In this document: piece after piece, positions 1-64,000 of the stretch
Layout of the letters: each line of letters begins with the position of its first letter
Position numbering within the stretch: position 1 is the first letter of the stretch
Assembly: GCF_004348545.1 (NCBI RefSeq)
Contig: NZ_SMKL01000034.1
Coordinates: 1 to 64,000, forward strand
DNA length: 64,000 nt
From: Jiangella ureilytica
GTDB taxonomy: Bacteria > Actinomycetota > Actinomycetes > Jiangellales > Jiangellaceae
Direction of reading: 5' to 3'
Made by a program: the position numbers and the translations under genes
The notes under the pieces: model-generated
The model's database searches: none
The model's input: the letters and a program-made list of their open reading frames with translations, nothing else
Told to the model about the DNA's origin: nothing

Positions 1-67
1 GCCCGCCCCCGGATGACGGGAAGCCTCCGGCCCCCAGTCGCTGCCGGCGTGCACGGCACTCCACGGG

Positions 68-679
68 TCAGCTCTTCGACTCGCCCTCGGCGTCGGAGAG
101 GACGACTCTCGCGACCTCGCGCATGGACGTGCGCTTGTCCATGGCGGCCTTCTGGATCCACCGGAACGCGTCGGGCTCGCTCAGCCCGTATCTCGTCTGC
201 AGGATGCCCTTGGCGCGGTCGACCAGCTTGCGCGTCTCGAGACGGTCGTTGAGGTCGGCGACCTCGTTCTCGAGCTGGGTGATCTCTTCGTGTCGCGACA
301 GCGCCATCTCGATGGCCGGCACCAGGTCGGCTTTGCTGAACGGCTTCACCAGGTAGGCCATGGCGCCGGCCTCGCGGGCCCGCTCGACGAGGTCACGCTG
401 GGAGAAGGCGGTGAGGATGAGGACGGGAGCGATGCGCTGCTCGACGATGCGGGCGGCGGCCGAGATGCCGTCGAGTACCGGCATCTTCACGTCCATGACG
501 ACGAGGTCGGGGCGGTGCTCCTCGGCCAGCCGGACGGCACTGGCGCCGTCGGCGGCCTCTCCCACCACCTCATAGCCCTCTTCACCCAGCATCTCGATGA
601 GATCGAGGCGGATGAGCGACTCGTCCTCGGCCACGAGGACACGTCGGGCGGGCGCGGCTGGCGTAGGCGTTTCGGTCAC
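68..679 (-). CDS. pdtaR: ANTAR-domain response regulator (PdtaR-like)
   Basis: The 203-residue protein has an N-terminal receiver domain (about residues 12-125) with the acidic pair in VLVAEDES, the phospho-acceptor Asp63 in VVMDVKMP, the conserved Thr in LILTAF and the Lys in VKPFSKADL. A coiled-coil linker (residues ~130-150) leads into a C-terminal ANTAR RNA-binding domain (RKLVDRAKGILQTRYGLSEPDAFRWIQ). Family knowledge: such regulators are phosphorylated by a cytosolic histidine kinase and bind paired RNA hairpins to antiterminate transcription. No kinase gene lies next to it here. The size and architecture match mycobacterial PdtaR (Rv1626), and its neighbourhood with pyk, lgt and trp genes is also shared. 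The stop codon is at 68-70; a TAACAT -10-like hexamer lies upstream on the minus strand. Confidence 0.93.
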   Translation of the reverse strand: MTETPTPAAPARRVLVAEDESLIRLDLIEMLGEEGYEVVGEAADGASAVRLAEEHRPDLVVMDVKMPVLDGISAAARIVEQRIAPVLILTAFSQRDLVERAREAGAMAYLVKPFSKADLVPAIEMALSRHEEITQLENEVADLNDRLETRKLVDRAKGILQTRYGLSEPDAFRWIQKAAMDKRTSMREVARVVLSDAEGESKS

Positions 680-756
680 CCGGGAAGCCTACTCGGCGCA
701 TGTTACGGATGAGGGTAGGCTGGGCCCCTGTCGCCGCGGACCGAGCGTGAGCGAGC

Positions 757-830
757 GGCCCGGTAGGCAAATTGGCAAAGCCGGCGCACTCAAAATGCGT
801 TGTTTGCGGGTTCGAGTCCCGCCCGGGCTA
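757..830 (+). tRNA. tRNA-Leu (anticodon CAA), short variable loop
   Basis: A cloverleaf can be drawn by hand. The acceptor stem is 757-763 with 823-829 (G1-U72 plus six Watson-Crick pairs). The D stem is 766-768 with 780-782, and its loop contains TTGGC. The anticodon stem is 784-788 with 796-800, the loop is CTCAAAA with anticodon CAA at 791-793, and the T stem is 806-810 with 818-822 around TTCGAGT. The discriminator is A830 and CCA is not encoded. CAA reads UUG leucine codons. The variable region (801-805) is only five bases, whereas bacterial tRNA-Leu normally carries a long class II arm, so the identity rests on anticodon and A73 alone. Confidence 0.85.
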
Positions 831-852
831 CCCGTCGAACCGTCCTTCTACG

Positions 853-1128
853 ATGGCGCACGGACGCGGGCCGGGCAGGCCGTTCTGGCAGTTCCGGGCC
901 GCCGCGACGCGGACCGATCTGGGCGGCGGCATCGGGCTGGCGGCATACCCGCTACCCCCGTCTCGCTGACCGACGACCCGGCCGCGGTCGCGGCGGCGGG
1001 TGCCGCGGCGACGCTGCCGTGGCTGCTGACCGGGCTGCTCGCCGGCTCGCCGGCCGACCGCCTCATCGGCTCGTCGCCGGCACCGCGAGGTCCTGCTGGG
1101 CAGCGTCGCCGTCACCGCCGTGACACCC
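853..1128 (+). pseudogene. Decayed MFS transporter remnant (N-terminal part, two frameshifts)
   Basis: Three consecutive pieces in alternating frames read like the start of an MFS exporter. The frame from ATG 853 gives FWQFRAAATRTDLGGGIGL and hits a stop at 967-969. The neighbouring frame from about 960 gives VSLTDDPAAVAAAGAAATLP then LLTGLLAGSPADRL. The first frame resumes near 1081 with HREVLLGSVAVTA. Together these match the usual order FWRLW..TVSNLGDGI, LTDDP..LPWLL..AGALADR, R.EVL of MFS_3 proteins. Two frameshifts and the absence of any later transmembrane segments show that it is a truncated relic. It lies between the tRNA gene and a GNAT gene, a typical place for decayed acquired DNA. 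Confidence 0.6.
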
Positions 1129-1186
1129 CCCTGCTGCCGACGAGTGACGAGCACCCCTTGCGGATACCCCTCCCCCGTATCTAGAG

Positions 1187-1201
1187 TACCCCTACGGGGT
1201 A
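1187..1201. promoter_or_regulatory. Inverted repeat TACCCC-TAC-GGGGTA upstream of GNAT gene
   Basis: A perfect 6-3-6 inverted repeat lies 33 bases upstream of the GNAT start. A partial copy (ATACCCC then CCCCCGTAT) precedes it at about 1164-1180. The G-tract arrangement resembles CsoR/RcnR-type operators, which are known as TACCCC/GGGGTA pseudo-palindromes. No regulator gene of that family is visible nearby, so the assignment is inference. Confidence 0.35.
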
Positions 1202-1233
1202 GCAGTAACCGACGAGCAACGGGAGCCGGACCG

Positions 1234-1710
1234 ATGACGAGCACACTGCAGGTCGAGATCGCCGCCGCGACGGTTGCCGAGACCGAGGAGCTGACGGCCA
1301 TGGTGCGCACCGCCCGCGCGTATGACGGCGCGTACCGCGTCATGGTCGCGAACCAGACCATCGACGCCGCCTACATCGGGCGGCACCTGACCCGGGTCGC
1401 GCACGGGCCGGACGGCCGGATCCTCGGGTTCGCCAGCCTGCAGGTGCCCGGGCGCGGCGGGCCGGGCGAGGGCGAGCTCGACTTCATGTTCGTCGCCGAC
1501 GACGCGCAGGGGCTCGGCATCGGCCGGCTGCTGATCGACGACGTCGTCGCCCACGCCCGCGCGCAGGGCCTCGTCCGCGTCCACATCGTCTCGCACCCGC
1601 CGTCGGCGGGGTTCTACCGGCGCTGCGGGGCGCGCGACGTCGCCGTCATCGCCCCGTACGGGCGCATCGGCTGGAGCCGTCCGCACCTGGTCCTCGACCT
1701 CGAGGACTGA
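1234..1710 (+). CDS. GNAT family N-acetyltransferase
   Basis: The protein has 158 residues starting at ATG 1234, which follows a GGAG ribosome-binding site. It shows the GNAT fold signature: a central ELDFMFVADDAQGLGIGRLLIDDVV segment holds the acetyl-CoA binding loop (Q/R-x-x-G-x-G form, QGLGIG), followed by the helix-strand ending in SAGFYRRCGARDV near residue 130. The substrate cannot be told from sequence. An in-frame upstream start at 1120 would add residues without any domain character and overlaps the decayed MFS gene, so 1234 is preferred. The gene ends ten bases before the convergent DUF1707 gene. Confidence 0.8.
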   Translation: MTSTLQVEIAAATVAETEELTAMVRTARAYDGAYRVMVANQTIDAAYIGRHLTRVAHGPDGRILGFASLQVPGRGGPGEGELDFMFVADDAQGLGIGRLLIDDVVAHARAQGLVRVHIVSHPPSAGFYRRCGARDVAVIAPYGRIGWSRPHLVLDLED

Positions 1711-1719
1711 CCGCCCGGC

Positions 1720-2331
1720 TCAGGCCTCCAGCTGTGGCCTCGACGCGGCCTTCTTGAGCTGCCGGCGACGGCGCCAGCCCGGCCGCCGCACGCTGATGCT
1801 GCCCATGTTCAGGGTCCCGGCGACGGTGACGACGGCGCGCGGCGAGGCCGGCCGCTCCGGCACCTTGACGTCGACGCTGGAGAAGCGCGGCTCGACGTCG
1901 ACGTCGACGGCGACGTCCTCGGGAACGACCAGGCGCAGCGAGCCGGCCGACACCTCGATGTCGATGCGGCAGCCGCCCGCGGTGAAGATCGCCTCGGTGA
2001 AGTCGAGCGTCACCGAGGACATCGACGACTGGACGGTCAGCTGCGCCGGCACGTCCCACCGGCCGACCCGCTGCACGGACGAGCCGTCGGCTCTGATGAC
2101 GGCGTCGGGCACCGGACGCGCGGAGACGCCGTCGTCACCGAGATCGGCGACGACGGCGTCGAGGTCACCGCGCGTGCGCGCGGCGAGGGCGGAGCCCAGC
2201 CGGTCGTCCAGTTCGTCGAGTCCGAGCCGGCCGTCGGCGGCGGCCGCGCGGATGCGCTCGGCCACCTGCTCACGCTCCGCGTCGGAGACGCGTTGCAGGG
2301 CGCTGCGCCGGTCGGCGTCGTCATCGGCCAT
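1720..2331 (-). CDS. DUF1707 domain protein with C-terminal LiaF/DUF4097-like beta region
   Basis: The first ~65 residues match the actinobacterial DUF1707 motif (RVSDAEREQVAERIRAA, GRLGLDELDDRL, AARTRGDLDAVVADL), thought to be a short helical interaction or DNA-binding module. Residues ~85-190 are a repetitive beta-rich region (VTLDFTEAIF, RIDIEVSAGSLRLVVPEDVAVDV, VSSVDVKVP) of the type found in LiaF-like cell-wall stress proteins, ending in a basic tail. No membrane segment is present, so it is probably cytosolic. The likely role, inferred only from family, is envelope-stress sensing or regulation. It is convergent with the GNAT gene, and its start lies 86 bases downstream of the rpmG stop. 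Confidence 0.75.
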   Translation of the reverse strand: MADDDADRRSALQRVSDAEREQVAERIRAAAADGRLGLDELDDRLGSALAARTRGDLDAVVADLGDDGVSARPVPDAVIRADGSSVQRVGRWDVPAQLTVQSSMSSVTLDFTEAIFTAGGCRIDIEVSAGSLRLVVPEDVAVDVDVEPRFSSVDVKVPERPASPRAVVTVAGTLNMGSISVRRPGWRRRRQLKKAASRPQLEA

Positions 2332-2417
2332 GGCCGCGATCCTACGACCGCGCCCGGCCCGGCGGCGGCGCCCCCACGCTCGGCGGCGGCGCCCGCAACG
2401 CGTACCCGGGCGGACCG

Positions 2418-2582
2418 TCAGCGGTCCTCGCGGAACTCCACGTGCCGGCCGGCGAGCGGGTCGTACTTGCGCAGGACCAGCCGGTCGGGGTCGTTGCGGC
2501 GGTTCTTCCGGGTGACGTAGGTGTACCCGGTGCCGGCCGTCGACCGGAGCTTCACGACCGGACGGAGATCGGTGCGCGCCAT
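2418..2582 (-). CDS. rpmG: 50S ribosomal protein L33, zinc-free (C-minus) paralogue
   Basis: This 54-residue protein begins [20 protein letters not shown] and continues with the L33 core ([21 protein letters not shown]). It has no cysteine at all, so it lacks the two CxxC pairs of the zinc-binding form and is the C-minus type. In actinobacteria such paralogues replace the zinc forms during zinc starvation and are controlled by Zur (family knowledge). It follows rpmJ by 31 bases on the same strand and they are presumably co-transcribed. The start ATG at 2582 is set by homology. Confidence 0.92.
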
Positions 2583-2613
2583 GTCTGTCCTTCCTCTGAG
2601 CTGCGAGCCGTCA

Positions 2614-2736
2614 TCAACCCTGGCGGGCCTTGAGCCGCGGGTCGTTCTTGTTGATCACGAACAGCCGGCCGCGACGGCGGACCAGCTGCGAACCGGGCCG
2701 GTTCTTCAGCGACCTGAGCGAGTTGCGGACCTTCAT
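2614..2736 (-). CDS. rpmJ: 50S ribosomal protein L36, zinc-free (C-minus) paralogue
   Basis: The 40-residue product [20 protein letters not shown].. ends [14 protein letters not shown]. It is typical of L36 but without the C-x2-C-x12-C-x4-H zinc ligands of the standard form. A strong ribosome-binding site (GAGGAGGCGCC on the minus strand) precedes ATG 2736. The pairing with a C-minus rpmG marks a zinc-starvation ribosome-remodelling operon. The palindrome immediately upstream fits the expected Zur control. Confidence 0.92.
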
Positions 2737-2750
2737 GGCGCCTCCTCTGA

Positions 2751-2765
2751 CGAGAACTGTTCTCA
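2751..2765 (-). promoter_or_regulatory. Zur-like palindrome upstream of rpmJ
   Basis: On the minus strand this reads TGAGAACAGTTCTCG, with perfect arms GAGAA/TTCTC. It lies 15 bases upstream of the rpmJ start, just before the ribosome-binding site. The spacing TGA-x-AA-x3-TT-x-TC is that of actinobacterial Zur boxes (TGAAAATGATTTTCA type, family knowledge), though several bases differ. Its position would overlap the transcription start. Zur assignment rests mainly on the nature of the operon. Confidence 0.5.
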
Positions 2766-2847
2766 TAACCGCGACGGCGGCGCGGTTGTTCCCGTCGGCG
2801 GTGCCACGGACAGAGCGCGTTTGACCCTCCTCGGAGGGGCCGGTAAC

Positions 2848-2892
2848 GTACCCCACCCCTAGCGACGCCTCCGTCGGTAGCGGGTGGGGCAC
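2848..2892. other. Long imperfect hairpin between rpmJ and the MFS gene
   Basis: The arm 2848-2861 (GTACCCCACCCCTA) pairs with 2878-2892 with one mismatch and one bulge. Inside it CGAC (2863-2866) pairs with GTCG (2873-2876) around a six-base loop, giving about 17 pairs in all. A smaller hairpin (CCCTCC/GGAGGG, 2825-2838) precedes it. The element sits in a divergent promoter region 30 bases before the GTG of the MFS gene. It could be a leader structure, a barrier between divergent units, or an operator; the sequence does not decide. Confidence 0.5.
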
Positions 2893-2921
2893 CTGCCCGC
2901 CCGTTCGATGGAGGCTCTTTC

Positions 2922-4172
2922 GTGTCCACGCCCTCTCCGCTGCGCCACCGCGACTTCCGCCTGCTCCTCGCCGGCCAGGCGACGAGCCAGTTCGGCGCCC
3001 AGATCAGCGGCATCGCGATCCCGCTGCTCGCCGTCCTCACGCTCGGCGCCTCGGCGTTGGAGGCCGGGCTGCTGGCGGCGTCGTCGACCCTCGCGTTCGC
3101 CGTCATCGGGTTGCCGGCCGGCGCCTGGATCGACCGCTGCCGGCGGCGGCCGGTGCTGATCGCCGCCGACCTCGCGCGGGCGCTGCTGCTCGCCACCATC
3201 CCGCTCGCGGCCGTCCTGGGGGTGCTGACGGTGCCGCAGCTGATCGCCGTCGCCCTGCTGACCGGGGTCGCGCGGGTCTTCTTCGACGTCGGCTACCAGA
3301 GCTACCTGCCCGCGGTCATCGGCCGCGACCGGGTGCTGGCCGGCAACTCGGCGATGGAGACGGTGCGCGCGTCCGGCCAGTTCGCCGGGCCCGGCCTGGG
3401 CGGCTGGCTGACCGGTCTGCTCGGAGGCGCCGCCGTGGTGGCGGTGCAGGTGGTGACGTTCCTGGTGTCGGCGGCCGCGCTGGCCGCGATCCGCACGCCC
3501 GAACCCGCACCGGCGCCCGTCCCGGGGCGAGTCGGGCGGGGCCGGCTGCGGGCCGAGATCCGCGCCGGCCTCGCGTTCGTCCGCCGCACCCCGGCGCTGC
3601 GCGCGACCGCCGCGGCGAGCGCCCTGTCGAACTTCTGCTTCGCGGTGGCGGCCGCGGTCTCGGTGATCTTCATGGCCCGGACGCTGGATCTGTCGCCGGC
3701 GGCCATCGGGCTCGCCGTCGCGGCCGGGTCCGCGACCGTCCTGGCCGGCGCGGCCGCGACCCCCTGGCTGTCGCGGCGGGCCGGGTCGGCCCGGATCTGC
3801 TGGCTGGCACTCGCGGTGACGGGCCCGTTCGGCCTGCTGGTGCCGCTGGCCGAGCCCGGCTGGACGGCGATCGCCTTCCTCGTCGCCGGCCTGGGCGCCG
3901 GCGAGCTCGGCCAGATCGTCTACGCGATCGCCAGCGTGAGCCTGCGCCAGCAGATCACCCCGGACGAGCTGCTCGGCCGGGTCAACGCGACCATGCGGGT
4001 GCTGATCATGGGCGCGTTCCCGCTGGGCGGCGTGGTGGGCGGCCTGCTCGGCGAGCTGGCCGGGCCGCGGGCGACGCTGTGGGTGTGCGGCGCGCTGACG
4101 CTGCTCGCGCCGCTCCCGCTCTGGTGGGCGCTGCGCGGGGTCCGCGACGTCGAGCAGCTGCTGCCGGGCTGA
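2922..4172 (+). CDS. MFS exporter (MFS_3 / enterobactin-exporter-like)
   Basis: The 416-residue, 12-transmembrane protein starts at GTG 2922 behind GGAGG. The N terminus [19 protein letters not shown] and the loop-2 motif [14 protein letters not shown] are characteristic of MFS_3 drug and siderophore exporters. The substrate is unknown. It stands directly upstream of the ThrRS-like gene, 181 bases apart, with that gene's own promoter and leader between. An exporter next to a duplicated aminoacyl-tRNA synthetase is the arrangement seen in self-resistance pairs, which is only a suggestion here. The remnant at 853-1128 is a different, decayed member of the same broad family. Confidence 0.88.
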
Positions 4173-4207
4173 GCGAAAACCGCGCGCGCACGACGGTGCG
4201 AGATTGC

Positions 4208-4213
4208 TACCGT
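4208..4213 (+). promoter_or_regulatory. -10 hexamer TACCGT, leaderless transcript start for thrS-like leader
   Basis: TACCGT fits the actinobacterial TAnnnT -10 consensus and ends seven bases before ATG 4221, which predicts that transcription starts at that A. No convincing -35 is seen. The same hexamer and the same spacing occur before the leader peptide of the chorismate mutase gene (57585-57590). Confidence 0.5.
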
Positions 4214-4220
4214 CGGCCCC

Positions 4221-4274
4221 ATGCCGCAACGCGCGCAGCTGACGACGACGCCGGAGACCGTCCCGGCGCGCTGA
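4221..4274 (+). CDS. Threonine-rich leader peptide of the ThrRS-like gene
   Basis: The 17-residue ORF encodes MPQRAQLTTTPETVPAR, with three consecutive ACG codons and a fourth Thr codon two residues later. It begins at the predicted +1 of the transcript and has no Shine-Dalgarno sequence, so it would be translated as a leaderless message. It ends 12 bases before a strong hairpin. A CGCCGG/CCGGCG stem (4249-4254 with 4263-4268) lies just behind the Thr codons, where a stalled ribosome would cover it. This is the classic arrangement of ribosome-mediated attenuation responding to charged tRNA-Thr. Confidence 0.6.
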   Translation: MPQRAQLTTTPETVPAR

Positions 4275-4285
4275 CAGCTGTCCAC

Positions 4286-4333
4286 CGACGTCCGGGGCGA
4301 GTGCCCCGGGCGTCGCCGCGTGGTCACTCGCCC
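4286..4333 (+). terminator. Attenuator hairpin with alternative pairing before ThrRS-like gene
   Basis: Bases 4286-4298 pair with 4303-4315 over 13 base pairs (one G-U) around the loop GAGT. No U tract follows, which is usual for actinobacterial attenuators. The loop side (4295-4303, GGGCGAGTG) is also perfectly complementary to 4325-4333 (CACTCGCCC), just before the ribosome-binding site GAGGAG of the gene at 4354. The two pairings exclude each other, giving a ready-made two-state switch. Confidence 0.55.
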
Positions 4334-4353
4334 TCACTCATGAGGAGACCACG

Positions 4354-5565
4354 ATGCACGACCACCGCAGGCTAGGCCGCGAGCTGGACCTGTTCGACAC
4401 CGATCCGCTCATCGGCGCCGGGCTGCCGTACTGGCTGCCCGGCGGCGCCGCCGTCCGCCATGCGCTCGAGCAGTACGTCCACGCCGTCGAGCGCAGGGCC
4501 GGCTACCGGCACGTGAACTCGCCCGTCCTCGGCAAACGGGAGCTGTTCGAGCTCTCCGGCCATTGGTCGCACTACAGCGACGACATGTTCCCACCCATGG
4601 ACGTGGGCGGCGAGCAGCTCGTGCTGCGGCCGAGCCTGTGCCCGCACCACGCGCTGATCTATCGCTCGCGCGGACACTCGTACCGCGAGCTGCCGCTGCG
4701 CATCGCCGAGCTGGGCGGCATGTACCGCTCGGAGCTGTCCGGCGTGCTCGGCGGGCTGACCCGGGTGCGGGCCATCCAGCTCAACGACGCGCACGTCTTC
4801 TGCGCCGAGGAGCAGGCGGCGGACGAGGCGGCCGCGGCGCTCGCGCTGATCAGGGCCGCGCACGCGGCCATGGGCATCCGGCCCGCGCGGCTGCGGCTGT
4901 CGCTGCCCGGCGCCGGCGGCACGTACGCCGGCGCACCGGCGGCCTGGCAGCGGGCCACCGAGCTGCTGGCCGACGTGCTGGAACGGTCCGGCGAGAAGTA
5001 CGAGGCCGAGGAGGGCGAGGCGGCGTTCTACGGCCCCAAGATCGACGTGCAGATCACCGACGGCGCCGGGCGCGAGTCGACCCTGTCCACCGTCCAGATC
5101 GACTTCCACCAGCCCGAGCGCTTCGGCCTCGAGTACGTGGGGGCCGACGGCGCCAGGCACCGGCCGGTCATGGTGCACCGCAGCGTCATCGGCAGCCTGG
5201 AGCGTGCGGTCGCACACCTCATCGAGGTGCACGGCGGCGCCTTCCCGCCCTGGCTGGCGCCGGTGCAGGTGGTGGTGCTGCCGGTCGCGGCGGCGCAGGA
5301 GGCCGCGGCGCACGCCGTCGTCGAGCGCTGCCTGGACGCCGGGCTGCGAGCCGAGGTCGCCGCGCCCGGACAGGGCAGCCTGGGCGCCCGCATCCGCGCC
5401 GCCCGGCTGGTCCCGTACGCCGCCGTCGTCGGAGCCCAGGAGGCCGACGGCGACGGGGTCGCCCTGAGGCTGCGGGACGGACGGCGGCTCGACCCGCTGC
5501 CGGCGGCCGAGGCCGTGGCCCGCATCTGCGCCCGGGTGGCCGCCCACGCCGCCGACCTCTGGTGA
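4354..5565 (+). CDS. Short threonyl-tRNA synthetase paralogue (catalytic and anticodon domains only)
   Basis: At 403 residues this lacks the N-terminal TGS and editing domains of the usual ~650-690-residue ThrRS. It begins directly with the catalytic core (RLGRELDLFD; motif 1 region YWLPGGAAVR) and continues through motif 2 (MYRSELSG), motif 3 (VMVHRSVIGSLER) and the anticodon domain (WLAPVQVVVLP to the C terminus). The three zinc ligands that select threonine are kept (Cys in SLCPHH, His in NDAHVFC, His in MVHRS). The normally invariant NCPGH is LCPHH, and HRNEPSG is YRSELSG. Without editing it could mischarge serine. Family precedents include resistance copies for ThrRS inhibitors; this role is inference. 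Expression is probably set by the Thr leader upstream. Confidence 0.88.
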   Translation: MHDHRRLGRELDLFDTDPLIGAGLPYWLPGGAAVRHALEQYVHAVERRAGYRHVNSPVLGKRELFELSGHWSHYSDDMFPPMDVGGEQLVLRPSLCPHHALIYRSRGHSYRELPLRIAELGGMYRSELSGVLGGLTRVRAIQLNDAHVFCAEEQAADEAAAALALIRAAHAAMGIRPARLRLSLPGAGGTYAGAPAAWQRATELLADVLERSGEKYEAEEGEAAFYGPKIDVQITDGAGRESTLSTVQIDFHQPERFGLEYVGADGARHRPVMVHRSVIGSLERAVAHLIEVHGGAFPPWLAPVQVVVLPVAAAQEAAAHAVVERCLDAGLRAEVAAPGQGSLGARIRAARLVPYAAVVGAQEADGDGVALRLRDGRRLDPLPAAEAVARICARVAAHAADLW

Positions 5566-5593
5566 CGACGCCGCCGGACTCGCCCGGACCGCT

Positions 5594-5654
5594 GTCGATC
5601 ATGGAGAAGGTCGGGTTCCCCGTGTTCCGGAGGCCGCCCTTCGCCATGATCAAC
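5594..5654. repeat. Imperfect palindromic element, copy 1 (GATCATGG family)
   Basis: GATCATGG (5597-5604) and GAAGG (5606-5610) pair with CCTTC (5638-5642) and CCATGATC (5644-5651), with one mismatch between the two blocks. It lies between the convergent ThrRS-like and tetR genes, and the tetR stop codon (5650-5652) is inside the right arm. Related elements occur at 10917-10977 and 21233-21304, and a half copy at 7795-7812. It may act as a bidirectional terminator, but there is no T tract. Confidence 0.6.
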
Positions 5655-6264
5655 TCGGGTCGAGGGGCAGGGCGTCGGCGAGGACGCGCTCGCCGGGCGG
5701 CGTGAACGCGGCCAGCAGAGTGGCGGTGATGGCGCTTGGCGCGGCGGTGGCGGCGAGCCGGCCCGCGCCGAGCTCGTCGGCCGCCCCGTGCACGACGGTG
5801 TAGAAGACCGCGACCAGCCAGTCGGCGGGCAGGTCGGAGCGGAACCCGCCGTCGGCCCGGCCGCGCTCGAGCAGCGCCCGGACGCGCCGCAAGGGGCTCT
5901 CGTGCAGCTCGCGGATCCGCTCCGGCGGCAGCGCGCGCTGCGCGGCGACCAGCAGCATGCGCGACTCGTCGACGACCTGCCAGCTGGACTCGACCAGCCG
6001 GGCCAGCGCCTGGCGGGCGTCGCCATCCAGGTCGACGGCGTCGAGCGTCTCGTGCGCGCGGGTCATCGCGCGGACGAACACGGCGTCGACCAGCTCGGTG
6101 CGCGAGCTGAAGTGCCCGTAGAGCGTGACCCGCCCGACCCCGGCCGCCGCGGCGATGTCCGAGACGCTCGCATCGGGGTCGCGGACCAGGCAGGCCGCGG
6201 CGGCGTCGAGGATCGCGGCGACGTTGCGCTGCGCATCGGCGCGGCGGCCCGTCGTGACCGGCAT
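5650..6264 (-). CDS. TetR family repressor
   Basis: The 204-residue protein has an N-terminal TetR helix-turn-helix (residues ~12-55: ILDAAAACLV, SVSDIAAAAGVGRVTLYGHFSSRTELVDAV) and a variable helical ligand domain. It is divergently transcribed from a 14-TM efflux gene. The 88 bases between them hold two GAACA-N4-TGTTC palindromes, so it very probably represses both itself and the pump. Its stop codon lies within a palindromic repeat, suggesting that the repeat inserted at, or contributes, the 3' end. Confidence 0.9.
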   Translation of the reverse strand: MPVTTGRRADAQRNVAAILDAAAACLVRDPDASVSDIAAAAGVGRVTLYGHFSSRTELVDAVFVRAMTRAHETLDAVDLDGDARQALARLVESSWQVVDESRMLLVAAQRALPPERIRELHESPLRRVRALLERGRADGGFRSDLPADWLVAVFYTVVHGAADELGAGRLAATAAPSAITATLLAAFTPPGERVLADALPLDPS

Positions 6265-6281
6265 CGCGTGCTCCCGTCTTG

Positions 6282-6299
6282 TCGAACAGCCGTGTTCGA
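6282..6299. promoter_or_regulatory. TetR operator 1 (TCGAACA-N4-TGTTCGA)
   Basis: A perfect seven-base inverted repeat with a four-base spacer lies 18 bases upstream of the tetR start. A second copy with the same GAACA-N4-TGTTC core is centred 38 bases away. Two matched copies in the tetR/efflux intergenic region make them the likely binding sites of the adjacent TetR protein. Confidence 0.7.
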
Positions 6300-6319
6300 G
6301 TTACTGTATCGCGTAGAAG

Positions 6320-6336
6320 TCGAACACAGTTGTTCA
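6320..6336. promoter_or_regulatory. TetR operator 2 (TCGAACA-N4-TGTTC)
   Basis: This is the second copy of the operator core, 17 bases upstream of the efflux ATG at 6353. It shares TCGAACA and TGTTC with operator 1 but has a different spacer (CAGT). It would cover the efflux promoter and transcription start. Confidence 0.7.
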
Positions 6337-6352
6337 GGTTAGGGAGTCATCG

Positions 6353-7780
6353 ATGGACGCCGATACGACGCGTGCCGCCGGCCGCTGGCGGCTCCTCGCC
6401 CTTCTGGGCGTCGCCCAGTTCATGCTGGTGCTGGACGTGACGGTGGTGGCGGTGGCCCTGCCCGACATCGGCACCGATCTCGGCCTCGGCCGCACGGCGC
6501 TGACCTGGGTCGTCTCGGCGTACACGCTGATGTTCGGCGGCCTGCTGCTGCTCGGCGGGCGGTTGGCCGACCTCGTCGGCGCACGCCGCGTCGTGCTCGC
6601 GGGGCTGGCGTTGTTCACGACGGCCTCGCTGGTCAGCGGGGTGGCGTGGAACGCGGAGTCGCTGATCGGCGGCCGGATCAGCCAGGGCGCCGCCGCCGCG
6701 CTGCTCTCCCCTGCCGCACTGTCGATCGTCGCGACGACGTTCCACGGCGCGGAGCGGAACCGGGCGCTCGGCGTGTGGTCCGCGCTGGGTGGCGCCGGCT
6801 CCGCGGCCGGCGTGCTGGTCGGCGGGCTGCTCACGGCCGGGCCGGGCTGGTCGTGGATCTTCTACGTCAATGTGCCGGTCGGCGTGGCGGTGCTCGCACT
6901 GCTGCGGCGGGCACTGCCGGTCCCGGCTCCGGCCGGGCCCGGCCGCACGAGGCGGCCGCGGCTCGACCTGCCGGGCGCCCTGCTGGTGACGGCCGGCACC
7001 GCGGCGTTGATCTACGGCTTGGTCAACGCCGGCGACGACGGCTGGACGGCTTCCTCGACGGTGGCGCCGGTCGCCGCCGCGGCCGTCCTGTACACCGGAT
7101 TCGTCCTGCTGCAGCGGCGGCTGCGGGCGCCGCTGATCGACCCGTGGCTGCTCACCCGGCGGCCGATGCTGGCCGGCGTGTTGCTGATGCTGGTCGCGAC
7201 CGGGCTGCTGATCTCGTCGTTCTTCCTCGGCTCGTTCCTCCTGCAGCACGGGCGCGGGTACGGCGCGCTGACCACCGGCCTGCTGTTCCTGCCGGTGGCG
7301 GTCGCGACGGCGGCCGGTGCGCACGCGGGCGGGCGGGCCGTGGGCCGGCTGGGCCCGCGCCCGGTCGCCACCGTCGCACTGGCCGTGGCCGCCGCCGGGG
7401 CGACCCTCGCCGCCGTCGCGACCACCCTGGCCGACCCGAGCATCGGCACGGCGGCGCTGGTCACCGGCATGGGCGTCACCGCGGCCGGGCTCGGCGCCGG
7501 CTTCGTCACCGCCACCACGAGCGCCCTCGCGCACGTCGACCATCATGACGCCGGGCTGGCATCGGGCATCGTGAGCACGTTCCACGAGTTCGGCGCCGCC
7601 CTCGGTGTGGCCGTCGCCTCGAGCGTCGCCGCCGCGGACCTCGCGCCCGGCGCCGGCGGCACGGATGGGTTCACCGCCGCGTACACCGCCGGTGCCGTCG
7701 CCGCTGCCACCGCCGCCGTCCTGGCGCTGCTCCTGATCCCGGCCGGCCGCCCGGACCACGCCGCGCTTCCGGTGCACTGA
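6353..7780 (+). CDS. 14-TM MFS multidrug exporter (DHA2, EmrB/QacA type)
   Basis: The 475-residue protein carries the DHA2 motif D1 (LDVTVVAVALPDI, residues ~24-36), motif A (GGRLADLVGARRV) and motif C in helix 5 (GAGSAAGVLVGGLLT), and has hydrophobic segments for 14 helices. The family uses the proton gradient to expel drugs or secondary metabolites from the cytoplasm. It is divergent from tetR with two operators between, so expression is probably induced by a ligand of TetR. Its 3' end faces the SARP regulator convergently across 41 bases that include half of a palindromic repeat. Confidence 0.92.
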   Translation: MDADTTRAAGRWRLLALLGVAQFMLVLDVTVVAVALPDIGTDLGLGRTALTWVVSAYTLMFGGLLLLGGRLADLVGARRVVLAGLALFTTASLVSGVAWNAESLIGGRISQGAAAALLSPAALSIVATTFHGAERNRALGVWSALGGAGSAAGVLVGGLLTAGPGWSWIFYVNVPVGVAVLALLRRALPVPAPAGPGRTRRPRLDLPGALLVTAGTAALIYGLVNAGDDGWTASSTVAPVAAAAVLYTGFVLLQRRLRAPLIDPWLLTRRPMLAGVLLMLVATGLLISSFFLGSFLLQHGRGYGALTTGLLFLPVAVATAAGAHAGGRAVGRLGPRPVATVALAVAAAGATLAAVATTLADPSIGTAALVTGMGVTAAGLGAGFVTATTSALAHVDHHDAGLASGIVSTFHEFGAALGVAVASSVAAADLAPGAGGTDGFTAAYTAGAVAAATAAVLALLLIPAGRPDHAALPVH

Positions 7781-7794
7781 CCGCTCCCACCCGC

Positions 7795-7812
7795 GGTCGA
7801 TCGTGGAGAAGG
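7795..7812. repeat. Half copy of the GATCATGG palindrome family
   Basis: GGTCGATCGTGGAGAAGG matches the left arm of copies 1 and 3 (GTCGATCATGGAGAAGG) with one substitution, but no right arm follows before the SARP stop codon at 7822. It is either a truncated element or a diverged one. Confidence 0.4.
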
Positions 7813-7821
7813 CGGGCGGGC

Positions 7822-10683
7822 CTACGGGAGGTTGCGGGCGATGGCGTCGCGGGCCAGCCGCAGCACGGCGGCCCGGCCGGGAACGCCGCCCGGAGGCGCG
7901 TCGGCGGGTGGCGCGCCGGGCGGCCGGGCCAGCGGGGCATCGGGCGCGCGGTCGGCGGCGGCGTCGAGGATCGCCGCCGGGCCGCCGTCGCCGAGCCGGC
8001 GCAGCAGGTCGGCGAGGTTGCGCACCGTCACCCACAGCCGAGTCCAGGTGCCGGTGCGGGCGAGGTAGTCGATCACCTCGCGGTAGCCCTCGAGCGCGTC
8101 GCGCAGGCGGCCGGCGTCGGCGCGGGCGGTCAGCAGGCCGATCGACGCGAGGCCGGCGCCGGCCGTGGCGCCCGACGCCCGGAACCCGGCGATCGCCGCG
8201 GCGTAGTGCTCCTCGGCCCGCTCCCACTCCCCCGCCGCGTTGGCGATCTCCGCCTCGAGGTAGGCCGTGAACGCTCGCGCGCTCGGCGAACCGGCGGCGT
8301 GCGCCATGGGCTTGGCCAGCGCCCTGGCGCGGTCGTCGTCGCCGTCGTACAGGGCGGCCAGGGCGGCGATGCCGTACGCCGTCGCCGGCCAGGGGTCCGA
8401 CGCGGCCGCGGTGAGGGCGTGGCCGACGGCGTCGGCGAACCGGCCGTCCGCGAGCTCGGCCGACGCCAGCGTCGTCAGGCAGCTCCGCGCCGCCCGCGAC
8501 CCGGCCGGCGCCAGCCCGAGCCCGGCCCGGGCCAGCCGCTGTGCCCGCACCCGGTCGCCGGCCTGGTGAGCACCATGGGCGACGACGGCGACGACGTCCG
8601 CACGCGCCGGGTGGGACGCGACGACGAGGTCGGCGGCCAGGTGCTCGGCCCAGGCGCGCAGCTCGGTGATATCGCGCCACGCCGACGCCTCGAACAACCC
8701 GGTGACCAGCGCGGCAGCTGCCTCCATCTCGTCCGGCCGGCGGGCCAGCGCCCACGCGGCCCGCAGGTTCGGCAGCTCGCGGCGCAGGACGGCGTCGGCA
8801 GCCGGCTCGTCCTCGGAGGTGACGGCGGCGTCGATCCAGGCGACCGTGTCGAGCGCCGAGCGCAGCAGTCGCCGGTCCGCCGCCTCCTCCTCGCCGGCGG
8901 CCGCCAGCCGGTCGCGGCCGAACGCGCGCAACGGCTCGGGCAGCCGGTATCGCCGCGGCCGCTCGGGCCCGGCGACCAGCAGCGCCGCGTCATCCAGCCG
9001 GGCGAGCGCGGCGGCCGGGTCGTCGAGCCCGAGGCCGGTCCCGACCCGTTCGGCGGTCGGCAGGTCGACGCCGTCGGGGAACACCGCGAGGTGCCGGAAC
9101 AGCCGCCGCTCGTCGTCGCCGAGCAGAGCGTAGGCCCACTCGACGATGTCGCCGGCCGTCCGCTGCCGCTCGTCCAGCCGAGCCCGCAGCTCGGCCGGCG
9201 CGAACGTGGTCAGCCGGCCGGCCGCCAGCTCGATCGCCAGGGGCACGCCGTCGAGGGCGCGCACGATGTCGGCGACCAGCGGGAGGTCCTCGTCGCCGAC
9301 GGTGCCGAGCCCGGCCCGTCCGCCCCGCGTCGCCCGGTCGAGGAAGAGCGCCACCGACGGCACGGAGCGCACGCCGTCGCCCTCGGCGGGCCCGCCGGGC
9401 GGGACCGGTAGCGGCGCCAGGGGCGCCAGGCACTCCACGTTCACGCCGAGCGGCTCGCGGCTGGTCGCCAGCACCGTCAGCTCCGGGCAGCCGGCCAGCA
9501 GGGTCGCGACGGTGTCGCGGGCGGCGTCGAGCAGGTGCTCGCAGTCGTCGACCACCACCAGCCCCGGCGCGGTCGCGAGCACCGCGACGCACGCGGCCAG
9601 CACGTCGCCGTGCACGACGTCGAGCCCGATCGCGCCGGCCAGCGCGTACGGTACCGCCGCAGGAGACGTGACGGCCGCCAGCGGCAGCAGCGCCACGGCG
9701 CCCGCCCGGTGCGCCACCTCGACGGCCAGCCGGGTCTTCCCCACCCCGCCGGCGCCCACCAGCGTCACCAGCCGCTCGGTCGCGAGCAGCCGCTCGACGG
9801 CGGCCAGCTGCGCCTCGCGGCCGTACAGCGGGCCGGGCGGGCGGGCGGTCACCGGCGGGTCCGCGCCGGGGTGCACCGGATGCTCGGCGACTCGCGTGCG
9901 CCGTTCTCGCGGCGCCCGCCCCGTCAGCGACCCGCCCGCCACGGCCCGCTCGAGGTCGCCCAGCTCCGGCGACGGGTCCAGCCCGGCCTCCTCGGCGAGC
10001 CGGCGGCGGAACGCGCGCCCGGCCGCCAGCGCGTCGGCCCGCCGGCCGGCGGCGGCGAGGGCGCGCACGTGCAGCCGGGCGGCCGGCTCGCGCAGCGGGT
10101 CGGCCGCCAGCAGGTCGCCGGCCAGGACGATCGCCTCGGCTGCGGACGCGGCGTCGCCGGCCGCACCGGCGTCGGCCAGGCACCCGGCCAGCGCCTCGGT
10201 GACGTCGCGACGCAGCAGGTCGAGGCCGGCGGCGGCGCTTGCGAGCGGCTCGACGGCGGCCAGCTCCGCCAGCGCCGGGCCGCGCCACAGCGCCAGCGCG
10301 GTCCGCAGCAGCTCGACGGCGGCGGCCGGCTCGTCGGTGGTGGCGCGGGCCCGGGCCAGCAGGGTGCGGGCGCGGACGTGGTCGAGCTCGCCGTCGGCCA
10401 GCCGCAGCCGGTACCCGTCGTCGAGCGTCTCGAGTCGCGCGGCCGCGGGACCGAGATGTCCGCGCAGCCGAGACAGGTGGTGGTGCAGGGCAGCCCGGCC
10501 GGACTCGGGCGGCTCGTCCGGCCAGAGCACGTCGAGCAGGTGGTCGGCGGTGACGGCGCGGCCCTCGGCCAGCGCGAGGACGGCGAGGACGGCCCGCCGC
10601 TCCGGCCCGGGCACCGCGACGTCGTCGCCGCCGACGGCCAGCCGGACCGGCCCCAGGAGCCGCACCCGCACGGTCGAGTCCAT
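7822..10683 (-). CDS. AfsR/SARP-type regulator: OmpR wing, BTAD and NB-ARC-like ATPase
   Basis: The 953-residue protein has three parts. Residues ~1-95 form an OmpR-like winged helix (VRLLGPVRLAVGG, LAEGRAVTADHLLDVLWPDEPP, LHHHLSRLRGHLG, GYRL). Residues ~95-245 form the BTAD domain. A P-loop ATPase follows, with Walker A GAGGVGKT and Walker B LVVVDDCEHLL, plus the ATSREPLGV sensor motif of the AfsR/LuxR STAND group and a long helical C terminus. Such proteins are ATP-dependent transcriptional activators, commonly of secondary metabolism. No biosynthetic gene cluster is adjacent; its neighbours are an efflux pump and repeats. A GC-rich hairpin covers its translation start. Confidence 0.9.
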   Translation of the reverse strand: MDSTVRVRLLGPVRLAVGGDDVAVPGPERRAVLAVLALAEGRAVTADHLLDVLWPDEPPESGRAALHHHLSRLRGHLGPAAARLETLDDGYRLRLADGELDHVRARTLLARARATTDEPAAAVELLRTALALWRGPALAELAAVEPLASAAAGLDLLRRDVTEALAGCLADAGAAGDAASAAEAIVLAGDLLAADPLREPAARLHVRALAAAGRRADALAAGRAFRRRLAEEAGLDPSPELGDLERAVAGGSLTGRAPRERRTRVAEHPVHPGADPPVTARPPGPLYGREAQLAAVERLLATERLVTLVGAGGVGKTRLAVEVAHRAGAVALLPLAAVTSPAAVPYALAGAIGLDVVHGDVLAACVAVLATAPGLVVVDDCEHLLDAARDTVATLLAGCPELTVLATSREPLGVNVECLAPLAPLPVPPGGPAEGDGVRSVPSVALFLDRATRGGRAGLGTVGDEDLPLVADIVRALDGVPLAIELAAGRLTTFAPAELRARLDERQRTAGDIVEWAYALLGDDERRLFRHLAVFPDGVDLPTAERVGTGLGLDDPAAALARLDDAALLVAGPERPRRYRLPEPLRAFGRDRLAAAGEEEAADRRLLRSALDTVAWIDAAVTSEDEPAADAVLRRELPNLRAAWALARRPDEMEAAAALVTGLFEASAWRDITELRAWAEHLAADLVVASHPARADVVAVVAHGAHQAGDRVRAQRLARAGLGLAPAGSRAARSCLTTLASAELADGRFADAVGHALTAAASDPWPATAYGIAALAALYDGDDDRARALAKPMAHAAGSPSARAFTAYLEAEIANAAGEWERAEEHYAAAIAGFRASGATAGAGLASIGLLTARADAGRLRDALEGYREVIDYLARTGTWTRLWVTVRNLADLLRRLGDGGPAAILDAAADRAPDAPLARPPGAPPADAPPGGVPGRAAVLRLARDAIARNLP

Positions 10684-10689
10684 GACACC

Positions 10690-10720
10690 CCCCGCCCCAG
10701 CATGCCGCTCCGGGGCGGGG
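10690..10720 (-). promoter_or_regulatory. Hairpin overlapping the ribosome-binding site of the SARP gene
   Basis: CCCCGCCCC (10690-10698) pairs perfectly with GGGGCGGGG (10712-10720) around a 13-base loop, seven bases upstream of the ATG at 10683. In the mRNA the 3' arm is the G-rich stretch that would serve as the ribosome-binding site, so the stem should mask translation initiation. The region 10721-10873 holds no gene. Confidence 0.45.
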
Positions 10721-10873
10721 TCCGCCAGGGTCCGGCCGGCGACTACGCGCGGGCGGCGACGAAGTAGGGGCGCCCCCGCGTGTCTCCTGTTGGTCTGGCC
10801 GCCGGCGGTTCACGCGTGGCGTGGCGACCGGTCCGGCTGGAGTCCGGCCCGCCGGTCGCTGGCGCCGGACCCC

Positions 10874-10915
10874 GTGATCATCGGCGGTCACTGGCGGCCC
10901 GGCGCCAGCGATCAC
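10874..10915. repeat. Hairpin preceding palindromic element copy 3
   Basis: GTGATC (10874-10879) pairs with GATCAC (10910-10915), and the inner CTGGCG (10891-10896) pairs with CGCCAG (10903-10908). It abuts copy 3 of the GATCATGG family and shares its GATCA end motif, so the two look like a tandem pair of related hairpins. Confidence 0.5.
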
Positions 10916-10916
10916 C

Positions 10917-10977
10917 GTTGATCACGGAGAAGGAAGGGTCACCAGAGCTCCGGAAGCCGCTCTTCGCCATGATCAAC
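10917..10977. repeat. Imperfect palindromic element, copy 3 (GATCATGG family)
   Basis: The left arm GTTGATCACGG-A-GAAG pairs with the right arm CTTC-G-CCATGATCAAC at 10962-10977, with a single mismatch in the GATCAYGG block plus the same central A/G mismatch as in copy 1. The spacer (10933-10961) differs in sequence from copy 1. It lies in a 655-base gene-free interval between the SARP start and the xth stop. Confidence 0.6.
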
Positions 10978-10983
10978 AGTGCG

Positions 10984-11117
10984 TGGCCGGCGCGAACCCC
11001 GCCACAGCCGAACCGGTCGCCGACACCACCCACGAAGCCGTCAGCGGCCAGCGCGACCCAAGGCACGGCGGGCTGGGCCGGGGCCTTTCTGCGGACGAGG
11101 CCCTGGTGCTGTGGAAG
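10984..11117. repeat. Dispersed ~135-bp repeat, copy A
   Basis: The stretch shares with 36540-36675 an ordered series of blocks: TGGCCGGCG, AACC, CCGA-ACACCAC, CAGCGGCCAGCG, GCAC-GCGGGC, GCCGGG and GGCCCTGGTGCTGTG. Overall similarity is moderate, with small insertions between blocks. Neither copy keeps a common reading frame, so this is a non-coding dispersed element rather than a gene family. It starts seven bases after palindromic copy 3. Confidence 0.55.
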
Positions 11118-11338
11118 GTGAGGGCGGCGGCGCGGGTCACGTCAAGCGCCCCACCACAGCAGCGACCCGGCCCTAAGGCGCGCGGGCTCGAGGCGCGCCG
11201 CCGCGCCCGCGAGGTCGATCATGTCGGTCCCCCTCGCCCGTGACCACGACCTTCCGCGGGTCCTACACGTCCACGAACTGGGCACCACCACGCCGGACCC
11301 ATACGAGGACAGCCGGAACGCGGCGAGAGTCGGCAGCG
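11118..11338. other. Gene-free interval downstream of xth
   Basis: Nothing convincing is encoded here. The minus strand has two tiny overlapping ORFs (one beginning MGPAWWCPVRGRV, the other MIDLAGAAARLEP) without ribosome-binding sites or known relatives. CCACCACAGCAG at ~11150 is complementary to the CTGGTGCTGTGG end of the dispersed repeat and may form the 3' hairpin of the xth transcript. Confidence 0.4.
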
Positions 11339-12202
11339 CTACTTCGACTGCGGCAGCTTGACCGAGCCGCGGCGCGGAGCGCCGGCCGACGGCGGCGGGA
11401 CGACGGGGCCGATGTCGCCGTCGGGGGCCTCGTCGAGGTCGACGATGACCGGGGCGTGGTCGCTGGGGCCGGTGCCCTTGCGCGCGTGCCGGTCGACCCA
11501 CGCGGCGGCCACCCGCCCGGCCACCGCGGAGCTGGCCAGCACGAGGTCGATGCGCATGCCGAGGTCCTTGTGGAACATGCCGGCGCGGTAGTCCCAGTAC
11601 GTGAACACCCGCTCGGACGGCCAGCGGTCGCGGACGACGTCGTGCAGGCCGGCGGACTGCAGGTCGGCCAGCGCGGCCCGCTCGGGCGGGGTGACGTGGG
11701 TCTGCCCGATGTAGGCGTCGGGGTCGAAGACGTCGGCGTCGGCGGGGGCGATGTTCATGTCGCCGCAGACCATGACGGAGTCGGGCCCGGCCTCGACCTG
11801 GGCGCGCAGGGCCGCGAGCCATTGCAGCTTGTAGGCGTAGTGCTCGGAGTCGGGCTCGCGGCCGTTGGGCACGTAGACCGAGTGCACCCGCACGCCCCCG
11901 CAGGTGGCCGAGACGGCCCGCGCCTCCTGGTGCGGGAACCCCGGCCCGCCCGGCAGCCCGGTGACGACGTCGTCGAGACCGACCCGCGAGAACAGCGCGA
12001 CGCCGTTCCAGCGCGCCTCGCCGTGGTAGGCCGCCTGGTAGCCGCGCTTCTCGAGCTCGGCGCCCAGCAGCCCCTCGATGGCGTCGTCGGCGAGCTTGGT
12101 CTCCTGCAGGCAGACGACGTCGGGGCGGCGCTGGTCGAGCCAGGGCAGCAGCCGGGGCATGCGCTGCTTGACGGAGTTGACGTTCCACGTGGCGACTCTC
12201 AC
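11339..12202 (-). CDS. xth: Exodeoxyribonuclease III / AP endonuclease
   Basis: The 287-residue enzyme belongs to the exonuclease-endonuclease-phosphatase fold. Visible motifs are the N-terminal ATWNVNSV, LQETKL (the metal-binding Glu), YVPNGR, GDMNIAP (catalytic Asp and Asn), DLGMRIDLVLAS and the C-terminal SDHAPV with the catalytic His. It cleaves at abasic sites and removes 3' blocking groups in base excision repair in the cytoplasm. The GTG at 12202 gives the canonical start MRVATWNVNSV; an in-frame GTG at 12232 is possible. The C-terminal ~30 residues are low-complexity and specific to this lineage. Confidence 0.93.
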   Translation of the reverse strand: MRVATWNVNSVKQRMPRLLPWLDQRRPDVVCLQETKLADDAIEGLLGAELEKRGYQAAYHGEARWNGVALFSRVGLDDVVTGLPGGPGFPHQEARAVSATCGGVRVHSVYVPNGREPDSEHYAYKLQWLAALRAQVEAGPDSVMVCGDMNIAPADADVFDPDAYIGQTHVTPPERAALADLQSAGLHDVVRDRWPSERVFTYWDYRAGMFHKDLGMRIDLVLASSAVAGRVAAAWVDRHARKGTGPSDHAPVIVDLDEAPDGDIGPVVPPPSAGAPRRGSVKLPQSK

Positions 12203-12373
12203 CGCACCTACCGTAGCCGCGTCCGCTGACACCGGCGAAGACGGTGCGCAGGGTCGTCGTCCTCACCGACCTCCAGCAGGCCGTGCACATCGAGCTCGAT
12301 CGCGACGCCGAGCCCGCGTGCGAGCCGGAAGGGCGCTACACGGCGGCCGAGTGACCGACGGGCGGCGACGGCG

Positions 12374-13018
12374 TCAGCGGTGCTGCAGGGCGAGCCGCAG
12401 CCCGAAGCCGACCAGCACGACCCCCGTCACCCGGTCGGCCACGCGCGCGAAGCGCGAGCGCCCGAGGGTGCGCGCCATGAATCCGGCCCCGGCGATGACG
12501 AACGCGAACCAGGCCATTCCGATGAGGTTGTGCACGACCGCGAGCAGAATGCCCATCAGCAGCGGCGAGGTGCCCTCGGGAATGAACTGCGGAATGGTCG
12601 CGACATAGAACACCCCGATCTTCGGATTGAGAATGTTCGTCCCGAGTCCGGTGAGCCACGAGACCCACAGCGACCCGCGCTCGGGCACATCCGCCGCCTC
12701 CAACGGGTCGTCGGAGGCAGGCCGCCGCCGCAGGCTCGTCCACAACAGGTGCGCGCCGAGCCCGACCAGGTATACCGCGCCGGCGAGCGTGAGCAGCCGG
12801 TACGCCGTCTCGGACGCGACCAGCAGCGCCGACGCCCCGACCGCGGCGGCGACGCCCCAGGCCAGGCAGCCGGCGCCGACGCCCAGCGCGGCGGCGACGG
12901 CGTGCCCGCGGCCCCGGCTGACGGCGGCGCGGAGCACCAGGGCGGTGTCGAGCCCGGGAATGACGGTGAGGAGGGCGGCTACGACGGAGAACGAGAGCAG
13001 CGCCTGTCCGATGGTCAC
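12374..13018 (-). CDS. LysE/RhtB family amino-acid exporter
   Basis: The 214-residue membrane protein has six hydrophobic segments. Its LysE-family N-terminal motif is LLTVIPGLDTALVLRAAVSRGRGHAVAAALGVGAG, where the usual PGP-N is PGLD, and the central motif is LTNILNPK (here GLGTNILNPKIGVFY). The family exports basic or neutral amino acids and homoserine-like compounds; the actual substrate cannot be read off. The gene is divergent from the small Cys-rich gene at 13172, and a GAACA-N4-TGTTC palindrome lies between them, the same core as the TetR operators at 6282 and 6320. Confidence 0.88.
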   Translation of the reverse strand: MTIGQALLSFSVVAALLTVIPGLDTALVLRAAVSRGRGHAVAAALGVGAGCLAWGVAAAVGASALLVASETAYRLLTLAGAVYLVGLGAHLLWTSLRRRPASDDPLEAADVPERGSLWVSWLTGLGTNILNPKIGVFYVATIPQFIPEGTSPLLMGILLAVVHNLIGMAWFAFVIAGAGFMARTLGRSRFARVADRVTGVVLVGFGLRLALQHR

Positions 13019-13086
13019 GGACCAGCCTAACCCGGGGCGAATCCACCACCAGCGACCGGCGCGATCTTACTCGCCGTCACAACGAC

Positions 13087-13100
13087 GAACAAGACTGTTC
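13087..13100. promoter_or_regulatory. GAACA-N4-TGTTC palindrome between lysE-like and Cys-rich genes
   Basis: A perfect 5-4-5 inverted repeat has the same core as the two TetR operators near 6.3 kb. It lies 19 bases before a TACGGT -10-like hexamer (13119-13124) facing the gene at 13172. It could be an additional site of the TetR protein encoded at 5650-6264. The LexA consensus has a shorter spacer (GAAC-N4-GTTC), so it does not fit. Confidence 0.4.
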
Positions 13101-13171
13101 ATGATCGATTGTTTCGGCTACGGTCCGAATCGGTGCTGCAGCATTCCCGAACCCAGAGAATCGAGGCCGCC

Positions 13172-13396
13172 ATGAACCACCAGGCCCCTCTCCAGCACAT
13201 CGCGACGTTCTGCGGCAATTGCGACTGCGGTTGCCCGGACCTCTTCCTGGACCAGAACGCTCCCCCGGAGCGCAGAGTCGTCATCACCGACGACTTCGGC
13301 CAGCGCGTGCAGATGAGCCTGGCGCAGTTCCGCACCATCGTCGAGTCGGCCAAGGAGGGCCGGCTCGACGAGGTGCTGCGGCCGGCCAACGCCTGA
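13172..13396 (+). CDS. Small conserved Cys-rich protein (CGNCDCGCP motif), unknown function
   Basis: The 74-residue protein starts at ATG 13172 behind GAGG. An N-terminal cluster of four cysteines (CGNCDCGCP, residues ~14-22) is followed by an acidic stretch, APPERRVVITDDFGQRVQMS, and a helix QFRTIVESAKEG. I recall similar short proteins with this cysteine cluster and the RRVV-TDDFGQR motif across actinobacteria, without a described function. Four closely spaced cysteines suggest metal or Fe-S binding. The gene lies between lysE and pyk. A longer in-frame start at 13109 lacks a ribosome-binding site and overlaps the promoter. Confidence 0.75.
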   Translation: MNHQAPLQHIATFCGNCDCGCPDLFLDQNAPPERRVVITDDFGQRVQMSLAQFRTIVESAKEGRLDEVLRPANA

Positions 13397-13426
13397 ACGT
13401 CGGCCGGCCGCACCCTCGGCGAAGCG

Positions 13427-14866
13427 TCAGTGGTACGCCGGCGCGACCTTGCCGACGGCGTCGCCGATGCGGTGCACCCGCATGGCGTTGGTCGAGCCGG
13501 GGATGCCGGGAGGCGAGCCCGCCACGATGATGACGAGGTCGCCGCGGCGGCAGCGCTCCTGCTCGAGCAGCATGCGGTCGACCTGCTTGACCATCTCGTC
13601 GGTGTGGTCGACGTGCTCGGCGGTGAACGCCTCGATGCCCCACGACAGCGCCAGCTGGTGCCGGGTGGCGCTCAGCGGGCTGAACGCCAGCAGCGGGATG
13701 TCGGGACGCAGCCGGGCCATCCGGCGGGCGGAGTCGCCGCTCTGGGTGAACGCGACCAGGTACTTCGCGCCCAGCAGGGCACCGGTCTCGACCGCGGCCT
13801 TGGTGATGGCGCCGCCCTTGGTGCGCGGCTGCGTGCCCAGCGGCGGGATGCGCTCGAGGCCGTGCTCCTCGACCGTCTCGACGATCTTCGCCATGGTGGT
13901 GACGGTCTCGATGGGATAGGCCCCGACGCTGGTCTCGCCGGACAGCATGACGGCGTCGGCGCCGTCGAGGACGGCGTTGGCGACGTCGGAGGTCTCGGCG
14001 CGGGTGGGCCGTGGGTTGGTGATCATGGAGTCGAGCATCTGGGTGGCGACGATGACCGGCTTGGCCCGGCGCCGGCACAGCTCGACGGCGCGTTTCTGCA
14101 CCAGCGGGACGTCCCACAGGGGCAGCTCGACGCCGAGGTCGCCGCGGGCGACCATGACGCCGTCGAACGCGTCGACGATCTCGGCGAGGTTCTCGACCGC
14201 CTGCGGCTTCTCGACCTTGGCGATGACCGGCAGCCGGACGCCCTCTTCGGCCATGATGCGGTGGACGTCGTCGACGTCGGCGGCGGACCGGACGAACGAC
14301 AGCGCGATCATGTCGGCGCCGATGCGCAGCCCCCACCGCAGGTCTTCGATGTCCTTCTCGGACAGCGCCGGCACGCTGACGGCGGTGCCGGGCAGGTTGA
14401 GGCCCTTGTGGTTGGAGACCTTGCCGCCGATGACGACCGTGGTGACGACGTCGGTGTCGGTGACCTCGGTGACCTCGAGCGCCAGGCGGCCGTCGTCGAT
14501 CAGCACGGAGTCGCCCGCCGTCACGTCGCCGGGCAGGCCCTTGTACGTGGTGGACGCACGCTCGGCCGTGCCCTCGACGTCGTCGACGGTGATGGTGAAG
14601 GTCTGGCCGACCTCGAGCTCCGCCGAACCGCCGGCGAACTCGCCCAGCCGGATCTTCGGGCCCTGGAGGTCGACGAGGACGCCCACGTTGCGCTCAGCCT
14701 CGGTGGCCGCCTTGCGCACCCTGAGGTACCGCTCCTCGTGTTCCGCGTGGCTCCCGTGACTGAGGTTGAACCGCGCGACGTCCATGCCGACGTCGATCAG
14801 TTCCCGCAGCCGCTCCGGCGAGTCGGTCGCTGGACCAAGAGTGCAAACAATCTTCGCTCTACGCAC
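13427..14866 (-). CDS. pyk: Pyruvate kinase
   Basis: The 479-residue enzyme converts phosphoenolpyruvate and ADP to pyruvate and ATP, the last step of glycolysis. Clear motifs are the N-terminal RRAKIVCTLGPATDSPE, FNLSHG, VDLQGPKIRLG, the active-site signature VIAKVEKPQAVENL (Lys and Glu ligands), MVARGDLGVELP, ATQMLDSMI and LSGETSVGAYP. The start at GTG 14866 gives the standard actinobacterial N terminus MRRAKIV; an in-frame GTG at 14878 would add four residues. It follows gltD at 28 bases on the same strand and may be read from the gltBD transcript or its own promoter. Confidence 0.96.
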   Translation of the reverse strand: MRRAKIVCTLGPATDSPERLRELIDVGMDVARFNLSHGSHAEHEERYLRVRKAATEAERNVGVLVDLQGPKIRLGEFAGGSAELEVGQTFTITVDDVEGTAERASTTYKGLPGDVTAGDSVLIDDGRLALEVTEVTDTDVVTTVVIGGKVSNHKGLNLPGTAVSVPALSEKDIEDLRWGLRIGADMIALSFVRSAADVDDVHRIMAEEGVRLPVIAKVEKPQAVENLAEIVDAFDGVMVARGDLGVELPLWDVPLVQKRAVELCRRRAKPVIVATQMLDSMITNPRPTRAETSDVANAVLDGADAVMLSGETSVGAYPIETVTTMAKIVETVEEHGLERIPPLGTQPRTKGGAITKAAVETGALLGAKYLVAFTQSGDSARRMARLRPDIPLLAFSPLSATRHQLALSWGIEAFTAEHVDHTDEMVKQVDRMLLEQERCRRGDLVIIVAGSPPGIPGSTNAMRVHRIGDAVGKVAPAYH

Positions 14867-14893
14867 GTCCGCCAACACTAGTCGTCATCGGGC

Positions 14894-16360
14894 TCACACC
14901 GCGAGCGGACGGTCGGTGGGCGAGACCGGCGACGGGAGCCGGTCGACTCCGGTCAGCTTCCGGTCGACGGCGGCAGCCACCGACCGGCCCTCGGCGATGG
15001 CCCACACGATGAGGGACTGGCCGCGGCCGGCGTCGCCGGCCACGAAGACGCCCGGGACCGTGGTCTCGAACGACTCGTCGCGCACGATGTTGCCCCGCGC
15101 GTCGAGGTCGACGCCGAGCTGCTCGACCAGCGCCGACTTCTCGGGTCCGACGAACCCCATGGCCAGCAGGACGAGGTCGGCGGGCAGGTCGCGCTCGGTG
15201 CCCGGCACCGGCTCGAAGCCCGACGACGTCCGCTCGACCTCGACCAGCCGCAGCGCCGTCACCCGGCCGTCGTCGCCGGTGAACTCCAGCGTGGAGACGG
15301 CGTAGACGCGTTCGCCGCCCTCCTCGTGGGCGCTGGACGTGCGCAGCATGAGCGGCCAGGTGGGCCACGGCGTGGACGCGTGCCGGGTGCCCGGGGGCTC
15401 CGGCATGATCTCGAGCTGCGTCACCGACGCCGCGCCCTGCCGGTGGGCGGTGCCCAGGCAGTCGGCGCCGGTGTCGCCGCCGCCGATGATGACGACGTGC
15501 TTGCCCTCGGCCGTGATCTGCCCGGGGACGGTCTCGCCCTGGGCGACGCGGTTGGCCTGCGGCAGGTACTCCATGGCCTGGTGGACGCCGTCGAGCTCGC
15601 GCCCGGGGATCGGCAGGTCGCGCCAGTCCGTGGCGCCCACGGCCAGCACGACCGCGTCGTAGCGGGCCTGCAGCTCCTTGCCGGTGATGGTCGCCCCGAC
15701 CTCGACACCGGTGCGGAAGATGGTGCCCTCGGCCCGCATCTGGTCGAGCCGCCGGTCGAGGTGCCTCTTCTCCATCTTGAACTCGGGGATGCCGTAGCGC
15801 AGCAGCCCGCCGGCGCGGTCGGCCCGCTCGTAGACGGCGACGGTGTGCCCCGCGCGGGTCAGCTGCTGGGCGACGGCGAGGCCGGCCGGTCCGGAGCCGA
15901 TGACGGCCACCGTCCGGTCGGTCAGCCGCTCCGGCGGCAGCGGCGCCACCCAGCCCTCGTCGAACGCCTTGTCGATGATCGACACTTCGACGTTCTTAAT
16001 GGTGACGGCGTCGTCGGCGATGGCGACCACGCAGGCCGCCTCGCACGGCGCCGGGCACAGCCGCCCGGTGAACTCGGGGAAGTTGTTCGTGGCGTGCAAC
16101 CGCTCGGCCGCCACCTTCCAGTCGTCGCGCCAGACGAGGTCGTTCCACTCCGGGATCAGGTTCCCCAGCGGGCAGCCGTGGTGGCAGAACGGGATGCCGC
16201 AGTCCATGCAGCGCCCGGCCTGCTCGACGATGATCGGCAGCAGGGTGCGGCCGATGCCCGGTGCGGGGTAGACCTCGTTCCAGTCGCGCAGCCGCTCCTC
16301 GACCGGCCGCGCCTTGGCCACCTGGCGCGGGGTCTTCAGGAAGCCTCGTGGGTCAGCCAT
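14894..16360 (-). CDS. gltD: Glutamate synthase small subunit
   Basis: The 488-residue subunit supplies electrons from NAD(P)H to GltB. The N terminus carries the Fe-S cysteine motifs ([17 protein letters not shown], then CPAPCEAAC), followed by the FAD Rossmann motif [15 protein letters not shown] and the NADPH motif [16 protein letters not shown]-terminal FAD motif [14 protein letters not shown] completes the adrenodoxin-reductase-like fold. ATG 16360 gives [13 protein letters not shown] and overlaps the gltB stop by eight bases, so translation is coupled and the subunits are made together. Confidence 0.96.
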
Positions 16361-19300
16361 GCGCCGCCTCCATGATCGCGACGTCGACATCGCGTCCATC
16401 GCGCTCGGCGGCGGCCTTGGCGGCGAGCACTCGCTTGTAGTCCGTGGGCATGATGAGCGAGAACCGGGCCTGGGCCAGCGCCCAGTCGGCCAGCAGCTCC
16501 TCGGCGACGGCCGAGCCGGTCTCGTCGCGGTATTTCTGGATGATGGCGTACAGCCGCGTCAGCGCGCCGGCGTCGGGCGTCTCGACCTCGACCATCTCGG
16601 GGTTCACCAGGCTGGTGTCGAGGTCGAGGACGAATGCCGTCCCACCGGACATGCCGGCCGCGATGTTGCGGCCGGTGCGGCCCAGGATGACGACGGTGCC
16701 GCCGGTCATGTACTCGAGCGCGTGGTCGCCGACGCCCTCGACGACGGCGGTGACGCCGGAGTTGCGGACGCAGAACCGCTCGCCCACCAGGCCGCGGACG
16801 AACAGCTCGCCGCCGGTGGCGCCGTAGGCGGCGACGTTGCCGGCGATGATGTTCTCTTCGGCCGCGAACGGTGCGGAGCGGTCCGGCCGGACGACGACGC
16901 GGCCGCCCGACAGCCCTTTGGCGAGGTAGTCGTTGACGTCGCCCTCGAGCCGGAGCGTGACGCCGGCCGGCAGGAACGCGCCGAACGACTGCCCGGCCGA
17001 GCCGGTGAACGTGACGTCGATGGTGTCGTCGGGCAGGCCCGTGCCGTCGGTGCGCTTGGTCACCTCGTGGCCGAGCATGGTGCCGACGGTGCGGTTGACG
17101 TTGCGCACCTCGAGCTGCATGCGCACCGGCTCGCCGTGCTCGAGCGCGTCGGTGGCCAGGGCGATGAGCTGGTTGTCCAGCGCCTTCTCGAGGCCGTGGT
17201 CCTGGCCGACGACCTGGCGGCGGGCGGCGCCGTCGGGGAGGTCGGGCACGTGCAGGATCGGTGAGAGGTCGAGCCCGGCGGCCTTCCAGTGGTCGACGGC
17301 GGCCTCGGTGTCGAGCAGGTCGGCGCGGCCGATGGCCTCGTCGAGGCTGCGGAAGCCCAGCTCGGCCAGGTACTCGCGGACCTCCTCGGCGATGTACTCG
17401 AAGAAGTTGACGACGAACTCGGGCCGGCCGGTGAACTTCTTGCGCAGCTCCGGGTTCTGCGTCGCGACGCCGACGGGGCAGGTGTCGAGGTGGCAGACCC
17501 GCATCATGATGCAGCCCGACACGACCAGCGGCGCCGTCGCGAACCCGTACTCCTCGGCACCCAGCAGCGCGGCGACGATGACGTCGCGGCCGGTCTTGAG
17601 CTGGCCGTCGGTCTGCACGACGATGCGGTCGCGCAGCCCGTTGAGCAGCAGCGTCTGCTGCGTCTCGGCCAGGCCCAGCTCCCACGGGCCGCCGGCGTGC
17701 TTGAGGCTGGTCAGCGGGGCGGCGCCGGTGCCGCCGTCGTGACCGGAGATGAGCACGACGTCGGCGTGCGCCTTCGAGACGCCCGCGGCGACCGTCCCGA
17801 CCCCCACCTCGGCGACGAGCTTCACGTGGATGCGCGCCGCCGGGTTGGCGTTCTTGAGGTCGTGGATGAGCTGCTTGAGGTCCTCGATGGAGTAGATGTC
17901 GTGGTGCGGCGGCGGCGAGATGAGGCCGACGCCCGGGGTGGAGTGCCGCGTGCGGGCCACCCACGGGTACACCTTGTGGCCGGGCAGCTGGCCGCCCTCG
18001 CCGGGCTTCGCGCCCTGCGCCATCTTGATCTGGATGTCGTCGGCGTTGCTCAGGTAGTCGGACGTGACGCCGAACCGGCCGCTGGCCACCTGCTTGATGG
18101 CGCTGCGCCGCTCGGGGTCGTGCAGGCGGTCGGTGTCCTCGCCGCCTTCGCCGGTGTTCGACTTCGCGCCGAGGCGGTTCATCGCGACGGCCAGCGTCTC
18201 GTGCGCCTCCTTGCTGATGGAGCCGTACGACATGGCGCCGGTGGAGAACCGCCGGACGATCGCCTCGACCGGCTCGACCTCGTCGAGCGGGACGGGCGGG
18301 CGCTCGCCGGTCTTGAGCGTGAACAGCCCCCGCAGCGTCATGATGCGCTGCGACTGCTCGTTGACCCGCTCGGTGTACTGCTTGAAGACGTCGTAGCGGC
18401 CCGCGCGCGTGGAGTGCTGCAGCCGGAAGACGGTCTCGGGGTCGAACAGGTGCGGCTCGCCCTCGCGGCGCCACTGGTACTCGCCGCCCACCTCGAGCTT
18501 GCGGTGCCGGGTGGCGCTGCCGCCGCGCGGGTAGGCCCGGGCGTGGCGACGGCGGACCTCTTCGGCGACGACGTCGAGGCCGATGCCGCCGAGTCGCGAC
18601 GTGGTGCCGGTGAAGTACCGGTCGACGACGTCCTTGGCCAGGCCGACCGCCTCGAAGATCTGCGCGCCGGTGTAGGACGCGACCGTCGAGACGCCCATCT
18701 TGCTCATGACCTTGAGCACGCCCTTGCCGAGCGCCTTGATGAGGTTGGCGACGGCCTTCTCGGGGCTGATGTCGGGCAGCAGGGTGCCCTGGCGGACGAG
18801 GTCCTCGACACTCTCCATGGCGAGGTACGGGTTCACCGCGCCCGCGCCGTAGCCGATGAGCAGCGCGACGTGGTGCACCTCGCGGACGTCGCCGGCCTCG
18901 ACGACCAGGCCGACCTTGGTACGGCTCTTCTCGCGGATCAGGTGGTGGTGCACCGCCGACGTGAGCAACAGCGACGGGATCGGGGCCAGCGTGGTGTCGG
19001 AGTGGCGGTCGGACAGCACGATGATGCGGGCGCCGGCCTCGATGGCCTTCGACGCCTCGGCGCAGATCTCCGCCAGCCGCCGGCCGAGCTCGGCGCCGCC
19101 GCCGGAGACGTCGTAGAGCCCCCGGATGACGTGCGTGGCGTACCCGGGCAGGTTGCCGTCGCGGTTGATGTGGATGATCTTGGCGAGTTGGTCGTTGTCG
19201 ATGACCGGGAACGGCAGCACCAGCTGGCGGCACGAGGCCGGGCCGGGGTCGAGCAGGTTGCCCTCGGGGCCGATGGTGCCGGCCAGCGACGTGACCAGCT

Positions 19301-20873
19301 CTTCGCGGATGGCGTCGAGCGGCGGGTTCGTGACCTGCGCGAACAACTGCGAGAAGTAGTCGAACAGCAGCCGCGGCCGGTTCGACAGCGCCGCGATGGG
19401 CGTATCGGTGCCCATTGATCCGATCGGCTCCGCCCCGGCATTGGCCATGGGCGCGATCAGCAGCCGCAGCTCCTCCTCGGTGTAGCCGAAGGTCTGCTGC
19501 CGGCGGGTGACGCTGGCGTGGGTGTGCACGACGTGCTCGCGCTGCGGCAGGTCGCCGAGGCGGATGAGGCCGGCGTGCAGCCACTCGCCGTACGGCTCGC
19601 CCGCGGCGAGGTCGTCCATGACCTCGTCGTCGTCCATGACCTTGTGGCCGGCGACGTCGACGAGGAACATGCGGCCCGGCTCGAGCCGGCCCTTGCGCAC
19701 GACGGTGGCCGGGTCGAGATCGAGCACCCCGGCCTCGGACGCCAGCACGACGAGGCCGTCGTCGGTGATCCAGTAGCGGCCCGGGCGCAGGCCGTTGCGG
19801 TCGAGCAGCGCGCCGACCAGGCTGCCGTCGGTGAAGACGACCGCGGCCGGGCCGTCCCACGGCTCCATGATCGTGCTGTGGAACTCGAAGAAGTCGCGCC
19901 GCGACTTCGAGATGCCCTGGTGGTTCTCCCACGCCTCGGGGATCATCATGCGCACCGCGTGCGGCAGGCTCCGCCCGCCCAGGTGCAGCAGCTCGAGCAC
20001 CTCGTCGAAGCTGGCGGAGTCGCTGCCGTCGGGCGCGACGATGGGGTACAGCCGCGCGAGGTCGCCGCCGATGACGTCGCTCTCGAGCTGTGACTCGCGG
20101 GCGCGCATCCAGTTGCGGTTGCCCTGGACGGTGTTGATCTCGCCGTTGTGCGCGACGAAGCGGTACGGGTGCGCCAGCGGCCAGCTCGGGAACGTGTTCG
20201 TCGAGAACCGCGAGTGCACGACGGCGATGGCGGAGGCCAGCCGCTCGTCGGACAGGTCCGGGAAGAACGGCTCCAGCTGGCCGGTGGTCAGCATGCCCTT
20301 GTAGACGATGGTGCGCGACGACAGGCTCGGGAAGTACGCCCCTGCGGTGCGCTCGAGCCGCTTGCGCAGGGCGAACGTCTTGCGGTCCAGCTCGATGCCG
20401 CTCAGCTGGTACCCGTGTGCGTCGGCGACGAAGAGCTGGCGGATGCGCGGCAGTGTCGAACGCGCCGTCGCCCCCAGCAGGCCCGGCGTGGTGGGCACCT
20501 CGCGCCAGGCGAGGACCGTGAGCCCCTCCTCGGCGGCGATGCGCGCGGTGTCCTCGACGATGCGCGCGTTCTGCGCATCGTCGTCGGGGATGAAGGCCAG
20601 CCCGGTGGCGTAGTGCCCCGCGGCGGGCAGCTCGACGCCGGCGACCGCCCGGCAGAACGCGTCGGGGACCTGGAGCAGGATGCCGGCGCCGTCGCCGGAG
20701 TCGGGCTCGGCGCCCGAGGCGCCCCGGTGGTCGAGGTTGCTCAGGGCGGTCAGCCCGCGATCGACGATCGCGCGGCTGGCCACGCCGTCGAGCGTGGCCA
20801 CGAAGGCCACCCCGCAGGCGTCGTGTTCGAACTTCGGGTCGTACAGGCCCTGAGGGTCGGGCGTGAGGCGCAT
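16353..20873 (-). CDS. gltB: Glutamate synthase large subunit
   Basis: The 1506-residue protein starts [20 protein letters not shown]. Cys20 in HDACGVAF is the amidotransferase nucleophile exposed after loss of a short propeptide. It has the glutaminase domain (residues ~20-430), central domain, FMN-binding synthase domain ([35 protein letters not shown]), the 3Fe-4S cysteines near [15 protein letters not shown], and the C-terminal GXGXG beta-helix. Together with GltD it converts glutamine and 2-oxoglutarate to two glutamates. A 7-12-7 palindrome overlaps the likely promoter about 75 bases upstream. Confidence 0.97.
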
Positions 20874-20946
20874 GGCACTCCCGTCGTCGCAGACTGGCGG
20901 CGGGTGCAGGGACGGCGCTGGCCCGTGCTTGAGTTTCGTGGAGATT

Positions 20947-20972
20947 ACAACACTTCGGCCGTTGTGTGTTGT
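20947..20972 (-). promoter_or_regulatory. gltBD promoter with ACAACAC/GTGTTGT operator
   Basis: ACAACAC (20947-20953) and GTGTTGT (20966-20972) form a perfect inverted repeat spaced by 12 bases. On the minus strand the right arm runs straight into TAATCT, a TAnnnT -10 hexamer, so a bound protein would cover the -35/-10 region. The long A/T-containing arms stand out in this GC-rich context. Which regulator binds is not apparent. Confidence 0.45.
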
Positions 20973-20997
20973 CGCGTCTCTCCATGATATCGGCGAC

Positions 20998-21232
20998 GGC
21001 GTTCTCCGGCGCGCGGAGGAATCACCGGTTGATCATCGGATTCTCCGCCGATGGCCGGTCGTCGCCGCAGATCGTGAGCTCGGAAGACTGTCGGACCGGG
21101 ACAAATACGTTGACGTCCACGGACTCGTGAAGGGCGCCACGCCGGGCGTGGCGTCAGCGGTTCGTGGCCGTTTCGTGACGTAACCCGGCGCTTCCTTGCG
21201 GCCGGCGACCACCCCGGCCGCCCCCAGCTCCC
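20998..21232. other. Gene-free interval between gltB promoter and palindromic element
   Basis: No supported gene is present. A small hairpin (CATCGG at ~21034 with CCGATG at ~21049) is visible, as is an inverted pair in GCGCCACGCCGGGCGTGGCGT around 21136. ORFs across this stretch have no domain character. With the operator and the palindrome on either side, the whole 483-base space separates the lgt end from the gltB start. Confidence 0.4.
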
Positions 21233-21304
21233 GTTGATCTTGGAGATACCGCGGGATCAATCGGGCGAACCGGACCACGATCCCGCATTTACTCCAAGAT
21301 CAAC
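21233..21304. repeat. Palindromic element, copy 4 (GATCTTGGAG variant)
   Basis: GTTGATCTTGGAG (21233-21245) pairs perfectly with CTCCAAGATCAAC (21292-21304). Inside it GCGGGATC (21251-21258) pairs perfectly with GATCCCGC (21279-21286), leaving a 20-base loop. The outer GTTGATC and GGAG echo the other members of the family. It lies 53 bases downstream of the lgt stop codon, where it could end the lgt transcript. Confidence 0.65.
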
Positions 21305-21356
21305 TCGGGCTCGGGCGCGGGCGGGCGGTGCTGGTGATGATGCGTCGCCGACGGGG

Positions 21357-22952
21357 TCAGCCGCCGGAGGAGGGGGTGTTGGTCGAGTCGTCGGCCGGTG
21401 GCGCCTCTGCGGGCGGGGTGGCCTTCTTGGCGGGCGCCTTCTTCGCCGGGGGCGCCTCGGCGGGCGGGGTGGCCTTCTTGGCGGGCGCCTTCTTCGCCGC
21501 GGGCGCCTTCTTGGCCGTGCCGGTCGACGCCGCCGTGGTGGTGCCGGCCGCCGTCTTCTTCGCCGGCGCCTTCTTCGTGGTGGTCTTCTGGGCCGCGGCG
21601 GTCGTGGAGGCGGGGTCCGCGGCGCCGGCCGCCGTCTTCGCCGGCGCCTTCGTGGCCGGGGCCTTCTTGGCCGCCGACGTGCTCGCGGTCGTGGTGCTGG
21701 CGGCCGTCTCGGTGGCGGCGGTGGCCGTGGCCTCGGTGGCCGTGGCCTTCGTGGCCGAAGCCTTCTTCGCCGCGGCCTTCTTCGCCACAGGAGCGGCCGC
21801 CTCGCCCGCGGGCTTCTCCCCGGCCGGCTTCTCCCCCGCCGGCTTCTCGTCCGCCGCCGGCTTCTCGTCCGCCGCCGGCTCGTCACCCTCGGCGGGCTTC
21901 TCGTCAGCGGCGGGCTTCTTCGCGCCCTCGGCAATGGCCGTGGTGCCGGGAGCCGCCTTCGTCGCCGTCGTCTTCTTGGTGGCGACCGCGAGGCCGCCCT
22001 TCTCCCCCGCCTCGGCGCTCTCGCCGTCGCCGTCGTCGGGGAGGGTGAGCGGGGCGTCGTCGTCCTTCGCCTTGTCGTCGCCGAACGGGTCGGGCTGGTC
22101 GTAGAAGCCGCGCAGCGACTCGGGGTCCTCGCGGCCGGGGTGCCTCTTGAGCGACCAGAAGTAGAACGCGAGCGCCGCCACGAAGATCAGCCCGGACACC
22201 CAGAGGTTGACCCGCAGGCCGAACACCTCGTTCGCGGGATCGATGCGCAGGTACTCCCAGAAGACGCGCCCCAGCGTGTAGCCGGCGACGTACAGCGCGA
22301 ACAGCCGGCCGAATCCGATGGCGTAGCGCTTGTCGAGCCACATCAGCAGGAACGCCAGGCCCAGCGCCCACAGCGACTCGTAGAGGAACGTCGGGTGGAA
22401 CGTGGTGACGTCGGCGTAGCCGGCCGGCCGGTTGACGGGGTCGATCTCGAGACCCCACGGGAGGTCCGTCGGCCGGCCGAAGAGCTCCTGGTTGAACCAG
22501 TTGCCCCACCGGCCGACGGCCTGGGCGATGAGGATGCCGGGCGCGAGGGCGTCGGCCATGGCCGCGAACGGGACGCCGCGCCGGCGGCAGGCGATCCACA
22601 CGCCCAGGCCGCCCACGGCGATGGCGCCCCAGATGCCCAGGCCGCCCTCCCAGATGCGCAGCGCCTGCCAGGGGTCGCGGCCCTCGCGGAAGTAGAGCTG
22701 GTTGTCGGTGATGACGTGGTACAGCCGTCCGCCGATGATGCCGAACGGCACCGCCCACACCGCGACGTCGGCGACCACGCCGGCCTCGCCGCCGCGGGCG
22801 AGCCAGCGCTTGTTGCCGAGCCAGATCGCCAGCACGATGCCGGCCATGATGCACAGGGCATAGGCCCTCAACTCGAAGCCGCCGATGTCCCAGGAACCGC
22901 TGCCGGGGCTGGGGATGGAGGCGGGCAGCACCATGGCCGGAGTCGCGATCAC
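21357..22952 (-). CDS. lgt: Prolipoprotein diacylglyceryl transferase with long Lys/Ala-rich tail
   Basis: Residues ~15-290 are a complete seven-helix Lgt (ELRAYALCIMAGIV, the signature GRWGNWFNQELFGRPT, and HPTFLYESLW). It transfers diacylglycerol to the lipobox cysteine of prolipoproteins in the membrane. Residues ~295-531 are a low-complexity, presumably cytoplasmic tail built of DEKPA, GEKPA and KKAPAKKATPPAEAP repeats. The last part is a 51-base tandem duplication at 21400-21501. The core is of normal length, so the tail is an added extension. The start is GTG 22952; ATG 22934 is a possible alternative. It ends the trp/dsb gene run. Confidence 0.94.
   Translation of the reverse strand: MIATPAMVLPASIPSPGSGSWDIGGFELRAYALCIMAGIVLAIWLGNKRWLARGGEAGVVADVAVWAVPFGIIGGRLYHVITDNQLYFREGRDPWQALRIWEGGLGIWGAIAVGGLGVWIACRRRGVPFAAMADALAPGILIAQAVGRWGNWFNQELFGRPTDLPWGLEIDPVNRPAGYADVTTFHPTFLYESLWALGLAFLLMWLDKRYAIGFGRLFALYVAGYTLGRVFWEYLRIDPANEVFGLRVNLWVSGLIFVAALAFYFWSLKRHPGREDPESLRGFYDQPDPFGDDKAKDDDAPLTLPDDGDGESAEAGEKGGLAVATKKTTATKAAPGTTAIAEGAKKPAADEKPAEGDEPAADEKPAADEKPAGEKPAGEKPAGEAAAPVAKKAAAKKASATKATATEATATAATETAASTTTASTSAAKKAPATKAPAKTAAGAADPASTTAAAQKTTTKKAPAKKTAAGTTTAASTGTAKKAPAAKKAPAKKATPPAEAPPAKKAPAKKATPPAEAPPADDSTNTPSSGG
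21400..21501 (-). repeat. 51-bp tandem duplication inside the lgt tail
   Basis: Units 21400-21450 and 21451-21501 are nearly identical, differing at two positions. Each encodes a 17-residue unit of the form KKAPAKKATPPAEAP. This is in-frame microsatellite-like growth of the basic tail. Confidence 0.75.
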
Positions 22953-23084
22953 AGGCGAACCGTACCGGACCGGTCGAAGCAGTACCTCATCGTGGTGTGC
23001 ACCATTTCACTAGGCGCCTGACTGCAGGGCAACTGGCCGCGTTCACCGGGCGGCGACCGCTGCGCGCGGGGCCACTGATCGCAG

Positions 23085-23924
23085 TCACTGCGTGGCGGAC
23101 GGGTTCGGCGTCTCGGCCGCGGGCGGGGTGGCCGGCGGGGTGGCCGGAGCCGTCGCGCTGGCGTCGGGAGCCGGCGTGGCGAGGCTGCCACCGGCGGCGA
23201 CGGTGGCGACGGCGGCCTGGATGCCCTCGGGCGTCCACTGGCTGGCGTCGAGCAGCTCACCGTTGACGAACACCGTCGGGGTGCCCTCGACCTGGTGCTC
23301 GCGGGCCGTCTCGGGCACCGCGGCCGCCCAGTCCTCGAACTCGTCGTCGCGGACGCAGCTCTCGTAGTCGCCGCCGATGCCGACCTGCTCGCCGAGGTCG
23401 ACCAGCGAGCTGGTGGACCACTGGGTGCCCTGGGCGGCGAACGCCGCGTCCTTGAACTCCGAGCCCATGCCCTCTTGCGAGGCGCAGGCGAAGGCGTTGT
23501 TGGCCCGCCGGGAGTACACGCCGCCGGTGTAGTCGAGCGGGTGGTAGACGATGTTCGCCTCGCCGGAGTCGACCAGCTGCTGGATCGCCGCGCTGTTGGC
23601 CGCCTCGAAGTCGCGGCAGTGCGGGCAGAGGAAGTCCATCCAGTAGTCGATGGTCACCGGTGCCGAGGCCTCGCCGCTGAGGACGCCCTGGCCGTCGCCG
23701 TCGATCTGAAGGCCGTTGCCGGTGCCCGCGGCGTCGGGAACGGCGACCGGGCCGTCGTCGCCGCCGCGGCTGGCTGCCACGGCCACCGCGATGATCGCGA
23801 CCGCGACCACGATGGCCACCGCGACGCCGTAGCGCATCATCCGCTCGCGCCGCTTCTCTTGGCGCGCCTGCTCCTCGCGCATCGCCTTGACACGCTCGCG
23901 GGCCTCGGCCTTCTTGCTACTCAT
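23085..23924 (-). CDS. Membrane-anchored DsbA-like thioredoxin-fold protein (CPHC), second of a pair
   Basis: The 279-residue protein has a basic cytoplasmic N terminus (KKAEARERVKAMREEQARQEKRRERMM), one transmembrane helix (residues ~32-50) and an extracellular DsbA/thioredoxin_4 domain with active site CPHC in DFLCPHCRDFEA. The cis-Pro loop reads EGTPTVFVNGE, and a further cysteine pair (FACAS, ESCVRD) is present. A Pro/Ala-rich C-terminal tail ends it. The family forms or isomerises disulfides in exported proteins. It follows a paralogue by 88 bases and precedes lgt on the same strand, so three envelope-protein maturation genes cluster behind trpA. Confidence 0.9.
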   Translation of the reverse strand: MSSKKAEARERVKAMREEQARQEKRRERMMRYGVAVAIVVAVAIIAVAVAASRGGDDGPVAVPDAAGTGNGLQIDGDGQGVLSGEASAPVTIDYWMDFLCPHCRDFEAANSAAIQQLVDSGEANIVYHPLDYTGGVYSRRANNAFACASQEGMGSEFKDAAFAAQGTQWSTSSLVDLGEQVGIGGDYESCVRDDEFEDWAAAVPETAREHQVEGTPTVFVNGELLDASQWTPEGIQAAVATVAAGGSLATPAPDASATAPATPPATPPAAETPNPSATQ

Positions 23925-24012
23925 CGCTGGGCTTCCTTCGACACGAGTGGGTTCACGGGGATTGACGAGGGTACAACTTCACTGACCCTGGCGGGAGTTC
24001 CAGATCGTACCG

Positions 24013-24795
24013 TCACGATGACGTCACGGCTCCCTCGACCGCGGCGCGGAACTCGGCGGCGCTCATCGCCGCCGGATTCTCCAGCGGCTCCCCGTTCAGC
24101 AGCACCGACGGCGTGGCCTCGAGGCCCTCGTCGCGGAAGGCGTCGAGGACGTGCCGGCCCCAGTCGGCGTAGGTGCCGTCGCGCACGCACGACTCGAAGA
24201 CGGCGTCGTCGAGGCCGACCGCCTGGCCGGCCGCGAGCAGGTCGTCGGTCGTGTAGCCGCCGGAGCGCTCGGCCGGCTGGTTCGCGAACAGCTCGGTGAG
24301 GTACTCGACCGGCCGGCCGGCGTCGATGGCGCAGCCGAACGCGTTGCTGGCGCGGTCGGACTCCTCGCCGAGGAACGCCGCCGGGTGGTAGACCACCCGG
24401 GCGGTGCCGGCGGCGACCAGCTCCTCGAGCACCGGGCCGTTCTCGGCCTCGAACTCGCCACAGAACGGGCACTGGAAGTCGAACCAGTAGTCGATGGTCA
24501 CCGGCGCCGACTCCTCGCCGGCGGCCACGCCGGTGCCGCCCTCGACGGTGCCCGACGGGATGGCGCCGGTGCCTTCGGGACCATCGGACCCGCGGTTGAC
24601 CAGCGCGATCACGATGACGGCGACCACGACGAGGACAGCCACGGAGACGCCGGCCCGGATGAAGCGCTCGCGGCGGCGCTCGGCCAGCGCCCTGGCCTCG
24701 GCCTCCTTGCGCAGCGCCTCGGCGCGCCGGCGAGCGGCTTCTCTCTTGGAGCCTCGGGCCGGCGGCCGGTTGTCGTTGTCCCGTTTGCTGGCCAT
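24013..24795 (-). CDS. Membrane-anchored DsbA-like thioredoxin-fold protein (CPFC), first of a pair
   Basis: The 260-residue protein has the same plan as its neighbour: a basic head (KREAARRRAEALRKEAEARALAERRRERF), one membrane helix (residues ~48-66), then a thioredoxin-like domain with CPFC in DFQCPFCGEFEAENG. The cis-Pro loop reads EATPSVLLNGEPL, and GCAID/ESCVRDG cysteines are present. Its ATG overlaps the trpA stop (TGATG), indicating translational coupling to the trp genes. The role is inferred as an oxidoreductase for secreted proteins; no DsbB/VKOR partner is visible in the window. Confidence 0.9.
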   Translation of the reverse strand: MASKRDNDNRPPARGSKREAARRRAEALRKEAEARALAERRRERFIRAGVSVAVLVVVAVIVIALVNRGSDGPEGTGAIPSGTVEGGTGVAAGEESAPVTIDYWFDFQCPFCGEFEAENGPVLEELVAAGTARVVYHPAAFLGEESDRASNAFGCAIDAGRPVEYLTELFANQPAERSGGYTTDDLLAAGQAVGLDDAVFESCVRDGTYADWGRHVLDAFRDEGLEATPSVLLNGEPLENPAAMSAAEFRAAVEGAVTSS

Positions 24796-25585
24796 CAGCG
24801 CTCGCGCACTCCCGCGGCGAGGTCAGCGGCCAGCTCGGCGACGGCGGCGACCCCCGCCGCGGGGTCGGCGGCGTCGAGCAGCCGGCGCACGAACGCGGAC
24901 CCGACGACGACGCCGTCGGCGTAGGCGGCGATCTCGGTGGCCTGGGCGGCGGTGGAGACCCCGAGCCCGACGGCGACCGGGAGGTCGGTCGTCGCCTTCG
25001 TGCGCTCGACCAGGCCGGCCGCGGCGTCGCCGACCTGCTCGCGGGTGCCGGTGACGCCCATGACGGAGGTGGCGTAGACGAAGCCGCGGCAGGCCGCCGT
25101 CGTCATGGCGATGCGCTCCGGCGTGGACGACGGCGCCACCAGGAAGACGGTGTCGAGGCCGTGCTCTCGGGCCGCCGGGAGCCAGGTGTCGTCGGCGTCG
25201 GGCGTGAGGTCGGGCGTGATGACGCCGGCCCCGCCGGCCGCGGCGAGGTCGCGCGCGAACGCGGCGGCGCCGTAGCGGTCGAGCGGGTTCCAGTACGACA
25301 TGACGACGGCGGGCGCCTCTGTGGCGGCGACCGCCTCGACCACGCGCAGCACGTCGGTGGTCGTGGTGCCGGCCCGCAACGCGGCGTCGACGGCGGACTG
25401 GATGACCGGGCCGTCGATGAGCGGGTCGCTGTAGGGCAGCCCGACCTCGACGATGTCGACGCCGGCGGCGACCATGGCCGTCAGCGCGGCGATGGAGCCG
25501 TCGACGCTGGGGTAGCCGGCCGGCAGGTAGCCGACGAGCGCGGCGCGACCCTCGGCCCGTGCCTTCTCGAACGCGACGGAGGTGG

Positions 25586-25589
<4 letters not shown>
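24795..25589 (-). CDS. trpA: Tryptophan synthase alpha subunit
   Basis: The 264-residue TIM barrel cleaves indole-3-glycerol phosphate and channels indole to TrpB. Seen are [18 protein letters not shown], the catalytic Asp in [28 protein letters not shown], and the phosphate-binding region [26 protein letters not shown]. The ATG at 25589 overlaps the trpB stop (ATGA), while its own stop overlaps the next gene's ATG. It is slightly shorter than enteric TrpA but complete. Confidence 0.96.
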
Positions 25590-26836
<1,247 letters not shown>

Positions 26837-26897
26837 CCGAGTAGCTCCTCGATGCGTTGCAGAGATGGCTGACAGGTGACGAGAGCGCAGCCGTGCG

Positions 26898-26914
26898 CCG
26901 TCACCCCGTGACGG
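26898..26914 (-). promoter_or_regulatory. Hairpin CCGTCAC/GTGACGG upstream of trpB
   Basis: A perfect seven-base inverted repeat with a three-base loop lies 61 bases upstream of the trpB GTG, in the only sizeable gap of the trpC-trpB-trpA series (26837-27065). It may be an operator, an attenuating hairpin or an RNA processing site. No tryptophan-rich leader peptide was found in this gap. Confidence 0.35.
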
Positions 26915-27065
26915 TATCGCAGCGGGCGGACCCGTCCCCAATCGCATCGGGATTTTCCGAACCGCTCGACGCTGGTTCAGCGCCGTCATGACGTTCCACC
27001 GCACTCTCGGCACGCAGGCGCCGGGGCACGGCCGTCGGCCCTCGATCGTGACGGCGACCCGGGCG

Positions 27066-27881
27066 TCAGCCCTGGCGGCTGCCGCGGTTGAGGGCGGGGT
27101 GGGCACCGGCCGCCACCAGGTCGGCGACGGCGGCCCGGGGATCCTTGCCGGTCACCAGGGTCTCGCCGACCAGGACGGCGTCGGCCCCCGCACGGGCGAG
27201 GTCGATGACGTCGCGGGGCGACTTCACGCCGGACTCGGCGATCTTGACGATGCCGTCCGGAACCGTCGGCGCCAGCCGCTCGAACGTGGTGGTGTCGACC
27301 TCGAGCGTCTTGAGGTTGCGCGCGTTGATGCCGACGAGCCTCGCCCCGGCGTCGGCCGCCCGCTGGACCTCGTCGGCCGTGTGCGCCTCGACCAGCGGCG
27401 TGAGCCCGATGGACTCGGCCCGCTCGATGAGGCTCACCAGCGCGATCTGCTCGAGCGCGGCGACGATGAGCAGCGCGAGGTCGGCGCCGTACGCGCGCGC
27501 CTCCCACAGCTGGTAGCTGGTGACGATGAAGTCCTTGCGCAGCACCGGGGCCTCGACGGCGGCCCGGACGGTCTTGAGGTCGTCGAGGGTGCCGCCGAAC
27601 CGGCGCTGCTCGGTGAGCACGCTGATGGCGGCGGCGCCGCCGGCCTCGTAGTCGACCGCGAGCGCGGCGGGGTCGGCGATCTCGGCCAGGGAACCCCGTG
27701 ACGGGCTCGACCGTTTCACCTCAGCGATGACGGAGACACCCGGCGAACGGAGCAGGGGCAGCGGATCACGGGCCGGCGGCTGCTTGGCCGCCTTCTCCTT
27801 GAGCTGATCGAGAGGGCAGCGGCCCTCACGTTCGGCCAGGTCGGCGCGCACCCCGTCGATGATCTCTTCGAGAACGCTCAT
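27066..27881 (-). CDS. trpC: Indole-3-glycerol-phosphate synthase
   Basis: The 271-residue barrel contains the canonical motifs [15 protein letters not shown] (catalytic Glu and Lys), [55 protein letters not shown] and [11 protein letters not shown]. It catalyses the ring closure that gives indole-glycerol phosphate. It is monofunctional, with no TrpF fused. No trpF or trpD lies in the window, which fits the use of PriA for the isomerase step. Confidence 0.96.
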
Positions 27882-27932
27882 CTCCGCCCCTCGCCGGTGC
27901 CGTGCGCCCGGATCGGTCGACCCGGTCGGACC

Positions 27933-27938
27933 AGAGTA
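27933..27938 (-). promoter_or_regulatory. Likely trpC promoter (-10 TACTCT)
   Basis: On the minus strand GTGACC is followed after 16 bases by TACTCT, a good TAnnnT -10, and transcription would start about 45 bases before the trpC ATG. The site lies in the 118-base gap between the winged-helix gene and trpC. It suggests that trpC-B-A can be read separately from hisI-trpE. Confidence 0.4.
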
Positions 27939-27999
27939 ACGGCGCGTGATGAGTGGTCACGACATACCCCCGGTGAAGGGTGCCCGACGGGCGTGTGCT

Positions 28000-28350
28000 T
28001 CATCCGTCGGCGAACGGCTCGAGGGCGTACCCCACACCACGCACCGAACGGATGGCCAGCGCGCCGCCGAGCTTGCCCCGCAGCGTCGCGACGTGCACGT
28101 CGACCGTGCGCGTGTCCACCGGCACCGGGTAGCCCAGCGCCTGGCACATGAGCTCCTCACGCGTGCAGACCCGGCCGGCCCGGGACATGAGATGGGCCAG
28201 CAGGGCGGCCTGCAACGGCGTCAGCGCGACCTCGTGTCCGCCGGGCGTGGCCACCGTGCGGTGGTCGACGTCGAGCGTCACGCCGCCCACGGAGACGACC
28301 GGCGGGCCCCCGCGGGCCCGGTCCGAGGTCGTCCTGCCGGGGCGGGTCAT
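28000..28350 (-). CDS. Orphan winged-helix (OmpR/PhoB-type) DNA-binding protein in the trp cluster
   Basis: The 116-residue protein consists of a short disordered N terminus and one trans_reg_C winged helix. Its motifs are VSVGGVTLDVDHRTVAT, EVALTPLQAALLAHLMSRAGRVCTREELM, the recognition helix DTRTVDVHVATLRGKLG and the wing IRSVRGVGYALEP. There is no receiver domain and no kinase next to it, so it cannot be a standard two-component regulator. It starts three bases after the stop of the HGxxPAAW gene and precedes trpC. The position makes it a candidate regulator of tryptophan genes, which is inference. Confidence 0.85.
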   Translation of the reverse strand: MTRPGRTTSDRARGGPPVVSVGGVTLDVDHRTVATPGGHEVALTPLQAALLAHLMSRAGRVCTREELMCQALGYPVPVDTRTVDVHVATLRGKLGGALAIRSVRGVGYALEPFADG

Positions 28351-28353
28351 GGC

Positions 28354-28605
28354 CTACCCGATGCTGTCCTCGCCCGTCGTGGCGGCGGGCTGGCGGGGGC
28401 CGGCCTGCGGGTCGCGCTGCCCGAGGCCCATCATCTGCATGATCTTGCCGACGATGCCGGCCACGACGACCAGGCCCACACCGCCGATCCAGAACAGCGG
28501 CCAGTTGAGCAGGATGACGGCGATGCAGCCGACCACGAAGCCGGCCAGGATCAGGATGACCGTGGTCCAGGCGGCAGGTGTGTGGCCGTGCTCGTTGTGC
28601 GCCAT
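28354..28605 (-). CDS. HGxxPAAW family small membrane protein
   Basis: The 83-residue protein begins MAHNEHGHTPAAWTTVIL, the family signature, and contains two transmembrane helices (residues ~12-30 and ~34-54). A GLGQRDPQ motif and a disordered tail follow. Its function is unknown; the family is found beside trpC/trpE in actinobacteria. It is translationally close to the winged-helix gene. Confidence 0.85.
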   Translation of the reverse strand: MAHNEHGHTPAAWTTVILILAGFVVGCIAVILLNWPLFWIGGVGLVVVAGIVGKIMQMMGLGQRDPQAGPRQPAATTGEDSIG

Positions 28606-28722
28606 CGGTGTTCGTCTCCTGTCGTCCTGGCGTCGTTACCGCACATTGTGCCGGATGATCGGGGTCGCTCGTCGGCCGACCTCCGTACCGGGGCTCGATT
28701 GCCGGTGCTCAGGTACCGGTGC

Positions 28723-29313
28723 TCACGTGGTGGGGTCGTCGCCGCGGTCGAGGGCGTCCCAGGTGGCGCGGTTGCCCTCGGCCGGCTTGGCCGCCCCCTC
28801 CGCACGGGCGTGACCGGCCGGGCGCTCGTAGCGGGCGCCCATGGCGGGCCAGCCGGGCCCGCGCACCGCGACCAGCGCCCCCGCCGCCGTGACCAGCAGC
28901 CCGGCGACGACGACGGCGACCGCCCAGGCCGGCGACGTGGTGATCTCTTCGGCCGAGCCCAGGCCGTCGGGGCTGCTCTCGAGCCAGTCCCGCACCCGTC
29001 CGGCGAGGTCCGGGAGGGTCAGTGCCGCCAGCGCGGCCTGCGCCGCGCCCAGGAGGGCCAGCGCGGCGCCCACGACGCGCCGGCCCAGCCGCCGCACCGC
29101 AGGGACCGCCACGACGGCCGCCAGGGCCACCAGGGCGACGGCGGGCGCGAGCGGCACGAGGTCGGAGCCGGACACCGTCGTCGACGTCACGGAGAGTGAC
29201 GACGACAGCTCCGCACGCCCCCACGGCCGCGACGCCGCGACCAGCCCGAGGACTCCCCCGGCGGCCAGCAGGACCAGCGCGCCGAGGTACTCGCGGCGGG
29301 CGGCCGGGCTCAC
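28723..29313 (-). CDS. Trp-region conserved membrane protein (TIGR02234-like)
   Basis: The 196-residue protein has four predicted helices (residues ~9-27, 52-70, 78-98, 130-152), with an extracytoplasmic loop after the ASRPW motif typical of the family. A cytoplasmic tail ends [12 protein letters not shown]. The GTG start at 29313 overlaps the trpE stop (GTGA), so it is coupled to trpE. The family is named only for its position in actinobacterial trp clusters; no activity is established. Confidence 0.88.
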
Positions 29314-30842
29314 CGCACCGGCCGCATGGTCTCGGCGACGGCGATGGCCCGCAGCGCCGCGGCGGCCTTGTTGCGCGACTCCGTCCACTCCGCCTCGGGG
29401 TCGGAGTCGGCGACGATGCCCGCGCCGGCCTGCACGTAGCCGACGCCGTCGCGGATCAGCGCCGTGCGGATGGCGATGGCGACATCGAGGTCGCCGGCGA
29501 AGTCGAGGTAGCCCACGACCCCGCCGTAGACGCCGCGGCGGACCGGCTCGAGGTCGTCGATGATCTCCATGGCCCGGACCTTCGGCGCGCCGGACAGCGT
29601 GCCGGCCGGGAAACAGGCCGCCAGCACGTCGAGCGCCTCGTGGTCGTCGCGCAGCCGCCCCACCACCGTCGACTCGATGTGCATGACGTGGCTGTAGCGG
29701 CGCACCGTCATGAAGTCGACCACCTCGACCGTGCCGGGCGCGCAGACCCGGCCGAGGTCGTTGCGGGAGAGGTCGACGAGCATGAGGTGCTCGGCCCGCT
29801 CCTTGGGGTCGGCGAGCAGCTCGTCGGCCAGCGCGGCGTCGGCCTCGGGAGTCTCGCCGCGCCACCGGGTGCCCGCGATGGGGTGCGTCATGACGCGGTC
29901 GCCGTTGACCTTGACCAGCGCCTCGGGGCTGGACCCGACGACGGAGTAGGCGCCGTCGTCGCCGCCGCCGGGACCGGGCAGCCGGACGAGGTACATGTAC
30001 GGGCTCGGGTTGTCGCGGCGCAGCACGCGGTAGACGTCCAGCGCGTCGGCGTGCGTGGGGGTCTGGAACCGCTGCGAGAGCACGATCTGGAACGCCTCGC
30101 CGGCCCGGATCTCCTCCTTGGCCCGCTCGACGGCGGCCAGGAAGTCGGCCCTCTCGGTGCGGCTGTCGTGCCGCGGCGGCGTGCCGGGGTCGTAGGAGGC
30201 CACCGACGACGGCGTGGGCTGCGCGAGCTCGGTGGTCATGCGGTCGAGGCGGGCGACGGCGTCGGCCCATGCCTCGTCGACCCGCTCGTCGCTGTCGTCC
30301 CAGTTGACGGCGTTGGCCACCAGCAGGACGGTGCCGTCGTCGTGGTCGAGGACGGCGAGGTCGGTGGCCAGCAGGAACGACATGTCGGGGAGCTGCAGGT
30401 CGTCGACGGTGGTCTCGGGCAGCCGCTCGAGCCGGCGGACGGCGTCGTAGGAGACGAACCCGACCAGCCCGCCGGTCAGCGGCGGGAGGCCCGGCAGCCG
30501 CTGGCTCCTGAGTGCCCGCAGCGTGCCACGCAGCGCCTCCCAGGGGTCGCCGCCGGAGGGCAGCCCCACGGGCGGGTTGCCGTGCCAGACCGCCTCGCCG
30601 TCGCGCTCGCTGAGCACGGCCGCCGACTGGGCGCCGACGAAGGAGTAGCGCGACCACACGCCGCCGTGCTCGGCGGACTCGAGCAGGAACGTGCCGGGCC
30701 GCCCCGCGGCGAGCTTGTGGTAGACGCCGACCGGGGTCTCGCCGTCGGCCAGCAGCCGCCGGACGACCGGGATGACCCGCCGCTCCTTGGCGAGGACCCG
30801 GAAGTTCTCGAGGTCGGGCGTGACCGGAAGGGGCGCGCTCAT
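29310..30842 (-). CDS. trpE: Anthranilate synthase component I
   Basis: The 510-residue enzyme converts chorismate and ammonia to anthranilate. It has the N-terminal regulatory domain with the tryptophan-binding LLESAEH segment and a complete chorismate-binding domain ([83 protein letters not shown]). Start ATG 30842 overlaps the hisI stop and its own stop overlaps the next GTG. No trpG or trpD is nearby, so the glutaminase partner is elsewhere. Confidence 0.96.
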
Positions 30843-31198
30843 GCCGCCGTCCCCTCGACGGAGTCGAGCAGGCCGTCGTCGAAGCAGGTGCGGGTGCCGG
30901 TGTGGCAGGCCGGGCCCTCTTGGTCGACCTTCAGCAGCAGGGTGTCGCCGTCGCAGTCGAGGCGCACCTCGCGGACCCACTGGCGGTGGCCGGACGTCTC
31001 GCCCTTGACCCAGTACTCGGCCCGGCTGCGGCTCCAGTACGTGGCCCGGCCGGTGGTGAGGGTGCGATGCAACGCCTCGGCGTCCATCCACGCGAGCATG
31101 AGCACCTCGCCGGTGTCGTGCTGCTGGACGACCGCGGGCAGCAGTCCGTCGGCGGTGAGTGTGAGCCGGGCGGCTACGGAGGGGTCGAGACCGGGCAT
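30839..31198 (-). CDS. hisI: Phosphoribosyl-AMP cyclohydrolase
   Basis: The 119-residue enzyme has the full HisI signature: [48 protein letters not shown] (metal ligands) and CHTGTRTCF. It hydrolyses PR-AMP in histidine synthesis. It stands apart from the other his genes and is coupled to trpE by an ATGA overlap, an association known in actinobacteria. A GACAAT sequence just before the ATG suggests a near-leaderless promoter. Confidence 0.95.
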
Positions 31199-31408
31199 CT
31201 GCCCATTGTCCCCGACGGCGTCCGGGCGAAGGACACGCCTCCGGACTTCCGGTTCACGTCGTGGACGAGACGATCACCGACGAGGGAGGACGCCGACCGG
31301 GAGGTCGCGGGAAGCGCCGAGAGCCATGACGGAATCGGGATAGGGTGCCGTGGTCGGCTACGTCTCGCGACCGTCCCGGATCCGGACCCTTGACGAAGGA
31401 GCTCTCTC

Positions 31409-31897
31409 GTGGCACGCACGTTCCGCGCCGCCGCGGCGGCGTCGGCCGTTGCCGCCGCGGTCCTGCTGGGCGGCTGTTCGGGCGACGACGGCGAGCCGCG
31501 GCGCGATGCGTCGGGCAACGTCACCGAGACCGCCGACGCGGCCGACGTGTTCGACGTGCGGGTGGGCGACTGCCTCGGCGACTTCGGCGACTCCGAGCAG
31601 GTCGAGGACGTCGCGGTCGTGCCGTGCGACGGCGAGCACGCCCAAGAGGTCTATGCGACGGGGCAGGTCCCCGACGGCGAGCTGCCCGGCGACGACGACC
31701 TCCGGGCCCAGGCGGTGGAGCTCTGCACCACGGAGTTCCAGACCTACGTCGGCCTCGCCTACGAGGAGTCGGCGCTGGACTTCACCTGGCTGCAGCCCAC
31801 GGCGCAGTCGTGGGACCAGGGCGACCGCGAGCTGGTCTGCCTGGTCTACGACCCCGCGGGCCCCGTGACCGGTTCGCTGCAGGGCGCGAACCGCTGA
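31409..31897 (+). CDS. Septum-formation-domain lipoprotein 1
   Basis: The 162-residue protein has a signal peptide ending in the lipobox LLGGC and a disordered acidic linker. Residues ~45-160 form a septum_form-like domain with conserved cysteines (VGDCLGDF, VVPCDGEHAQEV, ELCTTEF, ELVCLVYDP). It is a predicted Lgt substrate anchored outside the membrane. The GTG start follows AAGGAG. A paralogue lies immediately downstream with the same C-terminal SWxQGDRELVCxVYDPAGPVTGxLxGANR, so the pair arose by tandem duplication. Function in division is suggested only by the domain name. Confidence 0.85.
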   Translation: MARTFRAAAAASAVAAAVLLGGCSGDDGEPRRDASGNVTETADAADVFDVRVGDCLGDFGDSEQVEDVAVVPCDGEHAQEVYATGQVPDGELPGDDDLRAQAVELCTTEFQTYVGLAYEESALDFTWLQPTAQSWDQGDRELVCLVYDPAGPVTGSLQGANR

Positions 31898-31995
31898 CGT
31901 CGTGAGCACCCCCATGACTCCGCCGCCCGTCCGCGCGGGCGGCGGCGGCACAGCGCCGTGAGATCGGCGTGTTCAATCTGAAGGAGACAATGATC

Positions 31996-32571
31996 GTGCG
32001 TATCACGATTCGTACCGCTGTCACGGCCCTCGCCGCCGCCGCGGCGCTGAGCCTCAGCGCCTGTGGCGACGGTGCGTCCGACGCCGGCGACGGCGACGAG
32101 AGCACCACCAGCGAGGAGACCGCGGCCGGGGGCGAAGAGACCCCCGCCGGGGACGAGACCGAGCCGCCCGCCGAGGAGGAGTCCTCCGAGGAGCCGGAAG
32201 GCGAGACCCAGAACGTCTTCGACGTCGGCCTCGGCGACTGCATCAGCAGCTTCAACGCCGAGGAGCAGATCGAGGAGCTGACCGTCATCCCCTGCGAGGA
32301 GGAGCACGACCAGGAGGTCTTCGCGGTCCTCGAGGTCCCCGAGGGCGACGGCAGCTTCCCCGGGTCCGAGACGTTCCAGACGCAGGTCGAGTCGGACTGC
32401 ATCGGCGAGTTCGCCACGTTCGTCGGCATGGACTACAACGAGTCGGTTCTGGACATCCAGTGGCTGGAGCCGACCGAGGAGTCGTGGGCCCAGGGCGACC
32501 GCGAGCTCGTCTGCACCGTCTACGACCCGGCCGGCCCGGTGACCGGCACCCTCGAGGGCGCCAACCGCTGA
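31996..32571 (+). CDS. Septum-formation-domain lipoprotein 2
   Basis: The ~191-residue paralogue of the previous gene has the lipobox LSAC followed by a long Glu/Thr-rich linker (about 45 residues), then the same four-cysteine domain (LGDCISSF, VIPCEEEHDQEV, SDCIGEF, ELVCTVYDP). GTG 31996 lies nine bases after AAGGAG and is preferred; ATG 31990 (only three bases after) gives two more residues. Lower sequence identity in the linker than in the domain suggests an old duplication with the linker free to drift. Confidence 0.85.
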   Translation: MRITIRTAVTALAAAAALSLSACGDGASDAGDGDESTTSEETAAGGEETPAGDETEPPAEEESSEEPEGETQNVFDVGLGDCISSFNAEEQIEELTVIPCEEEHDQEVFAVLEVPEGDGSFPGSETFQTQVESDCIGEFATFVGMDYNESVLDIQWLEPTEESWAQGDRELVCTVYDPAGPVTGTLEGANR

Positions 32572-32590
32572 CGGACCACGCCCGCCTGGG

Positions 32591-34390
32591 TCAGCGCGAC
32601 TGGCTGACCCAGGCGGCGTGCAGGGCGGCGTAGACGCCGCCCTTCTCGACCAGTTCGGCGTGCGGGCCGGCCTCGACGAGGCGGCCGCGGTCGAACACGA
32701 AGACCTCGTCGGCCGCCTCGGCGGTGGACAGCCGGTGCGCGATGGTCACCGACGTGCGCCCGCGGGAGATGCCCTCGAGCGCCCGGGCCAGCCGGACCTC
32801 GGTGGCGGGGTCGACGGCGCTGGTGGCCTCGTCGAGGACCAGCAGGTCGGGGTCGGCGAGGTAGGCACGGGCCAGCGCCACCAACTGCCGCTCGCCCGCC
32901 GACAGCGACTCGCCGCGCTGCCCGACCGGCGTCTGCAGCCCGAACGGCAGCGAGTCGAGCCACTCCCCCAGCCCCAGCTCGGTGACGGCGATCAGCAGGT
33001 CGTCGTCGGTGGCCTCGGGCCGGCCGTAGCGCAGGTTGGCCGCCAGGGTGTCGTCGAAGAGGAAACCCTCTTGCGGCACCATGACGACCCGCTCGCGCAG
33101 GGAGTCGAACCGGATGTCGCGCAGGTCGATGCCGTCGACCAGCACGCGGCCCTCGACCGGGTCCATCAGCCGGGTGAGCAGCTTGGCGAACGTCGTCTTG
33201 CCCGAGCCGGTCTCGCCGACCACGGCGACCCTGGTGTGGCGGGCGATGGCGACGTCGACCTCGTGCAGCACCGTCGGCCCGTTCGGGTAGGCGTACGAGA
33301 CGTGCTCGAACCGGACGTCGATGGGCCCGCGCGGCAGCCGCACGCCGTTGTCGGCCGGGTCGGCGACGTCGGCCGGGGTGTCGAGGATGCCCAGCACCCG
33401 CCGCCAGCCGGCGATGGCGTTCTGCGCCTCGCTCAGCACCTCGGTGCCCACCTGGACCGGCGCCACGAACAGGGTGACCAGGAAGAGGAAGGCCAGCATG
33501 CGGCCGAGCGAGATGTCGCCGGCCACGCCGAGCAGCACGCCGACCACGACGATGGCGGCGTTGGCCAGCCCGGCCACCACCTCGCCGGTGGAGAACGCCG
33601 TGGCCGCGAGCCGCTGGGCGCGGCTGGCCGCCACGCGGTGCGACTCGACGGCGTCGTCGATGCGTTGCTGGGTGCGGCCCTCGACGGCGTACGCCCGGAC
33701 CGCCTGGGCGCCGACGACGGACTCGGAGATGGCGCCGAGCATGCCGCCGACCCGCTCGCGCACCACCATGTAGGCCGACGACAGCATGCGCTGGAACGTG
33801 CGCAGCGCCAGGAACAGCGGCAGGAAGCAGATCCAGACCAGCAGCGTCAGCTGCCACGAGTACACCGCCATGACGACGGTGGCGATGATCAGCTGGCCGA
33901 TGCTGACCAGCATGATCAGCCCGCCCCACTGGACGAACTGCGAGATGGTGTCGACGTCGCTGGTGACCCGTGACACCAGCGACCCGCGCCGTTCGGTGTC
34001 CTGGGTGAGCACCGACAGGTCGTGGACGTGCCGGAACGCCTTGGTCCGCAGCGTCGCGAGGCCGGCCTCGCTGGCCTGGAAGATGCGCCGGTTCATGAAG
34101 TACGCGGCGACGACGGTGACGAGGACCCCGCCGGCGGCCAGCGCGATCATCCAGCGGACGTAGCCGAGGTCGGGGCCGCTGCCGGTGTTGAGGCCGCTGT
34201 CGATGGTCTGCTGGACGGCGATGGGCACGACCACGCGCCCGGCCGTGGCCACGAGCGCGAGCAGCAGGGTCACCGTCAGGCCGGTGGAGATCTCGGGCGA
34301 CAGCGCCAGCCCGCGGCGGAACGTCCGCCACGCGCCGTCGCCGGTGCGGACCTCGCCCAGCTGCGATCCTCGGCCGGCTACTGCGCTCAT
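32591..34390 (-). CDS. ABC exporter half-transporter, catalytic subunit
   Basis: The 599-residue protein has an N-terminal six-helix ABC_membrane domain (residues ~30-320) and a C-terminal ATPase. It has Walker A VVGETGSGKTTFAK, a Q-loop in VVMVPQEGFLF, the non-canonical signature LSAGERQLV and Walker B LLVLDEATSAVD with the catalytic Glu, plus an H-loop in IAHRLST. It pairs with the upstream gene through an ATGA overlap. The exchange LSGGQ to LSAGE on this subunit and the Glu-to-Asp change on the partner both fall at the same composite site. The substrate is unknown; the family exports drugs, lipids or peptides. Confidence 0.93.
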   Translation of the reverse strand: MSAVAGRGSQLGEVRTGDGAWRTFRRGLALSPEISTGLTVTLLLALVATAGRVVVPIAVQQTIDSGLNTGSGPDLGYVRWMIALAAGGVLVTVVAAYFMNRRIFQASEAGLATLRTKAFRHVHDLSVLTQDTERRGSLVSRVTSDVDTISQFVQWGGLIMLVSIGQLIIATVVMAVYSWQLTLLVWICFLPLFLALRTFQRMLSSAYMVVRERVGGMLGAISESVVGAQAVRAYAVEGRTQQRIDDAVESHRVAASRAQRLAATAFSTGEVVAGLANAAIVVVGVLLGVAGDISLGRMLAFLFLVTLFVAPVQVGTEVLSEAQNAIAGWRRVLGILDTPADVADPADNGVRLPRGPIDVRFEHVSYAYPNGPTVLHEVDVAIARHTRVAVVGETGSGKTTFAKLLTRLMDPVEGRVLVDGIDLRDIRFDSLRERVVMVPQEGFLFDDTLAANLRYGRPEATDDDLLIAVTELGLGEWLDSLPFGLQTPVGQRGESLSAGERQLVALARAYLADPDLLVLDEATSAVDPATEVRLARALEGISRGRTSVTIAHRLSTAEAADEVFVFDRGRLVEAGPHAELVEKGGVYAALHAAWVSQSR

Positions 34391-36192
34391 GACCGGACCT
34401 CCTGGTCGGTGCCGGCCCTGGCCCGCTCGGCGGCGTCGCGCTCGTAGGCGGTGATGAGGTCGCGATAGCCGGGCGAGGCCGCCAGCAGCTCCGTGTGGGT
34501 GCCGCGCGCCGACACCCGGCCGTCCTCGACGTAGACGACCTCGTCGGCCAGCGCGATGGTGGCCCGCCGGTACGCCACGACGACGACGGTGGACGGCAGC
34601 GCCGCGTCTCGGAGCCCGGCGAGGATGCGCCGCTCGACCTCGGGGTCGACGGCGCTGGTGGCGTCGTCGAGGACGAGCAGGCGCGGCCTGCGGACCAGCG
34701 CCCGGGCCAGCGCCAGCCGCTGCCGCTGCCCGCCGGACAGGGTGGCGCCGCGCTCGCCGATGCGGGCGTCGAGGTCGCCGTCGAGCTCGTGCACGAAGCG
34801 GTCGCCCTGGGCCAGCCGCAGCGCCGCCCAGACGTCGTCGTCGGGCACGGACAGGCCGAGGGTGACGTTGTCGCGGACGCTGTCCTCGAAGATGAACGGC
34901 TGCTGGAAGACCAGCGCCACCGCCCCGGCGACCGCGCCGGGCTCGAGGTGGCGCAGGTCGGTGCCGTCGAGCAGCACCGCGCCGCCGCCCGGGTCGACCA
35001 GCCGGACCAGCAGGCTGGCCAGCGTCGACTTGCCCGACCCGGTGGACCCGACGACGGCGACCGTGCGGCCTGGCTCGACGTCGAGGTGGACGCCGTCGAG
35101 CACCGGCGTGCCCTCGACGTAGGAGTAGGTGACGTCGCGGACGCCGAGATGCGCAGGGCCGGCGTCGCCGTCGAGGCTGCCCGTGCCGTGCGGCAGCGCC
35201 CCCGTCGCGTCGAGGACCGCCTGCACCCGCCGCCAGCCGACGGTGGCGCGCGGGAGCTCGCCGAGCACGAAGCCGATGGCGCGGATGGGGAACGCGGTGA
35301 TGGTGAGCAGGTACGCCACCTGGACCAGCGTGCCGGCCGCCATGTCACCGTCGGCGACCCGGGCCGAGCCGATGATCAGCACCGCGAGCACGCCGAGGTT
35401 GGGCAGCGCCTCGAGCAGGGGGTCGAACGCGCCCCGGACCCGGCCGACGGCGGCGTTGGCGTCGCGCAGCTGCCCCGCGACCTTGGCGAACCGTTCGGTC
35501 TCGGCGGACTCGCGGCCCATCGCCTTGACGACCAGGGCGCCGTCGAACGACTCGTGCGCGACGCCGGAGAGCTCGGCCCGCAGCGCCTGCGCCCTGGTGG
35601 CCAGCGGCGACAGCCGGCGCTGGTAGACGAAGTTGAGCAGCAGGATGGCCGGGAACACCAGCGCGCCGACCAGCGCCAGCAGCGGGTCGGCCAGGAACAT
35701 CGACACCAGCGCGAAGACCAGCATGACGACGACGCCGAGCGCGAACGGCAGCGGCGCGATGGGCCAGAACGACGCCTCGACGTCGGCGTTCGCGTTGGAC
35801 AGCAGCTTGCCGGTGGAGTGCTGGTGGTGCCAGGACAGCGGCAGCCTGAGGTACTGACGGCTCACCTGGCGCCGGTAGCGGGCGTTGAGGCGATACTGGC
35901 CGAGACCGGCGAAGTACCGGCGCACCACGATGCCACCGGCCTTGACCAGCGCCGTCACCATGATGGCCAACGCTGTCAGCGCGAGGGCGCCCGTGGTGGT
36001 CTCGCCCTCGCGGAACGCCGGCACCACCACCCGGTCGGTGACCCGCCCGATGACCTCGGCCGCCGCCACCGTCGCGAACCCGTACACCGCGCTGCCCGCC
36101 ACCGCGATGCCGAGGATGACCGGCTCGTCCCGCATGGCCCGGACGAGGATCCGGACCCCCTCGCGCAGGGTGGCCTGCCGCTCGTCCCTCAC
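34387..36192 (-). CDS. ABC exporter half-transporter, degenerate-site subunit
   Basis: The ~601-residue protein starts at GTG 36192 (MRDERQATLREG). A six-helix membrane domain is followed by an ATPase with Walker A VVGSTGSGKSTLAS and the canonical signature LSGGQRQRLALARAL. Walker B is LLVLDDATSAVD, where Asp replaces the catalytic Glu. The H-loop region reads VVAYRRATIAL, without the usual His. It is thus the TM287-like half of an asymmetric heterodimeric exporter. The only start alternatives are far upstream in a low-complexity region; no strong ribosome-binding site is visible. Confidence 0.9.
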   Translation of the reverse strand: MRDERQATLREGVRILVRAMRDEPVILGIAVAGSAVYGFATVAAAEVIGRVTDRVVVPAFREGETTTGALALTALAIMVTALVKAGGIVVRRYFAGLGQYRLNARYRRQVSRQYLRLPLSWHHQHSTGKLLSNANADVEASFWPIAPLPFALGVVVMLVFALVSMFLADPLLALVGALVFPAILLLNFVYQRRLSPLATRAQALRAELSGVAHESFDGALVVKAMGRESAETERFAKVAGQLRDANAAVGRVRGAFDPLLEALPNLGVLAVLIIGSARVADGDMAAGTLVQVAYLLTITAFPIRAIGFVLGELPRATVGWRRVQAVLDATGALPHGTGSLDGDAGPAHLGVRDVTYSYVEGTPVLDGVHLDVEPGRTVAVVGSTGSGKSTLASLLVRLVDPGGGAVLLDGTDLRHLEPGAVAGAVALVFQQPFIFEDSVRDNVTLGLSVPDDDVWAALRLAQGDRFVHELDGDLDARIGERGATLSGGQRQRLALARALVRRPRLLVLDDATSAVDPEVERRILAGLRDAALPSTVVVVAYRRATIALADEVVYVEDGRVSARGTHTELLAASPGYRDLITAYERDAAERARAGTDQEVRS

Positions 36193-36539
36193 ATCACTCG
36201 CTCTCTGCGCTCCACGCCTGCGGCCACGGAGGGCGCGCAGGCGTGATCGACCGCTCGCGCGAATTCCGTGGGGTGCCCGGCTTTGTACGGTACCAACAGC
36301 CGCCGACACACCTGTAATCGGTTTCCGTTCCCCACCGCCCCACGAAATGATCACGTTCAGCACAAGATCCCGTGTCGCACTACGCCTGCAACCGTGTCGA
36401 CGCTCCGGCGATCGTGGTGACGCGCCGCTCACGCCCGGGAAACCGGCGGACACCCCCGAGACCGGCGGATGGCAGCCCGATCCGGGCCGCAAGCGCCGGT
36501 TTCCGGAGCGTGAGCCGGATCATGGGAATCCACAGTGAG
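36193..36539. other. Gene-free leader of the ABC exporter genes
   Basis: The 616-base space between the ABC genes and the surface-protein gene is non-coding. This part holds GTACGGTAC (36286-36294), an A/T-richer stretch around 36320-36370 that may carry the exporter promoter, and scattered GC inverted repeats near 36430-36520. No ORF has domain character or a ribosome-binding site. Confidence 0.4.
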
Positions 36540-36675
36540 TGGCCGGCGTAACCGTCAGCAGAGCGCAACCAACTGCCGAACACCACAGCGCAACCGCCAG
36601 CGGCCAGCGGAACAGGAGCACAGCGGGCCTAAGGGCCGGGTTCATTCCGGGGAGGGGGCCCTGGTGCTGTGAAAG
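36540..36675. repeat. Dispersed ~135-bp repeat, copy B
   Basis: This is the second copy of the element at 10984-11117, sharing TGGCCGGCG, AACC, CCGA-ACACCAC, CAGCGGCCAGCG, GCGGGC, GGCCGGG and GGCCCTGGTGCTGTG in the same order. On the minus strand it could encode a short hydrophobic peptide (MNPALRPAVLLFRWPLAVAL..), but copy A does not keep this frame. It lies downstream of the surface-protein gene. Confidence 0.55.
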
Positions 36676-36808
36676 CCCTCGACAATGAAAGACAGCAGGG
36701 CCCGACCCACGTGAGCACCCCCACGCCGAACCTCCAACCCCGCGCAGAACGAAGCTGCCCACCTCACCACAGGGGGCGAGCCGGGCAGCGACGGGTGGGA
36801 CGACGGCG

Positions 36809-38086
36809 TCAGGCGGTGGCGCTCCGGCGCGAGCGCAGGACGAATGCCAGCCCGACGATGCCGAGCAGGGCGGCACCCGCCAGCGGCAGGCCGGTGCCGG
36901 CGCCGGTGTCGGGCAGCGGCTCGCCCGGCGTCTCCGACGGCGTCGGGGTGGGCGTCGGGGTCGGCTTCTCGGTCACCGCGACGGTGACGGTGGCCGGCTC
37001 GGAGGTGGCCGCACCGTCGGACACGGTGAACGTGAAGGAGTCGTCGCCGGTCCAGCCCTCGGCCGGGGTGTAGGTGAGGTCGGCGCCCTCGCCGCTCAGC
37101 GTGCCGTTGGCCGGCTCGGAGGTCAGCTCGTAGGTGAGCTCGTCGCCGTCCTCGTCGGTGCCGGTGAGCGTGATGTCGACCGGGGTGTCCACGACGGTCT
37201 CGACGGCCTGGTCGTCGGCGACGGGCGGGTGGTTGGCCGAGAACGTGCCGGCCGCGATGAGCACCGTGGAGTCCAGCTGCTCGTCGGAGGCGTCGGCGAT
37301 GGCCAGCTTGATGTGGTTGGTCTCGCCGGCCTGGACGTCGGCGGTGCAGGTGAGCACCGTCGTGAAGCCGTCCAGCTCGGTGGCGTGCGCGCCGCCGGGC
37401 AGCTCGTTGTCGACGTACAGGTCGGCGTTGAGGTCGTTGTTGATGGTGTTGATCGTGACCGGCTGCGCGTCGTCGCCGACGACGGCGCAGTTCTCGCCGT
37501 TGACGAAGAACCCGAACACGTCGTTGTAGATGTCGCCGACGTACTCGTTGTACTCCTCCGAGCCGAAGACGTAGTCGAACCGGATCTGGTCGGTCTCCGG
37601 CACGAAGTCGAACTCGAGCACCGTGGCGTCGCGGGTCGGGAACGCCGCCAGCGGGTCGAGGTCGGCGTCGCCGGGCAGCCCCAGCTCCGTGGTCATGTCG
37701 TCGGCGGTGTTCGGGCCGAGGACACTGCTGCGCTCGCCGCCCACGGAGCCCGACGACAGCAGGACGCCGCCGGGCACGCCGAAGACGTCGTCGAACCCGC
37801 CGGCCAGGCCGGCCGCGACCGGGCTGCCCAGGAACTCGATGGCGTCGACCGTGACGCCGTCGCCGACCAGGGTCTGGACGATCTCTTCGGCGGTGAGTCC
37901 GCCGGTGTCGAGGTCGGCGACGGTCTGGTCGCCGACGCCCTCGCCCTTGGCCGTGAACGACTCGGGCGAGACGCGGCCGCCGGCGTCCTCGGCGGCCAGG
38001 GCGGCCGGCGCACCGGCCGCGACGATGATCAGGAGGCCGCCCGCGACCAGCGCGGACGTCCTGTGGACAGACGACAGAGACCTCAC
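36809..38086 (-). CDS. Secreted choice-of-anchor-L protein with Ig-like domain and LPDTG sortase signal
   Basis: The 425-residue protein has a signal peptide (cleavage near AALAAEDA) and a choice-of-anchor L domain at residues ~60-265 (GGVLLSSG, LEFDFVP, FDYVFGSEEYNEYV, VFGFFVNG). A cadherin/Ig-like tandem unit follows at ~270-370 (PPVADDQAVETVVDTPVDITLTGTDEDGDELTY; YTPAEGWTGDDSFTFTVSDG), then a Thr-Pro spacer. It ends with LPDTG, a hydrophobic helix and RSRRS, a classical sortase substrate terminus. It is probably covalently attached to peptidoglycan. No sortase gene is in the window. The GTG start lies behind a G-rich site, and a GGCGGC/GCCGCC hairpin (38109-38130) is in the 5' leader. Confidence 0.88.
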   Translation of the reverse strand: MRSLSSVHRTSALVAGGLLIIVAAGAPAALAAEDAGGRVSPESFTAKGEGVGDQTVADLDTGGLTAEEIVQTLVGDGVTVDAIEFLGSPVAAGLAGGFDDVFGVPGGVLLSSGSVGGERSSVLGPNTADDMTTELGLPGDADLDPLAAFPTRDATVLEFDFVPETDQIRFDYVFGSEEYNEYVGDIYNDVFGFFVNGENCAVVGDDAQPVTINTINNDLNADLYVDNELPGGAHATELDGFTTVLTCTADVQAGETNHIKLAIADASDEQLDSTVLIAAGTFSANHPPVADDQAVETVVDTPVDITLTGTDEDGDELTYELTSEPANGTLSGEGADLTYTPAEGWTGDDSFTFTVSDGAATSEPATVTVAVTEKPTPTPTPTPSETPGEPLPDTGAGTGLPLAGAALLGIVGLAFVLRSRRSATA

Positions 38087-38252
38087 TGTGGTGCCCCCCT
38101 CAAGGCCCGGCGGCCCCAGAAGGCGCCGCCGTCATACGCAAAGAAGAAAAGTGTCGTGGCAGGGCCCGCCCGCGCATGCGGACGGACCGCGTCAGCATAG
38201 TGGCAAACACACCACTTGAGGAGACTCGACCCGCTAGGTGGTCGAACGAGGT

Positions 38253-39014
38253 TTAGCGGACGGTATGACCGGATTCGGTCAGCGCCCTCTTGACCTCGCC
38301 GATGCGCAGATCGCCGAAGTGGAAGACGCTCGCGGCCAGGACGGCGTCGGCCCCGGCGGCGACGGCGGGCGCGAAGTCCGCGAGGGCCCCGGCACCGCCG
38401 CTGGCGATGACCGGCACGCCGACGGCGGCCCGCACGGCCGTCAGCAGCTCGAGGTCGTAGCCGTCCTTGGTGCCGTCGGCGTCCATCGAGTTCAGCAGGA
38501 TCTCGCCGGCGCCCAGCTGCGCCGCCTCCGCCGCCCAGCCGACGGCGTCGATGCCGGTGCCGCGGCGGCCGCCGTGGGTGGTGACCTCGAAGCCGGACTC
38601 GGTGCCGCCGCCGCGCCGCGCGTCGACCGACAGCACGAGCACCTGGTTGCCGAAGCGGGCCGCGATCTCGGCGACCAGCTCGGGCCTGGTGACGGCGGCG
38701 GTGTTGACGCCGATCTTGTCCGCGCCCGCCCGCAGCAGCCGGTCGACGTCGTCGGCGGAGCGGACGCCGCCGCCGACGGTCAGCGGGATGAACACCTGCT
38801 CGGCCGTGCGCGAGACGACGTCGTACATCGTCGACCGGTCGTCCGACGACGCGGTGATGTCGAGGAACACCAGCTCGTCGGCGCCCTCGCTGCCATAGGC
38901 GGCGGCCAGCTCGACCGGGTCGCCGGCGTCGCGCAGGTTGGTGAAGTTCACGCCCTTGACCACGCGGCCGGCGTCGACGTCGAGGCAGGGGATGACGCGG
39001 ACGGCCACGCTCAC
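38253..39014 (-). CDS. hisF: Imidazole glycerol phosphate synthase cyclase subunit
   Basis: The 253-residue barrel has [20 protein letters not shown] (catalytic Asp), [35 protein letters not shown] and [16 protein letters not shown] (second catalytic Asp), and [11 protein letters not shown]. With HisH it makes IGP and AICAR. The GTG start overlaps the priA stop. It is the last gene of the hisH-methyltransferase-priA-hisF run. Confidence 0.96.
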
Positions 39015-39775
39015 TGGGGGGCCTCTCGAGCCTCAACCGAGAAGCGTACGTCGGCTACTGCGACCTTCAGCGCCTCTTCCAGCGTGAACTGGCCGGCGTA
39101 GAGCGCCTTGCCGATGATCGCGCCCTCGACGCCGATGTCCACCAGCGACCGCAGCGCCGCGACGTCGTCCAGGCTGGACACGCCGCCCGACGCCACGACC
39201 GGCTTCGTCGTCCGCGCGCACACCTCGCGCAGCAGGTCGAGGTTGGGGCCGCGCAGGGTGCCGTCCTTGGTGACGTCGGTGACGACGTAGCGGGCGCAGC
39301 CGTCGCGGTCGAGCCGCTCGAGCACCTCCCACAGGTCGCCGCCGTCGCGGGTCCAGCCGCGGGCGGCCAGGGTGGTGCCGCGCACGTCCAGCCCCACGGC
39401 GACGCGGTCGCCGTGGCGGGCGATGGCCGACGCCGTCCACTCGGGGTCCTCGAGCGCGGCGGTGCCGAGGTTGACCCGCCGGCACCCCGTCGCCAGCGCC
39501 GCGGCTAGCGACTCGTCGTCGCGGATGCCGCCGGACAGCTCGACGTCGACGTCCAGCCGCCCCACCACGGCGGCCAGCAGCTCGCGGTTCGACCCGCGCC
39601 CGAACGCGGCGTCGAGGTCGACCAGGTGCACCCACGGCGCGCCGGCGCTCTGCCAGGCCAGCGCGGCCTCGAGCGGGTCGCCGTAGGAGGTCTCGGAGCC
39701 GGCCTCGCCCTGGACCAGGCGCACGGCCTGGCCGTCGGCGACGTCGACGGCCGGCAGCAGCTCGAGGATCGCCAT
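39011..39775 (-). CDS. priA: PriA, bifunctional HisA/TrpF isomerase
   Basis: The 254-residue barrel begins [23 protein letters not shown] (HisA-type catalytic Asp), with [56 protein letters not shown] (second Asp) and [11 protein letters not shown]. In actinobacteria this protein isomerises both ProFAR and phosphoribosyl-anthranilate. The absence of trpF from the trp cluster in this window supports that dual role. It overlaps its neighbours at both ends. Confidence 0.93.
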
Positions 39776-40521
39776 CAGACCTTCACCGCCCGGAACCGCA
39801 GCCGGCGGTAGTCGGCCCACCAGGCGTCGTCGTGCCAGAGCGCCGGCCGGGCGATCTCTTCCGCGCGCGCCAGCACCTCGGCCGGCAGCGCCTCGACCTG
39901 CGACGACGCGAACATCTCCAGCCACTTCGTCATGCCGTCGGGGCCGGTGAGCTTCGTCGGACGGTCGTAGAAGTCGAGCTGGCGGATCTCGAGCCCGGCG
40001 TCCTCGAGCATGGCGGCGTACTCGGCCGGGGAGTTGAAGAACCAGGGCCAGGTGCGGTCGGGCAGCCCGGCCTCGCGGCAGGCGCGGTCGACGGCGGCGG
40101 TGATGGACGCGACGTTGCCGGTGGCGCCCATCTCGGCGACGAACCGGCCGCCCTCGCGCAGCGCGTCGGACACGCAGCCGAGCACCTCGACCTGCGACGT
40201 CATCCAGTGCAGCGCGGCGTTGGAGACGACGGCGTCGACCGGCTCGTCGACGGTGAAGTCGTGCGCGTCGGCGACCCGCAGCTCCACCGCGCCGCCCAGC
40301 CGCTCGCGGGCGGCCTCGATCATGGCCGGGTCGGAGTCCATGCCGATGACCCGCGCGCCGGCGTCGATGAGCCGCTGCGTCAGCTCGCCGGTGCCGCAGC
40401 CGAGGTCGAGGATCGACTCGCCCTCCTGCGGCTTGAGCCAGTCGAGCAGCTCCGCACCATAGGCCGCGACGAACGCGAAGTCGCGATCGTAGGCCCGTGC
40501 GTCCCAGTTGGTCACGGTCAC
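39775..40521 (-). CDS. Class I SAM methyltransferase (Tam-like) inside the his operon
   Basis: The 248-residue protein shows SAM motif [16 protein letters not shown], motif [38 protein letters not shown] and a C-terminal region similar to trans-aconitate methyltransferases. Its stop overlaps the priA start and its GTG start overlaps the hisH stop, so it is translated within the his operon. A methyltransferase is not part of histidine synthesis. The substrate is unknown; close coupling suggests co-regulation or a small-molecule repair role, which is inference. Confidence 0.88.
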
Positions 40522-41225
40522 AGACTCCTCACCCAGTTCTCGAGCAACCGCAGCCCCGCGTCACCGGACTTCTCCGGGTGGAACTGCGTCGCACTCAGCG
40601 GCCCGTTCTCGACGGCGGCGACGAAGGTGTCGCCCTGGTGCTCGGACGTCGTCACCAGGGGCGGGCGCAACCGCTCCGGCGGCGGCATCACCCAGTGACG
40701 CACACCGTACGAGTGCACGAAGTAGAACCGTTCCTTCTCCACGCCGTGGAAGAGCACCGAGCCGGCGGGCGCGTCGACGGTGTTCCAGCCCATGTGCGGC
40801 AGCGGGGTCGCCTGCAGCTGCTCGACGGTGCCCGGCCACTCCCCCATGCCCTCGGCCTCGACGCCGTGCTCGACGCCGCGCTCGAACAGGATCTGCATGC
40901 CGACGCAGATGCCGAGGACGGGCCGGGCCCCGGCGAGGCGGCGGCCCACGATCTCGTGGCCGCGGACGGCGCGCAGGCCGGCCATGCACGCGGCGAACGC
41001 GCCGACGCCGGGGACCACGAGCCCGTCGGCCTCGGCGGCCGCGGTGCGATCCGCCGTCAGCGTCACCGTCGCGCCGACCTTCTCCAGCGCGCGGGTCGCC
41101 GAGCGGACGTTGCCCGATCCGTAGTCGAGCACGACAACGCGCGATTGACGGATGCCGCGCTTCGAGACATTCCGGGCCCCGACGCCGGGCAAGGGGGAAT
41201 CGTGTTTCGACAGCACGTCACTCAT
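40518..41225 (-). CDS. hisH: Imidazole glycerol phosphate synthase glutaminase subunit
   Basis: The 235-residue amidotransferase shows [18 protein letters not shown], the oxyanion and nucleophile motif [16 protein letters not shown] (Cys), [14 protein letters not shown] and the catalytic His-Glu in [16 protein letters not shown] 41225 is preceded by GAGGTGG and adds about 15 residues to the usual N terminus; no other start codon lies closer. It is divergent from the alpha/beta hydrolase with only 29 bases between start codons. Confidence 0.94.
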
Positions 41226-41254
41226 CGTCCACCTCGGCGTGTCAGACTGCGAGC

Positions 41255-42457
41255 GTGAGCCTCGACGATCGCGCCGGCGCCGCACTTCCGGGGGCGGGCC
41301 GACGCTGGCCGCTGCGGGTCGCCGTGGGTTCCGCGGCGGTCGCCGTGGCGGGCCTCGCCACCACCGGCGCGGGCGGCTGGTACTACGCCGACGAGCTGCT
41401 GCAGGTGCGTCCCGATCCGCCGGACTACCCGGTCGAGGTCATCGCCGTCGTCGGCAGCACCGTCACGTTGAGCGGCGCGGGCGCCCAGGAGCCCGGCGTC
41501 GTCGGCCTCGAGTGGCCGGGCGGCTTCGCGCGTGTCGGGCCCGACATCGACGTGATCGGCGAGTACGTGCTGCGCAGCATCAGCGGCTACCCGCAGCTGC
41601 CCGTCGTCGGCACGAACGTCCGTGTCGCCTACTACGCCGCGCCCGCCGACCTGCACGACCTGTCGCGCGTGGCCGGGCTCGAGGCCCGCGTCATCGAGTT
41701 CGACGGCCCGCTGGGCCGCTACCCGGCCACCTACGTCCCGGCCGGCGGCGACCGCTGGCTCATCCACGTGCACGGCCGCGGCGCCACCCGGGGCCAGGCG
41801 TACCGGCTGGTGCCGGCGGTGCACCGGCTCGGGCTGCCGCAGCTGTCCATCGCCTACCGCAACGACGACGGCGCCCCCGAGGGCCCGCACCGCGAGTACG
41901 GCCTGGGCTGGACGGAGTCCGAGGACCTCGCGGCGGCCATCGACTGGGCCCGCGAGCACGGGGCCCGCGACGTCGTGCTGACCGGTTACTCCATGGGCGG
42001 CGCGATCGTCGGCAACCACCTGCGAGTGGCGGGGTCGTCCGGCGTGGCCGGGGTGATCTACGACTCCCCCGTGCTGTCGTGGCCGGACATCCTGGTCTAC
42101 CAGGCGCGGCTGCGCGGGGTGCCGGCGTTCGGCGCCACCGTCGCGGCATCGGTCGTGCGGGCGCGCACCGGCATCAACGTCTGGGCCATGGACCAGGTGG
42201 CGCACGCCGACCGGCTCGACGTCCCGGTGCTGCTCGTGCACGGCGCGGCCGACACCACTGTCCCCGTCACGTCGTCGGAGCGGTTCGCCGCGGCGCGGCC
42301 CGACCTGGTGACGTTCCTGCGCACCGAGGCCGAGCACGTCCGCAGCTGGAACCTGGGCCCGTCGGTGTACGAAGGCGCCGTCGAGCGGTTCCTGACCGGG
42401 CTGCCCGCCCTGGGCGCCGGCGACGAAGCCGGCGACGGCGCCGCCGTGCAGGTCTAG
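41255..42457 (+). CDS. Alpha/beta hydrolase inserted antisense between hisB and hisH
   Basis: The ~400-residue protein has an N-terminal membrane anchor (residues ~18-42) and a beta-rich linker, then a hydrolase domain ([13 protein letters not shown]; nucleophile elbow [26 protein letters not shown] with the acid; EAEHVRSW with the His). It looks like a membrane-tethered, surface-facing serine hydrolase. It splits the his genes on the opposite strand, converging on hisB (stop to stop 62 bases) and diverging from hisH. GTG 41255 has no good ribosome-binding site and might be leaderless. Confidence 0.87.
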
Positions 42458-42519
42458 CCCCCGGCCGGCCGCGAGGTCCCGGGCGGTGAGTCCCACGAGG
42501 GAGAAGGGGAATCGCTCCG

Positions 42520-43119
42520 TCACAACGCGCCCTTCGTCGACGGCACGCCGCGCTCGCGCGGGTCGATGGCGACGGCGGTGCGCAGCGCCCGGGCGACGGC
42601 CTTGAACTGCGCCTCGGCGATGTGGTGCGGGTCGCGCCCGCCGAGCACGCGCATGTGCATGGTCAGGCCGCCGTGGTGGGCCAGGCTCTCGAGCACGTGC
42701 GCCGTCAGTGACCCGGTGAAGTGGCCGCCGATGAGCACGAACTCCTGCCCGGCCGGCTCGCCGGAGTGCACGAAGTACGGGCGCCCGGACACGTCGACGA
42801 CGGCGTGCGCCAGCGCCTCGTCGAGCGGCACGGTCGCCTCGCCGTAGCGGACGATGCCGACCTTGTCGCCCAGCGCCTCGCGCAGCGCCTGCCCGATGAC
42901 GATGGCGGTGTCCTCGACGGTGTGGTGGACGTCGATGTGGGTGTCGCCCTCGGAACGGACGGTGAGGTCGATGAGCGAGTGCCGGGCCAGCGCCGTCAGC
43001 ATGTGGTCGTAGAACGGCACCGTGGTGGCGATGTCGTGGCGGCCCTCGCCATCGAGGTCCAGTTCGACGCTGACCTTGCTCTCGCTGGTCGCGCGCTCGA
43101 CCTTGGCGGTGCGGCTCAT
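42520..43119 (-). CDS. hisB: Imidazoleglycerol-phosphate dehydratase
   Basis: The 199-residue monofunctional enzyme has the Mn-binding histidine motifs [45 protein letters not shown] and [17 protein letters not shown]. It dehydrates IGP to imidazole-acetol phosphate. The ATG overlaps the hisC stop (ATGA). There is no phosphatase domain, as usual in actinobacteria. Confidence 0.96.
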
Positions 43120-44204
43120 CGTTGCTCCTTCAGTACGTCGACGAGAGCGACCTTGAACGCCGTCGTCTCCTCGGGGGTGCCCACTGACACCCGCAGCCAG
43201 CCGTCCGGGCCGGTCTCGCGGATCAGGACGCCGTGGTCCAGCAGGCCCTGCCAGACGGCGTGCCGGTCGCCGAACCGCCCGAACAGCACGAAGTTGGCGT
43301 CGGAGTCGGCGACGTCGAGGCCCTGGTCGCGCAGCCACAGCGCCAGCGCGTCGCGCTCGTCGCGCAGCTGGGCGACCCGCGCCTGCAGCTCGGTCGCGTG
43401 CTCGAGGGCGACGACGGCGACGGCCTGCGTGACCGCCGACAGGTGGTACGGCAGCCGGACGACGCGCAGGACGTCGACGATCCGTGTGGAGGCAGCGGCG
43501 TAGCCGAGCCGGGCGCCGGCGAACGCGAACGCCTTGCTCATGGTCCGGGTGACGATGAGCCGGGGGTGGGTCTCGAGCAGGGTGAGCGCGCTCGGCACAC
43601 CGTCGCGGCGGAACTCGGCGTACGCCTCGTCGACGACGACGATGCCGTCGGTGGCCTCGTGCAGCGCCGTGACCAGGCCGAGCGGGACCGCCGTCCCCGT
43701 CGGGTTGTTCGGCGAGGCGATGAAGACGACCGTGGGCTGGTGCTCCGCGATCGCCTTGAGCGCCTGTTCCCGGTCGATGCCGAAATCGTCGCTGCGTCGA
43801 GCCGTCACCCAGTCGGTGGCGGTGTCGCGGGCGTACTCCGGGTACATCGAGTAGGTCGGCGCGAAGCTGAGGGCCGTCCGGCCCGGGCCGCCGAAGGCCT
43901 GCAGGATCTGCAGCATGACCTCGTTGGAGCCGTTGGCGGCCCACACCTGGCCCGTCTCGAGGGCCACGCCGGACTCGCGCTCGAGGTAGGCGGCCAGCCG
44001 CTCGCGCAGCGTCGTCGCCTCGCGGTCGGGGTAGCGGTTGAGGGTGCGGACGGCGTGCGCGACCGCCCGCGCGGCGTCGGCGACCAGCCGTTCCGACGGC
44101 GGGAACGGGTTCTCGTTGACGTTCAGGCAGACCGGCACGTCGAGCTGCGGCGCGCCGTACGGCTCGAAGCCGCGCAGCTCGTCGCGGATGGGGAGGTCGG
44201 TCAT
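43116..44204 (-). CDS. hisC: Histidinol-phosphate aminotransferase
   Basis: The 362-residue fold-type I PLP enzyme has [65 protein letters not shown] and the PLP lysine motif [17 protein letters not shown]. It is translationally coupled to hisD above and hisB below by overlapping stop-start codons. Confidence 0.95.
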
Positions 44205-45544
44205 CGCCCGTCCCCTTCGAACCTCGCCGTGATCGCTTCGCCGTGCGCCGGCAGGTCCTCGGCGTCGGCGAGCGCGCGGACGTCGTCGGCGACGTTCTTC
44301 AGAGCTTCCTGGTCGTAGTGGACGACGTGGACGCCGCGCAGGAAGGTCTGCACCGACAGGCCGGACGTGTGCCGGGCGCTGCCGCCGGTGGGGAGGACGT
44401 GGTTGGAGCCGGCCGCGTAGTCGCCGAGGCTGACCGGGGACCAGGGGCCGACGAAGACGGCACCGGCGTTCCTGACCCTGCTCGCCACCGTCGCGGCGTC
44501 GCGGGTCTGGATCTCCAGGTGCTCGGCCGCGTAGGCGTCGACCACGGCGAGGCCCTGCTCGAGGTCGTCGACCAGGACGATGCCGGACTGCTCGCCGCTG
44601 AGCGCCGTGCGGACGCGCTCGTCGTGCTTGGTGGTCTTGGTGCGCAGGTCGAGCTCGGCCGTCACCGCGTCGGCGAGGGCGTCGCTGTCGGTGACCAGCA
44701 CCGATGCCGCGAGGGGGTCGTGCTCGGCCTGGCTGATGAGGTCGGCGGCGACGTGACCGGCGTCGGCGGTGTCGTCCGCGAGCACCGCGATCTCCGTCGG
44801 CCCCGCCTCGGCGTCGATGCCCACGACGCCGCGCAACAGCCGCTTCGCCGCCGCGACGTAGACGTTGCCGGGCCCGGTGACGAGGTCGACGGGCCGGACG
44901 CGGACGCCGTCGTCGCCGACGGCGTCGTTGCTCAGGCCATAGGCGAACATCGCGAGCGCCTGCGCGCCGCCGACCGCGTAGACCTCCGTGACGCCGAGGA
45001 GGGCGCAGGCGGCGAGAATGGTGGGGTGCGGCAGGCCGCCGAAGTGTTTCTGGGGCGGGCTGGCGACGGCGAGGCTGTCGACGCCCGCGACCTGCGCCGG
45101 GACCACGTTCATGACGACGCTGCTCGGGTAGACCGCCAGGCCGCCGGGCACGTAGAGGCCGACCCGCTGGACCGGGATCCACCGCTCGGTGACGGTGCCG
45201 CCGGGGACCACCGTCGTGGTGACGTCCTGCCGGCGCTGGTCGCCGTGGACCAGGCGGGCGCGGCGGATGGACTCCTCGAGCGCCGTCCGGACGCGGCCGT
45301 CGAGGCCGGCGAGCGCCTGGTCGATCGCGTCTTGGGGGACGCGCACGTCCCTCAGCTCGACCCCGTCGAACCGTAGAGTGAGCTCCCGGACCGCCGCCAG
45401 CCCCCGATGCCGCACGTCGTCGCAGATCGGCCGGACGGCGTCGAGCGCGGCCTCGACGTCGACCGGTGCGCGTGGGACGAGCGTGCGGTAGTCGAGGGTC
45501 TCGCCGGCGGCGAGCCTCCCCCGCAGGTCGATGCGGCGTATCAC
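44201..45544 (-). CDS. hisD: Histidinol dehydrogenase
   Basis: The 447-residue enzyme performs the last two oxidations of histidine synthesis. It has [82 protein letters not shown] (zinc ligands), [23 protein letters not shown] and HVVHYD. It heads hisD-hisC-hisB. The GTG start lies seven bases after a TAGACT -10 hexamer, so the mRNA is probably leaderless. Confidence 0.96.
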
Positions 45545-45551
45545 TCACCCG

Positions 45552-45557
45552 AGTCTA
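45552..45557 (-). promoter_or_regulatory. Leaderless hisD promoter (-10 TAGACT)
   Basis: On the minus strand TAGACT is followed after seven bases by the hisD GTG, the spacing expected when transcription begins at the start codon. No Shine-Dalgarno sequence is present. The 45558-45736 stretch upstream contains no gene. Confidence 0.45.
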
Positions 45558-45736
45558 TTAGCGCCGTTCACGCCTCGGACGCATTGCCCGCATCGCAAGA
45601 TGCGGTGTCCCACCGTGCGGGCGCTCCCGTTGCGAGCCGGCGAGCGGGTCGCATGGCCTCGAGTCAGCCGAGGTCGAGAGCCCCAGGACGCGAGGCCCGA
45701 GACCCCTCCGGACGGTGGAAGCGCAGCCCTCTGGAA

Positions 45737-45760
45737 ATTCTCTGACGAGCGTCAGAGAAT
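45737..45760. promoter_or_regulatory. Perfect 10-bp palindrome over the GNAT ribosome-binding site
   Basis: ATTCTCTGAC (45737-45746) and GTCAGAGAAT (45751-45760) are perfect inverted repeats around GAGC, ending six bases before ATG 45767. The A/T-rich arms are striking in this DNA. It could be a repressor operator or, as RNA, a hairpin that hides the translation start. Confidence 0.55.
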
Positions 45761-45766
45761 CGAGGC

Positions 45767-46219
45767 ATGGAGATCCGAGCCGTCGATCCCGAGTCGCCTC
45801 TTGCTCGGCGGTGCCTCGCCGCCTATGCGGCCGAGCTGCGGACCCGCTTCCCCGAGGGCTTCGACGACGGCGACCTGGTGGCGGCCCGCGAGCTGATCCC
45901 GCCGGCCGGCAGGCTCCTCGTCGCCGGGGACGGGATGGGCTGCGCCGCCGTCCGCACCATCGGCCCGCGCACCGGCGAGATCCGGCACATGTGGGTGCAC
46001 CCGGACGCCCGCGGCCGGGGCCTGGGCCGGCGCCTGCTCACCGAGCTGGAGCAGCACGCGCGCGCTCTCACGATCACGACGCTGCACCTCGGCACCCACG
46101 AGGTCCTCACGGAGGCGCTCGCCCTCTACCGCTCCGCCGGCTACGAGCCGACGACCCCCTACGGCGACACCGCGCACGTCCACCACTGGCTCACGAAGCG
46201 GATCGACGACACCCCCTAG
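45767..46219 (+). CDS. GNAT family N-acetyltransferase
   Basis: The 150-residue protein has the acetyl-CoA motif HMWVHPDARGRGLGRRLLTELE (R-x-x-G-x-G) and an ALALYRSAGYEPTTPY C-terminal strand-helix typical of small GNATs. The substrate is unknown. Its TAG stop is part of the CTAG target of the MITE that follows; the same CTAG, duplicated at the other end, provides the stop of the convergent ydcF-like gene. Confidence 0.88.
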   Translation: MEIRAVDPESPLARRCLAAYAAELRTRFPEGFDDGDLVAARELIPPAGRLLVAGDGMGCAAVRTIGPRTGEIRHMWVHPDARGRGLGRRLLTELEQHARALTITTLHLGTHEVLTEALALYRSAGYEPTTPYGDTAHVHHWLTKRIDDTP

Positions 46220-46382
46220 GGTGTGTCTCCCAAGTCTCGGCCGTAGCGAGCGGCGTCCAGGCGGATGCCTCGCAAGGCCGAGGAGGGAGTCATAGCGGGG
46301 TTCTATGACGACCGACGAGAACGCAGCGAGGCGCCGCCTGGGCGTCGCGCAGTAGGCCATGGACTTGGGAGACACACCCTAG
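46216..46382. mobile_element. MITE copy 1 (159 bp, 17-bp terminal inverted repeats, CTAG target duplication)
   Basis: The element proper is 46220-46378, bounded by GGTGTGTCTCCCAAGTC and its exact inverse GACTTGGGAGACACACC. CTAG flanks it on both sides (46216-46219 and 46379-46382). It has no transposase gene. The copy at 62353-62511 is identical by eye over all 159 bases, so movement was recent. A YTAR/CTAG four-base target is known for the IS5 group, which is a possible source of the transposase. Both flanking genes keep their stop codons because the duplicated CTAG contains one for each strand. Confidence 0.85.
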
Positions 46383-46972
46383 CCGAACAGCGCCCGCATC
46401 ATGGCCGGCACCGACGCGGCCACCTCGCGCGCGTAGCCCTGCCGCGTCCCCGGCGGGTTGGAGTCCTTCGAGTCGTGCGCCACGCCCACGGCGTCGATGC
46501 CGACCGAGCGGCACAGCGCCACCGTCCGCGGCAGGTGGAACCGCTGGCTGACCACGAGCAGCCGCGACAGCCCGAACTCGTCGCGGGCCCGCACGCACGA
46601 CGACCAGCTGTCGACGCCGTGGGGGTCCTCGACGATCGCCTCGTCCGGCACCCCCGCTCCGACGAGGTAGCGCCGCATGGCCGCCGGCTCGTCGTAGCCG
46701 CCCGGTCCGGTGCCGCCGCTGACCAGCAGCGTCCGCGTCCGCCCCAGGTGGTACAGCGCCGCCGCGACGTCGAGCCGCCCGGCCAGCATGCGCGACGGCC
46801 GCCCGTCGGCGCGGACGCCGGCGCCCATCACCATCGTCACGTCGATCGACGGCGCCTCCCTCGGTGAGGAGAGGATCCGGCCCGCGCTCGCCCCGTACGC
46901 CCACAGGCTCGGCACCGCCAGAGCGACGACGGCGGCAGCTGTGGCCACGGCGATCCAGCGCCGGCGGCTCAT
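46379..46972 (-). CDS. YdcF/SanA-like DUF218 membrane protein
   Basis: The 197-residue protein has one N-terminal membrane helix (residues ~7-26) and a DUF218 Rossmann-like domain (VTMVMGAGVRADGRPSRMLAGRLDVAAALY, LLVSGGTGPGGYDEPAAMRRYLVGAGVP, WSSCVRARDEFGLSRLLVVSQRFHLPRTV). The family (SanA, YdcF) acts in the cell envelope and is linked to barrier function or vancomycin sensitivity in enterics. It overlaps the tetR stop (ATGA), so the two are one unit. Its own stop codon uses the right-hand CTAG of the MITE. Confidence 0.88.
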   Translation of the reverse strand: MSRRRWIAVATAAAVVALAVPSLWAYGASAGRILSSPREAPSIDVTMVMGAGVRADGRPSRMLAGRLDVAAALYHLGRTRTLLVSGGTGPGGYDEPAAMRRYLVGAGVPDEAIVEDPHGVDSWSSCVRARDEFGLSRLLVVSQRFHLPRTVALCRSVGIDAVGVAHDSKDSNPPGTRQGYAREVAASVPAMMRALFG

Positions 46973-47565
46973 CGCAGCACCGGCTCGAGGTACCCGTGCA
47001 GGACGGCGCGCAGCTCACCCACGAGCGCATCGCGCTGTGGCTCGTCGGCCGCCACGATCAGCGGCATCATCGCCCGGACGAGTTGGACCGCGACCGTCGC
47101 CGTCCGTTCGACCACGTCGGGCGGCAGCCCCGGCGCTCGCGACGACACCAGCGCCGCCACCCGCCCGAGCAGCGCGGCGTGCAGCGGCGCGGCCGCGGCG
47201 GTGAGCGACGGCGGCAGGTCCGGCCGGGCGAACAGCGCCTTGAAGCCGCGGTGGGCCAGGTTGAACTCGACCAGCGGCCCGGTGATCGCGGCGATCAGCT
47301 CGTCCAGCGGCAGCGCGGCGAGGTCGGTCCCGTCGAACGCGGCGGCGTGCACCTCGCTGAGCGAGCGCGTGTACCGCTCGGCCAGGGCGCGGGCGATGTC
47401 GTCCTTGTTGGCGAAGAACTGGTACAGCGAGCCGGGCGAGATGCCGGCCCGGGCCGCGATGGCGTTGGTGCTGACGGCCTCGTAGCCGGACTCCGCGAAC
47501 GCCTCGGCCGCGGCCGCCATGATCTGGTCCATCCGCGCCTGCCCGCGCGCCTGCCGTCCGGTCAC
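46969..47565 (-). CDS. TetR family regulator
   Basis: The 198-residue protein has an N-terminal helix-turn-helix (MDQIMAAAAEAFAESGYEAVSTNAIAARAGISPGSLYQFFANKDDI) followed by a helical effector domain (residues ~60-195). It is the first gene of a two-gene unit with the ydcF-like gene and presumably regulates it. No clear palindrome is seen in the 135-base gap upstream (47566-47700). Confidence 0.9.
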   Translation of the reverse strand: MTGRQARGQARMDQIMAAAAEAFAESGYEAVSTNAIAARAGISPGSLYQFFANKDDIARALAERYTRSLSEVHAAAFDGTDLAALPLDELIAAITGPLVEFNLAHRGFKALFARPDLPPSLTAAAAPLHAALLGRVAALVSSRAPGLPPDVVERTATVAVQLVRAMMPLIVAADEPQRDALVGELRAVLHGYLEPVLR

Positions 47566-47700
47566 GGCCCTCCTCGCCCAGAAAACACGAGCAGCCGCTC
47601 GCCTTTCCTCGACGCTATCACGCGCGCGTGACGCGATGAGTGATGCCGACCCGGACGGTTCCGCTGCTCCCCTGCACCTCGATGGCGGTGGACCGCCTGC

Positions 47701-48642
47701 TCAGCGGTGCACCGCCTCGGTGGCCTGCAGCGCGGGCAGGTCGGCGCGCGCCGGCAGGCCCTCCCAGTCGCCGAGGGCGGTGCAGGCGAACGCGCCGGCC
47801 GCGACCGCGGTGGCCAGCCGCCGGTCGGCGCCGGCGCCCTCCATCAGCTCGGTGAGGTAGCCGGCCACGAACGCGTCGCCGGCGCCGACGGTGTCGACCA
47901 CCTGCACGGGAACCGCCGGCGTCCGCCGCAGCTCGCCGTCGATGAGCGAGACGGCGCCGTCGGCCCCCATCTTGATGACCACCTGCGCCGGGCCGAGCTC
48001 GGCCAGCGCGTACGCCATGTCCGCCGGGTCGGCCTCGGGCACGATCAGCGACGCCTCCTCGGGCCCGGCGAACAGCACGTCGGCCTGCCGGACCAGCGGC
48101 GCCAGCGTTGCACCGGCGTCGGCCCGGCTCCACAGCGCCGACCGGTAGTTGACGTCGAACGACACCGTCGTCCCCGCCGCCCGCGCGGTCTCGACGGCGA
48201 GCTGCACGGCCGACGCGGGGCCGGGGCCGAGCGCCGGCGTGATGCCGGTGACGTGCAGGACGGCGGCCTGCTGGATCGGCTCGAGCGGCAGGCCGGACGC
48301 CGTCAGGGCCGACGCCGCGCTGCCGGCCCGGTAGTAGCGGACCCGGGTGGCGAGGCTGTTCGGCCGCTCCTTCACCATCAGCCCGGTGGGGCGGGTGTCG
48401 TCGACGGCGGCGAGGGCGTCGACGCCCTCGGCGCGCAGCTCGCGCAGCATCAGCTCGCCGAACCCGTCGGCGCCGACCCGGCTGATCCACGTGGCCGGGC
48501 GGCCCAGCCGCCGGACCCCGACGGCGACGTTCAGCTCGGCGCCGGCGACGGACAGCTTGAGGTCGCGATGGTGTGCCCACCCGCCGGTCTCGGCAGCCGC
48601 GACCAGCGCCATCGCCTCGCCGATGGTGACGAGGCCGCTCAT
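47701..48642 (-). CDS. kdgK: 2-keto-3-deoxygluconate kinase (PfkB family)
   Basis: The 313-residue ribokinase-fold enzyme has the KDG kinase hallmarks TIGEAMALVAA, KLSVAGAELNVAVGVRRLG, SRVGADGFGELMLRELRAEGV, DVNYRSALW and the catalytic GAGDAF in VVDTVGAGDAFVAGYL. With the adjacent aldolase it would convert KDG to KDPG and then to pyruvate and glyceraldehyde 3-phosphate. It overlaps the eda stop (ATGA). Confidence 0.9.
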   Translation of the reverse strand: MSGLVTIGEAMALVAAAETGGWAHHRDLKLSVAGAELNVAVGVRRLGRPATWISRVGADGFGELMLRELRAEGVDALAAVDDTRPTGLMVKERPNSLATRVRYYRAGSAASALTASGLPLEPIQQAAVLHVTGITPALGPGPASAVQLAVETARAAGTTVSFDVNYRSALWSRADAGATLAPLVRQADVLFAGPEEASLIVPEADPADMAYALAELGPAQVVIKMGADGAVSLIDGELRRTPAVPVQVVDTVGAGDAFVAGYLTELMEGAGADRRLATAVAAGAFACTALGDWEGLPARADLPALQATEAVHR

Positions 48643-49289
48643 GCGCCCGCCCGTGCTTCCCGGACCGCGGCGAGCGCCGTCGTCGCCCGGTGCGCCAGCG
48701 CGCCGAGGTCGCCACCGTCGGCGGCGTCGCCGAGCAGCGGCCCGCCCAGGCCGACACCGGCCGCGCCGGCGCGGATCCAGTCGCCGATGTTCGCGAGGCT
48801 GACCCCGCCGGTCGGCATGATCGCGATGTCCGGGAACGGCCCGCGCAGCGCCGTGATGTACGACGGCCCGACCGCAGAGCCGGGGAACAGCTTGACCACG
48901 GTCGCGCCCGCCCGCCAGGCGGCCAGCACCTCGGTCGGCGTCAGTCCGCCCGGGTAGGCCGGGATGCCGGCCTCGCGGGCGGCGGCGACCACCTCCGGCT
49001 CGAACGACGGCGACACGACGAACCCGGCCCCGGCCTCGACGACGGCCCGCACCTGGTCCGCGTCGACGACGGTGCCGGCCCCGACGTCGACGGTGTCCGG
49101 CAGCTCGGCGCGGATCGCCTTGATCGCCTCGAGGGCGCCCGGCGAGGTCAGCGTGATCTCCAGGCAGGTGATGCCGGCGTCGACGAGAGTGCGGCTGATC
49201 GCGCCGAACCGGTCGGCCGAGCGGGCCCGCAGGATCGCCATGACCCCGGTCTCGCGCAGCTGCGCGCTCGGGGGGATGCGGTCGGTCAT
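48639..49289 (-). CDS. eda: KDPG/KDGal aldolase
   Basis: The 216-residue class I aldolase shows GVMAILRARSADRF, EITLTSPGALEAI (catalytic Glu), [55 protein letters not shown] (Schiff-base Lys) and MPTGGVSLANIGDWIRAGA. It lies in the middle of an iclR-eda-kdgK unit with overlapping start and stop codons, indicating a small sugar-acid degradation operon. The enzyme feeding it with KDG is not in the window. Confidence 0.92.
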   Translation of the reverse strand: MTDRIPPSAQLRETGVMAILRARSADRFGAISRTLVDAGITCLEITLTSPGALEAIKAIRAELPDTVDVGAGTVVDADQVRAVVEAGAGFVVSPSFEPEVVAAAREAGIPAYPGGLTPTEVLAAWRAGATVVKLFPGSAVGPSYITALRGPFPDIAIMPTGGVSLANIGDWIRAGAAGVGLGGPLLGDAADGGDLGALAHRATTALAAVREARAGA

Positions 49290-50065
49290 CGTGGTTCCTC
49301 TCTCGACGGGGCTGCGCCCAGCTGCTGCGAGATGGCCCGGCCCGCGGCGACGACGAGCTCGCCCAGCCGGTCGAAGCGGTCGGGGGTGATGCGGGTGGCC
49401 AGGCCGGCGACCGAGACGGCGGCCGTGACGGCGCCGTCGTGGTCGAACACCGGCGCGGCGACGCAGCGGATGTCGGGCTCGTTCTCGATGTCGTCGACGG
49501 CGTACCGGCGCTCGCGGATCGTCTTCAGACCCGCGCGGAACTCGGCCGGGTCGGTCACCGTCCGCCCGGTGCGCGGCGCGAGCCCCCGCGCGACGACGGC
49601 GTCGACGGCGGCCTCGTCGGCGAAGGCGAGGTAGGCCCGCCCGACCCCGGTCGAGTGTGCGGGCTGGCGGGACCCGACGTAGGAGTTCATCCGCACCCGC
49701 CCCGGCCCGTCGATCTTGGCGATGTAGACCATGTCCGGCAGGTCGGGCAGCACGAGATGCACCGACTCCCCCGACTCCTCGACCAGGCGGCGCAGCGCCG
49801 GCTGGGCCAGCGCGCGCAGATCGACGGAGTCGAGGTACACGCGGCCGAGCTGGGCGGTCCGCGGGCCGAGCAGGTACCTGCCCTGCTCGACCCGGACCAG
49901 CCCCGATTCGGCCATGGGTGCCAGCAGGCGCAGCGCCGAGCTCTTGTGCACCCCGACGGCGGCGGCCAGCTCGGTCAGGGTCCCCCCGCCGGCGGCCGTG
50001 GCGGCGGACACCGCGTCGAGCAGCGCGAGCCCGCGCCGCAGCGACGACGACGTGTTCCGCTCCAC
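49286..50065 (-). CDS. IclR family regulator (KdgR-like)
   Basis: The 259-residue protein has an N-terminal winged helix (SLRRGLALLDAVSAATAAGGGTLTELAAAVGVHKSSALRLLAPMAESGLV) and a C-terminal GAF-like effector domain (GRAYLAFADE, DIENEPDIRCVAAPVFD, AVSVAGLATRITPDR). GTG 50065 is preceded by AAGG. It heads the eda-kdgK operon, and a perfect palindrome lies 25 bases upstream, so autoregulation with induction by a sugar acid such as KDG is likely, by analogy with KdgR. Confidence 0.9.
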   Translation of the reverse strand: MERNTSSSLRRGLALLDAVSAATAAGGGTLTELAAAVGVHKSSALRLLAPMAESGLVRVEQGRYLLGPRTAQLGRVYLDSVDLRALAQPALRRLVEESGESVHLVLPDLPDMVYIAKIDGPGRVRMNSYVGSRQPAHSTGVGRAYLAFADEAAVDAVVARGLAPRTGRTVTDPAEFRAGLKTIRERRYAVDDIENEPDIRCVAAPVFDHDGAVTAAVSVAGLATRITPDRFDRLGELVVAAGRAISQQLGAAPSREEPR

Positions 50066-50089
50066 CGGCTCACCTTCCGTTGCGCTCTG

Positions 50090-50104
50090 CACAACCAGGT
50101 TGTG
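50090..50104 (-). promoter_or_regulatory. IclR-type operator CACAACC-A-GGTTGTG
   Basis: A perfect 7-1-7 palindrome lies 25 bases before the iclR start in an otherwise GC-rich leader. The compact 15-bp size matches the short palindromes bound by IclR proteins. Confidence 0.6.
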
Positions 50105-50224
50105 TACTGAGCGCATCATATCGGGTGGACCGGTGCGAGGGACCACTGGTCGCCGCGCGCCGACGGGTCAAGGGCGAGCCACTACCGCCGGAGCAGCAGC
50201 AACTCGCCCCTCACGCCATGGGAC

Positions 50225-51199
50225 TCAGGCGCCCTTGACGATGTCGCGCAGCCAGTGCAGCTGCTCGCGGGTCTGGAAGGTCTGGCCGCCCTCGTGCTTG
50301 TTGTACGGCCAGACCCTGATCTCCTTGGGCCCGGCGTAGTGGTTGAACGAGCCGAACACCGTCGACGGCGGGCACGTGGTGTCCATGAGGCCGACGCTGT
50401 AGAGGGCGGGCGCCGTGGCGCGCACGGCGAAGTTCATGCCGTCGAAGTAGGAGAGGGTCCGGAACACCCGCTCCTCATGATCGCGGTGGATGGAGAGGTA
50501 CCGGGCGATCTCGTAGTACGGCTGGGTCTCCACGATCTCGGTGGCCCGCCGGAAGCCGGTCAGGAACGGCACGTCGATCATGGCGCCGATCAGACCGGGC
50601 CGCAGGCCGGCCACCGCCGTCGCGATGCCGCCGCCCTGGCTGCTGCCGGCGATGACGACCCGCGAGGGGTCGACCAGGGGGTGCGAGAGCGCGGCGTCGA
50701 CGGCGCGGACGGCGTCGGTGAAGACGCGGCGGTAGTAGTAGTCGGCCGGGTCGAGGATGCCGCGGGTCATGAATCCGGGCGTCTGGGCGTTCTGGCCGCC
50801 GACCGGGTCGGGGGTGTCGCCGGGCGAGCCGTTCGAGCCCTGGCCGCGGGTGTCCATGACGAAGGTCGCGAACCCGGCGGCCGCGGTGGCCAGCCAGTCG
50901 TGCGGGAAGCCGCGGCCGCCGCCGTAGCCGATGTAGTGGACGACGGCAGGCAGCGGCGCCGAGGCTCCCGCCGGGACCATGAACCAGCCCGCGACGCGGT
51001 GCCCGCCCCAGCCGGAGTACCGCACGTCGTACACGTCGACGAGGCTGAGGGCGGAGTCGTACGGAGTGAACTCCGGGTCGAGCGGGAAGTCCGCCGCCTC
51101 GGTCAGGGTGCGGGACCAGAACTCGTCGAAGTCGGGCTGCTCGTCGCGCTCGGGGCGGTACTCGCGCAGTTCCGGGAGCGGCTTGTCGAACAACGGCAT
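50225..51199 (-). CDS. Acetylxylan esterase / cephalosporin-C deacetylase family hydrolase
   Basis: The 324-residue alpha/beta hydrolase of carbohydrate esterase family 7 type shows [52 protein letters not shown], the nucleophile elbow [35 protein letters not shown] (acid) and [10 protein letters not shown] (His). There is no signal peptide, so it would deacetylate imported sugars in the cytoplasm. ATG 51199 follows GGAGG. It stands upstream of iclR-eda-kdgK on the same strand, consistent with a carbohydrate-utilisation patch. Confidence 0.92.
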
Positions 51200-51240
51200 G
51201 GCGGGCGTCCTCCGCGGGCGTCGTTGAGGGTCGGATGCTG

Positions 51241-51266
51241 TGGTCAGACCAGTTGAGCGCACTTTA
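51241..51266 (-). promoter_or_regulatory. Esterase promoter (-10 TAAAGT) with GntR-like operator TGGTCAGACCA
   Basis: On the minus strand TAAAGT (51261-51266) is a TAnnnT -10. Just downstream, at the expected transcription start, lies the perfect 5-1-5 palindrome TGGTC-A-GACCA (51241-51251), close to the FadR/GntR operator type TGGT-N-ACCA. The start codon is 41 bases further on. No GntR gene is nearby. Confidence 0.5.
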
Positions 51267-51370
51267 GCCGAACCTCAGAGGTCCGATCAGAACGCCCGCA
51301 TTCACCTCTTGATCCCGGTGATCGATCACTCACCCGCATCCTCCGGCACATCCGATGTATTCCCCCAACG

Positions 51371-51817
51371 GTGTGTGGAGGCCACGCAGAGCCGACGGAG
51401 ACGAGCAGGCCTGGCACTCGGAGGCATGACGACGGCGGTGGGCACGGTGGCGGCTCCGTCATGCCCACGCAGTTCCAGCCGGAGTCGTGGTGGCAGGTCG
51501 ATCTCGGCTCCGTCGAGGACGTCGAGCAGATCGCGGTCTGGAACCGCACCGGCTGCTGCGCGGACCGGCTGACGAACGTCTACGTGCTCGTGTCCGGCAC
51601 GCCGTTCACGTCGGGCTCGTTGAGCCAGACCCTCGCGCAGCCGGGCGTGTGGGCGTACCACCACACCGGGCAGGGCGGCACCCCGTCGCTCGTCGACGTC
51701 GGGCGCACCGGACGCTACGTCCGGGTACAACTGGTGGGTAACCACGCGCTCTCGCTGGCGGAGGTGCAGGTGTATGGCCGAGCCCGAAACGCGGCGCGTG
51801 CGATGACGAATCACTAG
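51371..51817 (+). pseudogene. F5/8-type C (discoidin) domain remnant
   Basis: The reading frame contains the second half of a discoidin carbohydrate-binding module: QFQPESWWQVDLGSVEDVEQIAVWNR, LTNVYVLVSGTPF, GRYVRVQLVGNHALSLAEVQVYG. The first strands (normally NLA-GKPATASS..AVDGNTDG) are missing or garbled before residue ~30. There is no signal peptide, catalytic domain or ribosome-binding site. It is most likely the tail of a lost secreted glycoside hydrolase or a decayed gene. Its position next to the esterase suits a former polysaccharide-degradation locus. Confidence 0.5.
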
Positions 51818-51826
51818 TGATGGGTC

Positions 51827-51832
51827 TAGATT
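51827..51832 (+). promoter_or_regulatory. Leaderless ybaK promoter (-10 TAGATT)
   Basis: TAGATT ends six bases before ATG 51839, with no Shine-Dalgarno sequence between. This is the spacing expected for a leaderless transcript. Confidence 0.5.
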
Positions 51833-51838
51833 GCCCTA

Positions 51839-52336
51839 ATGGGGACAACAACACGCCAGCGCACAGGAACACCGGCAACGGTGGTGCTGGAGCGAGCCGG
51901 GGTGCCGTTCACGATGCACCCGTACCACCACGACTCCTCCGCACCGTCCTTCGGCCTGGAGGCCGCCCGCGCCCTCGGTGTCATGCCGACGCGCGTCTTC
52001 AAGACCCTCCTCGCCGAGGTCGACGACGATCTCGTGGTCGCCGTGGTGCCGGTGTCCGGATCGCTGGATCTCAAGTCGCTGGCCCGGGCCGCCTCCGGCA
52101 AGCGGGCGGTCATGGCCGCCACGTCGCAGGCGGAGCGGGCCACGGGTTACGTGGTCGGGGGAATCAGTCCGTTCGGGCAGCGGCGCCGGCTGCCCACCAT
52201 CGTCGACGAGTCGGCCTACGGCTTCCCGACGGTGTTCGTCTCGGCCGGCAGGCGTGGTCTCGACGTCGAGATCGCGCCGGCCGACCTCATCAGGCTGACG
52301 GGGGCCAAGACGGCGACCATCGGCCGCACCAGCTGA
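51839..52336 (+). CDS. ybaK: Cys-tRNA(Pro) deacylase, YbaK family
   Basis: The 165-residue protein has the YbaK motifs: TPATVVLERAGVPFTMHPY, FGLEAARALGVMPTRVFKTLLAE (the KT dyad), LVVAVVPVSGSLDLKSLARAASGKRAVMA, TGYVVGGISPFGQRRRLPTIVDES and IAPADLIRLTGAKTATI. It hydrolyses Cys-tRNA(Pro) formed by prolyl-tRNA synthetase. It is complete in length and probably translated from a leaderless mRNA. The 232 bases downstream (52337-52568) contain no supported gene. Confidence 0.93.
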   Translation: MGTTTRQRTGTPATVVLERAGVPFTMHPYHHDSSAPSFGLEAARALGVMPTRVFKTLLAEVDDDLVVAVVPVSGSLDLKSLARAASGKRAVMAATSQAERATGYVVGGISPFGQRRRLPTIVDESAYGFPTVFVSAGRRGLDVEIAPADLIRLTGAKTATIGRTS

Positions 52337-52568
52337 CTCCTCACGCGCTGACATCGGGCCGGGTCGTCCCCCGCTGCTCCTGCCAGGCGTCACCCGTGTC
52401 GTCGTGGTCGGCTGACCGGCTCAGCCATTACCGCCGCTCGTCGGTCTCGGCTCGTGCCCGCCGGCCTGGCGGCCGTACCGCAGGCGGTCGCTCGCTGCCC
52501 GCGAACAGCCGCAACGGCGGGTCGTCGGGACCGGCGGCGGTGAGCACGAGCCCAGTGGACGGCTCCGC

Positions 52569-53096
52569 TCACGGCTGCTGTCCGGGGCTCCACGGGGTCT
52601 GGTCCTCGCGGAACAGCGCGATGACGGCCGCCACGACGACCGCGACCATGGACCACACCAGCAGCGCGGCGTCGGCGTCGAGGAGCAGCGGGTACATGCG
52701 GTCGGTGCCGTCGGCGAGCCCGGAGACGTCGTCGCCGGGCCCGAGCAGCCCGCCGGCGAACCGGGCGACCAGCGAGCCGACCACGCCGAACGCGGCCAGC
52801 GCCACCAGGGTGGTCACCGGGGTGCGCCGGTGCCAGACCGTGAACCCCGTCCCCAGCACCAGGCCGAACCCGGCGCCGAGCAGAGTGAAGACGGCGTCGC
52901 GGTCGAAGAACTCGCGGCTCTCGCAGTTTCTCCGGACCAGCTCGCCGTCCACCACCACGCAGCGCACGTCGGTCGAGAGCAGCCACCAGAGCACGCCCAT
53001 GAGCAGACCGGCGACGACCGAGGCGACCGCGATCTGCACGACGACGCGGGCCGGACTCTGTGCCGTGTGCCCCAGCCGCTCGGCCCGGGTGGTCAC
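52569..53096 (-). CDS. Four-helix membrane protein (DUF2567-like) coupled to dnaE
   Basis: The 175-residue protein has four hydrophobic helices (residues ~20-40, 71-88, 96-117, 138-160) and an extracytoplasmic loop with two cysteines (DVRCVVVDGELVRRNCESREF). The layout resembles the DUF2567 family, an assignment made from memory of its usual place near dnaE. The GTG start at 53096 overlaps the dnaE stop (GTGA), so it is translated after dnaE. Its function is unknown. Confidence 0.75.
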   Translation of the reverse strand: MTTRAERLGHTAQSPARVVVQIAVASVVAGLLMGVLWWLLSTDVRCVVVDGELVRRNCESREFFDRDAVFTLLGAGFGLVLGTGFTVWHRRTPVTTLVALAAFGVVGSLVARFAGGLLGPGDDVSGLADGTDRMYPLLLDADAALLVWSMVAVVVAAVIALFREDQTPWSPGQQP

Positions 53097-56000
53097 GACG
53101 CCAGACACGTGGGGCCCAGGAGCTGCTTGAGATCGCCCATGAGCGCCGTGGACGGCGTGACCCGCAGGCGGTCGTCGAGCTTCATGACGGTGGTGCGGCT
53201 GGACCCGGTGAGCCGCAGGTGCACCGGCGTGACCCCGGGGTGCGTCGTCAGCACGTCCTTGAGGCGCTCGACCAGCGGCGGGGTGCACCGGGTCATGGGC
53301 ATGGTGACCACCACCGGGCCGGACGGGCCGTCGGAGAGGTCGGGCAGGCTCAGCTCGGCGGCGATGAGCTGCGGCGACTCTTCGCGGCGGTCGAGCCGGC
53401 CCTTGACGACGACGATCTCGTCCTCGGCCAGCTGCAGCGCGTAGAGCTGGTAGGTGGCCGGGAAGAACATCGCCTCGATGGACCCCTCGAGGTCCTCGAT
53501 GGTGACGATGGCCCAGGTGTCGCCGCGCTTGCTGACCTTGCGCTGCAGCGACGTGATGAGACCGCCGATGCTGAGGGTGGTGCCGTTGGGCACCTCGGTC
53601 TCGTCGGCGAGCGCGGAGATGGGCCGGTCGGAGGCGTTGGCGACGACGTGCTCGAGCCCGAGCAGCGGGTGGTCGGAGACGTAGAGCCCGAGCATCTCGC
53701 GCTCGAAGGCCAGCTTCTGCTTCTTGTCCCACTCGGTGAGCTCGGGCACCTGGACCTCGAAGCCGCCGCCGGTGTCGTCGCCCGCACCGCCGAACAGGTC
53801 GAACTGGCCGACCGCCTCGTTGCGCTTGAGCGAGATGACGGTGTCGACGGCGTCGTCGACGACGGCGGCCAGCGCGCGCCGCGCGTAGCCGAGGGAGTCG
53901 AACGCGCCGGCCCGGACCAGCGACTCGACCACCCGCTTGTTGCAGACGTGGACCGGGACCTTGTCCATGAAGTCGGGAAACGTCTCGAACCGGCCCTTCT
54001 CCTGGCGGGCCGTCACGATGCCGTCGACGACGTTGGCGCCGACGTTGCGGATGGCGGTGAGGCCGAAGCGGACGTCGGTGCCGACCGGGGTGAAGTCGCC
54101 GGCGGACTCGTTGACGTCGGGCGGCAGCACCTTGATGCCCATGCGGCGGCACTCGGACAGGTACAGCGCCGTCTTGTCCTTGTCGTCGCGGACCGACGTG
54201 AGCACCGCGGCCATGTACTCGGCCGGGTAGTGCGCCTTGAGGTAGGCGGTCCAGTACGCGATGACGCCGTAGGCCGCGCTGTGGGCCTTGTTGAACGCGT
54301 AGTCGGAGAACGGGACCAGGATGTCCCAGATGGTCTTGATGGCGTCGTCGCCGAACCCGTTGGCCTTCATGCCGTCGGAGAACGGCACGTACTCGGCGTC
54401 GAGGACCTCGCGCTTCTTCTTGCCCATGGCGCGGCGGAGCAGGTCGGCTTTTCCGAGCGAGTACCCGGCCAGTTGCTGGGCGATGGCCATGACCTGCTCT
54501 TGGTAGATGATCAGGCCGTAGGTGGTGCCGAGGATGGGTTCGAGCGCCTCGGCCAGCTCGGGATGGATGGGCGTGATGGGCTGCTGGCCGTTCTTGCGCA
54601 GCGCGTAGTTGATGTGGCTGTTCGCGCCCATGGGGCCGGGCCGGTACAGCGCGATGAGGGCGGAGATGTCCTCGAAGTTGTCGGGCTTCATCTGCCGCAG
54701 CAGCGACCGCATGGGCCCGCCGTCGAGCTGGAACACGCCCAGGGAGTCGCCGCGGCCGAGCAGCTCGTACGCCCCCCGGTCGTCGAGCGGCAGCTCCTCG
54801 AGGACGATGGCGTCCTTGCCGTTGCGGACGATGTTCTTCAGCGCGTCGTCGAGGATGGTGAGGTTGCGCAGACCCAGGAAGTCCATCTTGACCAGCCCGA
54901 GCTCTTCGCACGTCGGGTAGTCGAACTGGGTGATGATGGCGCCGTCCTGCTCGCGCTTCATGACCGGGATGGTGTCGAGCAGCGGCGCCGACGACATGAT
55001 GACGCCGGCCGCGTGCACCCCCCACTGGCGCTTCAGGTTCTCGAGGCCCTTCGCGGTGTCGACGACGCGGCGCACCTCGGGGTCGGACTCGTACAGCGAC
55101 CGGAACTCGCCGGCCTCGGCATAGCGCTTGTGCTGGGGGTCGAAGATGCCGCTGAGCGGGATGTCCTTGCCCATGACGGCCGGCGGCATGGCCTTGGTGA
55201 TGCGCTCGCCGACGGCGAACGGGTTGCCCAGCACCCGGGAGGCGTCCTTGATGGCCTGCTTGGCCTTGATGGTGCCGTAGGTGACGATCTGGGCGACGTG
55301 GTCGGTGCCGTACTTCTCGGTGACGTAGCGGATGACCTCGCCGCGCCGGCGCTCGTCGAAGTCGATGTCGAAGTCGGGCATCGACTTGCGCTCGGGATTG
55401 AGGAACCGCTCGAAGATCAGGCCGTGCTGGATGGGGTCGAGGTCGGTGATGCCCATGGCGTACGCCGCGATGGACCCCGCGCCGGACCCGCGGCCCGGGC
55501 CGACCCGGATGCCGTTGTCCTTGGCCCAGTTGATGAAGTCGGCGACGACGAGGTAGTAGCCGGCGTAGCCCTTGGTGGTGACGACCTCGGTCTCGTAGTT
55601 GGCCCGCGCCCGGACCTCGTCGCTGATGCCGCCCGGGAAGCGGCGGTGCAGGCCGGCCTCGACCTCCTTGACGAACCAGGAGACCTCGTCCTCGCCCGGC
55701 GGGACCGGGTAGCGCGGCATGTACTTGCCGGCCTCTTCGACGAACTTGACGTCGCAGCGCTCGGCGATGAGCAGGGTGTTGTCGCAGGCCTCGGGGTAGT
55801 CGGCCCACTTCTCGCGCATCTCGGCCGAGGTCTTGAGGTAGAAGTCCTCGGCGTCGAACTTGAACCGCTTGGGGTCGGCCAGGGTGGACCCGGACTGCAC
55901 GCAGAGAAGGACCTCGTGGGCTGTGCTGTCAGCCTTGTGGGTGTAGTGGAGGTCGTTGGCGGCCAGCAGCGGCAGGTTGAGGTCCTTGCCGAGGCGCAGC

Positions 56001-56605
56001 AGGTCCTCGCGGATGCGGGTCTCGATGTCGAGGCCGTGGTCCATGAGCTCGAGGAAGAAGTTGTCCTTGCCGAAGATGTCGCGGAACTCGGCCGCCGCCT
56101 TGACGGCCTCGTCGTACTTGCCCAGCCGCAGGAACGTCTGGACCTCGCCGCTGGGGCAGCCGGTGGTGGCGATGATGCCGCTGGAGTAGTTCTGCAGCAG
56201 CTCGCGGTCCATGCGCGGCTTGAAGTAGAAGCCCTCGATGGAGGCCAGCGACGACAGCCGGAAGAGGTTGTGCATGCCGCCGGTGTTCTCGGCGAACATC
56301 GTCATGTGCGTGTAGGCGCCGCTGCCGGAGACGTCGTCGCCGCCGCCGTCGCCCCAGCGCACCCGGGTCTTGTCGAACCGGCTGGTGCGCGGCGTCAGGT
56401 ACGCCTCGGTGCCGATGATGGGCTTGACGCCGTACTTCTTGGCCTTGTTGTAGAAGTCGTAGGCGCCGAACACGTTGCCGTGGTCGGTGGTCGCCAGCGC
56501 CGGCATGCCCTGTTTGGCGGCCTCGGTGAAGAGGTCGTCGAGACGCGCGGCGCCGTCGAGCATGGAGTACTCGGTGTGCACGTGCAGGTGCACGAAGCTC
56601 GACAC
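53093..56605 (-). CDS. dnaE: DNA polymerase III alpha subunit
   Basis: The ~1170-residue replicative polymerase starts FVHLHVHTEYSMLDGAARL (PHP domain, metal-binding histidines; TTDHGNVFGA). It contains the palm catalytic acidic motif PDFDIDFDERRRGEVI, the finger region GLIIYQEQVMAIAQ, and the helix-hairpin-helix and OB domains (GLITSLQRKVSKRGDTWAIVTIEDLEGSIEAMFFP) near the C terminus. It is a DnaE1-type enzyme. GTG 56605 lies behind GAGGAGG; an upstream in-frame ATG at 56632 is less likely. Confidence 0.97.
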   Translation of the reverse strand: MSSFVHLHVHTEYSMLDGAARLDDLFTEAAKQGMPALATTDHGNVFGAYDFYNKAKKYGVKPIIGTEAYLTPRTSRFDKTRVRWGDGGGDDVSGSGAYTHMTMFAENTGGMHNLFRLSSLASIEGFYFKPRMDRELLQNYSSGIIATTGCPSGEVQTFLRLGKYDEAVKAAAEFRDIFGKDNFFLELMDHGLDIETRIREDLLRLGKDLNLPLLAANDLHYTHKADSTAHEVLLCVQSGSTLADPKRFKFDAEDFYLKTSAEMREKWADYPEACDNTLLIAERCDVKFVEEAGKYMPRYPVPPGEDEVSWFVKEVEAGLHRRFPGGISDEVRARANYETEVVTTKGYAGYYLVVADFINWAKDNGIRVGPGRGSGAGSIAAYAMGITDLDPIQHGLIFERFLNPERKSMPDFDIDFDERRRGEVIRYVTEKYGTDHVAQIVTYGTIKAKQAIKDASRVLGNPFAVGERITKAMPPAVMGKDIPLSGIFDPQHKRYAEAGEFRSLYESDPEVRRVVDTAKGLENLKRQWGVHAAGVIMSSAPLLDTIPVMKREQDGAIITQFDYPTCEELGLVKMDFLGLRNLTILDDALKNIVRNGKDAIVLEELPLDDRGAYELLGRGDSLGVFQLDGGPMRSLLRQMKPDNFEDISALIALYRPGPMGANSHINYALRKNGQQPITPIHPELAEALEPILGTTYGLIIYQEQVMAIAQQLAGYSLGKADLLRRAMGKKKREVLDAEYVPFSDGMKANGFGDDAIKTIWDILVPFSDYAFNKAHSAAYGVIAYWTAYLKAHYPAEYMAAVLTSVRDDKDKTALYLSECRRMGIKVLPPDVNESAGDFTPVGTDVRFGLTAIRNVGANVVDGIVTARQEKGRFETFPDFMDKVPVHVCNKRVVESLVRAGAFDSLGYARRALAAVVDDAVDTVISLKRNEAVGQFDLFGGAGDDTGGGFEVQVPELTEWDKKQKLAFEREMLGLYVSDHPLLGLEHVVANASDRPISALADETEVPNGTTLSIGGLITSLQRKVSKRGDTWAIVTIEDLEGSIEAMFFPATYQLYALQLAEDEIVVVKGRLDRREESPQLIAAELSLPDLSDGPSGPVVVTMPMTRCTPPLVERLKDVLTTHPGVTPVHLRLTGSSRTTVMKLDDRLRVTPSTALMGDLKQLLGPTCLAS

Positions 56606-56719
56606 TTGACGCCTCCTCACGCGACACTCCACCCGGCGTCAGGGGCCGCGCCGGGGGACAACAGACACCCTATGCCGCGGCTCCGACAGCGTCCCGGTGC
56701 CACTCCGGCGAGAGCTGAG

Positions 56720-57397
56720 TCACAGCCGCCAGACGGGCGGTTCGCCCGACATGTCCGCCTCGGCGGCGTCCAGCCCGGCCTCGATGATCGCCGTCACGAT
56801 GCGCCCCAGCGCCTCCGATGACAGCGACGGCGCCCGCTCGGCCATGGCGGCGACGATGGCGGCCTCGCGCCGCGGGTCGCGGCCCGCGTGCCCGCCCACC
56901 GGCTTGAGCCGCTGCACCCGTCCGGCCAGCGCCACGCGGTGCTCCAGCAGCGTCGCCAGCACGGCGTCGACGGCGTCGATGGCGGCCCGGCAGCCTTCGA
57001 GCGTGCCCGGGACCGCGGGCCGGACCAGCGGCGCGAGCCGGGTGGCGGCCTCGCGGACCTGCCCTGCCGCCGCGGTGCTCGGTGTGTCGAGCCACAACCC
57101 GTCGGCACCGGCGGCGACGGCGGCAGCTGCCAGTTCGGGGCGCTCCCCCAGGTTCGCGACGACGGGCAGCCCGTGCCGCCGCGCGGCGGCGATCGCGACC
57201 GGGTCGACACCGTCGACGACGGTGACCGAGCCGGCCGGCACGTCGGCGTGATCGAGATCGCCGCCGGCCCCCGCCGGTGCGACGACGGGCGGCACCGGTC
57301 CGCCGAAGGGCGCGGCCGGGCGCCGCTGGTCTGCGGGCGGCGCGGCCGCCCCGGTGCGGGTGGCGGCTTCGGTGCCGTGGTGCGGGGATGCGGTCAC
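56720..57397 (-). CDS. Chorismate mutase (AroQ fold) with DAHP-synthase-like N-terminal remnant
   Basis: In this 225-residue protein, residues ~140-215 form an AroQ-type all-helical chorismate mutase (RAAIDAVDAVLATLLEHRVALAGRVQRLK, GGHAGRDPRREAAIVAAMAERA, LGRIVTAIIEAGLDA), which turns chorismate into prephenate for Phe and Tyr. Residues ~55-115 read like the end of a TIM barrel (VDGVDPVAIAAARRHGLPVVANLGERPELAAAAVAAGADGLWLDTP) and recall the C-terminal strands of type I DAHP synthase, without its catalytic residues. GTG 57397 has AGGAG six bases upstream. A leaderless leader peptide and attenuator-like hairpins precede it. Confidence 0.82.
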   Translation of the reverse strand: MTASPHHGTEAATRTGAAAPPADQRRPAAPFGGPVPPVVAPAGAGGDLDHADVPAGSVTVVDGVDPVAIAAARRHGLPVVANLGERPELAAAAVAAGADGLWLDTPSTAAAGQVREAATRLAPLVRPAVPGTLEGCRAAIDAVDAVLATLLEHRVALAGRVQRLKPVGGHAGRDPRREAAIVAAMAERAPSLSSEALGRIVTAIIEAGLDAAEADMSGEPPVWRL

Positions 57398-57448
57398 GGG
57401 ATGCTCCTGTTCCGGTGAGCAGCCGTCCGCTGGAGGAGCCGGCCGCTC

Positions 57449-57491
57449 GGGGCCACATGACGAGAGGCCCCAGGCCGGAGCCTGAAGCCTC
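57449..57491 (-). terminator. Attenuator-like alternative hairpins before chorismate mutase gene
   Basis: GGGGCC (57449-57454) pairs with GGCCCC (57466-57471) as a possible terminator stem with an 11-base loop. The competing antiterminator pairs GAGGC (57464-57468) with GCCTC (57487-57491). The shared bases 57466-57468 make the two mutually exclusive. They lie between the leader peptide stop and the mutase start. No U tract follows the stem. Confidence 0.45.
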
Positions 57492-57517
57492 GTGAGCCGA
57501 CTCGGAGGAAGGCCGCG

Positions 57518-57577
57518 CTACGCCTCGACGCGGCCGGCCGCCCGGGCCGGCTCGGTAAAGACGAGGGACGTTCGCAT
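57518..57577 (-). CDS. Leader peptide of the chorismate mutase gene
   Basis: The 19-residue ORF encodes MRTSLVFTEPARAAGRVEA. Its single Phe codon is UUU, very rare in this GC-rich DNA, and falls early in the peptide. ATG 57577 lies exactly seven bases after a TACCGT -10 hexamer, so translation is probably leaderless. The arrangement copies the Thr leader at 4221. A response to phenylalanyl-tRNA would fit a Phe/Tyr branch enzyme, but the peptide has no run of Phe or Tyr codons. Confidence 0.5.
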   Translation of the reverse strand: MRTSLVFTEPARAAGRVEA

Positions 57578-57584
57578 GACGGCG

Positions 57585-57590
57585 ACGGTA
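57585..57590 (-). promoter_or_regulatory. -10 hexamer TACCGT of chorismate mutase leader
   Basis: On the minus strand TACCGT is separated by seven bases from the leader ATG at 57577, the same hexamer and spacing as at 4208-4213. No clear -35 element is visible. The region beyond contains only the 3' end of the SARP gene. Confidence 0.45.
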
Positions 57591-57659
57591 CCGGCGGCTC
57601 CCGCGCGTGTCCACCACGCGGACCGAGCGGATCGCATGGCGAGACGACGCCGGGCGGGC

Positions 57660-60600
57660 CTATCGGGCGCGGAGCGCCTCGCGGCAGGCCGCCGCCACCT
57701 CGCGGGCCGCGGCCAGCGGCGCCGTCCAGCCGGTCCGTTCCGCCGCGGCCTCCAAGGGGGCGAGCAGCTCGGCCGCGCCGGCGGGATCGCCGTGCCGGAG
57801 CCGGGCCCGCGCGAGCGCCACATGGGTGTCCGCGCCGTAGAGCCAGGCCGACCCGGGCGGCGCGGTGATGGCCCGCACCATCGCACCGGCTTCGTCGAGC
57901 AGCTCCGGCGAGTCGGTCGCGGCGGCCAGGGCAGCCAGACAGGGCAGCCGGTAGGCCTCGGTGCTGTGCCGGCCGGCCACCGCCAGTCCGCGCTCGAGCA
58001 GCGCGACGGCCTCCGTGCTCTGGTCCAGGTCGAGCAGCGTGGTGGCATAGGTGGCCAGGCTGGACGCGCTGAACCAGGCGTGCGCCTGCAGCGTGAGCGA
58101 CCGGCGGCCGTGCCGGACGGCGTCGTCGTACCGGCCGCCCAGCCGCGCGATCCAGCCGAGGTTCGACACGTACCAGGACTCGTAGCCGCTGTACCCGCTG
58201 CGCCGGTTGACCGCCAGCGCCTCCTCGACCCGCGCGGTGGCCGTGTCCCAGTCGCCGCGGGCGATCGCCGGGAAGGCGGACTCGAACACGCACCACTGCA
58301 GCAGCCACAGGTCGCCGGAGCGGCGGCACAGCGGCTCCAGCTCGGCCAGGACGCCGCCCAGTTCCCGCACCTCGCCGAGGTAGGCGTGGGCGGTCTTCAC
58401 GCCGTCGAGCGCCAGGGCGAGGGCGTCGTCGTCGCCGATGTCGCGGGCCAGCGCCAGCGCCCGCCGGCCGTAGGCCAGGGCGTCGTCGAAACGCAGCCGG
58501 TTGGACGAGAGCACCGAGAGCCAGGCCAGCAGCTCCGACTCCGCCGGCCGGTCGCCCAGCAGCTGGGCCAGGCGCAGGCTCTCCTCGAGGTGCACCGTCC
58601 CCTCGGCGACCGGCCGCCCGCCGCCCGCCCAGGCCGGTCCGCCCAGCTGGCGCAGGGCCCGCATCTCCAGAGGCCGGTCGCCGGCCGCGCGCGCCGCCCG
58701 CAGCGCCTGCGCGTGGTCGGCCACGGCGTCGTCGTAGCGGTACATCGCCTCGCGCGCCCGGCCCCTGGCCAGGTGCGCCCGCCCGTCGAGCCCGACGTCG
58801 CCGCTGCGGCCGGCCGCGTCGAGGGCCTGGCTCAGGAGGGCCTCGGCGTCGCCGACGGCGTAGCGGCGCAGGGCCTGCTCCCCCGCGGCCAGCCAGCCCG
58901 GCCCGGCGCGCGCCCAGTCGCCCGCCGCGCCGGCGTGCCAGCCGACCGCCTCCGGGTTGCCGGCCTGCACGTCGGCGGCGCGCAGGTGGTAGGCCACCCG
59001 GGTCGGCTCCGGCGTCGCCGAGTAGAGGGTCTCCTGGACGAGGTCGTTCTCGAACTCGTACGAGCGGCCGGCCACCACGAGCAGCCGCGTGGGCAGGATC
59101 CGGTGGCAGCGCCGCGCCGCCTCCTGCGCGCTGAGGTCGAGCACACCGGCCAGGGTCATCGGCGTGAACGACGTGCCGAGCACGGCGGCGGCGTGCAGCA
59201 GCTCCTCGGCCTGCGGGCCGGCGCGGCGCACCCGGGCCATGACGCTGGCGCGCAGCGAGTCCGGGATCCCGTCGTCGCCGGCGGCCAGCGCGCGCAGCGT
59301 CTCGACCACGAACAGCGTGTGGCCGCGGGTGCGCCGGGCGATCTCCGCCCCGTGCGCCTCCTGGCCGGCCTCGGCGGCGAGCCGTGCGATCGCCGCCTCG
59401 TCGAGCGGGCCGACATCGAGGCGCTCGGCGACGCCGGCCAGCGTCGCGAGGACCCGCTCGCCCTCATCGGCCCGGACCGTCCCGACGACCAGCAGCCGGT
59501 CGCCGGCCGTGCGCCGGCCGAGGTAGTGCAGCAGCTCGACGGTGGCGGCACCGGCGTTGTGGAGGTCGTCGATGATGAACACGAGAGGCTGCCGAGCGGC
59601 CAGCCGGCGCAGGAACACGACGACCGCGTCGTAGATCCGGGCCCGCTCGGCCGCCGCGCTGCGCCGCTCCGGCGGCGGCTCGCCCAGTAGCGCCGCCACC
59701 TCCGGCACCAGCGCGGCCAGGGCACCGGCCCGGTCCGCGGCGGCCTGGCGCAGCGCCGGCACCGGCAGCCGCGTGACCAGCCGGCCCAGCGCTTCGGCCA
59801 CCGGCTGCAGGAACAGCGAGCGCTCGACGTCGTAGCAGCGCGCCTCGAGGGTGCGCCCGCCGGTCCGCAGCGCGATCCGCGCGGCCTCGTCGGCCAGTGC
59901 GGTCTTGCCGATCCCGGCCTCGCCGGCGAGCAGCACCAAGGCGCCGTCGCCGGCCACCGTGCGCTCCCATCGCCGGGTCAGCCGGGTGAGCTCGGACTCC
60001 CGCCCCGCCAGCCGGCCGGCCGCCGGGACCGACGCCGCCGGGACCGACGCGGCCGCCGACGCCGCCGACGCCGGCGCCACCTGCTGGCGCAGGATGGCGA
60101 CGTGCAGCTCGCGGGTCGACGGCGCCGGGTCGATGCCCAGTTCGGCGGCGAGGCCGGCGCGCAGGCGCTCGAACACCGCCAGGGCGCGGGCCGGCTCGCC
60201 GGCGGCGTCATAGGCGCGCATCAGCGCCCGCGCCGGCCGTTCGTCCAGCGGCTCGGCCTCGGCCGCCGCCTCCGCCGCGGCGAGCGCCGCCGCGACGTCG
60301 CCGGTGCGCAGGCCGGCCTCGGCGGCCACAGCGCGGGCCCGGGCGATCACGTCGGCCTGGTGTCGCCGGCCCTCGCCCGCCCAGGGCGCGTCGGCCTCCT
60401 CCGCGAGCAGCGGCGCCGCGCCGACGAGCTCCAGCGCCGCCTGGGCGGCTGCCAGGGCGATCGCCGGTTCCGCGTTCGCCAGCCGGATCTCGGCCTCGCA
60501 GGCCAGCTCCGCCGCCCGGTGCAGGTCCACCTGGGCGTCGTCGCCGAGACGGTAGCCGGACCGGCCGCCGGCCACGACGTCCGGGCCGAGGGCCGCCCGC

Positions 60601-60839
60601 AACCGGCTCACCAGGGTGGCCACGCTCGCCGCCGGCCGCCTCGGCCCCTGGCCGGGCCACAGCGCCTCGACGATGTGGTCGACGGTGACCAGCCGGCCAC
60701 CCGCGACGGCGAGCAGGGCCAGCAGAGTCCGGCCCTTGCGGTCGCCCACCTCGCCGGCGGGCAGTGCCCGGCCCGCTCGCACCACCGTCAGCCCACCGGC
60801 CAGACGCACCTGCAGCTCAGCCCCGTCCGCGGCGTCCAC
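57660..60839 (-). CDS. SARP-family regulator with BTAD, AAA ATPase and TPR-like region
   Basis: The ~1059-residue protein has a winged helix (LQVRLAGGLTVVRAGRALPAGEVGDRKGRTLLALLAVAGGRLVTVDHIVEALWPGQ) and a BTAD domain (ending AELGIDPAPSTRELHVAIL). An AAA_16 ATPase follows (Walker A LLAGEAGIGKTALADEAA; Walker B LVFIIDDLHNAG). A long helical repeat region has TPR character. It is divergent from an FAD oxidase gene with 118 bases between, which hold 11-bp spaced direct repeats of the SARP-binding type. GTG 60839 is chosen because it starts just before the wing; the longer frame upstream overlaps the oxidase. Confidence 0.9.
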   Translation of the reverse strand: MDAADGAELQVRLAGGLTVVRAGRALPAGEVGDRKGRTLLALLAVAGGRLVTVDHIVEALWPGQGPRRPAASVATLVSRLRAALGPDVVAGGRSGYRLGDDAQVDLHRAAELACEAEIRLANAEPAIALAAAQAALELVGAAPLLAEEADAPWAGEGRRHQADVIARARAVAAEAGLRTGDVAAALAAAEAAAEAEPLDERPARALMRAYDAAGEPARALAVFERLRAGLAAELGIDPAPSTRELHVAILRQQVAPASAASAAASVPAASVPAAGRLAGRESELTRLTRRWERTVAGDGALVLLAGEAGIGKTALADEAARIALRTGGRTLEARCYDVERSLFLQPVAEALGRLVTRLPVPALRQAAADRAGALAALVPEVAALLGEPPPERRSAAAERARIYDAVVVFLRRLAARQPLVFIIDDLHNAGAATVELLHYLGRRTAGDRLLVVGTVRADEGERVLATLAGVAERLDVGPLDEAAIARLAAEAGQEAHGAEIARRTRGHTLFVVETLRALAAGDDGIPDSLRASVMARVRRAGPQAEELLHAAAVLGTSFTPMTLAGVLDLSAQEAARRCHRILPTRLLVVAGRSYEFENDLVQETLYSATPEPTRVAYHLRAADVQAGNPEAVGWHAGAAGDWARAGPGWLAAGEQALRRYAVGDAEALLSQALDAAGRSGDVGLDGRAHLARGRAREAMYRYDDAVADHAQALRAARAAGDRPLEMRALRQLGGPAWAGGGRPVAEGTVHLEESLRLAQLLGDRPAESELLAWLSVLSSNRLRFDDALAYGRRALALARDIGDDDALALALDGVKTAHAYLGEVRELGGVLAELEPLCRRSGDLWLLQWCVFESAFPAIARGDWDTATARVEEALAVNRRSGYSGYESWYVSNLGWIARLGGRYDDAVRHGRRSLTLQAHAWFSASSLATYATTLLDLDQSTEAVALLERGLAVAGRHSTEAYRLPCLAALAAATDSPELLDEAGAMVRAITAPPGSAWLYGADTHVALARARLRHGDPAGAAELLAPLEAAAERTGWTAPLAAAREVAAACREALRAR

Positions 60840-60888
60840 CCCCCTGTCCCCGGTCGTACTCCTGATGTCCGCGCAGGTCAAGAGGCGA

Positions 60889-60921
60889 CCGCAACGCCAC
60901 CGCAACGGGCCGTGGCACCGT
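60889..60921 (+). promoter_or_regulatory. SARP-type direct repeats and -10 before FAD oxidase
   Basis: CCGCAACG occurs at 60889-60896 and again at 60900-60907, exactly 11 bp apart. CACCGT, a plausible -10, begins eight bases after the second repeat. SARP proteins bind heptamer repeats at 11-bp spacing with the last repeat eight bases upstream of the -10 (family knowledge), so the layout fits activation of the oxidase gene by the adjacent SARP. Confidence 0.55.
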
Positions 60922-60957
60922 CGCGCCGTCCGAGAAGACCGCACCACGGGGGATGCC

Positions 60958-62352
60958 ATGAGTACCGCCATCGAGACCGGGCGCGTCGCGCACCGCGAGC
61001 TCACCGACGTCCGGGGCCGGCTGACCGGGCCGGAGGATCCCGGCTACGACGAGGCCCGCAAGGTCTACAACGCCATGATCGACCGGCGCCCCGCGCTGAT
61101 CGCGCGGTGCGCCGACGCCGACGACGTCGCGCGCGTCGTCGGCTTCGCGCGCGAGCACGGGCTGCCGCTCGCCGTGCGCGGCGGCGGCCACAACGGGGGT
61201 GGCCTGGGGGTCGTCGACGACGGCGTCGTCATCGACCTCGGCGATCTGCGCGAGGTCACCGTCGACCCGCAGGCCCGGACGGCGCGCGTCGGCGGCGGCT
61301 GCACGTGGGGCGAGGTCGACCGGGCGACGAACGCCTACGGCCTGGCCACGCCGAGCGGGATCATCTCGACCACCGGCGTCGGCGGGCTCACGCTCGGCGG
61401 CGGCCTCGGTCACCTGACCCGCGCGTTCGGCCTGGCCATCGACAACCTGCTCGAGGTCGAGATGGTGCTGGCCGACGGCGAACGAGTGTCGGCCAGCGCG
61501 GCCGAGCACCCCGACCTGTTCTGGGCCGTCCGCGGGGGCGGCGGCAACTTCGGGGTCGTGACGTCGTTCCTGTTCCGCCTGCACGAGCTCGACACCGTCG
61601 TCGCCGGGCCGACGTTCTGGCCGGTCGAGCAGACCGCCGAGGTGCTTGCGGCCTACCGCGACTTCCTGCCGTCGGCGCCGCGCGCGCTGAACGGGTTCTT
61701 CCTGGTGGGAGCCGTGCCGCCGGCGCCGCCGTTCCCCGAGGAGCTGCACCTGCGCACGATCTGCGGCGTCGTCTGGTGCCACGTCGGCACCCCGGAGCAC
61801 GCAGCCGCCGACATGGCCCCGTTCCTGGCCGCGCTGCCCGAGCCGCTCCTGCACGCGCCCGCGCCGATGCCGCACCCGATGCTGCAGAGCGCCTTCGACG
61901 GGCTCTACCCGCCGGGCGACCAGTGGTACTGGCGGGCGGACTTCGTCAAGGAGATCCCGGACGAGGCCGTGGCGATCCACGCCGACTTCGGCGCCCGGCT
62001 GCCCACGTGGAAGTCGACCATGCATCTCTACCCGGTTGACGGCGCCGCCCACGACGCCGGGCCCGCCGACACCGCCTGGAGCTACCGGGACGCGCTCTGG
62101 GGCTCCGTCTTCGCCGGGGTGGACGCCGATCCGGCCAACGTCGGGCGCATCAGCGCGTGGTCGAAGGAGTACTTCGGGGCGCTGCACCCGTACTCGGCCG
62201 GCGGGGCGTACGTGAACATGATGATGGACGAGGGCGAGGAGCGGGTCCGGGCCAGCTACCGCGGCAACTACGAGCGGCTGGCCAGGGTCAAGGCGCAGTA
62301 CGACCCGGGCAACCTGTTCCGGGTCAACCAGAACATCCGGCCGGTGGGCTAG
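60958..62352 (+). CDS. FAD-linked oxidase (berberine-bridge-enzyme type)
   Basis: The 464-residue protein has a PCMH-type FAD domain (ADDVARVVGFAREHGLPLAVRGGGHNGGG with the flavin-linking His; GVGGLTLGGGLGHLTRAFG) and a C-terminal BBE domain (VNMMMDEGEERVRASYRGNYERLARVKAQYDPGNLFRVNQNI). The usual second flavin-linking Cys before VGVGG is absent (SGIISTTGVGG), so attachment is probably by His only. The substrate is unknown; relatives oxidise sugars or natural products. There is no signal peptide. The stop codon TAG belongs to the CTAG target of the following MITE. Confidence 0.9.
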   Translation: MSTAIETGRVAHRELTDVRGRLTGPEDPGYDEARKVYNAMIDRRPALIARCADADDVARVVGFAREHGLPLAVRGGGHNGGGLGVVDDGVVIDLGDLREVTVDPQARTARVGGGCTWGEVDRATNAYGLATPSGIISTTGVGGLTLGGGLGHLTRAFGLAIDNLLEVEMVLADGERVSASAAEHPDLFWAVRGGGGNFGVVTSFLFRLHELDTVVAGPTFWPVEQTAEVLAAYRDFLPSAPRALNGFFLVGAVPPAPPFPEELHLRTICGVVWCHVGTPEHAAADMAPFLAALPEPLLHAPAPMPHPMLQSAFDGLYPPGDQWYWRADFVKEIPDEAVAIHADFGARLPTWKSTMHLYPVDGAAHDAGPADTAWSYRDALWGSVFAGVDADPANVGRISAWSKEYFGALHPYSAGGAYVNMMMDEGEERVRASYRGNYERLARVKAQYDPGNLFRVNQNIRPVG

Positions 62353-62515
62353 GGTGTGTCTCCCAAGTCTCGGCCGTAGCGAGCGGCGTCCAGGCGGATG
62401 CCTCGCAAGGCCGAGGAGGGAGTCATAGCGGGGTTCTATGACGACCGACGAGAACGCAGCGAGGCGCCGCCTGGGCGTCGCGCAGTAGGCCATGGACTTG
62501 GGAGACACACCCTAG
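62349..62515. mobile_element. MITE copy 2 (159 bp, 17-bp terminal inverted repeats, CTAG target duplication)
   Basis: The element 62353-62511 is identical to 46220-46378 as far as can be read, in the same orientation, and is flanked by CTAG at 62349-62352 and 62512-62515. Again the left CTAG supplies the stop codon of the upstream gene. No transposase is encoded. It separates the FAD oxidase from rluD, the start of conserved core genes. Confidence 0.85.
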
Positions 62516-62529
62516 GGGTGCCTGACGGG

Positions 62530-63453
62530 TCAGGGACGCAGCAGGTCGAGGGCGTGCTGGAGGTCGTCAGGGTAGGCCGAGGTGAACTCGGCCCACTCCC
62601 CCGTCCCGGGGTGCTCGAAGCCCAGCCGCATGGCGTGCAGCCACTGCCGGGTCAGGCCCAGCCGGGCCGCCAGGGTGGGGTCGGCGCCGTAGGTGAGGTC
62701 GCCGACGCAGGGGTGGCGCAGCGCGCTGAGGTGCACCCGGATCTGGTGCGTCCGCCCGGTCTCGAGGTGGATCTCGAGCAGGCTGGCGGCGGGGAACGCC
62801 TCGAGCGTCTCGTAGTGGGTGACGCTGTCCTTGCCGCCGGCCACGACCGCCCACTTGTACTCGTGGTCGGGGTGGCGGGCGATGGGGGCGTCGACGGTGC
62901 CGCGGGACGGGTCGGGGTGGCCCTGGACCAGCGCGTGGTAGACCTTGTCGACCGTGCGCTCCTTGAACTGCCGCTTCAGCGACGTGTAGGCGCGCTCGGA
63001 CTTGGCGACGACCATGAGCCCGCTGGTGCCGACGTCGAGCCGGTGCACCACGCCCTGCCGCTCGGCGGCGCCGCTGGTGGAGATGCGGAAACCGGTGCCG
63101 GCCAGGCCGCCGACCACGGTCGGCCCGGTCCAGCCGGGGCTCGGGTGCGCCGCGACGCCGACCGGCTTGTCGACGACCACGACGTCCTCGTCGTCGTGGA
63201 CGATGCGCATGCCCTCGACGCGCTCCGGGACGATCTGGACGGGCGCCGGCGGCGACGGGATCTCGACCTCGAGCCAGGAGCCGCCGCGCACGCGGGTCGA
63301 CTTCAGTGCGACGTCGCCGTCGACGACGACGTGGCCGTCCTCGACCAGCGCGGCGGCCTTGCTGCGCGAGAACCCGAACAACCGGGCCAGGGCGGCGTCG
63401 AGGCGCTCGCCCTCGAGACCGTCGGGAACGGGCAGACTGCGGTGCTCGCTCAC
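62530..63453 (-). CDS. rluD: 23S rRNA pseudouridine synthase (RluD-like)
   Basis: The 307-residue protein has an N-terminal S4 RNA-binding domain ([32 protein letters not shown]) and a catalytic domain with the active-site Asp in [21 protein letters not shown]. Downstream are [35 protein letters not shown] and [10 protein letters not shown]. It isomerises uridines in helix 69 of 23S rRNA (family knowledge). Its start overlaps the lspA stop, the usual lspA-rluD coupling. Confidence 0.94.
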
Positions 63454-63998
63454 GCGGCGGGCGCCTCCTCACGCGTCTCGGACCGGCGCCTGTCGCCGTC
63501 GTGCGGGATGCCGCGGACGCTGAGCACAGCCACCACCACGGCACCCGTGACGATGGCGGAGTCGGCGACGTTGAAGACCGGCCAGTTCGGCAGCTCGACG
63601 AAGTCGACGACGTGGCCGCGGAACGGGCCGGGCATGCGGAACATGCGGTCGGTCAGGGTGCCGAGCGCGCCGCCCAGCACCGCGCCGAGCGCCACCGCCC
63701 AGGAGCGGTTCACCACCCGCCGGCTCACCGCGAGAATCGCCAGCACGACGACCAGCGCGACCACCGTCAGCACCGGCGTCAGGTTCGTGGCCAGGCTGAA
63801 CGCGGCACCGGGGTTGCGGATCAGGCGCAGCTGAACGAGCTCGCCGACGACCGGGACCGCGCGCCCGGGGTCGAGCAGCGCGACCGCCAGCATCTTCGTC
63901 AGCTGGTCGGCGGCGAGAACGGCGGCGGCCACGGCCAGGAGGACGCCGGCTCGCCGGCGCCCTCCGTCCGTCAGCGGCGCTCCTGCCGCTGCTTGCAC
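63450..63998 (-). CDS. lspA: Lipoprotein signal peptidase (start near window edge)
   Basis: The protein is at least 182 residues with four membrane helices and the LspA motifs [30 protein letters not shown] (first catalytic Asp region, with Thr replacing the usual Asn) and [21 protein letters not shown] (second catalytic Asp). It removes signal peptides after Lgt has acted; substrates in this window include the two septum-type lipoproteins. The GTG at 63998 may be the start, but the frame stays open to the edge, so the true N terminus could lie outside. Confidence 0.93.
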
Positions 63999-64000
63999 GT

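Follow-up and report, generated by a model that had tools for sequence, protein, structure and literature searches.

A conserved leader with ACG threonine codons precedes an ACG-depleted second threonyl-tRNA synthetase gene in Actinomycetia

A short open reading frame with three consecutive ACG threonine codons (thrL) precedes the gene for a short, second threonyl-tRNA synthetase (ThrRS2) in Jiangella ureilytica, within the 64,000-nucleotide stretch of contig NZ_SMKL01000034.1 analyzed here (the window), and in orthologous loci across Actinomycetia, where the synthetase genes themselves are nearly devoid of ACG. We consider it likely that the leader senses the tRNA-Thr species that read ACG, and that a promoter with a predicted WblC/WhiB7 box and an ACG-purged coding sequence would allow the editing-less ThrRS2 to be made without those tRNAs. 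The locus is real, conserved, and regulatory by its anatomy, and it has been partly described before.

Architecture and conservation of the locus

The window carries the following features from the ThrRS2 promoter to the end of the gene.

4175..4180, + strand: predicted WblC/WhiB7 box GAAAAC (consensus GAAAWY), 27 nt ahead of the -10 element
4184..4189, + strand: position of a weak -35 element, placed by spacing alone, with an 18-nt spacer to the -10
4208..4213, + strand: -10 element TACCGT, followed by seven bases and the ATG at 4221
4221..4274, + strand: leader ORF thrL, predicted leaderless, 17 codons, MPQRAQLTTTPETVPAR and stop; identified from orthologues and the S. lividans thrL family
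4242..4250, + strand: regulatory codons ACG ACG ACG, at 4242, 4245, and 4248
4249..4268, + strand: leader-internal hairpin of the 1:2 type, CGCCGG (4249-4254) with CCGGCG (4263-4268), from folds of the untranslated leader
4260..4266, + strand: segment 2, GTCCCGG, candidate anti-attenuator partner of the main stem 5′ arm, from partial-transcript folds with a masked ribosome
4286..4315, + strand: main stem-loop of 13 bp, candidate attenuator hairpin (3:4), from folding; present throughout the aligned leaders
4295..4303, + strand: segment A, GGGCGAGTG, comprising the end of the 5′ arm, the loop, and the first base of the 3′ arm; covaries with segment B
4325..4333, + strand: segment B, CACTCGCCC, the perfect complement of segment A
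4319..4353, + strand: predicted hairpin covering the Shine-Dalgarno sequence (SD), CGTGGTC (4319-4325) with GACCACG (4347-4353), from folding and covariation in relatives
4342..4347, + strand: SD, GAGGAG, from sequence; conserved in the alignment
4354..5565, + strand: ThrRS2, 403 residues with catalytic and anticodon-binding domains, from profile matches; member of a family nearly free of ACG and ACA

The first-pass annotation of this DNA had read the TACCGT hexamer, its seven-base spacing to a 17-codon frame with ACG ACG ACG plus a further Thr codon (ACC at 4257), a 13-bp stem at 4286-4315, and perfect complementarity between 4295-4303 and 4325-4333. All of these are present, and the last pairing covaries in relatives. 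The main stem pairs 4286-4298 with 4303-4315, including one G-U pair, around a 4-nt loop, and the sequence of the leader-internal hairpin is near-invariant among the aligned leaders.

The enzyme is likewise what the annotation had proposed, a 403-residue ThrRS that lacks TGS and editing domains but keeps its zinc ligands. ThrRS2 matches positions 171-562 of the 565 in TIGR00418 (425 bits, above the cut-off) and contains the Pfam domains tRNA-synt_2b and HGTP_anticodon; together with Cys96, His147, and His275, these provide the class II core, three zinc ligands, and anticodon-binding domain of a ThrRS. Profile and Pfam searches found neither the N-terminal TGS domain nor the editing domain of standard bacterial ThrRS. 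Judged from its sequence, ThrRS2 is presumably an active auxiliary aminoacylating enzyme. The genome search that the annotation had suggested located a second, full-length ThrRS (a 672-codon open frame, 42% identical, G000:C95:64967-66151), which probably makes the short copy dispensable. A short and a long ThrRS are both encoded in all 12 Jiangella genomes examined.

The layout is kept in nearly all of the roughly 100 orthologues examined across Actinomycetia. Named genomes yielded 80 orthologues, at 73-82% identity, from Streptomyces, Kitasatospora, Microbispora, Streptosporangium, Saccharopolyspora, and other genera. A predicted leader ORF with a run of cognate codons, the anatomy of an attenuator, lies upstream of the gene in 90 of 91 orthologues scanned (two genomes are each counted in two records), with the consensus M(K/Q)RA-x-TTTPE(S/T)VPAR and a stop codon 76-119 nt ahead of the ThrRS start. 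A TANNNT -10 element was a requirement of the leader search; it is mostly TANCGT or TACGGT among the 90 leaders and stands 7 nt (82 leaders) or 6 nt (8 leaders) from the start codon. The sole mapped 5′ end is that of S. lividans, where thrL of the thrL-thrS pair (SLIV_19412/SLIV_19410) was found experimentally to be leaderless (PMC8079986). Two Streptomyces genomes (L263 and L264) have the identical S. lividans leader, MKRVRPFLETTPGFVPAR and stop, ahead of a ThrRS2 gene free of ACG. The leaderless Thr-codon leader of the annotation thus belongs to a conserved family with one mapped member, and the comparison of related loci that it had called for finds both the Thr codons and the alternative pairing conserved.

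At the level of the class, a relaxed leader-RNA pattern matched exactly once per genome in 49 of 394 genomes, and the reversed pattern, used as a control, matched in none of the 394. Among 30 pattern loci, 26 were confirmed by script to lie ahead of a short ThrRS and three more by coordinates; the other, G237, lies at a contig end. A close ThrRS2 match occurs in 61 genomes of this 394-genome sample, including 48 of the 49 with the leader (all except G237). Eleven of the 13 ThrRS2 genomes without the exact pattern have a variant TTTP leader, and the other two (L232 and L235) are cut at a contig end. A leaderless-type TTTP leader with different downstream RNA persists even in homologues that share only 56-65% identity with the window protein, and these divergent leaders have little in common except TTTP. 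Streptomyces inhibens (L033:1-156), whose gene is close to a contig end, retains the hairpin and the A:B segments but shows no recognizable leader ORF.

Threonine codons in leaders and synthetase genes

ACG occupies the three regulatory positions in 86, 89, and 89 of 90 leaders, and accounts for 263 of the 284 Thr codons in the leaders (~93%). The 91 ThrRS2 genes contain 999 Thr codons, comprising 965 ACC, 28 ACT, 5 ACG (~0.5%), and 1 ACA. In flanking ORFs from the same records (n = 356, chosen by length and GC3, a few of them not real genes), ACG makes up 2855 of 8494 Thr codons (33.6%) and ACA 3.5%. The difference in ACG is extreme (Fisher P ~3e-155, relatedness ignored), and ACG is the strongest codon outlier in ThrRS2, with 5 observed against 336 expected (z = -22). 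No such depletion affects ACT, which shares the GGU anticodon with ACC. The avoidance is specific to the reading frame: ACG occurs in frame at 0.13 versus 21.4 per 1000, and in the other two frames at 54 versus 44 and 7.3 versus 6.2. The window gene has one ACG among seven Thr codons, a depletion that is not significant for a single gene, so the codon evidence applies at the level of the family. ThrRS2 is also poorer in threonine overall (2.7% versus 6.4%).

ACG shares in other genes are 30% for full-length thrS, 39% for thrC, 31% for tuf, and 37% for genes directly after ThrRS2. High expression was rejected as the cause of ACG loss because tuf retains its ACG codons, and a general property of threonine genes because thrC does so too; avoidance of the ACG trinucleotide in DNA or RNA was rejected because the depletion is confined to frame 0.

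ACG is decoded by the CGU and UGU anticodons, and ACC and ACU by GGU. The window genome has a single tRNA-Thr gene per anticodon (UGU, CGU, and GGU), so that ACG would rely on the first two and ACC/ACU on the third. The signal read by the leader is most likely the decoding of ACG by tRNA-Thr (CGU/UGU), not threonine in general. The annotation had proposed an attenuator that senses threonine or tRNA-Thr. Its attenuator-like anatomy stands, and the codon split between leader and gene makes ACG reading likelier than a general threonine signal.

We rate as unlikely a plain threonine attenuator that senses overall Thr-tRNA charging, with the ACG-free gene a product of translational optimization. 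Runs of cognate codons are typical of classical attenuators and ACC is the commonest Thr codon in flanking genes, as this explanation would have it, but that common codon goes unused at the three regulatory positions of the leaders. Optimization would also have to spare Val, Ala, Pro, and Leu, whose codon usage in ThrRS2 genes is ordinary with no comparable shift, as well as tuf and full-length thrS, which keep ~30% ACG.

Two further features of composition were seen in ThrRS2: a low share of asparagine (0.47%, against 1.7% for flanking genes) and an excess of the Lys codon AAA.

Promoter and neighboring genes

Among the orthologous promoters, 27 of 88 (about a third) carry GAAAWY in exact form at a distance of 24-30 nt ahead of the -10 element; the 13 control windows have none, and shuffles give a mean of 0.15. 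The shorter GAAAW occurs at this distance in 46 of 88 (about half), against none or one in control windows. The window genome encodes a WhiB protein that ends in the AT hook RGRPRK (L156), which we take as the mark of a WhiB7-like protein. With this gene in the genome and a GAAAWY that precedes the -35 by about 3 nt, the locus would belong to the WblC/WhiB7 regulon. The box consensus and its spacing come from work on S. coelicolor that counts thrS2 as WblC-activated (PMC7157823), and the same box and spacing recur in ThrRS2 promoters; binding of WblC at the Jiangella promoter is predicted from sequence alone. The -35 element is poorly conserved among the orthologous promoters, as reported for WblC promoters (PMC7157823). 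SCO3778 is named threonyl-tRNA synthetase (PMC10771440) and is presumably both thrS2 and the orthologue of the short ThrRS. No co-mention of WhiB7 and threonyl-tRNA synthetase was found in the papers searched.

The annotation had also offered the upstream MFS exporter gene (2922-4172) as the partner of ThrRS2 in a resistance module. This pairing was rejected: among the flanks examined, a close homologue of the MFS gene was seen near that of ThrRS in just two further Jiangella species and never outside the genus, and the exporter gene shows no avoidance of ACG (12 of its 22 Thr codons). Second synthetases elsewhere do confer resistance to inhibitors, as TrpRS1 does to indolmycin in S. coelicolor (cited in PMC9437257), but the narrow distribution and ACG-rich coding sequence of the exporter make a ThrRS-inhibitor resistance module quite improbable. 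A link to resistance, if any, would run through WblC/WhiB7 control of the promoter rather than the MFS gene.

Beyond ThrRS2, an imperfect inverted repeat of ~61 bp (TTCTCCATGATCGAC ... TTCGCCATGATCAAC) occurs in two copies, at 5594-5654 and 10917-10977, that bracket a block of TetR, MFS (6353-7780), and BTAD-type regulator genes; its exact half-site is found only at those two places in the genome. ARAGORN calls a tRNA-Ser(GCU) at 7950-8041 on the - strand, inside the BTAD-type regulator ORF (7822-10683). This call has no Rfam match and is thus probably a false positive.

Leader RNA, proposed mechanism, and known systems

After the Thr run, the codons CCG, GTC, CCG, GCG, CGC, and TGA are fixed even at synonymous positions, with a free codon intervening. 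Segment 2 shares these fixed synonymous codons and is retained even in frameshifted leaders: in L078, L231, and L233, the frame changes past the Thr run and the VPAR peptide is lost, while the RNA is largely kept. The fixed synonymous positions and the RNA-sparing frameshifts indicate that the leader past the Thr run works as RNA, not as peptide. They weigh heavily against a nascent-chain arrest peptide (MKRA..TTTPESVPAR), perhaps antibiotic-sensing like the erm leaders, which the strong conservation of the peptide and the WblC box at the promoter might otherwise suggest; with divergent leaders sharing little besides TTTP, we regard this reading as very unlikely. T-box riboswitches and autoregulation by ThrRS on its own mRNA, as with E. 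coli thrS, control ThrRS genes in other bacteria, but neither needs a translated leaderless ORF with conserved codons, and searches with E up to 10 found neither a T-box, with its specifier stem, nor any other credible Rfam family at the leader, which leaves both with hardly any probability.

The alignment contains the main hairpin, the downstream segment B, and the hairpin over the SD. Pairing of A with B and of B with the SD region are mutually exclusive, as B and its neighbors pair around the SD. The A:B pairing yields 673 paired cells against 652 ± 2 in shuffles, and B:C yields 739 against 719 ± 4. Parsimony on the protein tree gives about eight independent compensated changes for A:B, stepwise ones counted, which is few. 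One Streptomyces group replaces GCGAG/CTCGC with GCAAG/CTTGC through A and B and mostly in the SD flank too. In relatives, the Y-R pair that flanks the SD hairpin covaries, as does B with the sequence ahead of the SD. One Streptomyces leader (L089, positions ~4820-5000, ahead of the ThrRS start) has a long GC-rich hairpin in place of the segment B region and a main-stem loop, CGCTCG, that could pair directly with the SD flank.

When partial transcripts were folded with a masked ribosome, pairing between segment 2 and the main-stem 5′ arm formed in 100% of leaders for a stall at the first Thr codon, 70% at the third, and 0% at the stop codon. A:B then forms in 78%, compared to 2% once the main hairpin has formed. 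Equilibrium folds of the full leader did not switch, the main hairpin winning in every state, and forced 2:3 pairing with the whole leader present did not open the SD; any switch must therefore be kinetic. The folds discriminate weakly, since randomly recoded leaders form the anti-attenuator in 91% versus 100% for real ones. On this modeling, a kinetic switch with conserved parts is plausible. The two-state hairpin of the annotation holds in that its A:B pairing covaries, but A:B is probably a second layer rather than the primary switch. That role probably falls to the 3′ codons of the leader (4260-4266) in their pairing with the 5′ arm of the stem, an arrangement like that of classical 1-2-3-4 attenuators. 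No U-run was found after the main stem, where the window reads CCGCGTGG and relatives are mostly T-poor (e.g., TCGTCGT), which makes termination doubtful; we favor SD masking as the modeled output, with or without termination.

In the mechanism we propose, the WblC/WhiB7 box would raise transcription of ThrRS2 under translation stress, and the transcript would begin at the AUG of the leader with its three ACG codons. When charged ACG-reading tRNA-Thr (CGU/UGU) is plentiful, the ribosome would reach the stop codon and cover segment 2, whereupon the main hairpin would form, the SD-covering hairpin would close, and expression would be off. Slow decoding of ACG would instead stall the ribosome with segment 2 exposed, so that this segment could take up the 5′ arm of the main hairpin; with that arm occupied, segment A could capture B ahead of transcription of the SD region, and the SD would stay open and expression would be on. 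Because it uses ACC and ACU (tRNA-Thr GGU) almost exclusively, the ThrRS2 coding sequence would be translatable while ACG-reading tRNAs are uncharged. The observed part of this model is the conservation, the spacing of the box, the pairing potential with its covariation, and the codon partition. We infer the stalling, the structural switching, the level of output (termination or translation), and the selective charging. A more tentative, and on balance improbable, extension is an isoacceptor-specific emergency circuit in which ACG-reading tRNA-Thr fail by being uncharged, damaged, or unmodified, perhaps under translation-targeting antibiotics that act via WblC, and ThrRS2, coded so that it can be produced while ACG goes unread, may preferentially recharge them.

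Vecchione and Sello have reportedly described attenuation of the auxiliary TrpRS1 in S. coelicolor, in which, as at the window locus, the synthetase stands behind a cognate-codon leader and competing hairpins. The attenuated trpS and leuS genes of Streptomyces (PMC1262725) also combine a short cognate-codon leader with competing hairpins; the window locus differs in its synthetase, its SD-covering hairpin without an obvious terminator, and its ACG-purged coding sequence. The 2005 survey of Actinobacteria that describes them detected no RNA structure conserved across threonine operons (PMC1262725). The closest architecture is that of S. lividans thrL-thrS (PMC8079986), whose leader has two Thr codons in its run compared to three here; that study covers one species, without a tested mechanism, the codon partition, or the WblC box. 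In Anabaena, a stress-induced second, editing-defective ThrRS beside a full one (T1/T2, PMC4787780) resembles ThrRS2 but is under Zur/zinc control with no Thr leader reported. A literal search of papers for the leader peptide returned none, and the near-complete codon split between a leader and its own synthetase gene is undescribed in the papers searched, a set that mostly leaves out subscription papers and so makes priority uncertain. As far as those papers show, the new elements are the breadth, the WblC box on the leaders, the SD-masking layer, and the reciprocal codon partition.

Selective-charging theory holds that leaders should use the codon most sensitive to starvation (Elf et al. 2003, PMC1183508); it was worked out for E. 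coli, whose thr leader uses ACC, whereas the leaders here use ACG. By extension, genes needed during starvation should use insensitive codons. Both halves of this prediction meet here in one transcript across many genera, with ~93% ACG in the leaders versus 0.5% in the gene, and the theory becomes testable in laboratory Streptomyces by synonymous changes alone. The locus would also tie a spare synthetase to the WblC antibiotic-stress program, and it suggests how production of a key enzyme may continue when one tRNA species runs out.

Follow-up and report, generated by a model that had tools for sequence, protein, structure and literature searches.

The chorismate mutase (CM) gene of Jiangella ureilytica is preceded by a conserved leader open reading frame (ORF) with a rare Phe control codon behind a promoter of set spacing, by the RNA helices A:C2 and B:C1, and by a hairpin at a position where most relatives have a terminator, and a sister element stands before a DAHP-synthase gene of the same genome. 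Most probably the element is a ribosome-mediated attenuator that senses Phe and controls the chorismate mutase gene. The locus lies on the minus strand of the stretch of DNA that was analysed (64,000 nucleotides of contig NZ_SMKL01000034.1; the window), and its features are collected in Table 1. A preliminary description of the window had suggested Phe-responsive attenuation by way of two mutually exclusive stems. The leader, the control codon and the link to CM have held up, but the stems have not, and termination in Jiangella itself is uncertain.

Table 1. Features of the chorismate mutase leader locus (window positions)
Feature	Position	Strand	Remark
-35-like TGGACA	57608..57613	-	17 nt 5' of the -10 element; read from sequence
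-10 element TACCGT	57585..57590	-	7 nt 5' of leader ATG 57577
Leader ORF MRTSLVFTEPARAAGRVEA, 19 residues	57518..57577	-	predicted from sequence and conservation
Control codon UUU (Phe7)	57557..57559	-	TTT in 110 of 116 model-detected CM leaders
Segment A (GAGCCGGCCCGG)	57542..57553	-	shortly 3' of the control codon; partner B or C2
Segment B (GGCCGCG)	57529..57535	-	partner C1 around the stop codon; helix 2
Segment C1 (CGCGGCC)	57511..57517	-	helix 2 with B
Segment C2 (CCGAGTCGGCTC)	57494..57505	-	pairs with A (helix 1), with a single C.A mismatch in the window copy
Hairpin ACGAGGCTTCAGGC...CTCTCGT, U-run poor	57460..57493	-	located where the other family has its canonical terminator
Mutase Shine-Dalgarno sequence, AGGAG	57404..57408	-	from sequence
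Chorismate mutase gene, GTG start 57397, 225 aa	56720..57397	-	CM_2 at residues 136-207

Read on the minus strand, the promoter and leader start have the geometry given in the preliminary description, and GTGGAC recurs in the -35-like region of most of the aligned Jiangella leaders. The transcript is predicted to be leaderless, starting at the A of the leader AUG. Phe7 is the sole Phe codon of the window leader and is spelled TTT, where four neighbouring genes have one TTT against 67 TTC; its rarity had been pointed out before, and conservation now marks it as a retained control codon. Tyr codons in the genes of the window are TAT in 4 cases and TAC in 71. The gene behind the leader encodes a type II chorismate mutase (CM_2 domain, E=1.1e-11), an identity that was anticipated together with its ribosome-binding site. 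The 5' neighbour of the leader locus is a gene for a BTAD-type regulator (57660-61004), and dnaE is the next gene 3' of the mutase.

The same promoter geometry had been noticed at the thrS locus of the window, and it is indeed there: on the plus strand, TACCGT at 4208-4213 stands 7 nt before an ATG at 4221 that opens the ORF MPQRAQLTTTPETVPAR (leader region 4208-4274), a predicted leaderless Thr leader 5' of the threonine--tRNA ligase gene (thrS, 4354-5565; TIGR00418). A TACCGT-type promoter with a start codon is by itself not rare, occurring with a 7-nt gap at 5 places on both strands of the 64 kb. The signal beyond chance is the conservation across CM loci, the promoter spacing and the covariation in the folded RNA.

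Evidence of conservation begins within the genus, where the leader is present in all 12 genomes, mostly as MRTYLAFIEPARVAGRVEA or a near form (in G002 and G006 on a contig other than that with most of the mutase gene). Position 4 varies among Tyr, Phe and Ser, and Phe7 is constant as TTT. At a locus of another genus of the same family (L015), the promoter, the Phe codon and the A:C2 complementarity are all lost together; this locus gave no element at E 0.001 and 20.7 bits in a smaller search. A protein search with the homologue at L017 found matches in 196 of the 200 genomes of family f17, non-mutases among them, as true DAHP synthases also match. Upstream regions were read at 30 loci and in 80 fetched stretches, and a pattern search requiring Phe and an in-frame start returned 108 leaders from 127 loci. 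Because the pattern asks for Phe (with one alternative, for L015), these 108 leaders cannot prove that Phe is conserved. A covariance model, R1, was built from 104 of them; covariance models took over from an exact-pattern search for the leader core, which had hit 14 of 393 genomes, twelve with the leader and two by chance (G270 and G333).

Orthologous loci without the ORF, or a Phe codon that drifts freely, had been named beforehand as findings that would count against attenuation. Over the CM loci, R1 detects the element in 116 of 125, and the aligned control codon is TTT in 110, TTC in 3 and another codon in 3 (L098, L106 and L140), so that Phe is kept in 113 of the 116. The pattern search supplied three of the 125 loci (L031, L036 and L037). 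Nine CM loci gave no element at E 0.001 (L015, L087, L105, L122, L123, L134, L135, L143 and L151), and the fetched stretches of L134 and L135 may stop short of it. The count leaves aside L130 and L132, which are too short, L042, which repeats L017, and L011, L013, L016 and L018-L020, which are cut contigs or distant matches. Promoter spacing provides a further line of evidence: 107 of the 108 leaders have TANNNT at 6-8 nt upstream of their start, whereas among the ATG/GTG codons of the loci analysed 85 of 9307 are preceded by it (gap 5-8). The in-frame start was part of the leader pattern and the promoter spacing was not, and this spacing is consistent with the leaderless leader peptide that had been proposed, which is a prediction here as well.

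To describe the RNA fold, we relied on alignment A2, whose 104 sequences are the basis of the covariation test. Segment A, with the consensus GCCGGCYCCGG, comes right after the Phe codon and pairs with C2 past the stop, while segment B is the end of the ORF and pairs with C1 around the stop. Helices 3 and 4, which make up the terminator, are supported over the 104 sequences, and this hairpin begins a few nucleotides after C2. Taking A:C2, B:C1 and the terminator together, 92.5% of cells are paired and 17 of 27 pairs show two-sided changes; cells with such changes number 112, where shuffles give 25.8. When partners of the same helices are slid, paired cells fall to 34-44%, and RNAalifold recovers the same core. 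In a test against 60 dinucleotide shuffles, the A:C2 duplex comes out ahead of 57 or more in 88 of 98 CM leaders and in 30 of 36 DAHP-synthase leaders, and in the latter it shows compensatory changes too. The window copy is among the 10 of 98 CM leaders that fail this test, being equalled or beaten by 8 of 60 shuffles. The A:B helix is nearly invariant, with 2 two-sided cells, a number reached by 53 of 500 shuffles, and its covariation support is weak. Alternative helices with a 5' strand that a ribosome could cover are present, A:C2 by covariation and A:B by pairing only. In alignments A3, A4 and A5 the near-palindromic core was also matched on the antisense strand; A3 was excluded from the counts, and A4 and A5 entered with the best match per locus only.

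These helices are not the ones first proposed. The hairpin placed at 57464-57491 exists and is slightly larger (57493-57460), but its mutual exclusivity with a stem at 57449-57471 is not borne out, as the conserved alternatives, A:B versus A:C2, sit upstream and neither overlaps the terminator arm. The alternative stem, 57471-57466 with 57454-57449 (GGGGCC/GGCCCC), is formable in the window and in L003, and it is weaker or altered in the other 6 of the 8 Jiangella loci printed and hence not conserved.

How the element might work can be sketched from these parts. A leaderless start at the leader AUG would let a ribosome begin a peptide with a single rare UUU, a codon that would stand only a few nucleotides before segment A in the ribosome's path. 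With enough Phe-tRNA, the ribosome would pass UUU, reach the stop and leave, whereupon A:C2 and B:C1 could form and the transcript would end at the following hairpin. With scarce Phe-tRNA, the ribosome would wait on UUU and cover A, C2 would stay free, termination would fall and the mutase would be made. We assign A:C2 to the off state because a shortage of Phe should call for the enzyme. In this scheme we infer that the ribosome stalls, that the transcript begins at the leader AUG, in which direction the system responds to Phe, and how free C2 would come to weaken termination.

Among 107 leaders, 88 passed an automatic test for a hairpin with a U-rich run, and in Jiangella a single one of 12 (L005) did so. 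In L004, L006 and L009, all from Jiangella, the hairpin is lost or shortened and the promoter, the leader and the A and C2 segments are kept. An intrinsic terminator between leader and gene is thus apparent for the family and doubtful for the window, and intrinsic termination of the Jiangella copy is less certain. Possible explanations are help from Rho or NusG, or a decayed terminator. We regard it as rather unlikely that the Jiangella leader now acts via Rho- or NusG-assisted rather than intrinsic termination: the poor U-run and the three species that have deleted or shortened the hairpin with leader and promoter retained point in this direction, whereas the DAHP-synthase sister in the same genome keeps its hairpin.

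The switching of the terminator is a weak point of the preferred reading, ribosome-mediated attenuation in response to Phe. A classical antiterminator sharing the 5' arm of the terminator was not found when truncated RNAs were folded with A masked. Pairing between this arm and C2 is weak (mean 0.22 per base with A masked and 0.001 with A free), and the predicted folds retain the terminator in every state tried (ten sequences). As no antiterminator on the terminator 5' arm was found, we class the element as a variant and not as a classical attenuator. With A masked, C2 is often predicted to pair instead with D (GCCGGCTC), a segment past the terminator (mean 0.57, 99 loci). This pairing, as well as the poor U-run in Jiangella, could suggest that the leader controls initiation of mutase translation, free C2 exposing or hiding the Shine-Dalgarno sequence through D. 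Such control is improbable, since the mean unpaired probability of the Shine-Dalgarno and start region is almost flat, 0.43 with C2 unavailable and 0.46 with C2 available (99 loci, with some automatically chosen starts probably wrong, e.g., L004, L066, L069 and L093), and since it leaves the canonical terminators of most relatives without a role. Shine-Dalgarno sequestration was rejected for want of a systematic accessibility change over the 99 loci.

To place the CM leader among related elements, we compared it with other R1 matches. R1 has two strong matches in the genome of the window, the CM leader itself (56.9 bits) and an element at C126:7390-7506 (55.6 bits) that sits before a class I DAHP-synthase gene (TIGR00034, 492.6 bits) and carries an ORF of its own, VVAVRRYPYFAQAPGGAGRVMR, predicted to be leaderless, as well as a hairpin, GGGCAGAGAC...GTCTCTGCCC; L154 and L155, weak matches in the same genome, are unclassified. 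Across 393 Actinomycetes genomes, R1 has matches in 67. Some of these were not fetched, and among the fetched loci the 71 significant ones were classified by tblastn as 38 DAHP synthase, 32 CM and 1 tyrS. This classification replaced the picking of downstream frames, which was wrong for L189, L204, L205, L214, L215 and L220. A second model, R2, made from DAHP-synthase leaders only, picks up DAHP-synthase leaders in additional families and also CM leaders, such as that of G162 (58.4 bits), with false matches at 3 of the 10 new loci examined (L255, L259 and L260, E 1e-6 to 2e-5). The DAHP-synthase elements of other families share A:C2.

The codons of these leaders appear to follow the pathway, with Phe/Tyr before CM and Trp/Tyr/Phe before DAHP synthase. 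DAHP-synthase leaders read RWYRRF, RYPYF, YWRF, YFWF or similar, and those listed, with the tyrS one included, contain TAT and TAC in a ratio of 50:3 and TTT and TTC in a ratio of 34:5. Trp precedes the conserved Phe in none of 107 distinct CM leaders, and another Phe or Tyr does so in 91. The extra aromatic codons of the CM leaders are TAT 55, TTC 55 and TAC 18, so that in these leaders the rare spelling of Phe is special to the key codon. Judged by sequence, then, the element has a short ORF with the pathway's own codons behind its own promoter. A lone R1 element at L188 (G359:C21:266500-268120; 34.7 bits) has the leader VLTRRVYPNGSGVSRSPARP with a single Tyr codon, TAT, and the gene that follows is, as we name it from its sequence, presumably that of a tyrosyl-tRNA synthetase.

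The surroundings of the control codon bear on what is being read. The base 3' of it (57556 in the window) is A in 113 of 116 CM leaders, and G takes this place in the Jiangella DAHP-synthase leaders. The residue after Phe is Thr, Ile, Met, Ser or Arg with its first base staying A, which we read as a constraint at the level of nucleotides. That the leader is an arrest peptide, sensing a small molecule through F..PA rather than tRNA charging, is very improbable: F..P is nearly constant in the collected CM leaders, but the RNA helix, in which GCCGG is invariant, accounts for the constant P and A, the residue after Phe varies, and the control codons switch with the gene. Equally hard to credit is UUUA as a mere RNA motif, such as a binding site, with an incidental ORF, since, for all the constancy of the A, 107 of 108 leaders have a start codon that is in frame with UUU and lies where the promoter defines it, the frame is kept over distances from leader start to Phe codon of 18, 21, 24, 27 and 30 nt (77, 26, 1, 3 and 1 of 108), and further Phe/Tyr (or Trp) codons crowd just before UUU. 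A ribosomal frameshift at UUUA (+1 frame UUA) was considered by eye only, and it was dropped because the other frames of the f17 leader L042 also close just before C1.

In Escherichia coli, the pheL leader peptide has many Phe codons and a Shine-Dalgarno start. The leader described here, from an unrelated organism and before an unrelated gene, has instead a single conserved UUU and a start predicted to be leaderless, and we found no antiterminator in it. The two are alike in that a Phe leader peptide stands ahead of a chorismate mutase gene, pheL controlling that for CM-prephenate dehydratase, pheA, according to the portion of text available for PMC11802643. Closer in lineage is the AroR leader of Corynebacterium glutamicum, where Phe-Tyr-Phe codons precede aroF, a DAHP-synthase gene that is transcribed more strongly when Phe, but not when Tyr, is limiting (PMC11802643 and PMC4046766, partial texts). 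AroR-aroF likewise consists of a short leader with aromatic codons before a shikimate-pathway gene in an actinobacterium, but AroR precedes DAHP synthase, whereas the window leader precedes CM and those of its kind have Phe/Tyr codons and no Trp. The DAHP-synthase sister elements look like the same kind as AroR, a likeness drawn from the leader description.

Leader peptides of Streptomyces lividans (leuL, trpL, ilvL, thrL and others) are likewise short ORFs, most of them leaderless, that carry control codons ahead of amino-acid genes, and thrL (MKRVRPFLETTPGFVPAR) resembles the thrS leader of the window; the eight leaders in the excerpted text concern Leu, Trp, Ala, Ile, Met and Thr, with none for Phe, Tyr, DAHP synthase or CM (PMC8079986). 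With the same comparative approach in the same phylum, Seliverstov et al. in 2005 described elements for trp, cys, ilvB, leuA, leuS and ileS, including ilvB terminators with an unclear mode of regulation, and their results confine conserved structures to Trp, Cys, Leu (leuA, ilvB and leuS) and ileS (PMC1262725). A full-text literature search that misses most subscription papers listed no actinobacterial attenuator described ahead of a chorismate mutase gene, and PMC2965389, PMC4833913 and PMC13236596, searched for the relevant terms, gave no passage of relevance. In Rfam, the window matches only a tRNA at gathering scores and four element-bearing loci have no match at E up to 0.5, so that the element has no matching family there.

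A broader and more tentative reading is that these elements constitute a new family of aromatic-amino-acid attenuators spread over about ten Actinomycetes families. Codons in such a family would correspond to the pathway step that the gene serves (Trp/Tyr/Phe for DAHP synthase, Phe/Tyr for CM and Tyr for tyrS), rare U-ending codons would read the supply, and C2 would be hidden or freed beside a terminator that lacks a classical antiterminator. Control of the shikimate pathway is little described in most Actinomycetes, though many make drugs from it. If the element works as described, the first enzyme of the pathway and the enzyme at the Phe/Tyr branch would be under one RNA switch with the codon set tuned for each step. 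It would also offer a well-defined case, with more than 100 aligned natural variants, of a terminator that a stalled ribosome seems to govern although no antiterminator can be seen, which would open this step to direct testing.

Upstream of the CM leaders, TGAGAC occurs 25-110 nt before the leader start in 32 of 108 regions, against 3 of 295 in the control (57602-57687 in the window), and a GTCTC...RARAC palindrome occurs in 13 of 108 of the same regions against 0 of 295. In C. glutamicum, LtbR has the promoters of trpL and aroG among its targets (PMC11802643, partial text), so that an IclR regulator of the LtbR/NdgR type may be considered for these sites, as a lead only. The mutase protein has an N-terminal part that resembles a cut-down DAHP synthase (window 56720-57397; L017:1477-2454). 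In the L017 protein, residues 64-215 align with no more than positions 185-330 of the profile for a bifunctional DAHP synthase/CM, at a score far under the cut-off of that model, and the Jiangella protein is shorter still.
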